Source of the DNA: Candidatus Methylomirabilis sp.
Lineage (GTDB): Bacteria; DYJV01
Length of the DNA: 42,650 nucleotides
NCBI GenBank assembly: GCA_020722945.1
Contig: DYJV01000013.1
Location: 1 to 42,650, forward strand
Direction: 5' to 3'
Numbering within the stretch: position 1 is the first letter of the stretch; each line of letters starts with the position of its first letter. The notes below the pieces were generated by a model that saw only the letters and a list, made by a program, of their open reading frames with translations, had not been told where the DNA came from and ran no database searches. Below, one piece after another: positions 1 to 42,650 of the stretch. Both the position numbers and the translations under genes were made by a program.

Positions 1-18
1 AAACAAATATTTTTTTGT

Positions 19-437
19 TCAAAAGTTGGTATGTGTTTGATTTCCCGACAGGCTGATAGTTTGCAATGTCTCAATTTTAGAGTGTGTCAAAAATAAAATA
101 TCTATTTTATTATTTTCTAAAATCTCAAGAACATTAGCAATCGCATCATCACGAAGTAAATCATCGTCACTAAGTATCCAAATATATTCTGAATTATAAA
201 ATTGCATAAATCCATTAAATATATTTGCATCTGCACCTATGTTAAAATGGTTTTTTCGATATATAAAATTCTCTTTTTTACAATATTTTTCAACTTCTAT
301 ATAACTATGGGCTAAGCATTGTCATTAACAATAACAGCAACTTTTGATGTATCAATAGTGCTACTGATTGCATGAAGCTGTTTTAAAAGTGATTCAACAC
401 GATTGTATGTTGGGATATAAATTGTTAATTTATACAT
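19..437 (-). pseudogene. Frameshifted family 2 glycosyltransferase remnant
   Basis: Reading from the ATG at 437 gives a typical GT2 N-terminus (LTIYIPTYNRVESLLKQL) that hits a stop at 312-314. Homology resumes in another frame near 315 with NIGADANIFNGF and then WILSDDDLLRDDAI, the acidic DDD nucleotide-sugar/metal-binding motif of GT2 enzymes. That frame stops at 19-21, long before the usual length, so the gene carries a frameshift and is truncated or broken again. An intact parent would transfer a sugar in glycan synthesis. A sequencing error at 312-320 could explain the first break but not the early stop. Confidence 0.7.
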
Positions 438-506
438 TTAATTTTTGCCTTAAGAAATACAATACTTTAAACAAAAAATCTGGTATATATAACATTAAAA
501 ATTAAA

Positions 507-541
507 GTTCTGCCTTTCTACCGACAGGCAGAACACTTTTT
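507..541. terminator. Hairpin terminator downstream of tRNA-Pro
   Basis: A perfect 9-bp stem (GTTCTGCCT at 507-515 with AGGCAGAAC at 526-534) encloses a 10-nt loop. On the plus strand it is followed by ACTTTTT, and on the minus strand by TTTAATTTTT, so it could act in both directions. It lies about 70 nt past the 3' end of the minus-strand tRNA-Pro and would end that transcript. The stem/loop also resembles a dispersed CCTGTC-type hairpin at 35886-35901, so a REP-like origin is possible. Confidence 0.6.
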
Positions 542-570
542 CATTCTTTTTTTACAGGGACATTATAAAA
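541..570. repeat. 30-bp repeat copy A, probable IS end
   Basis: This segment matches 14176-14205 at 28 of 30 positions; both read TCA-C/T-TCTTTTTTTACAGGG followed by an AT-rich tail. The second copy lies upstream of an IS3-type OrfA fragment, so the unit is probably the end of an insertion sequence. This copy has no transposase beside it and may be a solo relic. Confidence 0.55.
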
Positions 571-604
571 GAGTGGGATAATTGGTATATAAAGAAATTT
601 TATA

Positions 605-680
605 TCGGGGCAGAGGGATTTGAACCCCCGACCCCCTGCTCCCAAGGCAGGTGCGCTAAACCAAGCTGCGCTACGCCCCG
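605..680 (-). tRNA. tRNA-Pro (anticodon TGG)
   Basis: On the minus strand the segment folds as a cloverleaf. The acceptor arms CGGGGCG and TGCCCCG pair with one G-T. The D arm is GCGC...GCGC, the anticodon stem encloses a CTTGGGA-type loop with anticodon TGG, and the T arm contains GGTTCAAATCC. The discriminator is A at 605, and CCA is not encoded. It reads prolyl CCN codons. A promoter-like TTGACA lies just upstream at 717-722 and a hairpin terminator downstream at 507-534. Confidence 0.95.
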
Positions 681-693
681 AATTAGGAAGATG

Positions 694-722
694 TTCCTAT
701 TACTTTTTAATGTTAATGTCAA
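694..722 (-). promoter_or_regulatory. Putative promoter of tRNA-Pro
   Basis: On the minus strand a consensus TTGACA (717-722) is followed after 17 nt by TAGGAA (694-699), a weak -10 box. The implied start, about 7 nt further on, is just before the 5' end of the mature tRNA at 680, as expected for a tRNA transcript. The -35 box lies just past the lptD stop codon. Confidence 0.5.
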
Positions 723-743
723 GAAAAATATTAAACTAAACAA

Positions 744-2864
744 CTATAAATTTCCAAAACCACCCAGCCCTTGAAGACTTAAGAGAAAATTTATAGACAA
801 ATTGTTTGGGTTATTTTCGTCAGTAACACTCAGGTCAATAGATAGACATTTGGGTGAAAATCTCACTCCGTAAGTGCTCCTTTCAAGCGAACCTGTAATA
901 TAGTTGTAGTTAAGGTAATTATATACATCAAATTTATCTAAGAAATGTGCATTAAAAAGAAAATTAAGCTGCTCAACTTCATCTTTAAGGTATCTATACT
1001 CAGCAGAAAAGAAAGAACCTTCATAAACGTCAATATTCCCCCATAAGGTAAATTTATCAAGCTCCTTATCATTACTGTCATATTCAAGGTTATTATCAAT
1101 AGAAAAATATTTGGACAATTTTACTTTTAAATCTGAATAAAGATTGCTGTTGCTCCTTCCACCAAAAAAAGATTCTTCACGCTCTATCTGTAAAGCCCTT
1201 GCGATATCCCAATAGAGAAGTTCATCGTGGCTTCCATCTTCAAATCTTGATAATACCCTCTGGGTTACACCATATTTTAATATATTCTTGTTTATTTCAG
1301 CATCAAGATAATCAAAATATCTAAGTCTGTCAAAAAGCTCAGGAGTTTTACTTATATATTCATACTCATATAGCGGTTCTACTATATGTTTTAATTTGAT
1401 AATACCAAAATAAGGGAAATCGTATACTCTTGAGACCTGAGTCCTGCCAATATTGCTTAGCATAGTGTAAATTTTGTTTTTATTACCAAGTGAATCTTCA
1501 TTGATATCAAAAAAATACTCTGCAAATGTAGGTGAAACTTCTGTCTCTGTAATAAAATAATTGCTAAAAGATAGAGGTTTTGAAAAAGTTGGCTTTAATA
1601 TCACCCTTGAAAAGCTCTCACCCATTTTTCTGTAAATATTAAGATATTCACCATTAAACATATTGTAGATACCAACTCCAAGAAAATCGTTTTGTGATAT
1701 GAATAGACTAACTTCAGGCAATTTCTGGCTGGTAGTATCATTTGAAGTTTTGGTAAGGTCTTTGTAATACTCCATATCAAAAGTTAAATTGAGATAATCG
1801 ATCCTTTTGTTGAGATAAAGTATCGAAGTAAGGCTATTCTCTGCTTGTTCATTGTGCCTATTAACAAAATTATTCCCTTTAAAATCTTCACTAAAATCCT
1901 CTTTATAATTTATATCACTCACAAGATTAATATTTGTGTAAAGTTTAAGATTATTATCAAATTCTTGGTTATGTTGAAAATTTAGAAAATATCTTTTATT
2001 TTTATCCTCAAATATTGCATAATCATCCTTCTTCCCCCCCCCATCATCAAGGAAGAACATTTTGAATACTCCATTGCCATTTTCAGTGAGCATATACCGA
2101 TACTCACCTCCAACTTTGACACCACGCTGAGACATCAGGTCATAATAAAAAGTAACATCTGAACTCTGATCAAGTGCCCAATAGTAACCTTGGGTATATC
2201 TTAGACCAAATTTGGTATTTAGATCAAAAGAGGGGAAGAGAAACCCTGAAGTCCTCTCTGTTTTCGCAGGAAAGGTCATATATGGAAGATACATTACTGA
2301 GTAAGGAAGAAAATTAAATTTGAATTTATTCTCTTTAGATTTACCTATCCCTTCAGGAGATATAGTAGCCTCTTTACATTTAAATGCCCATAGAGGATCT
2401 TTAGCATCGCACGATGTAAGAGTAACATCTTTTAGAGTGTAGCCGCCACTCTTATCTCTCTGTATATTATCACTCATAATCCTAAAATTTCTTTCCGCTA
2501 CAAATATTTCCCCCTTTTCAATTTCACCAGAATAATCTGAAAGATTGAGCTTAACTCTCTCACAATTTATATGATCCCCATCCTTCATTATGACTACATT
2601 ACCTGTAGCATTGACGATCTTGCTTGTAAGATTATACTCTACCTTATCCGCAGTAATTTCAATACCCTCTTGGAGTATCTTTACAAGACCCTCAGCATAA
2701 AAAATATTATTTTTCTTGTCGTAGCTAAAAACATCGGCAGTTATTTCAGTTTTACCCATCTTTTTGAAATCAAAATTCTTCTTGATTAATTCAAGAGAGA
2801 ATAATTCTGAATTAAGAGAGAGTATAAAAAATATAAATAGGAAATATGATAAAAATTTTTTCAA
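744..2864 (-). CDS. lptD: LPS-assembly protein LptD (OstA family)
   Basis: A 706-residue outer-membrane protein that, in the known family, inserts lipopolysaccharide into the outer leaflet with LptE. It begins with a signal peptide (MKKFLSYFLFIFFILSLNS, cleavage near residue 23). An OstA/LptA-like jellyroll follows at about residues 35-150 (ITADVFSYDKKNNIFYAEG, repeated ITADKVEYN). The rest is a long aromatic-rich region expected to form the 26-strand barrel, ending in an outer-membrane-type tail. Length is typical. It is last in a minus-strand run after folC, 18 nt downstream of it. A run of nine G on the coding strand (2034-2042, encoding DDGGGKK) is a potential slippage site. Confidence 0.92.
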   Translation of the reverse strand: MKKFLSYFLFIFFILSLNSELFSLELIKKNFDFKKMGKTEITADVFSYDKKNNIFYAEGLVKILQEGIEITADKVEYNLTSKIVNATGNVVIMKDGDHINCERVKLNLSDYSGEIEKGEIFVAERNFRIMSDNIQRDKSGGYTLKDVTLTSCDAKDPLWAFKCKEATISPEGIGKSKENKFKFNFLPYSVMYLPYMTFPAKTERTSGFLFPSFDLNTKFGLRYTQGYYWALDQSSDVTFYYDLMSQRGVKVGGEYRYMLTENGNGVFKMFFLDDGGGKKDDYAIFEDKNKRYFLNFQHNQEFDNNLKLYTNINLVSDINYKEDFSEDFKGNNFVNRHNEQAENSLTSILYLNKRIDYLNLTFDMEYYKDLTKTSNDTTSQKLPEVSLFISQNDFLGVGIYNMFNGEYLNIYRKMGESFSRVILKPTFSKPLSFSNYFITETEVSPTFAEYFFDINEDSLGNKNKIYTMLSNIGRTQVSRVYDFPYFGIIKLKHIVEPLYEYEYISKTPELFDRLRYFDYLDAEINKNILKYGVTQRVLSRFEDGSHDELLYWDIARALQIEREESFFGGRSNSNLYSDLKVKLSKYFSIDNNLEYDSNDKELDKFTLWGNIDVYEGSFFSAEYRYLKDEVEQLNFLFNAHFLDKFDVYNYLNYNYITGSLERSTYGVRFSPKCLSIDLSVTDENNPNNLSINFLLSLQGLGGFGNL

Positions 2865-2882
2865 GTCATTCCCCTTTAAAAT

Positions 2883-4196
2883 TCATTTTGTAAATTTATA
2901 GTTGTTACCCATAGTGAATGCACTCTCAGAGAGTTTACCAAAATATCTCTTAGCTTCACCCACTGCATAAAGTGACCCTGTAAATAGAACCATATCTTTA
3001 TCACCTGCAATCTCAATCCCCTTCTGTATCGCATCAGAGATATTAGGAAGGAAAAAAGTCTCCTTGTTGTAACCAAGAGATTTCTCTTTTAACAGAGCCA
3101 TATCAGCACTCCTGTCAATATTGGCTTTTGTAAAAATTATTGTATCAGCAGGTGGAATGATTTCTTTAAATATTGCATCGAGATCTTTATCCTGCATAAC
3201 TGCAACTATCAATATGAGCTTGTTGTAATTAAAAAGAGTGAGATTGCTCCTTAATACTGCTGCTCCGTCGGGATTGTGCGCTCCATCAATAATAAATAGA
3301 GGTGTATTGAGGACTTTTTCGAGTCTCCCTTCCCATTTGATATTTTTTAATCCTCTAACGGTTTTAATCTCATCAAGCACAATACCGCATTTTTCAAGGG
3401 CAAAGACAGCAAGTGATGAATTGGTTATTTGGTGAAAACCAGCCAGTGAACTCTGTAAATTTTTAAAATTATACTTTGGTGAAATGTAGTCAAATTGCTG
3501 ACCTTTTACATTAATAGATGTTCCCTTATCCAAAATAAATAATTTGGAATTCTGCTCAGTAGCAACATCAGAGAGAAGAGAAATTACATCACTATCGGTT
3601 GCAGATGTTACTGCAATAGAGTTGACCTTGATGATCCCTGCTTTCTCATAAGCGATACTTTTTATATCTTTTCCAAGATACTCCTCATGCTCTTTCGTAA
3701 CATTTGTGATAACAGAAACAAGGGGAGATTTGACAATGTTGGTAGAATCAAGACGACCACCCAACCCAGTCTCCATAATAGCATAATCAACTCCCTTTTC
3801 ATAAAAATATAAGTAAGCCAAAGCTGTAGTAAAATCAAAGAAAGTTACCGTAGAAGAGGCATTGACAATATCAGCGATAGGTCTTATCTTGGTAACATAT
3901 TTGATTATATCGTTGTCTGAAATATCCTCCCTATTAATCCTTATTCTCTCATTAAATTTGATGAGATGCGGGGATGTGTAAAGAGCAGTTTGGTAGCCAT
4001 GCTCAATAAGAATAGATTCTATAGTTGCACAAACCGAACCTTTGCCGTTGGTGCCAGCAACATGAATGACCTTCAGTTTATCTTGTGGAGAATCAAACTC
4101 TTTTAGGATTGCTTCTATCTTATGCAAACCAAAACTTACACCAAACTTCTCCAAACTGAAAAGGTAATCAATAACAGAGTTATACTGATTTGTCAT
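2883..4196 (-). CDS. folC: Folylpolyglutamate/dihydrofolate synthase FolC
   Basis: A 437-residue Mur-ligase-fold enzyme that adds glutamate to (dihydro)folate or dihydropteroate using ATP, in the cytoplasm. The P-loop GTNGKGS is at residues 48-54, followed by the FolC signature TALYTSPHLIKFNERI and later by METGLGGRLDSTN. The C-terminal ligand domain holds DGAHNPDGA. The length is normal for bacteria. Its ATG overlaps the stop of the upstream metallo-hydrolase gene by 4 nt (ATGA), so the two are probably translationally coupled. Whether it has both activities cannot be read from sequence alone. Confidence 0.93.
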   Translation of the reverse strand: MTNQYNSVIDYLFSLEKFGVSFGLHKIEAILKEFDSPQDKLKVIHVAGTNGKGSVCATIESILIEHGYQTALYTSPHLIKFNERIRINREDISDNDIIKYVTKIRPIADIVNASSTVTFFDFTTALAYLYFYEKGVDYAIMETGLGGRLDSTNIVKSPLVSVITNVTKEHEEYLGKDIKSIAYEKAGIIKVNSIAVTSATDSDVISLLSDVATEQNSKLFILDKGTSINVKGQQFDYISPKYNFKNLQSSLAGFHQITNSSLAVFALEKCGIVLDEIKTVRGLKNIKWEGRLEKVLNTPLFIIDGAHNPDGAAVLRSNLTLFNYNKLILIVAVMQDKDLDAIFKEIIPPADTIIFTKANIDRSADMALLKEKSLGYNKETFFLPNISDAIQKGIEIAGDKDMVLFTGSLYAVGEAKRYFGKLSESAFTMGNNYKFTK

Positions 4197-4960
4197 ATAT
4201 TTATGACCATGCCATCTTCTAAAAATTCTATCTTTTTAGATGTTTTGAGGGCTCGGATCTCTTCTTTTATTTGGGAAGAGTATTTAGGCTTTAGGTGATA
4301 AATATATATTTGGATAGAGTTATCTTTTATCTTTTCTATCTGCTCCAACATGATTGATGGAGTAAGATGTTTGCTTACCTCTGCTAATTTCTGGGATTGA
4401 TCAGGGAATGAACACTCAATAATGACAAATTTGATATTTTTGTTGAGGTTTATCTGGTCAAAAATCTCATCTGTTTTATATGTATCAGATATGAATACAC
4501 ACCCTACCCCACCCTTTTCTATTATAAAAGCTAAATTGGGAACAGTATGATTAACCTTTATAGGGAGTATTGATATAGAATTTAGATTAAAACGCTCACG
4601 TTCTTTGATACAATTGTAGTGAAGAATAGGATCATGAATAGGAATCATAGCAAAATCAGGGAAAATTATATTGTTAAAAAAATTGTGTTTTAATGAGTCA
4701 ATAGTCTCTTCAAGAGAATATACATTTACCTTTTTATCAGGTATTTCAATAAAATTGTCTATAAGAAGAGGGATATCCTTGATATGGTCAAGATGGGAGT
4801 GGGAAACAATGATATGTTCTATACTCTGCTGCTCCTCAATAGTGAGAGTTGATACAACATTCCCAGCATCTATAAGAATAGCATCATCGATAAGAAAAGA
4901 GGTTAAGCCTTTATTCTTTTCACTACCCCCATTGGCTCCTAATACTTTAAACTTCATCAT
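4193..4960 (-). CDS. Metallo-beta-lactamase-fold hydrolase, class II cyclic-nucleotide phosphodiesterase-like
   Basis: 255 residues with the metal-binding motif HSHLDH at 54-59 and an upstream LIDAGN segment, as in class II cAMP phosphodiesterases and RNase Z-like enzymes. A second metal ligand region is FISDTYKTDE, and a late histidine lies in YIYHLKPKY. The substrate is not known: the resemblance is to the class II phosphodiesterase branch, but tRNase Z-like or other phosphodiesterase roles remain possible. No Shine-Dalgarno is seen before the double ATG at 4960/4957. The gene is coupled by a 4-nt overlap to folC. Confidence 0.75.
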   Translation of the reverse strand: MMKFKVLGANGGSEKNKGLTSFLIDDAILIDAGNVVSTLTIEEQQSIEHIIVSHSHLDHIKDIPLLIDNFIEIPDKKVNVYSLEETIDSLKHNFFNNIIFPDFAMIPIHDPILHYNCIKERERFNLNSISILPIKVNHTVPNLAFIIEKGGVGCVFISDTYKTDEIFDQINLNKNIKFVIIECSFPDQSQKLAEVSKHLTPSIMLEQIEKIKDNSIQIYIYHLKPKYSSQIKEEIRALKTSKKIEFLEDGMVINI

Positions 4961-5016
4961 AACTAAATATTATTTAATTTAAAAAATTTGTCAAGTATTA
5001 CTTTGATTTTGTTGCT

Positions 5017-5505
5017 TTAAAAATTATTAAAAAATTTCTCTTTTAGATGTTTCTGAACAATTTGAGGGACAAGCTTCGATATATCTCCACCGAGCATACA
5101 TATCTCTTTAACTATTTTGGAGCTGATATAAAGATTCTCCTCTGACGCCATCATATAGATAGTATCAAGTTTTCTATTTAATTTCCTATTTATCTGTGCA
5201 AGCTGAAATTCAAATTCAAAATCAGAGATAGCTCTCAAACCTCTAATAATAACTTTAACACCCTTTATATCAAGGTAATTAATAAGTAAACCTGAAAACA
5301 TATCCACTACAACTTTGTCATTACCTAAAAAAACTTCCTCTATAATCTTGACTCTATCTTCAGTTGAAAAAAGGTGATCTTTCTGGTAATTTTTGGCAAC
5401 AGCAACTACTACTTTGTCAAATATCATTGTGCTTCTCAAAATTATATCAACATGACCATTTGTTATAGGGTCAAAAGAACCGGGATACACAGCAATACTC
5501 TCCAC
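5017..5505 (-). CDS. coaD: Pantetheine-phosphate adenylyltransferase
   Basis: Transfers AMP from ATP to 4'-phosphopantetheine, the penultimate step of coenzyme A synthesis. The N-terminal AVYPGSFDPITNGHVDI carries the TxGH nucleotidyltransferase motif, and ISSKIVKEI near residue 125 is the second conserved motif. I place the start at a GTG (5505). It has GGAGG 5 nt upstream and begins 1 nt after the rsmD stop, giving 162 residues, the normal size. The ATG at 5517 would add four residues, but the GGAGG lies within its own first codons. It forms an operon with rsmD, a common pairing. Confidence 0.93.
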   Translation of the reverse strand: MESIAVYPGSFDPITNGHVDIILRSTMIFDKVVVAVAKNYQKDHLFSTEDRVKIIEEVFLGNDKVVVDMFSGLLINYLDIKGVKVIIRGLRAISDFEFEFQLAQINRKLNRKLDTIYMMASEENLYISSKIVKEICMLGGDISKLVPQIVQKHLKEKFFNNF

Positions 5506-5506
5506 T

Positions 5507-6067
5507 TTAACCTCCATTAATTTTTTTTTGTAGTATAGTTAGGGCAATCTCTCCATAATTTTTCTCTTTAATAATATCTATATCTCCATCTGCTACAAAT
5601 CTCTCTTTCTTTGCATGTTCTATAATAATTAAATTATCAGTAGAGACATTTGAAAAATTCTTAAACTTTGAAAGGAATCTACTCGGATAATCTCTTTTGA
5701 ATGGCGGGTCAAGAAAAATTATATCAAATTTAATCTTTTCGTTAAAATTCTTTAAAAAATCAAAAACAGAGGCAGATATAATTTTATACTTACCATTCTC
5801 TATCTTTAACGAATCAATATTTTTTTTGATCACAGATATGTTTTCCATACTATTTTCAACAAAATAAACCAATTCAGCACCTCTACTTATAGCTTCTATC
5901 CCTATTGCACCTGTTCCTGCAAATAAATCTAAAAAGATACTCCCTGCTACTTTAAAATTTATTATATCAAAGAGTGCTTCCTTCACTTTATCCGTAGTTA
6001 TTCTTATATCTAAATTGTCTATTGGTTCGAGAACTCTGCTTTTATATATCCCTGATACAACTCTCAT
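5507..6067 (-). CDS. rsmD: 16S rRNA (guanine966-N2)-methyltransferase RsmD
   Basis: A 186-residue Rossmann-fold methyltransferase that modifies G966 of 16S rRNA during 30S assembly. It shows the family start MRVVSGIYKSRVL, the SAM-binding motif LDLFAGTGAIGIEAISRGA (about residues 45-63) and the catalytic FLDPPF motif near residue 121. The length is standard. It is the first gene of the minus-strand run ending in lptD and sits directly before coaD, the usual neighbour in many bacteria. The ribosome-binding site is weak. Confidence 0.93.
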   Translation of the reverse strand: MRVVSGIYKSRVLEPIDNLDIRITTDKVKEALFDIINFKVAGSIFLDLFAGTGAIGIEAISRGAELVYFVENSMENISVIKKNIDSLKIENGKYKIISASVFDFLKNFNEKIKFDIIFLDPPFKRDYPSRFLSKFKNFSNVSTDNLIIIEHAKKERFVADGDIDIIKEKNYGEIALTILQKKINGG

Positions 6068-6461
6068 TTATAGAATCAACCTGCTCATTGGATAAATTAC
6101 TCTGATAAACTTTTAATCAAATAACCCATACATCATAAAAAATATATTGTAAATATTTTAGAATCAAGTAAATTTTTATATTACTTGATAAACAGAGTAA
6201 AATTCTTTTAAAACAATATTGAAAATCTAAGTTATATCTACCATTTGAAATAAACAATAGTGAGAATAAATCTCAAGAACTTAAAACATTTACCATAATT
6301 TTTATACATATTTGAGATAACAGAATTAGATTAATAGATAATTTAAGGTTAACAATAGATGCTGTATCTCATAAATCAATAACCAAAAACAAATTCTTGA
6401 CAAAAAACCAAATAAATATTAAAAGACACATCCTATTATACAAATTGAAGGGGAGAATATT
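6068..6461. other. Divergent intergenic region between rsmD and the HU gene
   Basis: About 390 nt of very AT-rich sequence with no credible reading frame on either strand. It must hold the promoters of the minus-strand rsmD run and the plus-strand HU run. A consensus -35 TTGACA lies at 6397-6402, but the best -10 (TTAAAA at 6419-6424, spacing 16) is weak. GAAGGGGAG ahead of the ATG at 6462 is a clear ribosome-binding site for HU. I see no structured RNA. Confidence 0.6.
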
Positions 6462-6737
6462 ATGACCAAATCTGATATCGTAAATAAGTTTACAGAAAAA
6501 GAGGGTATCAAAAGGAAAATGTCTGAAGAGATCATTGATATAGTTTTTGACTCAATGAGAGAATCTTTAATTGAAGGGAAAAAAGTTGAAGTCAGAGGTT
6601 TTGGGACATTTAAGATCAAAGATTATAAAGAATATCAAGGAAGGAATCCAAGAACAGGAGAAGTTATTGATGTTCAACCTAAAAAACTACCATTTTTCAA
6701 AGTTGGGAAAGAGCTTAAAGAAAAGCTTAACTCTTAG
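6462..6737 (+). CDS. HU/IHF-family DNA-binding protein
   Basis: A 91-residue histone-like protein that binds and bends DNA as a dimer in the nucleoid. It has the family DNA-binding signature: RGFGTF at residues 45-50 and RNPRTGE at 61-67, the arm that inserts into the minor groove, followed by IDVQPKKLPFFKVGKELK. Length and composition match HU; HU and IHF subunits cannot be told apart here. A GGGGAG ribosome-binding site lies before the ATG. The downstream transglycosylase gene starts inside it. Confidence 0.93.
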   Translation: MTKSDIVNKFTEKEGIKRKMSEEIIDIVFDSMRESLIEGKKVEVRGFGTFKIKDYKEYQGRNPRTGEVIDVQPKKLPFFKVGKELKEKLNS

Positions 6738-7344
6738 TATAATCTTTATCATCTCATCATCTTTTACATATTTAAAAGCAAGCGAATTATATATTTACAA
6801 GAAAAATAATGGTGAGATGTTCTTTACCAACATTAAACCTATTACAGTTGGCAATGGCTATAAGAGTATCAAAATCATCAAATATGGAAGTAATAGCAAT
6901 GCTGTATCTTTATCTCCAGCTTACAACCTAAAATTTCACAATAAGCCGGAGATAGATGCATTCCTAAAAGAGGCAGCCCAAACTTACAATCTCGATTACA
7001 AACTACTAAAAGCAGTTGCATTGACTGAATCTGATCTCACTCACAATGTTGTTTCAGAAAAGGGTGCTGTTGGAGTAATGCAGCTCTTACCAAAAACTGC
7101 GGATAGATTTGGGGTCAGAGATATAAAAAATCTTGAGGAGAACATTAAGGGTGGTGCCAAATATCTCAAATTCCTACTCGAAATGTTTAACAACAACTCC
7201 AAATTTGCAGTAGCAGCATACAATGCTGGTGAGAATAGCATCCTAAAATACAACGGTGTTCCACCTTATCCAGAGACACAGAAATACATCAACAAAGTTT
7301 TTGCATTTTACAAAAAACTTTCAAATAATGAAAAAATTTTTTAA
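6670..7344 (+). CDS. Secreted lytic transglycosylase (SLT domain)
   Basis: Cleaves peptidoglycan between MurNAc and GlcNAc in the periplasm. A basic N-region and hydrophobic LTLSIIFIISSSF form a signal peptide ending near KA-SEL. A short DUF4124-like stretch (LYIYKKNNGEMFFTN) follows, then the SLT domain with catalytic Glu in LKAVALTESDL (residue 120), GAVGVMQLLPKTA and the AVAAYNAGE motif. I chose the ATG at 6670, with AGGAG 9 nt upstream, giving 224 residues and a 68-nt overlap with HU. A TTG at 6703 is the alternative and also leaves the signal peptide intact. The gene overlaps pgsA by 17 nt. Confidence 0.88.
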   Translation: MFNLKNYHFSKLGKSLKKSLTLSIIFIISSSFTYLKASELYIYKKNNGEMFFTNIKPITVGNGYKSIKIIKYGSNSNAVSLSPAYNLKFHNKPEIDAFLKEAAQTYNLDYKLLKAVALTESDLTHNVVSEKGAVGVMQLLPKTADRFGVRDIKNLEENIKGGAKYLKFLLEMFNNNSKFAVAAYNAGENSILKYNGVPPYPETQKYINKVFAFYKKLSNNEKIF

Positions 7345-7873
7345 TATACCCAACTCTCTAAGTTTTTTCAGGATATTCACAGTCTTTCCAGTGGTAGCTC
7401 TGTTATACTTTGAAAACCAATTTACAAGTTTAGCTGCAGGTTTGATAATATCTGTAGCTTTTATAACTGATTTTTTTGACGGTCTTTTAGCAAGAAGGTA
7501 TAATCTCACTACAAATTTTGGTAAATTTATAGACCCTTTGGCAGATAAGATATTGCTTCTCGCATCTCTGGTGATGCTTGTCCACCTCAATCGTGTGCAG
7601 GCTTGGATAGCAATTGTAATTCTTACAAGAGAGTTTACTATTACCGGGTTACGTGCTATTGCAGCAACAGAAGGGATAGTAATACAAGCCTCCGAACTTG
7701 GCAAAACCAAAACAGGCACTCAGATAGCAGCACTTATCCCTTTAATTATATACTACCCATTTTTAGGACTCAATTCAAAGGTAATAGGCTACTTCTTCCT
7801 TTACATTGCACTCGTAGTAACAATCTGGTCAGGCTACAAATACCTCTACGATTTCTACAAACAAATCAAATAA
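7328..7873 (+). CDS. pgsA: CDP-diacylglycerol--glycerol-3-phosphate 3-phosphatidyltransferase
   Basis: Makes phosphatidylglycerol phosphate, the committed step to anionic phospholipids, at the inner membrane. The 181 residues have four to five hydrophobic segments and the full CDP-alcohol phosphatidyltransferase signature DG-x2-AR-x8-G-x3-D-x3-D (from DGLLARRYN to DPLADK). The N-terminus FFNIPNSLSFFRI is typical of PgsA. The start at 7328 is the first ATG next to that conserved N-terminus and lies within the end of the transglycosylase gene. Its stop overlaps the next ATG (TAATG). Confidence 0.93.
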   Translation: MKKFFNIPNSLSFFRIFTVFPVVALLYFENQFTSLAAGLIISVAFITDFFDGLLARRYNLTTNFGKFIDPLADKILLLASLVMLVHLNRVQAWIAIVILTREFTITGLRAIAATEGIVIQASELGKTKTGTQIAALIPLIIYYPFLGLNSKVIGYFFLYIALVVTIWSGYKYLYDFYKQIK

Positions 7874-8721
7874 TGCTCATTTCTGTTGTCCTCCCTGTTT
7901 ACAATAGGGAATCTTATATTTGCTCTGCTGTTCAATCAGTAATATTGCAGACATACAAAAATTGGGAGCTTGCTATCGTTGATGACCACTCAACAGACGA
8001 TACATACTTTTCAATCCTTCCACTTATTGCAAATATCAAAAATATAAGTTACTTTATCCTTGATAAAAATTATGGAGTTAGCTTTGCAAGAAATTACGGG
8101 ATCAGATGGACAAAGGGTGAATATATAGCTTTTCTTGATTCAGATGATTACTGGCTCCCCTCAAAACTCGAAAAACAGCTTAAATTTATGCAAAAACATA
8201 ACTATACAATATCACAAACAGATGAATTTTGGGAAAGAAACCATAAATTTGTAAATCCTAAAATAAAACATCAAAAGATAGCTGACAATATTTTTGATAA
8301 ATCTCTTGAAATGTGTATAGTAAGTCCATCTGCTGTTATGATGAAAAGGGAGTTTTTTGACAAAGTAGGATTATTTGACAACAATATGCCTGCATGTGAA
8401 GATTACGACCTGTGGCTTAGGGCTTCCCTATTTTACAAAGTTGGTCTATTTCCTGAGAAGCTGATTGTAAAAAGAGGGGGGCATGATGACCAGCTCTCAA
8501 AAAATAATTCTCTCGACAAATACAGGATATATGCTCTTTTGAAGCTACTATTATCAGGTAAACTAACACCTTTAGATAGAGATAAAGTTTTAGAGGCTCT
8601 TGATAAAAAAATTAATATTTACATACAAGGGTGCCGAAAAAGAGAGAAAAGAGCTGAAGTTTTATTTTACAATGCAATTATAAAGAGGTATCTAAAAAAT
8701 GATCAAAATAGCAAGTTTTGA
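7873..8721 (+). CDS. Family 2 glycosyltransferase
   Basis: A 282-residue GT-A-fold enzyme that transfers a sugar from a nucleotide donor, probably in surface glycan synthesis. It begins ISVVLPVYNRESYI, with donor-binding VDDHSTDD, FLDSDDYWLPSKLEKQL (metal-binding DSD) and ACEDYDLWLRA, the predicted catalytic-base region. The donor and acceptor are not predictable. The start ATG shares an A with the pgsA stop (TAATG), suggesting coupling. The C-terminal 70 residues (KYRIYALLKLLLSG onward) are helical and not diagnostic. Confidence 0.88.
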   Translation: MLISVVLPVYNRESYICSAVQSVILQTYKNWELAIVDDHSTDDTYFSILPLIANIKNISYFILDKNYGVSFARNYGIRWTKGEYIAFLDSDDYWLPSKLEKQLKFMQKHNYTISQTDEFWERNHKFVNPKIKHQKIADNIFDKSLEMCIVSPSAVMMKREFFDKVGLFDNNMPACEDYDLWLRASLFYKVGLFPEKLIVKRGGHDDQLSKNNSLDKYRIYALLKLLLSGKLTPLDRDKVLEALDKKINIYIQGCRKREKRAEVLFYNAIIKRYLKNDQNSKF

Positions 8722-8763
8722 AAAAAATTATAGTAATATCAATATCTATAGCTTTTGACTATT

Positions 8764-9714
8764 ATGAAGATAGAAACTTTTAAAATAGAGAATATCTCTG
8801 AGGATTATCTTCTCAAAAGTATATCATTCCCCTCAAATGAAGAGTATAGCAGACTAAAGGATTCAATCTTAAAATATGGGATACAATCCCCTATTGTTAT
8901 ATTTGAGAAAGATAGTAAATTGAATATTATTGATGGCTACAAAAGATTCAATATAGCAAAATCAGAGAAGATAAATTCAATTAACTGCATAGTTGTTAAT
9001 AATATTTGCGAAGAAAATCTAATAATAAAATACACTCTTTACAACTCATTTAGAAAATTAAATGATGTAGAGACAGCCACACTAATCACCACACTTATAG
9101 AGAATTACCCTCCACTATTACCTAAGATTTTTGAGATATTAGAGCTAAAATATTCAGAAAAACAGATTCAATATTTCAAAAATATTACAAAATTAAATTT
9201 CAAATTCAAATTATTACTTGTAGAAAATCAATTAAACAGAAATATTATCCAAAGGCTCTCGTCACTCTCTGATACAGAGCAGGAGATATATTTTAATATT
9301 TTTAAGACCTTAAGGCTTAACAACAATAAACAGAAAAAATGCTTTGATATGATCAACGATCTTATCCTAAGGGATAATACAGATATTAAAAATTTACTTC
9401 ACCAAATTTATCCAAATCTTATCAATAGTGGATATTCAAAAGATATGGAAGATACTTTTTTTTCAAAATTGCAAAAATTGCACTCACCTGAATATTTTAA
9501 TTTTCACAACTTAATTGAAGATTTTAAAGATAAACTAAAATTATCAAAAAGTGGAATAAATATCTACTCCCCCTCATTTTATGAAGATGGAATATTTAAA
9601 ACAGAAATTTTCTTCAAAAATATCGATGAGCTTGCTAAAAAAGTAAAATTCTTAGAAAAAAAGATTGATGAGATTAAAGATAATGAAGAGTTCAGAAAGA
9701 TTTTCAATTACTAA
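8764..9714 (+). CDS. ParB-like nuclease-domain protein paired with an SPL-family radical SAM gene
   Basis: 316 residues from the ATG at 8764; a TTG at 8755 is a possible earlier start, and neither has a good ribosome-binding site. The first ~90 residues resemble the ParB/Srx N-terminal domain: SFPSNEEYSRLKDSILKYGI, then SPIVIFEKDSKLNIIDGYKR, the box corresponding to the GERR-like CTPase region of ParB. The middle is helical and Lys/Asn-rich. The end (FFKNIDELAKKVKFLEKKI) looks like a coiled coil. There is no parA nearby, so a chromosome-partition role is unlikely. Its end overlaps the next gene by 32 nt, suggesting joint function. The actual role is unknown. Confidence 0.7.
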   Translation: MKIETFKIENISEDYLLKSISFPSNEEYSRLKDSILKYGIQSPIVIFEKDSKLNIIDGYKRFNIAKSEKINSINCIVVNNICEENLIIKYTLYNSFRKLNDVETATLITTLIENYPPLLPKIFEILELKYSEKQIQYFKNITKLNFKFKLLLVENQLNRNIIQRLSSLSDTEQEIYFNIFKTLRLNNNKQKKCFDMINDLILRDNTDIKNLLHQIYPNLINSGYSKDMEDTFFSKLQKLHSPEYFNFHNLIEDFKDKLKLSKSGINIYSPSFYEDGIFKTEIFFKNIDELAKKVKFLEKKIDEIKDNEEFRKIFNY

Positions 9715-10780
9715 AATTTATATAGATAGAAACTCTGTCAACAGTCAAATTACCAAAAATACACTATCTCTGTTACCTGAGACCCCTTATGAGATAGTTG
9801 ACAAGTTAGAGAAAAAAGGGATAAATCTATCAGATAGCAAAAAGATTCTATACCTTAAAGAAAATAAAAGTAATTTTTTCAAAAAATGTCCCGGAACTCC
9901 CAATTATATCTGCTGCCTATACAAAGTTCTACACCTTGCTGAAAATTGCCCAATGGATTGTTCATACTGTATTTTACAGGCTTATTTTAAAAATCCTTAC
10001 CTGACTATATTTACAAATACAGACAAAATGCTCAATGAAATATCAGAAGCAGACAAAAAAGGTGTAATATACAGAGTGGGGACAGGTGAATGGACAGACA
10101 GTTTTGCATTAGAGCCCTTTGGGAATTGGAATCAACTTCTCATACCCTTCTGGGGAGAGCTTAATAATCTATTTCTTGAACTGAAAAGTAAAGATAACAA
10201 CCTTGATTTCTTAAAATATAGTAAAGTTCATAAAAGAAAAGTTATAATATCCTTCTCTCTTAACAGTAGCAAGATACAGCAGAGTGAAGAGCTTAACACA
10301 ACTACAATAGAAGAGCGTATAAAGATTGCAAAAAAAGCTTACGAACAAGGTTTTATAAACTCTTTCCATTTTGACCCAATAATTTACTACAACGGATACC
10401 AAAAAGATTACGAAGATAGTATCAATATGCTTTTTGATAATATTCCTGAAAATAATATATGCTGGATAAGTATGGGAACATTAAGATTCATCCCTGCTTT
10501 AAAAGATATAGCAATTAAGAGGTTCCCAAATTCAAATATATATTTTCAAGAGTTCCACACAGGTATAGATAGTAAATACAGATACTTTATAAAAAAAAGG
10601 ATTGACATATACAGAGATATCGTAAAAGCAATAAGGAAGAGAAGCCTCAATGTCCCTCTATATTTTTGTATGGAAAACAGAAAGGTTTGGGAGAGTGTTT
10701 TCGGGGTTGCCCCAAAAAACAGTAAAAGCCTCTCCAACTATCTTGATGAATCTATTTTGAAAGTATCAAAAAATTACTAA
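9683..10780 (+). CDS. Spore-photoproduct-lyase-family radical SAM protein
   Basis: 365 residues. The radical SAM cluster motif CPMDCSYC (Cys 89, 93, 96; CxxxCxxC) and following [20 protein letters not shown] match the SPL family, which in spore-formers reverses the thymine dimer 5-thyminyl-5,6-dihydrothymine. A preceding pair of cysteines, YICCLY at 77-78, is also typical. I start at the ATG at 9683; an ATG at 9668 would add five residues. No sporulation genes are seen, so it may repair or modify another nucleic-acid lesion. It overlaps the ParB-like gene upstream and converges with rpmB (4-nt overlap). Confidence 0.82.
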
Positions 10781-10971
10781 CTTACAGCTTTCTTGATTTT
10801 CCCAGCTTTGATACATCTGGTGCAAACCTTTATTTTCTTATTTCCATCAGATGTGACAACTCTTACTGATTGAAGATTAGGAAACCATCTTCTTTTACTT
10901 TTGTTGTTGGCATGGCTTACATTATTGCCTACCATTGGAACTTTTCCACAAATTTCACATTTATTACCCAT
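10777..10971 (-). CDS. rpmB: 50S ribosomal protein L28
   Basis: A 64-residue protein of the large subunit. It has the zinc-ribbon form of L28: Cys5/Cys8 (CEICGK) and Cys50/Cys53 (CTRCIK), with the conserved [16 protein letters not shown] core. The start is decided by GGAGG. It lies 9 nt before the ATG at 10971 but only 3 nt before the ATG at 10977, so the shorter form is preferred. A good promoter lies at 11009-11037. The stop overlaps the convergent SPL-family gene by 4 nt. Confidence 0.95.
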
Positions 10972-11008
10972 TGACATTAACCTCCAATTTGTTTAAATTA
11001 GGATAGCC

Positions 11009-11037
11009 TAATTAACAAATCTAATTTAAATTATCAA
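11009..11037 (-). promoter_or_regulatory. rpmB promoter
   Basis: On the minus strand TTGATA (11032-11037) and TAATTA (11009-11014) are separated by exactly 17 nt. They are followed by a short leader with GGAGG before rpmB. The region is shared with the divergently read YdcF-like gene, whose start lies only 10 nt from the -35 box. Confidence 0.6.
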
Positions 11038-11046
11038 GGATTTATT

Positions 11047-11640
11047 TTGAAAAAAAGCTATTTTCTTAAAATATTTTTTATACTCCTTTTTATAATCGTA
11101 GTTGACAATCTCTTCTCTGAATATTTCAGAATCAAAAATATAGAGAAAGATTCAAGTCATCTTGCAAATATCGATACCGTAGTCGTTCTGACTGGAGCTA
11201 AAGGGAGGATACTTGAAGGATTCAAATTCATAAATATTCCTAATATCAAATACTTAATTATCAGCGGAGCAAATCCTTTCTCTCCTAAAGAGGATATCCT
11301 CTCTTTTTACACTGATTATAAAGATTACTTCCCAAAAATAATCATAGAAAGGAGATCAACAAATACAATTGAGAATGCAGTTGAACTAAAAAAGATAATT
11401 TATGATAAAAATATATCTAATTTACTCATAATAACATCACAAACCCATATTTACCGCACAAAATACATTTTCAACAAAATATTTACCAACAAAGCTCCAC
11501 AAATTTACTTTTGGTCAATAAATGAAGATATTACTTTGAAAAAAATATTAAAGGAGAAAATTAAATTAATATTTGATATTATCTATCTCAACCTTACAAA
11601 CATTGACCAAATCAAACCTTCCCCTATCCGTAAAATGTAA
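11047..11640 (+). CDS. YdcF/SanA-family (DUF218) membrane-anchored protein
   Basis: 197 residues. An N-terminal transmembrane anchor (ILLFIIVVDNLF after MKKSYFLK) is followed by a DUF218 domain: TVVVLTGAKGRILEGFKF, LIISGANPF, the conserved acidic RRSTNTIENA and LLIITSQTHIYRTKYIF. Family members are linked to envelope barrier function, but the reaction is unproven. The start is a TTG with AAGGA 6 nt upstream. It lies between rpmB (divergent) and acs and is probably a single-gene unit. Confidence 0.8.
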   Translation: MKKSYFLKIFFILLFIIVVDNLFSEYFRIKNIEKDSSHLANIDTVVVLTGAKGRILEGFKFINIPNIKYLIISGANPFSPKEDILSFYTDYKDYFPKIIIERRSTNTIENAVELKKIIYDKNISNLLIITSQTHIYRTKYIFNKIFTNKAPQIYFWSINEDITLKKILKEKIKLIFDIIYLNLTNIDQIKPSPIRKM

Positions 11641-11661
11641 GAATTATTCAAGAATTTTTCC

Positions 11662-11690
11662 TTGACTACAATAAAATAATGTTCTATATG
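11662..11690 (+). promoter_or_regulatory. acs promoter
   Basis: TTGACT (11662-11667) and TATATG (11685-11690) are separated by 17 nt, a strong vegetative-type match. The implied start is near 11697, giving a leader of about 38 nt with AGGAGG just before the acs ATG at 11735. Confidence 0.7.
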
Positions 11691-11734
11691 TGTATGCATA
11701 ATACAGAATTATACCAAAACAAAAGGAGGAAGAG

Positions 11735-13705
11735 ATGGCAGAGCTTTATAAAGATGTTTATCCAGTTCCACCAAAAGTTAGAGAAGTTGCTTATATTAAG
11801 AGCAGGGAAGAGTATCAGAAAATGTATAAGGAATCTATCGAGAATTCAGATGTATTTTGGTCTAAAATAGCTGAAGAGTATGTTACATGGTTTAAAAAAT
11901 GGGACAAGATCCAAGATTGGAAATATAGTAAGGATGAAGTTTATTTAAAATGGTTCTTAAATGGTAAGTTAAATGTCAGCTACAACTGCCTTGACAGACA
12001 CCTCAAAACAAGAGGTAATCAAGTTGCCCTTATCTGGGAAGGGAATGAACCTACAGAAGACAGAAAATTCACATATAAAGAGCTTTATGAGCAGGTTTGC
12101 AGATGTGCCAATGTTCTAAAATCAATGGGAATCAAAAAGGGAGATAGAGTTTCAATATATCTACCTATGATCCCTGAGCTTGTTATTGCAATGCTTGCAT
12201 GTTCAAGAATTGGAGCTATTCATTCAATAGTTTTCGGCGGTTTCTCTTCAGAAGCATTGAGAGATAGAATCCAAGATTGTGAAGCAAAGGTTCTTATTAC
12301 TTGCAATGGTTACTACAGAGGAGCAAAAGCTCTCAATCAGAAAGAGAATGCAGACAAAGGGTTAGCTTCATGCTCATCTGTCACTAAAGTTCTTGTTGTT
12401 CCAAGAATAGACAAAAACTCATTTAAAGTAACATGGAATCCCAAATTAGACGTGTGGTGGGATGAAGCATTAGCAAAAGAAGCACCTGAATGTCCATACG
12501 AAGAGATGGACGCTGAAGATCCACTATTTATACTTTATACTTCAGGATCTACAGGCAAGCCAAAAGGTGTTCTCCATACAACAGGTGGCTACCTTGTATG
12601 GGTTGCTTTTACTCACAAAATGATATTTGATTATCACGACGGCGATATATTTTTCTGCACAGCAGATATCGGATGGGTCACAGGTCATAGCTATATCACA
12701 TACGGTCCTCTATGCAATGGTGCTACATCAGTTATGTTTGAAGGTGTCCCCAATTATCCTACACCTTCAAGATTTTGGGATATTGTTGACAAATACAAAA
12801 TAACTATCTTCTACACCGCTCCTACAGCTATCAGAGCCCTTATGGGTGCTGGAGACCAATATGTTGACAAGAAAAAGCTCAAAAGCATCAGAATATTGGG
12901 TACTGTTGGTGAACCTATCAACCCTGAAGCATGGAAATGGTATTACGAGAAAATTGGTGATAGCAAATGTGCTATTGTTGACACATGGTGGCAGACAGAG
13001 ACAGGTGGTATTTTGATTACAGGTCTACCAGGTGCAATAGATATGAAGCCTGGAATGGCAACTACTCCATTCTTCGGAGTAGACCCAACGATTGTAGATC
13101 CTCAAACCGGTGTAGAAATCAAAGGTAAAGCTGAAGGTGCTCTTGTTATTAAGAGACCTTGGCCTGGACAGATGAGAGGAGTGTATGGTGATCCTGATAG
13201 ATTCAGACAAACATACTTTATACAGTATGACGGATTCTACTTCTCAGGTGACGGTGCCGAGAGGGATGAAGATGGAGATTATAGAATCACAGGAAGGATA
13301 GATGATGTTATCAACGTATCTGGACACAGAATGGGGACAGCAGAGGTAGAAAGTGCACTTGTTGAGCACGCAAAAGTCGCTGAAGCTGCTGTTGTTGGTT
13401 GTCCTCACGACCTTAAAGGACAAGGCATTTATGCTTATGTTACCCTTATAGCAGGTGCATCTCCAAGCGAAGATATCAAAAAAGAACTTATCGGACTTGT
13501 AAGAAAGATAATAGGACCAATAGCAACACCTGATTTTATTCAGTTTGCTCCAGGTTTACCTAAGACAAGATCTGGTAAAATAATGAGAAGGATATTAAGA
13601 AAGATAGCTGCAAATGAAGTTGACCCTAAAACTATCGGTGATACATCAACACTTGCAGATCCTACAGTTGTTGACGATCTGATAAAAAATAGGCTAAACA
13701 AATAA
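11735..13705 (+). CDS. acs: Acetyl-CoA synthetase (AMP-forming)
   Basis: Converts acetate, ATP and CoA to acetyl-CoA by way of acetyl-AMP, feeding acetate into central metabolism. The 656 residues match the family length. Visible motifs are [11 protein letters not shown] (ATP/phosphate loop), [28 protein letters not shown] (hinge region) and C-terminal [11 protein letters not shown], whose lysine is catalytic and the known site of regulatory acetylation. It has its own promoter, a strong AGGAGG ribosome-binding site and a terminator directly downstream, so it is monocistronic. Confidence 0.97.
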
Positions 13706-13719
13706 TAATCTTCAAAATA

Positions 13720-13752
13720 AAAGAGCGGTGCTATACGACCGCTCTTTCTCTC
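13720..13752 (+). terminator. acs rho-independent terminator
   Basis: A 10-bp perfect stem (AAAGAGCGGT at 13720-13729 with ACCGCTCTTT at 13738-13747) with an 8-nt loop, followed by a pyrimidine-rich TTTCTCTCTTT tract. It starts 15 nt after the acs stop. Confidence 0.9.
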
Positions 13753-13904
13753 TTTATAAAAAAATCAATTTACAAACTTTCTAATCTCAGCTTAAAAGTA
13801 GCAAAAATTAATAAGGGCTTGCTATATTAGACTCTCAGAGATTCTAATATTCTAAAAAATCTGATACAAATACAACCTTAAAATTACAGTTTCTTCTTAT
13901 TCCC

Positions 13905-13945
13905 CTCTACTCAAGTGGTGGCAGGCAAAGCCTGACGAGGTGTTT
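13905..13945. repeat. REP-like hairpin element
   Basis: A CCCCTCTACTCAAGTGG arm pair (partly decayed) is followed by GTGGCAGGCAAAGCCTGAC, where CAGGC (13922-13926) and GCCTG (13930-13934) pair around AAA. The arrangement resembles repetitive extragenic palindromes known from many genomes. Only one copy is seen in this window, so the assignment rests on its form. Confidence 0.4.
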
Positions 13946-13947
13946 TA

Positions 13948-14112
13948 TTAATTGTTAAACCTGAAAAAAGGTTTATAAAATTTACTTGCAATTTCATCAA
14001 GTGTCTCATCACCCTCTAAAACTTCAATAACAACTTTTGCCTTAAAATCTACACTAAAGTTTTTTCTTTTTCCAAAAGAGATTATATCTCTCGCAGAGGT
14101 GCAAAGGTTTTT
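13948..14112 (-). pseudogene. IS3-family transposase OrfA fragment
   Basis: The minus strand reads GKRKNFSVDFKAKVVIEVL then EGDETLDEIASKF, which matches the N-terminal helix-turn-helix of IS3-group OrfA proteins (pattern RKxYxxEFKAKVALEAL..GExTLAELA). The homology breaks at KPFFRFNN and a stop at 13948-13950, where the family continues with a second helix. OrfB is absent. It is therefore a short relic of about 45 codons, without a recognisable start. Confidence 0.75.
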
Positions 14113-14175
14113 CTTTGCAACTTTGTGTTTTGGTGAGAAATCATATGTGATTTACAATCCTTGTAATTCCATCTT

Positions 14176-14205
14176 TCACTCTTTTTTTACAGGGATATTA
14201 TAAAA
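14176..14205. repeat. 30-bp repeat copy B, probable IS end
   Basis: 28 of 30 positions match 541-570. On the minus strand it lies about 60 nt upstream of the OrfA fragment, where an IS3-type left end would be. It ends 20 nt downstream of the argB stop. Confidence 0.55.
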
Positions 14206-14225
14206 AAAGTTATCGGGAGTAAACC

Positions 14226-16450
<2,225 letters not shown>

Positions 16451-16452
16451 AA

Positions 16453-16995
16453 TTAATCAGCCTCCCCAATTTCTTCAATTGTAAAATTTAGATTTGTATA
16501 GATACATATCTCACCAGCTATCTTAAGAGATTCCTCAACAACCTCCCTTGCAGATAGTGAAGAGTGTGCAATAAGGGCTTTTGCCGCAGATTGAGCAAAA
16601 GCTCCACCCGAACCAATTGCAGCTATTCCATCTTCAGGTTCTATAACATCACCATTGCCACTTATTATCAGCAAAGTATCTTTATTTGCAACTATCAACA
16701 TTGCTTCAAGCCTTCTCAAAACTCTGTCAGTTCTCCACTCTTTGGCAAGCTCAACAGATGCTTTAAGGAGATTCCCAGCATACTTTTCAAGTTTCCCTTC
16801 AAATTTGTCAACAAGGGTAAAGGCATCAGCAGTTGCCCCAGCAAAACCAACAAGAACCTGATTTTTAAAAAGCTTCCTTATCTTCTTAGCATTCTTTTTA
16901 AAAACTGTATTTCCAAAGGTAACCTGACCATCTCCACCAATTGCAAGCCTATCCCCTCTTTTTACGGCTATTACGGTAGTTCCTCTAAAATCCAT
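16453..16995 (-). CDS. hslV: ATP-dependent protease peptidase subunit HslV
   Basis: 180-residue proteasome-like peptidase. Removal of MDFRG would expose the catalytic Thr of [31 protein letters not shown] and [12 protein letters not shown] are family hallmarks, as is the C-terminal [11 protein letters not shown]. It is the first gene of the hslV-hslU-argB run. A GGGGTGGG stretch 4 nt before the ATG serves as a weak ribosome-binding site. Confidence 0.97.
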
Positions 16996-17021
16996 TATCC
17001 CACCCCTATTATATTATTTTT

Positions 17022-18839
17022 TTAAAGTAAAATACTACCTTTTATAGTTTTTAAATTTTGGTAATAGTTGTTTATAATATCATTATACGCTTTCATAACA
17101 TCATTTCTGGTGAGGATACCAACTATTTTTTTACTGTTAACTTTATCAAGAACAGCAATCATATCTATATCAAACATTGAAAAGATATTTATTGCTTCAA
17201 GGAGTGTATTATCAGGGTTAAGAACCTTAAGCTCATCATTTATCAGCTCCCTTGCAACAATTATATTTTCAAGACCCTCTTCAAAAACAACATCTTTTAT
17301 ATTGTTAAATGTGATTATACCTACAAAATCTTCATTTAGAGAGATAATAGGAAAAGAGTTGTATGGGGTCTTAGGTATAAATTCAAGCAATTTTTTGAAG
17401 GTGGTATCCTCTTTTAGTGATACTATCTCCCTGACCATTATCTCCTCTACTTTGGTGCTCTCAATCATAGTTGTCTGATACTCACTCTTATGGGCTTCAG
17501 AATCAAACCTTGAAAAAACCTGACTTTCATATATCGTTATATTCCTATTGAAGATAAAGGTGGTAATACAAACAAGCATTGTAGGGACAAATAAACTATA
17601 ATTCCCTGTAAGGTCTGAAACCATAAGGAGTGTGGATATAGGGGTTCTTGCTATCCCGGCAAAGAATCCTGCCATTCCAACTATTGTAAAATCTCCTGTT
17701 GTATGAATAAAAGTAGGAAAAAGTTGATGAAAAAGGGTCCCTGCAAAAGTCCCTACAGATGCTCCGATAAAGATAGCAGGACCAAACAATCCACCACTTC
17801 CACCACTTCCAACTGTAAACGATGTTGCTGCTATTTTTAAAATTATAAAGAGGAAAAGGAGAGACAGGGGCATCGGTATTGTAAGCATTTTCTGTATCTG
17901 ACCATAATCAGTGGATATCATCTGAGGGAGAAAAAAAGCAATTACTCCTGCCAATAACCCTCCTAAGGCAGGTTTGAGGTATCTTGGTATATTTATTTTC
18001 TTGAAGAGTCGAACTGTAGTTTGGAAAGATTTAACATAAAGAGCTCCAAAAAAAGCACACATTATACCAAGTACTAAGTAAAATATAAGGATTGTAGGGT
18101 CAGTAAATCCAATGATTTCAGAGGGTAGAAATAGTGGTTTGAACCCAAAAAATATTGCAAAGATAGAGTAGGATGTTATCGAACTTATGATACTTGGGAC
18201 AAGTGCTTCATACTCCATATCAGATGTTCTGTATAAAACCTCTATGCCAAATATTGCACCTGCAAGTGGAGTTTTAAAGATTGCCCCTACACCTGCACCC
18301 ATTCCACAACAGCATGCTATCCTAATCTCTTTTTCAGATAATTTTAGTTTGTTTGCTAAAATTCCACTGAGAGTCCCACCTATTTGGGCTATGGGACCCT
18401 CCCTCCCTGCAGAACCACCTGAACCTATGGTAATAGCACTTGCAAGAGCTTTTATGAAAGGAACCTTCCAGTCAAAACGGATCTCTCTTTTATGGATAGA
18501 TTTTATTATTGAATCTGTCCCATGCCCCTGTGCTTCAGGAGCAAATTTGAACACAATAAATCCACTTAAAAGTCCACCTATTGCAGGTATAATAAGGAGT
18601 CTAAATCTATTAAGAGAGTGTAAAGTAGCAGAATGAAATATATCTGCCTCACCATAAGTAGGCTCAAATTGATACCCGCAAAATTCAACAAGCAGAAAAT
18701 GACTGAAAAATTGAATTAGAAAATAAAATATTATTGCAGCAAAACCTGATATGATACCAATAAGAACAGAGAATGCAACAATCCTTACTAATTTGGTTAT
18801 ATCACTTTCTGTAAACAGTTTATTAAATTTAGGAAACAT
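17022..18839 (-). CDS. ClC-family chloride channel/antiporter with CBS domains
   Basis: 605 residues. About ten to twelve membrane helices carry the ClC selectivity motifs GSGGSAGREGP (139-149, with gating Glu147) and GSGGSGGLFGP, and a first-helix RIVAFSVLIGIISG. The C-terminal ~150 residues form a pair of CBS domains (MVREIVSLKEDTTFKKLLEFI; KVNSKKIVGILTRNDVMKAY) that in relatives bind adenine nucleotides. Glu147 favours proton-coupled or gated transport, but channel and exchanger cannot be separated by sequence. It lies 26 nt upstream of hslV on the same strand. Confidence 0.92.
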   Translation of the reverse strand: MFPKFNKLFTESDITKLVRIVAFSVLIGIISGFAAIIFYFLIQFFSHFLLVEFCGYQFEPTYGEADIFHSATLHSLNRFRLLIIPAIGGLLSGFIVFKFAPEAQGHGTDSIIKSIHKREIRFDWKVPFIKALASAITIGSGGSAGREGPIAQIGGTLSGILANKLKLSEKEIRIACCCGMGAGVGAIFKTPLAGAIFGIEVLYRTSDMEYEALVPSIISSITSYSIFAIFFGFKPLFLPSEIIGFTDPTILIFYLVLGIMCAFFGALYVKSFQTTVRLFKKINIPRYLKPALGGLLAGVIAFFLPQMISTDYGQIQKMLTIPMPLSLLFLFIILKIAATSFTVGSGGSGGLFGPAIFIGASVGTFAGTLFHQLFPTFIHTTGDFTIVGMAGFFAGIARTPISTLLMVSDLTGNYSLFVPTMLVCITTFIFNRNITIYESQVFSRFDSEAHKSEYQTTMIESTKVEEIMVREIVSLKEDTTFKKLLEFIPKTPYNSFPIISLNEDFVGIITFNNIKDVVFEEGLENIIVARELINDELKVLNPDNTLLEAINIFSMFDIDMIAVLDKVNSKKIVGILTRNDVMKAYNDIINNYYQNLKTIKGSILL

Positions 18840-19053
18840 AACTCTGATTAATAGAGAAAAAAGTTTTAAATGTCAAATTATTAATTAAAATTAGAATCAA
18901 TTAAAGTATTATCTTGCAATTACTCAAATTGCTTGATAATTAAAAAGAGTAGTATTAAAAGATTTTAAAGATTAAAAAAACAATCTTAAATCTATACTTG
19001 TCTCAAATATTGTTATCAGCTTTACTAATCTATCTTGGAGCATGGAGGGGAAG

Positions 19054-19263
19054 ATGGAATTATGCGATAGAGAAAAAATTGCAGCAAATTGCACCTGCAC
19101 TTACGATTGTTTCAAAAAAGGTAAATGTTGTGCATGTATAGATTATCACCGGAAAAACAACGAACTTCCTGGATGCTACTTCCCAAAAGAGGAGGAGCAA
19201 TCTTACAACAGAAGCATCAAATTTTTCTGTGAAACAATGTCAAAAAAAGGTTTCAAATTGTGA
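19054..19263 (+). CDS. Small Cys-rich protein (DUF6485-like)
   Basis: 69 residues with eight cysteines. CDREKIAANCTCTYDC, then GKCCACIDYHRKNNELPGC, match a small uncharacterised family (DUF6485) that probably binds metal. The late Cys in FFCETM is also conserved in type. I prefer the ATG at 19054, with GGAGG 5 nt upstream; the ATG at 19042 has a site 1 nt away and is unlikely. Its function is unknown. It stands alone between the divergent ClC gene and the LeuD-like gene. Confidence 0.75.
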   Translation: MELCDREKIAANCTCTYDCFKKGKCCACIDYHRKNNELPGCYFPKEEEQSYNRSIKFFCETMSKKGFKL

Positions 19264-19417
19264 TAGAAGTCTAAAAATTCAAAACAACAATCAAAGAGAA
19301 TGAAAATATCAATTTATGACACAACTAAATCAAATATCTTTTCTTAAAAATACCCTTGATTTTTCAGCTTAAATTATTTATAAAGTTTTTTTTAATTTTT
19401 TTAATAGGAGAGTGATT

Positions 19418-19912
19418 ATGCTTACAGGAAAAGCATGGAAATTTGGAGATGATATAAGCACTGACCATATAGCACCCGGAAGACTTTTTCATCTAAGGTC
19501 AAATCTGCCAGAGTTGGCAAAACATGTATTAGAAGATGCAAGAGAAGATTTTGCACAAAATATGAAATCTGGGGATTTTGTTATTGGGGGGAACAATTTC
19601 GGTCTTGGCTCAAGCAGGGAGCACGCTCCTACAATTATTAAAATTGCTGGTGTAAGTGCTGTTATCGCAAAATCATTTGCAAGGATATTTTTTAGAAATG
19701 CTATAAATGTTGGGTTACCTGTGATTATATGTGATACTGACCAGATTCAGGAGCAGGACGAGCTCGAAGTTAATCTTTCAAATGGCACGATACTTAACAA
19801 AACGAGAAATATTACACTCAATTTTCCACCTTTACCAGAAGTAATGACAAAGATTCTAAATGCAGGCGGGATGGTCCCCTACCTTAAAGAGCATGGGGAT
19901 ATCGTGGTCTAA
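19418..19912 (+). CDS. LeuD-like small subunit of an aconitase-family dehydratase
   Basis: 164 residues of the swivelling domain seen in 3-isopropylmalate dehydratase and homoaconitase small subunits. Visible motifs are WKFGDDISTDHIAPGR, the substrate-binding NNFGLGSSREHAP and VIAKSFARIFFRNAINVGLP. TAGGAG lies 7 nt before the ATG at 19418; a GTG at 19412 is in frame but too close to that site. No large (LeuC-type) subunit lies in the window, so partner and substrate are not known; leucine synthesis or a homoaconitase-like step are both possible. It converges on hfq with a 4-nt overlap. Confidence 0.85.
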   Translation: MLTGKAWKFGDDISTDHIAPGRLFHLRSNLPELAKHVLEDAREDFAQNMKSGDFVIGGNNFGLGSSREHAPTIIKIAGVSAVIAKSFARIFFRNAINVGLPVIICDTDQIQEQDELEVNLSNGTILNKTRNITLNFPPLPEVMTKILNAGGMVPYLKEHGDIVV

Positions 19913-20160
19913 ATCTCTTCACCTATTCCTAAAAGCTCATTCCCCTTGTCTACAGCTTCAATATAGAGTAAAGCATGCTTAAATACAAGGATAGGGGTAG
20001 ATGAGTTTTTATCTTTGAGCAGGAGTGAGTAATTATCAAAAGCAGTAATAACTCCTTGGAATATCCTCCCATCATTTATATGTGCAGTTACTACTATTTT
20101 ACTTTTTCTTACTCTGTTTAGAAATTGATTCTGTATATTAAAATCTTTGTTCATATTCAT
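19909..20160 (-). CDS. hfq: RNA chaperone Hfq
   Basis: 83 residues of the Sm-like ring protein that pairs small RNAs with messages. The Sm1 region NIQNQFLNRVRKSKIVVTAHINDGRIFQGVITAFDNYSLLL is cut here into its parts: NIQNQFLNRVRKSK, VVTAHINDGRIFQGVI and FDNYSLLL. The Sm2 signature is LVFKHALLYI in place of the usual YKHAIST. Placement directly after miaA is the classic arrangement and supports the call despite divergence in Sm2. The start may be the first or the third codon (both ATG). Confidence 0.88.
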   Translation of the reverse strand: MNMNKDFNIQNQFLNRVRKSKIVVTAHINDGRIFQGVITAFDNYSLLLKDKNSSTPILVFKHALLYIEAVDKGNELLGIGEEI

Positions 20161-20177
20161 AAGAACCCCTCAATTTA

Positions 20178-21092
20178 CTATTGATTGATAAATTTTGATA
20201 TTGCATCGTATATCTCACATTTCTGATTACGATAAAACCATAAAATATCACTTTCTCTTTTAAACCATGTAATTTGTCTCTTTGCATATCTTCTCGAATG
20301 TTGCTTAATGAGTTCAATAGTTTCATTTTTTCTTACTTTATTACAAAAAAAATCTTTAACCTCTTTGTAGCCTATCCCATTCATCGGTTTTGAATCTTTA
20401 TAACCTAATTTGATAAGCTCTTCACACTCTTCAAAAAGACCCAGCTCAACCATCTTATCAACTCTTATATTTATCTTCTGATAAAGTGATTGCCTGTCAA
20501 AATTGAGAGCTATCTTGATATAATCGTATTTCGGTTCTCTAAATTTGTGGATATTTCTTGAATAGGAGATACTCTTGCCAGTTGTGTAGTAGTAACTTAA
20601 TGCTCTTACAATACGATATTTATCATTTTTGTTTATCGTAAGATAAGAATCGTGGTCAATAATCTTTAACTTTGTGTATAGGTAATCTAAATTCTTATCT
20701 TCAAGAATATTTCTATAATCTTGACTATCTGAATCCTCATCTATCATCCCAAAGAGAAAGCATTTTATATACAAACCTGTCCCCCCAACAAATAATGGTA
20801 ATTTACCATTTTTTACTACTTCATCAACTACCCTATCAGCATCTTTTGTGTAGATATTTGCATTGTATTCAGAGTTAGGTTCAACATAATCTATAAGATG
20901 GTGGGGGTAATTTGCTAAAATTGACTTTTCAGGTTTGTCTGTGCCTATATTGAAATATTTGTAAACCTGCATAGAATCAATATTAACTATCTCAAAATTA
21001 AATTTATCAGCAAGTTCTAATGAGAGTGAAGATTTACCTGTGGCTGTGGGACCTGTAAGGATAATGACTTTTTTTCTCTTAACCGTTTGCAT
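20178..21092 (-). CDS. miaA: tRNA dimethylallyltransferase MiaA
   Basis: 304 residues. Adds a dimethylallyl group to A37 of tRNAs reading UNN codons. P-loop LTGPTATGKSSLSLELA, IVNIDSMQVYKYFNIGTDKP, PHHLIDYVEP, FVGGTGLYIKCF and RRYAKRQITWFKRE are all standard. It abuts the M29 aminopeptidase stop directly and precedes hfq by 17 nt, within the long minus-strand cluster that starts at speD. Confidence 0.95.
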   Translation of the reverse strand: MQTVKRKKVIILTGPTATGKSSLSLELADKFNFEIVNIDSMQVYKYFNIGTDKPEKSILANYPHHLIDYVEPNSEYNANIYTKDADRVVDEVVKNGKLPLFVGGTGLYIKCFLFGMIDEDSDSQDYRNILEDKNLDYLYTKLKIIDHDSYLTINKNDKYRIVRALSYYYTTGKSISYSRNIHKFREPKYDYIKIALNFDRQSLYQKINIRVDKMVELGLFEECEELIKLGYKDSKPMNGIGYKEVKDFFCNKVRKNETIELIKQHSRRYAKRQITWFKRESDILWFYRNQKCEIYDAISKFINQ

Positions 21093-22202
21093 CTATTTAA
21101 ATAGAGGTTTTCCATCTATAAGGATAAAAAAATTCTCCTTACTCTTTTTGAATATCTCTACTGTAGGTTTCTGGAGTAAATAATCTTCGTGAAATTTAGC
21201 TTTTGTTTCTCCACCAAATGATGAGTTGTCACCAAAAGCAATATGGATAGTGCCAAGAATCTTCTCAGATTCAAGGATATTTAGCAGGTTATTTGCACTG
21301 CTGTTTGTGCCTATCCCAAGCTCTGCAAGATTAGAGTTGTTAGTGTCTAACTTTAATTTTTGAATGAAAGTATCTTTGTAAGGATCATCACCATCTATTT
21401 TAACAATTACACCATCTTCTACCCATAATGTAAGAGGGTGCTCCAATTTGGAAGTTGGTGAATATTCTATAACTAATTTCCCGTTTGCTGTCCCCTCTCT
21501 CGGGGCAGTAAAAACTTCACCAGCTGGAATATTTGAAAAAGAACCATCAGCAGATAAATCACCAGTATCTGCAAGAAACTCTCTATCAACAACAGAAAAT
21601 CTAAGGTAAGTCCCATTACCTGATCTTACATCTACAAATGAAGCATCTCTAAGCTTATCTTTAAGGAAAAGTGTCCTCCTTTTGAGAGTAACAAAATCCT
21701 CCTGTAAAGAGCTATAAAACATCTCTTTTTGAAATAGGGGCATACTACAGTAACGAGATTTAAAAAATTTGGTCAATATATATCTAAACTGTGTATGGCT
21801 GGTTGAATAGTGGGATAAAGCAACAATAACTCTTGGAGGGTCAACTGCAAACTTAGTGAGTATCTCCGCCACATAAGGCATTTTTTCAGGAGGTAGTGAT
21901 TTGTTGATGAGCTTGTCAAATATACTATTTTTTTTAAGCTCTTTTACAGCAAGTTCACCAAAGGTTTCTATCCATAAAGATTCTGGAGGTTCTTTTCCGT
22001 GACCATCAACACTTGGATAAGATATAAAAGATAGGCTTTGAGAAAAATTCTTGGCAACATCAGCAAAAAAAAGAGCTATTGCAAAAAGCTCTTCACTTGA
22101 CTCTCTGTCAGTAAAAACAAGAATTTTTTCATCCTGTTTAAGAGATATATTGTTCAAATAGAGATTCGATATTACACTTTCTATAAACTCTCTATCCTTC
22201 AT
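21093..22202 (-). CDS. M29-family aminopeptidase
   Basis: 369 residues of a thermophilic-type metallo-aminopeptidase (M29) that removes N-terminal residues. Expected metal ligands are visible: Glu in IPAGEVFTAPREGTANG, Glu in LAELGIGTN, His in GTIHIAFGDN and the FHEDYLLQKPTVEI block near the end. The length (family about 370-410) fits. It overlaps the dksA-like stop by 4 nt (ATGA) and is followed immediately by miaA. The substrate range is unknown. Confidence 0.87.
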   Translation of the reverse strand: MKDREFIESVISNLYLNNISLKQDEKILVFTDRESSEELFAIALFFADVAKNFSQSLSFISYPSVDGHGKEPPESLWIETFGELAVKELKKNSIFDKLINKSLPPEKMPYVAEILTKFAVDPPRVIVALSHYSTSHTQFRYILTKFFKSRYCSMPLFQKEMFYSSLQEDFVTLKRRTLFLKDKLRDASFVDVRSGNGTYLRFSVVDREFLADTGDLSADGSFSNIPAGEVFTAPREGTANGKLVIEYSPTSKLEHPLTLWVEDGVIVKIDGDDPYKDTFIQKLKLDTNNSNLAELGIGTNSSANNLLNILESEKILGTIHIAFGDNSSFGGETKAKFHEDYLLQKPTVEIFKKSKENFFILIDGKPLFK

Positions 22203-22573
22203 TTACCATACTTTTCAGCTCTTCTCTCCTGCTCCTCCTCCTCTTCTTTACAAGCAATACAAAGAGATGCAACAGGTCTTGCATTCAGACGCTTCTCCTC
22301 TATTTCACATCCACACTCTGTGCAGTATCCGTAAGTCCCATTGTCGATCTTCACTAAGGCTTCATCAATTTTTTTGATAAGTTTAAGCTCCCGATCCCTT
22401 ATCCTCATAACGAAAGTTTTATCAAACTCATCAGAAGCAGCATCAACAACATCTTTCAATTCATCACGATTAACATAAACTTCACCTTTTTTGAGGTTAT
22501 CCATCTTCTCGTTAAGTCTATCTTTCTCTTCAAGAAGCAGTTTCCTAAAAAATTCTAATTTTTGTTTATCCAA
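22199..22573 (-). CDS. dksA: DksA/TraR-family zinc-finger protein
   Basis: 124 residues. A long helical coiled-coil N-terminus (FRKLLLEEKDRLNEKMDNL) is followed by a C4 zinc finger (YCTECGCEIEEKRLNARP...CIAC). Relatives bind RNA polymerase through the secondary channel and act with ppGpp. The acidic tip pair DA-x-DA is replaced by VDAASDEFDK, as in many DksA-like proteins, so stringent-response activity is likely but not certain. It ends in an acidic tail (KEEEEEQERRAEKYGK). Confidence 0.85.
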   Translation of the reverse strand: MDKQKLEFFRKLLLEEKDRLNEKMDNLKKGEVYVNRDELKDVVDAASDEFDKTFVMRIRDRELKLIKKIDEALVKIDNGTYGYCTECGCEIEEKRLNARPVASLCIACKEEEEEQERRAEKYGK

Positions 22574-22590
22574 AATAAACTCCTTTAAAT

Positions 22591-23424
22591 TTATTTTCTG
22601 CTAAGTAGAATCAAGAGCTCTCTTATAATTTTGGCTGCTGCAATAGAAGATACCCCTGTGGAATCATTATCGGGTGAACATTCAACAAGATCAGCAGCAA
22701 CTATATTTAGTCCCTTCAAATTCATCAGAAAATCAAGCAACTCCTTAAAGGTAACTCCACCAGGTTCTGGTGTGCCTGTCCCAGGGACAATTGATGGGTC
22801 AAGAACATCAATATCAATAGTAAGATACACACTCTTACCCGATAGAGCAGCTAATCCATTTGGGTGGTTCAGTGTAAATGGATAGAAATTGGTTTCTAAT
22901 TTGGCAAAATCAAACTCCTCTTTAGTCCCTGATCTTATCCCAAACTGAAATATATTTGATGCTGGTATAAAATCTGATACTCTTCTGATAACAGTTGCAT
23001 GGGAGAATCTATTACCAAGGTAATCTTCTCTCAAATCTGCATGGGCATCAACATGAATAATAACTATATCTTTGTAAAATTTATGAATTGTTTTGATGAG
23101 TGGGAGAGTAATTAGGTGCTCTCCACCTACTGATATTAATTTTTTGTTTTGAACTATGAGTGCACTTACAAGCTCTTCTATATCTTTTGAGAGTTTATCA
23201 AAATCACTTATTGTATTCCAGAGATTACCATAATCGTAAAAATTAATATTTTCGATATCTTTGTCAAAGTAAGGGCTATAACTCTCTATAGCATCAGAAT
23301 GTAGTCTTATACTGTCAGGACCAAATCTGCTACCCGGCTTAAAGGAGCTTGTCCCATCAAAGGGAACTCCTAATATTACAATCTCTGAATTTTCCAAATT
23401 ATCTTTTGAACAGAGGTATCTCAT
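22591..23424 (-). CDS. speB: Agmatinase
   Basis: 277 residues of the ureohydrolase fold with binuclear manganese ligands: GGEHLITLP, HVDAHADLRED and DIDVLDPSIVPGTGTPEPGG. Hydrolyses agmatine to putrescine and urea. The start of the gene lies 5 nt after the speE stop, with no clear ribosome-binding site, suggesting coupling. Context with pdaD, speD and speE fits agmatinase rather than arginase. Confidence 0.94.
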   Translation of the reverse strand: MRYLCSKDNLENSEIVILGVPFDGTSSFKPGSRFGPDSIRLHSDAIESYSPYFDKDIENINFYDYGNLWNTISDFDKLSKDIEELVSALIVQNKKLISVGGEHLITLPLIKTIHKFYKDIVIIHVDAHADLREDYLGNRFSHATVIRRVSDFIPASNIFQFGIRSGTKEEFDFAKLETNFYPFTLNHPNGLAALSGKSVYLTIDIDVLDPSIVPGTGTPEPGGVTFKELLDFLMNLKGLNIVAADLVECSPDNDSTGVSSIAAAKIIRELLILLSRK

Positions 23425-23429
23425 CGCTG

Positions 23430-24269
23430 CTATGCTAATAGTTCTTTGACATAATTTGGCAGTGAAAATGCTCCTTTATGGATTTCATCATTGTAATATT
23501 TGAGCTTAAAGTTATAATCTTTGTATCGCTGAAAATTAAAATCTGAATAAGGGTCTGTCTCTTTGGAGCAAAATTCAAAAAGCCATATCCCTGAAGGATA
23601 TGTAGGAACTTCAGCTTTATAAACTTTAACAATAGGAAAAACATTTTTTAGTTTGTTATTTATGGCACTCACCCATTGAGGCTTGTGAAAAGGAGTTTCT
23701 GATTGGTTTACTAATATACCGTTACTTTTGAGAGCATTAAAACAATCTTTATAAAAATCAGTTGTAAATAGACCTTCACCAACACTTATCGGATCAGTAG
23801 AGTCTATGAATATAATATCGTAAATATTACTCTTCCCTTTTACAAATTCAACACCATCTTGAATCATGATGTTTAACTTAGGATTATCAAGCTCAACTGC
23901 TATTGTAGGGAGATATTTTTTCGATTCAATAACAACATCTTCATCTATCTCAACCATATCGATGTTTTTGATGGTTTTATGTTTTAGAATTTCTCTTGCT
24001 GTGCCACCATCGCCACCACCAATTATAAGGATATTTTCAGGAAGTTTATGAGAAAATAGTGCTATATGAGTAAGCATTTCGTGGTAAACAAACTCATCTT
24101 TCTCAGTAGTCATAACCAAATCATCAAGAGTAAGCATTTTACCATAAAATTCAGTATCAAATATATCAAGCTTTTGGAATTTGGTTTTCTTAGAAACAAG
24201 GATTTCTTTAATCTTTACAGATATCCCTGATGAATCATTGTGCATCTCTGTAAATAACATCCCTTGCAT
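23430..24269 (-). CDS. speE: Spermidine synthase
   Basis: 279 residues. Transfers aminopropyl from decarboxylated AdoMet to putrescine. Motifs: the YHEMLTHIALFSH N-terminal block, nucleotide-binding IIGGGDGGTAREILKH, DMVEIDEDVV and IIFIDSTDPIS (catalytic Asp). GGAGG lies 9 nt before the ATG. It is third in the speD-pdaD-speE-speB run. Thermophile relatives can accept other amines, so the exact product is inferred from the neighbours. Confidence 0.94.
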   Translation of the reverse strand: MQGMLFTEMHNDSSGISVKIKEILVSKKTKFQKLDIFDTEFYGKMLTLDDLVMTTEKDEFVYHEMLTHIALFSHKLPENILIIGGGDGGTAREILKHKTIKNIDMVEIDEDVVIESKKYLPTIAVELDNPKLNIMIQDGVEFVKGKSNIYDIIFIDSTDPISVGEGLFTTDFYKDCFNALKSNGILVNQSETPFHKPQWVSAINNKLKNVFPIVKVYKAEVPTYPSGIWLFEFCSKETDPYSDFNFQRYKDYNFKLKYYNDEIHKGAFSLPNYVKELLA

Positions 24270-24291
24270 TCCGATCCCTCCAAAAATTTAT

Positions 24292-24759
24292 TTAATACCA
24301 CAAAACAACTGAGGCAAAAGCTGTCCCAATTTTGTCAACTATATGCTCAACAGAGATACTTTTTATCTCCCTAATCTTTTCATTCCTCATCTCCATCCCT
24401 TTTTGAGCCATATGACGGACCATCTTCTCAATATCCTCTTTTCTACCATGTGAAGAGTATTCCATTATCAGACCAGGCTTTGTCTTGTCTTCTGGGATTG
24501 CAGCAGCTACAGCCGCAGAGATAACTTCTCCATTCATATCACTCGTTATTGAAGCATATGCAACAGGTATCAATGCACCGTAAGGGAGCTTCACAGGAGC
24601 TATCTCCTGACAATCAGGTGGAATAATACTACTCATCTTTACGAGATTTGTATTTCCAATCCCTGATGCAAGGAGTGCACCATCAAATGAATTAAGAGAA
24701 GTATAACCTTCAGATGAACCACTTGTTAAAAAAAACTTAGTTGGTGTCACACAAAGCAT
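24292..24759 (-). CDS. pdaD: Pyruvoyl-dependent arginine decarboxylase
   Basis: 155-residue proenzyme that converts arginine to agmatine. The family block [20 protein letters not shown] holds the expected self-cleavage site between Ser43 and Ser44, which generates the pyruvoyl group on the new N-terminus. Glu in LIMEYSSHG and the [11 protein letters not shown] segment are also conserved. This archaeal-type enzyme replaces the PLP-dependent SpeA of enteric bacteria. AGGA lies 6 nt before the ATG. Confidence 0.93.
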
Positions 24760-24797
24760 TCTTAAATCCTTTCCCTCTCCTTGAGGTATTTTTTCAG

Positions 24798-25223
24798 TCA
24801 GAGAACATTTCTTCTGTCATAGCTATCATTAACAGCTACTTTGCAAGCTTCCTCTTCAAGACTTATATTTATATTATCAATGAACCCTCTCTGTAGCTCT
24901 TTTATATCTGCATTTGAAGATTCAAATTTATCTCTTAGGTATTTGTAGGCTTTAAGTGGATCACACTCCTCCCCGCAAGTATAAAGATCAACAGAGGCAA
25001 ATTTATACTCAGGCCAAGTATGAATTGATAGATGAGACTCAGCAATCACAACAACCCCACTAACACCATGAGGCTGAAACATATGAAAAACAGACTGAAC
25101 AATTGTAGAACCTGCTTCTATAGCAGCTTCCTTCATATACTTTTCAACAAGCTTCATGTTGTCAATAATGCTTGGATTGCAGTTGTAAAACTCTACTAAT
25201 AAATGTTTGCCGAGTGATTTCAT
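24798..25223 (-). CDS. speD: S-adenosylmethionine decarboxylase proenzyme (short prokaryotic type)
   Basis: 141 residues. Supplies decarboxylated AdoMet to spermidine synthase. The self-processing site is in [12 protein letters not shown], with Ser63 as pyruvoyl source; His68 and Cys83 ([10 protein letters not shown]) occupy the positions known to be catalytic in this class. AGGAGG lies 7 nt before the ATG and a near-perfect promoter is upstream, so it heads the polyamine run. There is a C-terminal extension of about 20 residues beyond the core. Confidence 0.95.
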
Positions 25224-25274
25224 CTCGCCACCTCCTAAAAGAAAGAAATTTGTGGTAAAAGAAAAAGGTTAGGT

Positions 25275-25303
25275 TGTATATATGAATATATCTGTTTTGT
25301 CAA
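25275..25303 (-). promoter_or_regulatory. Promoter of the speD cluster
   Basis: On the minus strand TTGACA (25298-25303), a 17-nt spacer, then TATACA (25275-25280). The leader is about 45 nt and ends with AGGAGG before speD. The spacer is an alternating AT stretch. This is the only strong promoter-like site I see for the eight-gene minus-strand cluster down to hfq. Confidence 0.72.
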
Positions 25304-25404
25304 AGTTTTTTTTATTTTTTTGAAAATTTTTTTGAGAGGAGAAGTAAAAAATTATTACACAAAGAAATTAAATAAAAAAATACCAAGATATCAAGATGTT
25401 AGCT

Positions 25405-26088
25405 TCAATTATTCACTGCTTTTTGAAGAAGGAGCAAAAACTTTTCTCTCGGAATGTTTTCCCCTCCAAATCTATCAAAATTTTCAGAATAGATCTCACA
25501 ATCTATAAAATGGATACCTTGTTGAAAAAGATCTGTTGCAACTCTTATAAATGCAAACTTAGATGCATTATTGGCAAGTGAAAACATCGATTCTCCACAA
25601 AAATATTTGTTGATAAGAATTCCATACAACCCACCAACCATAGTATCACCGTCCCAAACTTCAACAGAGGTAGCATATTTTTGAGCAAAAAGATTACTAT
25701 AACCATCTATCATCTTATCTGAGATCCATGTTTCCCCTTTTACTCTCTTGTGTGTTTCCTGACACAACTTCATTACACCTCTAAAATCTGAATTGTAAGT
25801 AATTTTGAAATGACTTCTATTATAGTATCGCATCAATCTTCTTTCAACTCTAAATTTATCAGGGAATATAACGAAACGCTCCTTTGGCGAAAACCAATAT
25901 ATAAGAGTATCTCTTTTAAATCCGCTAAAGCAGACTTCATGGTCATACCATGGGAATATTCCACTTTTATAAGCTTTTAGAAGAAGATCCGGATTGTAAT
26001 CACCGCCAACTGCAATAAGTCCATTTTCGTCTGCCAAATCAACAGAGGGAAAATCTTTTATTACCTTAGAGATATAAATAGGTGACAT
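25405..26088 (-). CDS. aat: Leucyl/phenylalanyl-tRNA--protein transferase
   Basis: 227 residues. Transfers Leu or Phe from aminoacyl-tRNA to basic N-termini, creating primary N-degrons. Family marks are ENGLIAVGGDY, LLKAYKSGIFPWYD, WFSPKERFV, VEVWDGDTMVGGLYGI and GESMFS. It lies 8 nt after clpA, so tag, adaptor (ClpS) and unfoldase (ClpA) are made together. I see no clear terminator in the short gap before the speD promoter. Confidence 0.95.
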   Translation of the reverse strand: MSPIYISKVIKDFPSVDLADENGLIAVGGDYNPDLLLKAYKSGIFPWYDHEVCFSGFKRDTLIYWFSPKERFVIFPDKFRVERRLMRYYNRSHFKITYNSDFRGVMKLCQETHKRVKGETWISDKMIDGYSNLFAQKYATSVEVWDGDTMVGGLYGILINKYFCGESMFSLANNASKFAFIRVATDLFQQGIHFIDCEIYSENFDRFGGENIPREKFLLLLQKAVNN

Positions 26089-26096
26089 AATTAGAT

Positions 26097-28385
26097 TTAG
26101 AAAACCATCTCCTCATCTCTTTTTTCAGATATATTGGAGTTGTTCCCTTTCGGTTTTAAAGGTTGAAAAGTAAAGAAGAGCTTCTCTTGCTTGCAATGAA
26201 CATTAATTTTACCACCTTTAGAAAATTTGCCTGACAATATGTAGTCTGCTACCTTATTCGATACTTCATCCTGAATAACCCTGTGCATTGATCTTGCTCC
26301 AAAAACTTTATCAAACCCTTTTTTAGCCAGATACTCTTTCGCTTCAGTGGATAAAATAATTTCTAACTTATCTTTTTTTAGTTTGTCATTAATATTTGTT
26401 ACAAACTTATCAACTATCTCAATTACCACATCATTTTGTAGATATGAAAATTCAACTATCTCATCAAGCCTATTCCTAAACTCAGGGGAAAACTCTTTCT
26501 CTACCGCTTTTCTCCTTTTACCTAAATCTTTTTCAAGAAATCCTATATTTTGCGAGGACAATTCAGCAGCACCAGTATTTGAAGTGATAATTATTATGCT
26601 GTTTCTAAAATTAACTTTTTTACCTATATTATCAGTTAACATACCATAATCCATTATCTGTAGCAAAATATTGTATATATCGGAGTGTGCCTTCTCTATC
26701 TCATCAAAAAGAACAACTGAATGCGGGTGTTTGCTAATATATTCTGTAAGCTGACCACCTTCATCAAATCCTACATACCCTGGAGGTGAACCTATCAACC
26801 TTGAAACAGAGTGTTTCTCCATATATTCACTCATATCAAATCTTATAAAACTTATAGATAAAAGTTTGGAGAGTTGAAGTGCAAGCTCAGTTTTCCCAAC
26901 ACCTGTGGGACCTGTAAATAGAAAACACCCTATCGGTTTCTCCTCATCTTTAATCCCTGCCACATTTCTCTTTATTGACTTTACTAATTTGTCTATTGCA
27001 GAATCTTGTCCAAATATTCTCCTCTTTAACTTCTTCTCAAGGTCGATAACCATCTTTTTGTAAGAGTTTTCAACTATGTTAACAGGCATTCTACTCATAA
27101 GTGATATAACTTTCTCTACTTCACTTTCAGATATTTTAACCTTTTTGCTGCTTATATTTTTAGCAGAGTAGAGAGCCCCTACTTCATCAATAACATCTAT
27201 AGCTTTATCTGGTAAAAATTTGTCGTGAAGAAATTTGTCAGATAGAAGAACAACATTTCTTATAAGATTTCTTGAATATATAACATTATGAAACTCTTCA
27301 TAATGTTTTTTGAGTCCATCGAGTATATTAACAGCTTCTTCAATATCAGGCTGCTCAACATCTATCTTTTCAAATCTACGGCTTAAGGCTTTCTCTTTGT
27401 TAAAGCTATTTCTAAACTCTTCATAAGTTGTAGCACCAATACATCTAACTTGACCATCTGAAAGTAAAGGTTTGAGAATATTTGAAGCATCAAGCGTCCC
27501 ATTGCTTGTGGAACCTGCACCAACAATTGTGTGTATCTCATCTATAAATAGTATGGCCTTTGGAATGTTAGATATCTCTTTGATAATATTTTTGAGTCTC
27601 TCTTCAAAGTCTCCCCTATATTTAGTGCCTGCCAACAAGCTGCCAAGGTCAAGGGAGTATATTTTGGCATTTTGCAGCTTAGGTGGGATATCACCCTTTG
27701 TTATTTTTAGTGCTAACCCTTCAACAATAGCAGTTTTCCCAACCCCCGGTTCACCAACAAGGACCGGATTATTCTTCTTCCTTTTACAAAGTATCTGAAT
27801 CAACCTATCAAACTCTCTTAATCTTCCTATTACAGGGTCTATCTTCCCACTTTTAGCTTTACTCACAAGCTCAATAGAATATTTCTCAAGGGCAGATTCT
27901 TTGCTATCAATTTGGGGCTCTTTGCCATTAGTTGATTTATCCCCCTCTTCCTTCTCTGCTGATTTTTTTATCCCATGTTCAATATAGTTCATTACATCTA
28001 TTTTGGTGATACCCTCTTGAGCTTCAAGGAAATATCTTGCAAAGCTGTTCTCCTCTTCAAACATAGATACGAGGATATCCCCGATTCTGACCTTATCTCT
28101 ACCTGATGACTTTACATGATTTATAGTATTGGAGATTATCCGCTCTATGCCTAAGGTTTCTATCGGCTTACTGTTCTCCTTCTTTTCAAGATACTCTTCA
28201 AAATAAACTTCAAGATTACTTTTTATTTCAGAAGGGTCCCCGCCACAGTTGGAAATTATATCCCGACCCTCTTCAATATTGAGGATACTGTAAAGGATAT
28301 GCTCAACAGTTATAAATTGGTGCTTCTTCTCTTTTGCAACAGTATATGCAATATTAAACACTTTATTTAGGCTATCTGTCAACAT
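26097..28385 (-). CDS. clpA: ATP-dependent Clp protease ATP-binding subunit ClpA
   Basis: 762-residue unfoldase with an N-terminal Clp repeat domain (about 1-140), a linker rich in charge, and two AAA+ modules. The first has GEPGVGKTAIVEGLA and LFIDEIHTIVGAG; the second has [15 protein letters not shown] and VVLFDEIEKAH. There is no ClpB-type middle coiled coil, which separates it from ClpB. The placement directly downstream of clpS supports ClpA over ClpC. ClpP is not in the window. Confidence 0.95.
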   Translation of the reverse strand: MLTDSLNKVFNIAYTVAKEKKHQFITVEHILYSILNIEEGRDIISNCGGDPSEIKSNLEVYFEEYLEKKENSKPIETLGIERIISNTINHVKSSGRDKVRIGDILVSMFEEENSFARYFLEAQEGITKIDVMNYIEHGIKKSAEKEEGDKSTNGKEPQIDSKESALEKYSIELVSKAKSGKIDPVIGRLREFDRLIQILCKRKKNNPVLVGEPGVGKTAIVEGLALKITKGDIPPKLQNAKIYSLDLGSLLAGTKYRGDFEERLKNIIKEISNIPKAILFIDEIHTIVGAGSTSNGTLDASNILKPLLSDGQVRCIGATTYEEFRNSFNKEKALSRRFEKIDVEQPDIEEAVNILDGLKKHYEEFHNVIYSRNLIRNVVLLSDKFLHDKFLPDKAIDVIDEVGALYSAKNISSKKVKISESEVEKVISLMSRMPVNIVENSYKKMVIDLEKKLKRRIFGQDSAIDKLVKSIKRNVAGIKDEEKPIGCFLFTGPTGVGKTELALQLSKLLSISFIRFDMSEYMEKHSVSRLIGSPPGYVGFDEGGQLTEYISKHPHSVVLFDEIEKAHSDIYNILLQIMDYGMLTDNIGKKVNFRNSIIIITSNTGAAELSSQNIGFLEKDLGKRRKAVEKEFSPEFRNRLDEIVEFSYLQNDVVIEIVDKFVTNINDKLKKDKLEIILSTEAKEYLAKKGFDKVFGARSMHRVIQDEVSNKVADYILSGKFSKGGKINVHCKQEKLFFTFQPLKPKGNNSNISEKRDEEMVF

Positions 28386-28401
28386 ACATTCTTCTCCTAT
28401 T

Positions 28402-28701
28402 TTAAACTTCAGGCTTTAAAATACATTTTAGAGGGAAATTACTTTTGGAAGCAGCATAATGAACCATCTCAATCTTTGTGACCGCAATGTCGTAAGGGTA
28501 TAACCCGCATACAGCAGAGCCACTATTGTGAATAGTGAGCATTATTGAAACAGCTTCTTGGTGAGATTTGTTAAATATCTGCTCCAACACTCCAACTACA
28601 AAATCCATTGAGGTAAAGTTGTCATTTAGCATAATAACATTAAAAAGATTTGGTTTTTGTAGTTTGTTTTCTGATTTGGAACTCTCTTTAATTTTAATCA
28701 T
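28402..28701 (-). CDS. clpS: ATP-dependent Clp protease adaptor ClpS
   Basis: 99 residues. Delivers N-degron substrates to ClpA. The core NVIMLNDNFTSMDFVVGVLEQIF contains the Asn-Asp pair that holds the substrate amino group; MLTIHNSGSAVCGLYPYDIA and KIEMVHYAA complete the fold. The upstream sequence is AT-rich with no Shine-Dalgarno, and the promoter-like -10 box ends only 7 nt before the ATG, so the message may be leaderless. Confidence 0.94.
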   Translation of the reverse strand: MIKIKESSKSENKLQKPNLFNVIMLNDNFTSMDFVVGVLEQIFNKSHQEAVSIMLTIHNSGSAVCGLYPYDIAVTKIEMVHYAASKSNFPLKCILKPEV

Positions 28702-28707
28702 ATAATT

Positions 28708-28736
28708 TTTTTATCATAAAAAATTTATTTTGACAA
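28708..28736 (-). promoter_or_regulatory. Putative clpS-clpA-aat promoter
   Basis: On the minus strand TTGTCA (28731-28736), 17 nt, then TAAAAA (28708-28713). The expected start falls at or next to the clpS ATG. The -10 box is weak, and the match may be by chance in AT-rich DNA. Confidence 0.4.
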
Positions 28737-29022
28737 GTTTTCTTCAAAGAGTAATGTTAAGGAGAGTTTAAATCACTTCGATTTAATTTTTAATTTTGCA
28801 TCTTTAATCATCATGATTTCCCTAAACTCACCACTAATGACTAACAACTCTACACTCTCAATCTTTCAGGCTTTCCTTCTTGACATTGAAACCCTTAATT
28901 GATATATTGAATCTTGGGGAATTTATACAAAATTTTACTGTTTAAGGGTAGTTACCATTAATAGTGAATGCTCCCAATAAGCCCCATCCTATTAGAATAA
29001 TCTATTTATTAAGGAGTAATTA
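28737..29022. other. Divergent intergenic region clpS/cooC
   Basis: With the clpS upstream sequence this makes 321 nt without a gene. It holds an AT-rich hairpin (TTAAATC at 28768-28774 with GATTTAA at 28780-28786, then a T-rich run) and the cooC promoter at 28880-28908. It also holds a ~110-nt cooC leader, in which TTGGGG (28914-28919) and CTCCCAA near 28971 could pair. A 13-codon minus-strand frame near 28800 has no support as a gene. Confidence 0.5.
28880..28908 (+). promoter_or_regulatory. cooC operon promoter
   Basis: TTGACA (28880-28885) and TATATT (28903-28908) with a 17-nt spacer, a near-consensus match. It leaves a leader of about 110 nt before the cooC ATG, which is long for this window. 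Confidence 0.72.
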
Positions 29023-29793
29023 ATGAAAATAGCAATATCAGGAAAAGGTGGTGTTGGTAAAACTACTGTAGCAGGTTGTTTGGCAAAACTACTTTCAAAC
29101 AACGGTTACAAAGTTTTGGCAATAGATGCTGATCCTGATTCCAATTTATCATCTGCACTCGGAATACCAAAAGAGAAGCTCCAAAATGTTACACCCATCG
29201 CAGAATTGACAAAGTTAGTAGAGGAGCGCACTGGTGCCAAAAAGGGCACATTTGGCGGGTTTTTTAAGCTCAACCCCAAAGTTGACGATATTCCCAGCAA
29301 CTTCTGCATAGAGCACAACGGAATCAAGCTTTTGATACTTGGGACAGTCCCACAGGGTGGCGGTGGATGTTTCTGCCCTGAGAGTGTTCTTTTAAAAAGT
29401 TTGATAAGATACCTCTTTTTAGAGGATAAAGATGCTATTATTCTTGATATGGAAGCTGGTTTGGAGCATCTTGGAAGGGGGTCAACAGCAGGAATGGATG
29501 CATTTATTGTGGTTGTTGAGCCGGGGATAAGGAGCATCCAGACAGCTCAAAACATCAAAAAACTTGCAAATGACATAGGTGTAAAGGATATCTTCATTGT
29601 TGGGAACAAGATTTTATCAGACAGTGACAAACAATTTATAGAAAGAAACCTCCCAGACTTCAAAATACTCGGCTATTTCAATTTTAATGAGAAGATAATT
29701 ATGGCGGACAGGGAGAATAAGGCTCCTTACGAAGTTGATCCATCTATACTCGATTCTACAAAAGAGATTCTTGAAAATCTCAAAAAAATATAA
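29023..29793 (+). CDS. cooC: CooC-family nickel-insertion ATPase (CODH maturation factor)
   Basis: 256-residue MinD/ParA-fold ATPase. The deviant P-loop GKGGVGKTT is at residues 7-15 and the switch region is VLAIDADPDSNLSSALG. CooC-type marks are GGGGCFCPES, whose CxC would bind metal at the dimer face, and LDMEAGLEHLGRGSTAGMD. Relatives use ATP to load nickel into carbon monoxide dehydrogenase. AAGGAG lies 7 nt before the ATG. No CODH subunit is in the window, so its target must lie elsewhere or differ. Confidence 0.87.
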   Translation: MKIAISGKGGVGKTTVAGCLAKLLSNNGYKVLAIDADPDSNLSSALGIPKEKLQNVTPIAELTKLVEERTGAKKGTFGGFFKLNPKVDDIPSNFCIEHNGIKLLILGTVPQGGGGCFCPESVLLKSLIRYLFLEDKDAIILDMEAGLEHLGRGSTAGMDAFIVVVEPGIRSIQTAQNIKKLANDIGVKDIFIVGNKILSDSDKQFIERNLPDFKILGYFNFNEKIIMADRENKAPYEVDPSILDSTKEILENLKKI

Positions 29794-29811
29794 GATAGCA
29801 CACTTCAAGTA

Positions 29812-30399
29812 ATGAAAAAAATTTTAATTCATACATGCTGTGCAAACTGTTTGTTATATCCGCTGAAGATACTCAAAGAGCAAGGTTTTGAAGTTCACTC
29901 CTATTTTTATAATCATATTCATCCATTTACTGAGATGGTGAAGAGGTTAGAAGCTGTTATGCAAGTTACAGAGGCAGAGAGTATCAATCTGATAATACGG
30001 GAGGAGTATCAGCTCCACCAATTTATCCAGAGCGTTGTTTACAGAGAGGAGAACAGATGTGGATTCTGCTACCATTCAAGACTCGAAGCTACTGCCAAAT
30101 TAGCCTCAAAAAGTGGTTTTGACTTCTTTACAACAACACTTTTATATAGTAAGCAGCAAAATCACAATCTAATAAAAGAGATTGCTCAAAATCTTGAGAA
30201 AAAATATTCTATCCCATTTTATTATCAAGATTTCAGAGATGGCTGGAGTTATGGGATAAATCTCTCCAAAGAGCTCAATTTATACAGACAAAATTACTGC
30301 GGATGTATATACAGTGAGAAAGATAGATATTTAGGGAAAAAGGATCGATTCAAAGCTACACACTTTCAGAAGGGAAATTATGAGCAGAGAGAACATTAG
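29812..30399 (+). CDS. queH: Epoxyqueuosine reductase QueH
   Basis: 195 residues of the DUF208 family, which performs the last step of queuosine synthesis without cobalamin, replacing QueG. The conserved cysteines are visible: [12 protein letters not shown] (Cys9, Cys10), [10 protein letters not shown] (Cys83, Cys86) and [23 protein letters not shown] is also a family block. It overlaps the start of lepA by 20 nt and follows cooC by 18 nt. Confidence 0.9.
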
Positions 30400-32161
30400 A
30401 AATTTTTCAATAATAGCACATATAGACCATGGCAAATCTACACTTGCAGATAGGATACTTGAAGTTACAGGCTCTGTGACAAGTCGAGAGATGCAGGAGC
30501 AGTTTCTCGACAAAATGGATCTTGAACGAGAGCGAGGCATCACCATAAAAGCACAAGCTGTCCGCCTATCATACAAAGGATACATACTCAACCTTATTGA
30601 CACTCCGGGACATGTTGATTTTTCTTATGAAGTATCAAGAAGTCTCAAAGCTTGTGAAGGTGCTATCCTTGTAGTTGACGCATCTCAAGGAGTCGAAGCC
30701 CAAACACTTGCAAATGTTTACCTTGCAATTGACAACAATCTCGAAATAATTCCTGTGATCAACAAAATAGATCTCCCCAATGCAGATATCGAAAGAGCAA
30801 AGGGTGAAATCGAAAATATAATAGGTCTGGATACCTCTATTGCTGTTGCTGCAAGTGCAAAAGAGGGTATCGGAATAACTGAAATACTTGACAACATTAT
30901 CAGCTATATCCCTGCACCAAAGGGTGATCTCTCTGCCCCGCTAAAAGCTCTGATATTTGATTCGTGGTATGACCCATATCTTGGAGTGGTATCATTGATT
31001 CGTGTTATTGATGGTCAAATCAGAAAGGGTGAGAAGATAAAATTTATGGCAACAGGGAAAGTATCTGAAGTTCTCAAATTAGGATTTTTCTCTCCACACG
31101 AGCAGGAGATCAACTCTCTCGGATATGGAGAAGTTGGATTTATAATATCAGGAGTAAAAAATATCAGGGAGATAAAAGTTGGAGACACAGTTACAACAGC
31201 AGACAACCCTGCAAAAGAAGCTCTACCCGGTTTTAAAAATATAAAACCTATGGTTTTTGCTGGTATATACCCTATCGACTCTGCTGATTACAACGAATTG
31301 CGAGATTCTCTTGAAAAACTTGCTCTAAACGATTCATCTTTCTCATTTGAACCAGAAACATCCAAAGCTTTAGGTTTTGGATTTAGATGTGGATTTCTTG
31401 GATTACTCCATATGGAGATAGTCCAGGAGAGACTTGAACGAGAATACGGTATAGACCTTATAACTACTGCACCAACCGTTATTTACAGAATTACCACAAG
31501 AAAGGGTGAAGTAATCGAAATACACAACCCAAGCCAGCTTCCAAAGGTAACTGATATCGAATATATAGAAGAGCCTTACATATTGTCAACAATACACACA
31601 CCTCAGGAGTATCTTGGAGGGATTCTCAAACTGTGTGAGGTCAAAAGAGGTATACAGAAAGAGATCAAATATATAGATACATCAAGGATAATGGTAGATT
31701 ACGAAATGCCGCTCAATGAGATTGTCCTCGATTTTCACGACAAGCTGAAATCTGTATCACGCGGATACGCTTCAATGGATTATCAATTTTCCAGCTACAA
31801 GCAGTCTGATCTTGTTAAATTGGATATACTTATAAATAACGAAATTGTTGACGCATTATCCATTATTGTCCACAAGGACAACTCTTTTTATAGAGGGAGG
31901 GATCTATGCAGCAAACTGAAAGAGATCATACCAAGGCAGCTATTTGAAGTAGTGATACAAGCTGCAATAGGCTCAAAAGTCATTGCAAGAACAAATGTAA
32001 GAGCAATGAGAAAAAATGTTACTGCAAAATGTTATGGTGGGGATATAACGAGAAAGAGGAAGCTACTTGAAAAGCAGAAAGAGGGTAAAAAACGTATGAA
32101 AGACATTGGGAGTGTATCAATTCCTCAAGATGCTTTTCTTGCTGTTCTCAAAATTGATTAG
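30380..32161 (+). CDS. lepA: Elongation factor 4 (LepA)
   Basis: 593-residue translational GTPase that acts on stalled or ratcheted ribosomes. G1 is [13 protein letters not shown] near residue 15; [24 protein letters not shown] and NKIDLPNAD follow. The LepA-specific C-terminal domain is present ([20 protein letters not shown]). Its start overlaps queH, and lepB follows 81 nt later, the common lepA-lepB order. Confidence 0.97.
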
Positions 32162-32242
32162 TAAAAATCATTTTATCAGCCAACAATTTAGATATGTTTA
32201 ATTAATAAACAAAATATAACATCGTAGAAAAAGGAGAATGTT

Positions 32243-32872
32243 TTGAGTAAAGATAAAGTTATGGCAAAAATCAAAGATTATGCAGAGTCAATTATAATTG
32301 CTTTAATAATAGCTCTCTTTATAAGAGCATTTTTTATTCAGGCATTCAAAATACCCTCATCATCAATGGTTCCTACTCTCTTGATAGGTGACCATCTTCT
32401 TGTAAATAAATTTATTTATGGAACACATATCCCATTTACAGATAAAGTTGTTATTAGAATAAAAAATCCAAAAAGGGGTGATATACTTGTATTCAAATGT
32501 CCGGTAGATGAGGGGAAATATTATATCAAAAGAGTTATAGGAGAGCCGGGAGACACTGTAGAAGTAAAAAACAAAACCATTTTTATTAACGGCAAGAAGA
32601 TATATGACCCTTGGGGTAAAAATTATGACAACACTATCTACCCAAAAGGCTCAAACCCAAGAGACAATTTTGGTCCTTATACTGTGCCAGCAGAGAGCTA
32701 TTTTGTAATGGGAGATAATAGAGATGCAAGTTACGACAGTAGATTTTGGGGACCTGTCGAATATAAATATATCAGAGGAGCTCCTCTAATAACATACTTC
32801 TCATGGGATAGTGGAACTTCAAATATACTCAAAAAAATAAGATTTGACAGAATGTTAATGCTTATTGATTGA
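32243..32872 (+). CDS. lepB: Signal peptidase I
   Basis: 209 residues, membrane-anchored by IIIALIIALFIRAFFIQAF. The catalytic Ser41 is in IPSSSMVPTLLIGD and the general base Lys96 is in YYIKRVIGEPGD. Box E shows MGDNRDASYDSRFWG. It cuts signal peptides of exported proteins such as LptD here. The start is a TTG with AAGGAG 6 nt upstream; the intervening ATG at 32238 leads to an immediate stop. Confidence 0.95.
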   Translation: MSKDKVMAKIKDYAESIIIALIIALFIRAFFIQAFKIPSSSMVPTLLIGDHLLVNKFIYGTHIPFTDKVVIRIKNPKRGDILVFKCPVDEGKYYIKRVIGEPGDTVEVKNKTIFINGKKIYDPWGKNYDNTIYPKGSNPRDNFGPYTVPAESYFVMGDNRDASYDSRFWGPVEYKYIRGAPLITYFSWDSGTSNILKKIRFDRMLMLID

Positions 32873-32888
32873 TCCTGTTGAGCAACAC

Positions 32889-32905
32889 ATTGTAATATTT
32901 ACAAT
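32889..32905. promoter_or_regulatory. 17-bp palindrome, possible operator
   Basis: A perfect inverted repeat, ATTGTAA-TAT-TTACAAT, lies in the 98-nt gap between lepB and the radical SAM gene. It is too AT-rich for a terminator and has the size of a dimeric repressor site. I cannot name the regulator. Confidence 0.4.
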
Positions 32906-32970
32906 ATTAATATACGGCAAGTTTAAATGCTTAAAATTGATTAAGTAAAATTTTTAGAGGATATAATAGT

Positions 32971-33840
32971 ATGAATTATGTAGGGAATATCATCCGTCCA
33001 CCAAGCGAGGCTTACAGTATAATCTTGCAGGTTACTCTCGGATGTTCACACAATAGGTGTATCTTCTGTTCCACTTACAAAGGGACAAAATTTGGAATTA
33101 AAGATGATGAGACTATTTTAAAAGATATCGATTATGCCTCAAGAGTATTAAAAAATCATAAAAAATTATTCATAACAGATGGTGATGCCCTTGTTCTACC
33201 TCAGAAAAAATTAATATGGCTACTCGACAATATCAACAAAAAACTTCCATGGCTTGAAAGAGTTGGTATTTATGGGAATGCAAAATCTTTAAAGAGAAAA
33301 ACATTAGATGAGCTTATTGAACTAAGAGAGAGGAAACTTGGAATTATATACTACGGCGTTGAAAGTGGGAATGATATAACTTTAAAATATATAAAAAAAG
33401 GTGTTGATGCTGCCACACTGATAGAACAGGGCCAAAAAGTCAAAAATGCTAAAATACAATTATCAGTTACAGTCTTGTTGGGGATACATCCACCCGGACT
33501 TGGACTTGAACATTCTATTGATACAGGAAATCTTTTGAGCAAAATGGATCCAGATTATGTGGGTGCACTTACAGTTATTGTAGTTGAAGGCACAGAACTT
33601 TACAAAATGCAGCAAAATGGTGAATATATCCTCCCATCCAAAAAAGACCTTCTATTAGAACTTCGAAATATGCTCTACTCCACAAATCTATCAAACGGTT
33701 ACTTTATGAGCAACCATGCTTCCAATTATGTCCCACTAAAAGTCAAACTGCCTGAAGATAAAGATAGAGCATTGGAGCTGCTTGATAAAGCTATTAATGG
33801 GGAGCTTGCATTACGACAAGAGTGGATGAGGGGGCTATAG
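32971..33840 (+). CDS. Radical SAM protein of unknown substrate
   Basis: 289 residues. The cluster motif is CSHNRCIFC, a CxxxxCxxC spacing rather than CxxxCxxC. TDGDALVL and YYGVESGND follow, as in Elp3/coproporphyrinogen-oxidase-like radical SAM enzymes, where the GVESGN region contacts AdoMet. There are no extra C-terminal cysteines for an auxiliary cluster. AGAGGA lies 9 nt before the ATG. The neighbouring ahbD suggests tetrapyrrole metabolism as one option, but this is context only. Confidence 0.8.
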   Translation: MNYVGNIIRPPSEAYSIILQVTLGCSHNRCIFCSTYKGTKFGIKDDETILKDIDYASRVLKNHKKLFITDGDALVLPQKKLIWLLDNINKKLPWLERVGIYGNAKSLKRKTLDELIELRERKLGIIYYGVESGNDITLKYIKKGVDAATLIEQGQKVKNAKIQLSVTVLLGIHPPGLGLEHSIDTGNLLSKMDPDYVGALTVIVVEGTELYKMQQNGEYILPSKKDLLLELRNMLYSTNLSNGYFMSNHASNYVPLKVKLPEDKDRALELLDKAINGELALRQEWMRGL

Positions 33841-33972
33841 CTTACTATTTGCAGTTCTTTCTTTAGATAAAAGCTATGATTAAAGCACACTTTACTTTAA
33901 AAAAATTTTTTATCAGTTAAAATACGACAAATTTCATAAAATAATTTTATTTCAGATAGCAAAGGGGGATTG

Positions 33973-35022
33973 ATGAAGATTCCAGAATTGAGACTTGTAG
34001 CATGGGAGCTGACAAGAAGCTGTAACTTGAGTTGTATCCACTGCAGAGCATCTGCGGAAAAGGGACCATATCTTGGCGAGTTGTCCACCGACAATGTATT
34101 TAAGATACTCAATGATATTGCAAAAGTAGGTAAACCGATAATTATACTAACAGGTGGTGAGCCTTTACTCAGGGAAGATATATTTGAAATATCAAAATAT
34201 GGAGACTCGTTGGGAATGAAAATGGTAATGGCGACAAATGGGACATTAGTCAACGAAACCAATCTCAAAAATATGATCAGTTCAGGGATTCAAAGAATAA
34301 GTCTAAGTATTGATGGAGCAACCCCTGAAAAACATGACGCTTTTAGAAAAGTAAAAGGTGCATTCAATGGTGTAATGAATGCAATAGAAATCTGTAAAAA
34401 GTTCAATCTGCCTTTTCAGATAAATACTACAATAACAAAAATTAATATTCAAGAGATCCCTCAAATACTTGAGCTTGCAGTCAGCAAAGGTGCAGCAGCT
34501 CTCCATATTTTTCTCCTTGTCCCTACTGGTCGAGGAAAAGAGCTTGCAGAGCAGGAGATCCCAGCAGAGGAGTATGAGAGAATCTTAAATTGGTTTTATG
34601 ACCAGCATGACAGAGTCCCACTTCAACTCAAAGCCACATGTGCTCCCCACTACTACAGAATATTACGACAGAGAGCAAAATCTGATGGGAAAAAAGTTGA
34701 CTTTCAGAATTTTGGACTTGATGCTGTTACCAAAGGTTGTCTCGGTGGGAAAGGGTTCTGCTTCATATCTCACACCGGAATAGTTCAACCTTGCGGATAT
34801 CTTGAATTAAATTGCGGGGATCTTACCAAAGACACATTTGACAATGTATGGGCAAATAGTAAAATCTTCAATGAGCTTAGAAATGAGGATGAATACAAAG
34901 GTAAATGTGGAATATGTGAATACAGAAAAGTTTGCGGAGGTTGCAGAGCAAGAGCTTATGAGGTCACAGGTGATTACCTCAATGAAGAGCCTTACTGCGT
35001 ATATACCCCTAAGAAACTTTAA
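33973..35022 (+). CDS. ahbD: Heme b synthase AhbD (radical SAM/SPASM)
   Basis: 349 residues. In the siroheme-dependent route AhbD oxidatively decarboxylates the two propionates of Fe-coproporphyrin III to give heme. The N-terminus RLVAWELTRSCNLSCIHC, with CxxxCxxC, and then PYLGELSTD closely follow AhbD. The C-terminal SPASM-type cysteines are in CGICEYRKVCGGC and a preceding QPCGYLELNCGD. The start at 33973 has GGGGG 4 nt upstream; a TTG one codon earlier is less likely. AhbA, AhbB and AhbC are not in the window. NirJ-type relatives are the main alternative. Confidence 0.85.
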   Translation: MKIPELRLVAWELTRSCNLSCIHCRASAEKGPYLGELSTDNVFKILNDIAKVGKPIIILTGGEPLLREDIFEISKYGDSLGMKMVMATNGTLVNETNLKNMISSGIQRISLSIDGATPEKHDAFRKVKGAFNGVMNAIEICKKFNLPFQINTTITKINIQEIPQILELAVSKGAAALHIFLLVPTGRGKELAEQEIPAEEYERILNWFYDQHDRVPLQLKATCAPHYYRILRQRAKSDGKKVDFQNFGLDAVTKGCLGGKGFCFISHTGIVQPCGYLELNCGDLTKDTFDNVWANSKIFNELRNEDEYKGKCGICEYRKVCGGCRARAYEVTGDYLNEEPYCVYTPKKL

Positions 35023-35242
35023 AACAAAAAGGGGGAAATATACAAAAACTTTTCTCTTTAAACGGGAAAAAGAGCAAATATAAAATTTTTTTATACTGAT
35101 TAACTATCATTCCATTTACTTTTTTTATATCGCTCTAACTTTCACTCATAATTTTAAAACATAAGATTCTGAAATAAAGATGATAACTAACAATTAATTT
35201 TTACTCTATTTACCCACTGGTAAATTTAGACAACTTTCACCT

Positions 35243-35315
35243 GCTGGCATAGCTCAGTTGGCAGAGCAGCTGATTCGTAATCAGCAGGTCAGGGGTTCAA
35301 CTCCCCTTGCCAGCT
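35243..35315 (+). tRNA. tRNA-Thr (anticodon CGT)
   Basis: A clear cloverleaf: acceptor GCTGGCA with TGCCAGC, D arm GCTCAGTTGGCAGAGC, anticodon stem GCTGA/TCAGC with loop TTCGTAA (anticodon CGT), and T arm AGGGGTTCAACTCCCCT. The discriminator is T at 35315 and CCA is not encoded. Its 3' end is followed by recombinase relics, consistent with its use as an integration site. Confidence 0.95.
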
Positions 35316-35474
35316 TCTTTTATTAAAAATTACAATATTTTAAACTATTGTATTGCCCAATCTTACCTTTTATTAGACATATTTTTACCTGACACAATTT
35401 CATTACTGAGAAGATTTTCCTCATAATAATACATTATTATTGACATTTTTTATTAGAAAATATAGTCAAAAAAT

Positions 35475-35875
35475 GTTTTAGAGTAAAATTAAGCAGTGGT
35501 AAATTTAAAAATTACAGACATTGATTCTAAAAAAAAATTTAATTCTGGTTGTAGATTCAATAGGTGAGAAAAATAGAGCAATATTGCTATCTCAAACACT
35601 ATTAGAGATTATTATCGGGAATACAAACTTTTTCCACTTATTTGTTTGAAGGTTAAAATGTTGATAAATATAGTATCGTAATGTCCAGAATGTATTTAGA
35701 ATGGCTCTTTCAAAATCGGTAATAAAGAAACATCTGATAGTTCACACCCTTAGACACAGCTTTGCAACACATCTTTTGTAACGAGGAACAGATTTAAGAT
35801 ATTAAAAGAATTGCTTGGATGTGCAAATTCAAAAACAACTTAGATATACAAACATATAAAAAAAAAGGGCTGGAT
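35475..35875 (+). pseudogene. Decayed tyrosine recombinase (XerC/D- or IntI-like)
   Basis: Conserved recombinase blocks appear in order but in shifting frames. They are VVNLKITDIDSK (from 35496), GEKNRAILLSQTLLEII (near 35570), VQNVFRMALSKS (from 35683), VHTLRHSFATHLL (35743 onward, with the catalytic H-x-x-R), then RGTDLR, KELLGCANSKTT, a stop in place of a residue, and IYKHIKKKG with the catalytic Tyr. At least three frame changes or stops separate them, so it cannot make an active enzyme. Its place after a tRNA gene suggests it once served an island, although transposon-borne recombinases share these motifs. Confidence 0.85.
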
Positions 35876-35965
35876 AAAATATCTACCTGTCAGCAGACAG
35901 GGTCAGTCTGTTAGATAATTTAACAAAAACAGGGAAATTATGACAGTTACAGATATAGGGGAAAT

Positions 35966-36040
35966 ATATACGCAATGCGTGATACATGTTGTTTTGGGAG
36001 TGTATACTCAATGCGTATACACAGATGTTATACGCAATTC
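35966..36040. repeat. Cluster of TATACGCAAT-type palindromes
   Basis: Three related units: ATATACGCAATGCGTGAT (35966-35983, core ACGCA-A-TGCGT), an inverted repeat GTGTATAC/GTATACAC (36000-36007 and 36015-36022) around TCAATGC, and TTATACGCAATTC (36028-36040). They lie between the recombinase relic and the helicase gene. They could be recombination sites of the lost recombinase or operators of the defence-like pair. Confidence 0.55.
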
Positions 36041-36215
36041 AAAAAATATTTTTCTTTGGATTAAGGAAATTTTGACAGACTTTTTAAAAAGGGGAATAAA
36101 TTTGTTTTTTTATTTATTAGAAAGGGGTATAAGGTGTTTTCTCCACTATGATAAGAAAACGATTTATTTATAATAACAAAAAGTTTATAACCCAAAATGA
36201 TAATCAGGGATAATT

Positions 36216-39200
36216 ATGCCAAATTTTATAACAAATAACGAAACCAGAGACCTGAAAAAGCGTTTAATTGAACTTATTGGAAAAAGTGAAGAATTAAAAT
36301 TCTTGGTTGGATTTTTTTATTTTTCTGGAATTAGAGAACTATATGAAGGATTAAAAGCTAACCCCAACACAATCACTAAAGTGCTGGTTGGTTTAAATGT
36401 TGATCGGGCAAATTTTGGTTTAATCGAATTTTCAGATCGGGAGCAATTATCAGATGAAGAAAAAACATATAAATTTTTTGAATCGATCAAAAAGTCATTG
36501 AATAATGAAAATTTTGATACAAAAGAATTTTATGAGCAAGTAAAATTTTTTCTTGAGTTAATCCAAAAAGATAAACTTATTATTAGAAAAGCATATAAAC
36601 CAAATCACGCGAAGCTGTACCTCTTTAAACTTGATCAAAGTCAGGTTGGTAAAAAAAATTTATTTATTACCGGTTCGAGCAATCTTACTAAAGCAGGGCT
36701 TTCTACTCAGAATGAATTTAATGTGGAAATTGGAGATTATGGTTTTGAAGATGCGGATCAATATTTTGATGAACTCTGGCAGGAAGCAGTAAAAATAACT
36801 GAATTGGATTACATAAAAAAGAAGCTTATTCAAGTGATTGAAACAGAAACCTTGGTCAAGGATATTTCCCCATTTGAAGCTTTTTGTTTGGTTTTGAAAA
36901 CATATCTTGATTCATTTGAACAAAAAGAAATCGGCGATTCTTTAATTAAGACTCTGGAAGAAAATAACTATAAACCCTACCAATACCAATTGGATGCGGT
37001 TAAACAATCATTAGCGATCATGGAAAATAATAATGGAGTTATAGTGGCTGATGTGGTAGGTTTGGGTAAAACCATTATTGCTTGTGCTATTGCCAAGCAA
37101 TTAAAAAAACGTGGTGTGATAATATGTCCGCCCGGTCTTGTTGGTGATAGAAGTAAAAATTCTGGCTGGAAAAAATACACGGAAGAGTTTAGACTTTACG
37201 ACTACGAGGTTCGTTCTTCGGGCGACCTTAAAAATACATTGGAATTTGTTAATAAAGCCAAAGATATTGAGGTCATAATAGTTGATGAAGCGCACCGCTT
37301 TAGAAACCAAGACACGAAAGACTATGAACTTTTAAAGAACATCTGTCGGGGAAAGCAAGTTATCCTATTAACCGCTACGCCTTTTAACAATCGTCCAGGT
37401 GATATTTTAGCTCTTTTAAAACTTTTTATAACACCCAAGAAATCTTCAATTACATTAGAAAACAATTTGGTTGATCAATTTAAAGGTTTCAAAGGAATGT
37501 TTGACAGGCTCGGATATATTAAAAAATATTGGAACTCACCTGATAATGCCAAACGAAATAAAGCTACAAATTATTACAAAGCATTATTCGGAGAAGATGT
37601 TGTTGATCTAAAGAAAGTTGCCACAAGAGCCCGCTATTTAGCCAAGCAGATTAGAAATGTTATTGAGCCGGTAACTATCAGGCGCAATAGACTTGATTTG
37701 CAAAATAATCCTTATTATAAGAATGAAGTGAAAGAGCTTTCGAAAGTCGTTAATCCCAAAGAATGGTTTTTTGAATTAAACAAAGAACAATCTGATTTCT
37801 ATACCACAATTATTGAAAGTTATTTTGGCGAGCCGGAAGAAGGAGGTCGATTTAAAGGAGCAATTTATAGACCGTTTGAGTATGAAAAAGGCATTAAAGA
37901 AAAAATGAGCGAAGATGATAATCGCCAATTTATCCAACAGAGAAACTTATTTGATTTCATGAGGCGCTTGCTGGTCAAACGTTTTGAAAGTTCTTTTGGT
38001 TCATTTGAACAGAGCATTAAAAATTTCAAGAAAATTACAGAAAATAGCCAAAAATTCATTCAGAAAACCGGTGAGTATATTTTAGATCGTGGCCTTTTAG
38101 AAAAAATTTATGAATTGGACGCCGATGAGATTGAAAAATATCTTCTTGAATATGAAGAAAAAATTAAACAGGGGGAATATCCCAAAAATCACAAACGATA
38201 TAAATTAAGTGTATTCAAACACAAAGATGATTTTCTTAGGGACATTGAATCCGATTTAAAATTGTTTGACGAAATATTATCAGAACTTGAAAAATTAGAT
38301 CTTATAAAAAATGATCCTAAAACAGATTGTTTATTAGAACACCTCAAAAAAGAATTAGCTAAAAAACCAAACAAAGGCGAGCCAAAAAGAAAACTCATAA
38401 TTTTTTCGGAATATGTTGATACTGTGAAATATCTCGAAAAAGCGCTGGAAAATGTATATAAAGATAGAGTTTTGGTAGTGTCCGGTGACTTATCAGCAAC
38501 AAAAATCAATCAAATCAATAAAAATTTTGACGCCTCATACGAAGATCAGGAGAACGAATTTGATATTTTATTATCATCTGACAAAATTTCAGAAGGTTTT
38601 AACTTAAATAGAGGCGGAATGGTTATAAACTATGATATTCCATGGAATCCGGTTCGGGTAATTCAGAGGCTTGGTCGTATCAATCGTATTAGTAAAAAAG
38701 TATTTAATGAGCTTTATATTGTAAATTTCTTCCCAACTGAACAAGGTGCCGAGTTAGTACAATCTCGTCAAATTGCCGCCAATAAAATGTTTTTAATCCA
38801 CAACACTTTGGGTGAGGATTCAAAGATTTTTGATATTGACGAAGAACCGACACCAGCCGGACTATTCAACCGAATTCAGCAAAACCCTGACGATCAAGAA
38901 GAAGAAAGCTTTTATACCAAAGCATTTAAACACTATTTGAAAATAAAAAAAGATAATCCAGAATTAATTGCCAACCTAAAAAACTATCCACCACGAATCA
39001 AGGTAGCAAAAAGCTATACAGAAAATGAACTCTTGGTTTTTTTCAAAAAAGGAAGACTCTATGTCAGTGGAGCAAAAACTGACACAAAAAAAATTGAAGC
39101 ATTCCAAACCAATTTTGAAGATGTCTTTGAAAAGATTGTCTGTGAGCCGGATGAAAAGGCACAAAACTGGAACACCGACCAATTTTGGCTTGTCTACGAC

Positions 39201-39536
39201 GCAATCCGAGCTTATAAAGATTTTCGTTTGGGGCAGGTTAGCGAACAAAGTTTAGAACAAAAAGCTCTTAATAATCTTGATTTTCTAATCGCAAATAAAG
39301 AAGAATCACTTATGCCTCACAAAGATTTCTTGAGGATGTTAAAAGAAGATATTTTGTCATATGGCACTTTGGCGGATTATACCTTGCGTCGAATTGCTGG
39401 TTTCAAAGAGAATTATGTTAAAGATATAGCATATTTAAAGAATGAACTGGGCGAAGATTATTTAATCAAAGAAAAGAACCGCCAAAAAGAACAGAAAAAA
39501 GAAATTATTATTGCTATTGAGAATAAAATACTATGA
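36216..39536 (+). CDS. PLD-like nuclease/SNF2-type helicase fusion, probable restriction or defence protein
   Basis: 1106 residues. The N-terminal ~200 residues form a phospholipase-D-like domain with one HxK half-site (HAKLYLF, His131/Lys133) and ITGSSNLTKAG at 151-161; PLD nucleases usually pair two such halves, so a dimer is expected. A superfamily 2 helicase follows: ADVVGLGKTI (Lys285), VDEAH (356-360), LLTATPF (384-390), then SEYVDTVKYLEKAL, SDKISEGFNLNR near 788 and VIQRLGRINR near 816. The C-terminal ~250 residues are unassigned. Its stop overlaps the methyltransferase start (ATGA). CGN arginine codons are much more frequent than in the flanking core genes, suggesting transfer. Confidence 0.85.
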   Translation: MPNFITNNETRDLKKRLIELIGKSEELKFLVGFFYFSGIRELYEGLKANPNTITKVLVGLNVDRANFGLIEFSDREQLSDEEKTYKFFESIKKSLNNENFDTKEFYEQVKFFLELIQKDKLIIRKAYKPNHAKLYLFKLDQSQVGKKNLFITGSSNLTKAGLSTQNEFNVEIGDYGFEDADQYFDELWQEAVKITELDYIKKKLIQVIETETLVKDISPFEAFCLVLKTYLDSFEQKEIGDSLIKTLEENNYKPYQYQLDAVKQSLAIMENNNGVIVADVVGLGKTIIACAIAKQLKKRGVIICPPGLVGDRSKNSGWKKYTEEFRLYDYEVRSSGDLKNTLEFVNKAKDIEVIIVDEAHRFRNQDTKDYELLKNICRGKQVILLTATPFNNRPGDILALLKLFITPKKSSITLENNLVDQFKGFKGMFDRLGYIKKYWNSPDNAKRNKATNYYKALFGEDVVDLKKVATRARYLAKQIRNVIEPVTIRRNRLDLQNNPYYKNEVKELSKVVNPKEWFFELNKEQSDFYTTIIESYFGEPEEGGRFKGAIYRPFEYEKGIKEKMSEDDNRQFIQQRNLFDFMRRLLVKRFESSFGSFEQSIKNFKKITENSQKFIQKTGEYILDRGLLEKIYELDADEIEKYLLEYEEKIKQGEYPKNHKRYKLSVFKHKDDFLRDIESDLKLFDEILSELEKLDLIKNDPKTDCLLEHLKKELAKKPNKGEPKRKLIIFSEYVDTVKYLEKALENVYKDRVLVVSGDLSATKINQINKNFDASYEDQENEFDILLSSDKISEGFNLNRGGMVINYDIPWNPVRVIQRLGRINRISKKVFNELYIVNFFPTEQGAELVQSRQIAANKMFLIHNTLGEDSKIFDIDEEPTPAGLFNRIQQNPDDQEEESFYTKAFKHYLKIKKDNPELIANLKNYPPRIKVAKSYTENELLVFFKKGRLYVSGAKTDTKKIEAFQTNFEDVFEKIVCEPDEKAQNWNTDQFWLVYDAIRAYKDFRLGQVSEQSLEQKALNNLDFLIANKEESLMPHKDFLRMLKEDILSYGTLADYTLRRIAGFKENYVKDIAYLKNELGEDYLIKEKNRQKEQKKEIIIAIENKIL

Positions 39537-42500
39537 GCAAAACCAAGCAAATACCGGATTTAATAATCAATGATTTTTCAACTGAAAAATTCAATGTTTT
39601 TTTCCGCAGAAGAACGCAAGGTAAATTTCGTGAAATAAATCAAAGCTATCAGCAATATGATGATAGTGATTTTAAAAATGGCTTAAAATTAGGTGAAGCT
39701 GAATTTGGTGATGGAAAACTTATTGTCTGCTCTTTTGAAGTGCAGAAAAGTCTTTCAGAAAGAAGTGGTAAAAAAGCCCAATATGAGAAAGCTAAAAGCA
39801 TTTTAAAGTCAATAGAAAATCAAGTCTATTCTGCCGGAATTTTTGTTTTTTATGATAAAAGTGGCAATTTTCGCTTTTCTCTCGTTTATCCCGAAAGCAT
39901 AGGCAATAGAAGGCAATGGAATAATTTTAAAAGATTTACTTATTTTGTCAGCCAAGAATTAACCAATAAAACTTTTTTGCAACGAATTGTTGACGGCGAT
40001 TTTCCCACATTTGCCAAGATCAAAGAGGCATTTTCGGTAGAAAAAGTCACCAAAGAATTTTATCAGGATATTGCCAACTGGTATTTTTGGGCAGTTTCAC
40101 ATTGCAGTTTCCCCAAAGACGCAGAAACAGAAGAAAACGGCAGAAATATCGCAGTTATTCGCTTGATCACCAGAATGATTTTTATCTGGTTTATGCGAGA
40201 GCGTGGGCTTATTAATAAAGATTTGTTTGAAAAACAACAAATAGAGAATATTTTAAAAAATTTAAACAATGATGAATCAAGCTATTACACTGCGATTTTA
40301 CAAAACTTGTTTTTTGCGACATTAAGCACCAAAAAAGAAGAAAGACAATTTGGTAGTGAGATAAGAGGGCACAAAGGCTATAACCCCGACTTTGGCAATC
40401 AATATGTTTTTCGTTATCAGGAAATGTTTAAAAATCCGGAAAATATCAAAGACTATTTTGGCGATATTCCTTTTTTAAACGGAGGGATTTTTGAATGTCT
40501 GGATGACAAGAAAAATGGAATTATTATTGACGGATTTTCACGAACAAAGAAAAACCAACCGGAAGTCCCTAATCTGCTATTTTTCGGTGCAGACAAAAAG
40601 GTTGATTTAAATAAAGCTTACGGTACCAAAAATAAAACATATAAAGTGCGAGGACTTTTAGATATTTTGTCATCTTTCAATTTCACGATTGATGAAAACT
40701 CGCCGGATGATGCGGATATAGCACTTGATCCGGAGCTATTGGGTAGAGTATTTGAAAACTTGCTTGCCAGCTTCAATCCGGAAACCTCCACAACAGCTCG
40801 CAAAGCCACTGGCAGTTATTACACACCGCGCGAGATTGTTGATTATATGGTCTCTGAATCATTGAAAGCATATTTCAAAACGCATCTATCTGATATTGAA
40901 AAAATTGATGAAAAACTGGAACAGCTTTTTGGGAGTGAATCTTCAGCCAATCCTTTTGATGAAAGTGAGTCCAAAAGACTGGTTGAGTTGATTGAAAGTG
41001 TCAAGATTGTGGATCCTGCAGTCGGATCCGGTGCTTTTCCAATGGGTGCTTTAAATAAACTGGTGTTTATCCTGAACAAAGTTGATCCGGGAAATAAATT
41101 ATGGAAAGAAGCACAGTTAAAAGCGGTTGATGCCATACCTGACCCAAGTGCCAGAAGAATGGCAAAAGAGCGGATTGAAGAGTTTTTTGAAGGAAAAAAT
41201 GCTGATTACGGCAGAAAGCTTTATCTTATCCAGCGGTGTATTTATGGTGTGGATATTCAGCAAATTGCTGTTGAAATTGCTAAACTTAGGTTTTTTATCT
41301 CGCTTTTGGTTGATGAAAAAATAGATAAAGAAAAAGATAACTGGGGTATTGAACCGCTCCCCAATCTTGATTTCAAAATTATGCAGGGCAATAGCCTGAT
41401 TTCTGAATTTCTGGGGATTGATTTTGATAATGACAGCGAAGTAAAAAGGGGTTGCAACCCTTTTTTACTGATAGATCAGGATGATGATTCACTTATTAAG
41501 GAATTTGAACAGAAGAAAATAGATTTTCAAAACGAGGCGGATAAAGATAAAAAATCCAAGCTCAAGCAGGAAGTGGAAGATTTGATGATTCGGATTTTTG
41601 AAACCAAAGTCAAAAAACAAAAAGGCGATTATTTCAGGCAGTTAGAAGAAATTGAAAGTAAATATTCCGCTTTACCCAATCAAAAACAACGGGAAGAGAT
41701 TATCGCACAAGAAAAACAAAAACTCTCCAAAAAATCCATCTTTGATCTGGAAAATATAGAAAAACAACTGCGGGAATTTGTAAGCAAAAAGAAAACTCGA
41801 CCATTTTTCCCTTGGAAGCTCTATTTTGCGGAGGTGTTTGAGAAAAAAGTAATTGAAAAAAACTGGAAAGCCTATCACATTACTTGGGTTACTCATAATA
41901 GTCGAGTAAGTGAACGAATGGTGGAATATAAAGTAAAAACAGGAGAACCTATAGTCTTAAATGATGATGAAGAGGTTGAAGTAGCTAAGTATTTATCTCA
42001 AATTATTATCGAAGATAATTTGAGAGTGGTGAGATTTAATATTTGCAGGGATCATGTGCATATGTTTTTAGTTTGTGAAGAAAAAGATAGAGACAATATA
42101 GTAAGGAAACTTAAGGGAAAGACAACTCAGCTTTACAAACAAAATCATAATATCTCTGACGAGTTTCATTTGTGGGCACAAAAGTATAGTGCGACATGGA
42201 TTGAAAGCGATGAGCAATTTGCGAATACAATAGAATATATCAAAAATAATCGGTATAAGCACAACCTTCCGTTCAACAAGGGGTTGCAACCCCTTGTTGA
42301 AAGGTGCAAGACCCCATTGGAACACCTTTTTGATCCCATCGTGGAAAAAGGTGGTTTTGATATTGTGATTGGAAACCCGCCGTATATTCAACTACAAAAA
42401 GATGAAGGTCAATTGGCTAAACTTTACCAACCCCAAAATTACGAAACCTTTGCCCACACAGGTGATATTTACACCCTTTTTTACGAAAAAGGCATAAATT

Positions 42501-42650
42501 TATTAAAGGATAAAGGACTTCTTACTTTTATCACTTCCAACAAGTGGATGCGAGCCGGTTATGGCGAAAAACTACGAAATTATTTTTTACGATTTAATCC
42601 AAAATTGCTGATTGATTTAGGTCCCGGTGTTTTTGAATCAGCAACTGTTG
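39533..42650 (+). CDS. Eco57I-type N6-adenine DNA methyltransferase with an inserted Y1 transposase domain (partial)
   Basis: Open from the ATG at 39533 to the window edge (1039 codons, unfinished). Residues 1-150 are an uncharacterised N-terminal domain; 200-440 are helical. The methyltransferase part shows ATGSYYTPREIVDYMV, SAM motif I VDPAVGSGAFPMG (493-505), IYGVDIQQIAVEIAKLR, and motif IV VIGNPPYIQLQ (NPPY 948-951), which marks an adenine-specific enzyme. Between FFPWKLYFAEVFE and EKGGFDIVIG, where relatives are contiguous, about 160 foreign residues encode a Y1/HUH domain. Coupled to the helicase upstream. It probably protects host DNA or forms a combined restriction system; a nuclease or specificity domain may lie beyond the edge. 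Confidence 0.85.
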   Translation, partial: MSKTKQIPDLIINDFSTEKFNVFFRRRTQGKFREINQSYQQYDDSDFKNGLKLGEAEFGDGKLIVCSFEVQKSLSERSGKKAQYEKAKSILKSIENQVYSAGIFVFYDKSGNFRFSLVYPESIGNRRQWNNFKRFTYFVSQELTNKTFLQRIVDGDFPTFAKIKEAFSVEKVTKEFYQDIANWYFWAVSHCSFPKDAETEENGRNIAVIRLITRMIFIWFMRERGLINKDLFEKQQIENILKNLNNDESSYYTAILQNLFFATLSTKKEERQFGSEIRGHKGYNPDFGNQYVFRYQEMFKNPENIKDYFGDIPFLNGGIFECLDDKKNGIIIDGFSRTKKNQPEVPNLLFFGADKKVDLNKAYGTKNKTYKVRGLLDILSSFNFTIDENSPDDADIALDPELLGRVFENLLASFNPETSTTARKATGSYYTPREIVDYMVSESLKAYFKTHLSDIEKIDEKLEQLFGSESSANPFDESESKRLVELIESVKIVDPAVGSGAFPMGALNKLVFILNKVDPGNKLWKEAQLKAVDAIPDPSARRMAKERIEEFFEGKNADYGRKLYLIQRCIYGVDIQQIAVEIAKLRFFISLLVDEKIDKEKDNWGIEPLPNLDFKIMQGNSLISEFLGIDFDNDSEVKRGCNPFLLIDQDDDSLIKEFEQKKIDFQNEADKDKKSKLKQEVEDLMIRIFETKVKKQKGDYFRQLEEIESKYSALPNQKQREEIIAQEKQKLSKKSIFDLENIEKQLREFVSKKKTRPFFPWKLYFAEVFEKKVIEKNWKAYHITWVTHNSRVSERMVEYKVKTGEPIVLNDDEEVEVAKYLSQIIIEDNLRVVRFNICRDHVHMFLVCEEKDRDNIVRKLKGKTTQLYKQNHNISDEFHLWAQKYSATWIESDEQFANTIEYIKNNRYKHNLPFNKGLQPLVERCKTPLEHLFDPIVEKGGFDIVIGNPPYIQLQKDEGQLAKLYQPQNYETFAHTGDIYTLFYEKGINLLKDKGLLTFITSNKWMRAGYGEKLRNYFLRFNPKLLIDLGPGVFESATV
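41441..41468. repeat. 28-bp palindrome, translated, sister of 42272-42301
   Basis: GTAAAAAGGGG-TTGCAA-CCC then TTTTTTAC: 13 of 14 positions pair and the odd one is G-T. It falls exactly on codon boundaries and is read as VKRGCNPFL within the methyltransferase. The core GGGGTTGCAACCC is shared with the second palindrome. It lies in a hydrophilic linker after GIDFDNDSE. Confidence 0.8.
41852..42340 (+). mobile_element. In-frame Y1 (HUH) REP-associated/IS200-like transposase domain
   Basis: Inside the methyltransferase frame, residues ~777-905 read as a complete Y1 transposase domain: WKAYHITWVTHNSR, then the HUH motif in CRDHVHMFLV (His841, His843), VRKLKGKTTQLYK, and WAQKYSATWI with the likely nucleophile Tyr885, ending IEYIKNNRYKHN. 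All expected catalytic residues are present. It is followed by LPFNKGLQPLVE, encoded by a perfect palindrome, and then rejoins KGGFDIVIGNPPY. Boundaries are estimated from where the methyltransferase pattern stops and resumes. No stop or frameshift is present. Confidence 0.82.
42272..42301. repeat. Perfect 30-bp palindrome at the 3' part of the Y1 insert
   Basis: The left half is TTCAACAAGGGGTTG (42272-42286) and the right half is its exact reverse complement (42287-42301). It falls on codon boundaries and is translated as FNKGLQPLVE. It shares the GGGGTTGCAACCC core with 41441-41468. Such palindromes are the known substrates of REP-associated Y1 transposases. Confidence 0.88.

Follow-up and report, generated by a model that had tools for sequence, protein, structure and literature searches.

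The window analysed here is the whole of contig DYJV01000013.1 (42,650 nucleotides) from Candidatus Methylomirabilis sp., whose genome is a 2.5 Mb draft in 184 contigs with an estimated contamination of 5.8%. At the end of this contig is a two-gene defence-type operon, made up of a partner gene and a methyltransferase gene (Table 1), which the housekeeping genes lptD, folC, hslU, clpA, lepA, and ahbD precede. The 3' end of the methyltransferase gene is missing, with the frame open up to the contig end and the target-recognition C-terminus lying beyond it. The part that we have shows the features of a type IIG, Eco57I-type enzyme, with motifs I and IV and the Eco57I domain present, and directly before motif IV it contains an inserted HUH/Y1 domain.

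Table 1. Positions of the genes, motifs, and palindromes at the end of the window.
Feature	Position	Strand	Remarks
Partner gene, PLD-like and SNF2 helicase	36216..39536	+	4-nt overlap with methyltransferase start
Type IIG/PglX-like adenine DNA methyltransferase ORF	39533..42649	+	1039 aa shown; Pfam Eco57I and MmeI_Mtase
Methyltransferase motif I, DPAVGSGAFPMG	41012..41047	+	Intact; invariant columns in methyltransferase alignment A4
Second palindrome copy, SEVKRGCNPFLL	41440..41469	+	In frame in methyltransferase, length-variable stretch
HUH/Y1 (TnpA_Y1) insert	41846..42349	+	168 aa, aa 772-939; in frame; own start/stop codon not used
HUH motif DHVHM, His841 and His843	42050..42064	+	D-H-x-H invariant in insert alignment A3
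Catalytic Tyr902, EYIKNN helix	42236..42238	+	Invariant; Y131 of the insert in alignment A3
36-nt palindrome in insert, CCGTTCAACAAGGGGTTG/CAACCCCTTGTTGAAAGG	42269..42304	+	Read as LPFNKGLQPLVER
Motif IV block, GGFDIVIGNPPY	42350..42385	+	Adjoins right end of insert; recurrent insertion site

The insert matches the Pfam family Y1_Tnp (PF01797) with an E-value of 1.6e-12 and 48.1 bits against a curated cut-off of 23, and it is the only Y1_Tnp domain in the whole source genome. When aligned to insert-free homologues (L054, L058, L059, L106, L100, L123, and L098), the window ORF has a single clean gap, in which FFPWKLYFAEVFEK is followed by the 168 inserted residues and then by GGFDIVIGNPPY. The insert-free homologues that align on both sides come from Scalindua, Ignavibacteriae, Dehalococcoidia, and other genomes. 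A preliminary description of the window had claimed a Y1/HUH domain carried in frame within the methyltransferase, and the Pfam match, the open ORF, and the clean gap bear this out. Its borders of 41852-42340 were nearly right, but the alignment fixes the exact ones slightly further out on both sides. The GC content is 0.35 in both the insert and the flank, and when the insert DNA was resampled 20,000 times with a first-order model, that frame never stayed open (0/20,000).

The HUH motif and the single tyrosine on a C-terminal helix, by which TnpA_Y1 proteins are recognized, are both present. His841 and His843 had been correctly identified as the HUH residues, but Tyr885, which had been proposed as catalytic, is part of LWAQKY and most relatives have F instead, and the invariant tyrosine is Tyr902. 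The insert may still be an active nuclease, given that these residues are retained. It scores below the cut-offs of two equivalog models, with 41.9 bits against 80 for RAYTs (NF047646) and 40.7 bits against 55 for IS200/IS605 transposases (NF033573). We dropped an assignment to the RAYTs because the GT[AG]G foot of REPs is missing, with no GTAG or CTAC beside either of the two window palindromes. Inteins begin with Cys, Ser, or Thr, end with His-Asn, and are followed by Cys, Ser, or Thr. Our insert begins with K, ends with EK, and is followed by G, and we rejected an intein on these grounds, which agrees with the initial remark that no intein-type splice residues are visible.

Direct searches of genome contigs, viral contigs (with the single sequence and with an alignment), plasmids, and phages found no relatives of the insert, and a search of 111 genomes of Planctomycetota, the phylum of the insert-free L106, gave none either. 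A search profile of two rows, the window insert and a standalone relative (L205), gave matches in 6 of 296 Bacteroidota genomes, and five of the six are in open frames of 767-1273 aa (L237-L241). All five of these are type IIG methyltransferases, with Eco57I, MmeI_Mtase, and TaqI_C domains in the four that were scanned, and in all of them the insert is found between '[E]F..VF/IM' and 'GGFDVV[IV]GNPPY', which is the window's own site. Across the window and these five enzymes, all six Y1 inserts stop directly before GGFD, and the D-H-x-H and the catalytic tyrosine are invariant across the inserts of alignment A3. This recurrence at a fixed site in unrelated hosts was not known when the window was first described.

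The segment is not native to all homologues, most of which lack it. In the family of G479, one of the filled families, seven methyltransferase orthologues that are 74-80% identical have an empty site. Query residues 2-552 and 718-1212 match contiguous DNA in the empty-site orthologues of G592, G620, and G494. At the empty junction, 'EFPDVFAN' is followed directly by GGFDVVIGNPPY. We saw no common target motif by eye at the insert borders, including any short one at the left border. Tolerance of the insert is not universal, since the filled copy L239 is interrupted by a stop a little way past motif IV. In the Bacteroidetes homologue L113, about 50 extra residues precede GFDIVIGNPPY in the same loop.

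The palindrome reported in the initial description is real, and the window insert's AACAAGGGGTTGCAACCCCTTGTT is in frame, coding NKGLQPLV. The stretch that holds the second copy is shorter in L054 and L059. These two copies, both in the methyltransferase gene, are the only ones in the 2.5-Mb genome. IS200/IS605 elements have a subterminal hairpin near each end; here one hairpin lies ~45 nt from the right end of the insert, none is clear at the left, and the second copy is ~380 nt upstream in the host. We considered and rejected the two palindromes as the ends of a larger element, since 41470-41845 is ordinary methyltransferase sequence common to L054, L058, and L059. At the palindrome position, the relatives have AACAAGGAGTTGCAACTCCTTGTC (L237-L239), AACAAGGGGTTTAAACCCCTTGTT (L240, where it occurs twice), and AACAAGGGGACGTGTCCCCTTGTC (the standalone L205), and in L238 and L239 there is an extra copy just outside the methyltransferase frame. 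Three of the ten stem pairs are changed on both sides with pairing kept, and 2 of 500 shuffles scored as high; because the set consists of five sequences, we regard this as suggestive of pairing maintained through two-sided changes. For IS608 and TnpA_REP, the hairpin is the established substrate of the protein, and by analogy the palindromic hairpin would be the substrate of the window Y1 protein. The 24-nt palindrome type AACAAGGGGTTGCAACCCCTTGTT is also found in 22 viral contig stretches (L180-L201), some of them in frame at protein ends (NKGLQPLVQ), and searches of the viral contigs bearing it did not find Y1 relatives.

AlphaFold2, run with an alignment of 44 methyltransferases, modelled the host part well. 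VIA-align matched the host model to CamA (Z 22.7, 2.9 Å over 255 residues, in an aligned range that spans the insert), with further fits to BrxX, MmeI, and BsaXI, and the Foldseek matches of the full host model also include the IS608 transposase. The single-sequence model of the insert alone has low confidence (mean pLDDT 47). Its strands and helices follow the Y1 order (beta-alpha-beta-beta-alpha-beta-alpha), and Foldseek ranks IS200/IS605 transposases at the top, with a probability of 1.00 to the IS608, ISDra2, and DR_0177 transposases. Loss of the HUH/Tyr fold on modelling had been raised as a possible objection, but the predicted Y1 topology survives; given the low confidence for the insert, the fold is supportive and not independent proof.

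The distribution of filled sites over the host tree takes five changes to explain, and well-supported branches force at least three of them; the window host groups with the empty L106 and L059 at 100/100. The inserts of the window and L237 are 49% identical and their hosts 35%, while for L237 and L240 the inserts are 46% identical and the hosts 66%. An AU test on the inserts rejected the host clade (p=0.0036); without the long-branched L241, the four-row clade L237-L240 was not rejected (p=0.068). In the insert tree the standalone L205 nests with the embedded L240 at 92/94. Because the host and insert histories disagree, we infer that the site has been filled repeatedly. The conserved site thus exists in occupied and empty forms, and the element has a history independent of its host, as expected of a homing element.

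Between filled orthologues the dN/dS of the insert is 0.067-0.106, close to that of the flank, and by this measure the insert is under purifying selection. The dS of the insert is lower than that of the flank (1.07 vs 2.53 and 0.10 vs 0.44), and since in a sliding comparison the left neighbour of the insert in L238 and L239 is also partly to fairly similar, ordinary homologous exchange could be the source of this difference. In the same comparison, orthologues have exchanged everything that follows motif IV. In L237-L239 and L246-L251, the C-terminal (target-recognition) halves are swapped at GGFDVVIGNPPY, with or without the insert, and the N-terminal halves are 74-83% identical. Recombination at motif IV is general, given that it is seen in filled and empty copies alike; it may spread the insert among members of one family, but it would not readily account for a jump between hosts that are only 35% identical.

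Other nuclease domains are inserted in defence genes. In G028 (L226:1-270, the same as L039, G028:C93), a type IIG methyltransferase has a GIY-YIG nuclease domain in frame directly before KGGFDVVIANPPY, which is the same pre-motif-IV site, and the left border of the domain is lost at the contig end. A separate clade of RAYTs with GTAG-type REPs is found in frame within about ten restriction or defence genes, namely type IIG methyltransferases (L225, L215, and L115), DUF1156-type methylases (L217, L219, L220, L221, and L222), an HsdR (L216), and an SNF2 helicase (L218). The L029 and L115 RAYTs, which unlike the window element have the GTAG foot, are at other sites of the same enzyme family. At the one RAYT site shared by DUF1156 methylases, the inserts are 58, 62, and 52% identical and the hosts 56, 56, and 55%, and in a type IIG pair these values are 66% and 67%. 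This equal divergence at shared sites suggests long co-inheritance of the RAYT clade and its hosts. By contrast, of the roughly 150 Y1_Tnp matches with the best scores in these 386 genomes, none lies in an open frame longer than 389 aa, and we judged a long open RAYT frame in L223 to be spurious. In L215 (2363-4813) the RAYT is open, while the host methyltransferase has no motif I and is frameshifted before NPPY; this loss of motif I and the interruption of L239 are evidence for harm to the host. The DUF1156 genes L217 and L219 contain further in-frame palindrome-like coded peptides (GARASRPH, SAGVPPA, and GGTPALP) outside the RAYT. DUF1156 methylases belong to BREX-related systems (PMC12839542), and neither an HUH domain nor a transposase is mentioned in the searched text of the 2026 survey of BREX.

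We consider it fairly probable that the insert represents a mobile HUH/Y1 element from a small subfamily of TnpA_Y1, placed in frame at a fixed position before motif IV and persisting without splicing. Such an element would reside in type IIG-like methyltransferases just before motif IV (GGFD-VIGNPPY). Because the frame is open through both ends, the host protein would not be broken but would gain a folded domain at its surface, splicing would be unneeded, and the methyltransferase may remain active. The element could arrive by cutting and joining single strands itself at its palindromic hairpin, or recombination across motif IV, where the DNA is strongly conserved, could bring it in, and it may be mobile today. 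Only an exact deletion would leave a good host gene, which would help the element to persist. Counting against this reading are the single clear hairpin, the lack of a left-border motif, the small number of genomes with matches, the stop in L239, and the AU result without L241.

The preliminary description had offered both an open-frame element resembling an intein without splicing and a domesticated nuclease in a defence protein. The former is better supported, because the insert is absent from close homologues, is found in unrelated hosts at an identical site, retains the HUH and Tyr residues, and has no splice residues. Domestication, in which the restriction enzyme would have taken the HUH nuclease into its own function and kept it for that use, for example as a single-strand cutter of phage DNA, is plausible if unlikely: strong purifying selection on the insert and the matched insert and host identities of the RAYT clade (DUF1156 and the type IIG pair) would fit it, but the patchy presence between 74-80% identical orthologues and the insert/host incongruence in the window's own subfamily do not, nor do the several kinds of embedded hosts, and an open RAYT in the decayed methyltransferase of L215 is the reverse of what a benefit to the host predicts.

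It is also conceivable, although we think it improbable, that Y1 insertion is random with no site preference, that only copies in the one permissive loop before motif IV survive in frame, and that exchange of C-terminal modules at motif IV spreads some of them. Loop length does vary among insert-free homologues, as in L113, an unrelated GIY-YIG domain occupies the same place, the C-terminal halves that follow motif IV are exchanged freely between orthologues whether or not an insert is present, and in enzymes of the same family the RAYTs of L029 and L115 are inserted at other sites. However, the ending of all six Y1 inserts directly before GGFD is tighter than loop tolerance alone needs, and the subfamily is almost confined to the pre-motif-IV site (5 of 6 Bacteroidota matches). 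The draft state of the genome, its estimated contamination, and a gene that runs off the contig end could point to an assembly or binning artefact, or the insert could be a dead relic without biology. An artefact is very unlikely because five more genomes have this arrangement on contigs that are 94-668 kb long, and the open frame, invariant catalytic residues, and matching GC content of insert and flank speak against both an artefact and a relic.

Extending the mobile-element reading, we suggest tentatively, and with some doubt, a new class of splice-less homing elements driven by an HUH single-strand nuclease, which would recognize motif IV as the most conserved codon block of restriction methyltransferases, insert in frame, spread between distant hosts, and keep the nuclease as a surface domain. 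The GIY-YIG domain at the same site and the GTAG-type RAYTs in DUF1156 methylases, HsdR, and helicases would share this lifestyle.

Parts of this picture are already known, namely REPs in frame in genes and in RAYT genes, and splice-less nuclease inserts in phage methylases. The ShiLan domain and a lone LAGLIDADG insertion in an actinobacteriophage DNA methylase (PMC11855218) are likewise nuclease inserts that are open in the host frame among highly conserved residues, have no splicing domain, and are patchy like homing elements, but the hosts are phage methylases, the ShiLan nuclease is an HNH read in another frame, and there is no HUH/Y1 domain or palindrome. In RAYT/TnpA_REP subclass 2.4, which is scattered over phyla including Bacteroidetes, REPs are inserted in frame in the coding sequence of their own HUH/Y1 protein (Quentin et al. 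2018, PMC6006769). There the RAYT gene is free-standing, whereas in the window a whole Y1 coding sequence is inside another gene, and the motifs differ (NH[IFV]H, WQ, and YIxNNP in subclass 2.4; DHVH, LWAQ, and YIKNN, with no GTAG foot, in the window). REPs and Rickettsia palindromic elements inside ORFs (Di Nocera et al. 2013, PMC3733652) are also palindromes in frame in genes for DNA-handling proteins that stay unbroken, but unlike the window insert they are short palindromes inserted alone, without a transposase. In the literature searched, we found no report of a Y1 domain inside a restriction methyltransferase, and the presence of a whole HUH/Y1 domain in frame at a recurrent site of these enzymes appears to be new.

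Like inteins with homing endonucleases, the insert is in frame at the host's most conserved codons, occupies the same site recurrently, and keeps its nuclease residues. Unlike them, it lacks splice residues and has the single-strand chemistry of an HUH protein instead of that of a double-strand homing endonuclease, and the domain stays in the protein. Inteins and introns persist in conserved genes by splicing out, and elements of the window type appear to gain the same persistence through tolerance. Their frequency in anti-phage enzymes raises the question of whether restriction-modification genes, which move between genomes, serve as their vehicles, and whether an HUH nuclease joined to a methyltransferase alters defence. 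RAYTs have long been suspected to be non-mobile house genes, and these inserts also raise the question of how RAYTs actually move. These questions can be tested with the pairs of filled and empty alleles, which are 74-80% identical.
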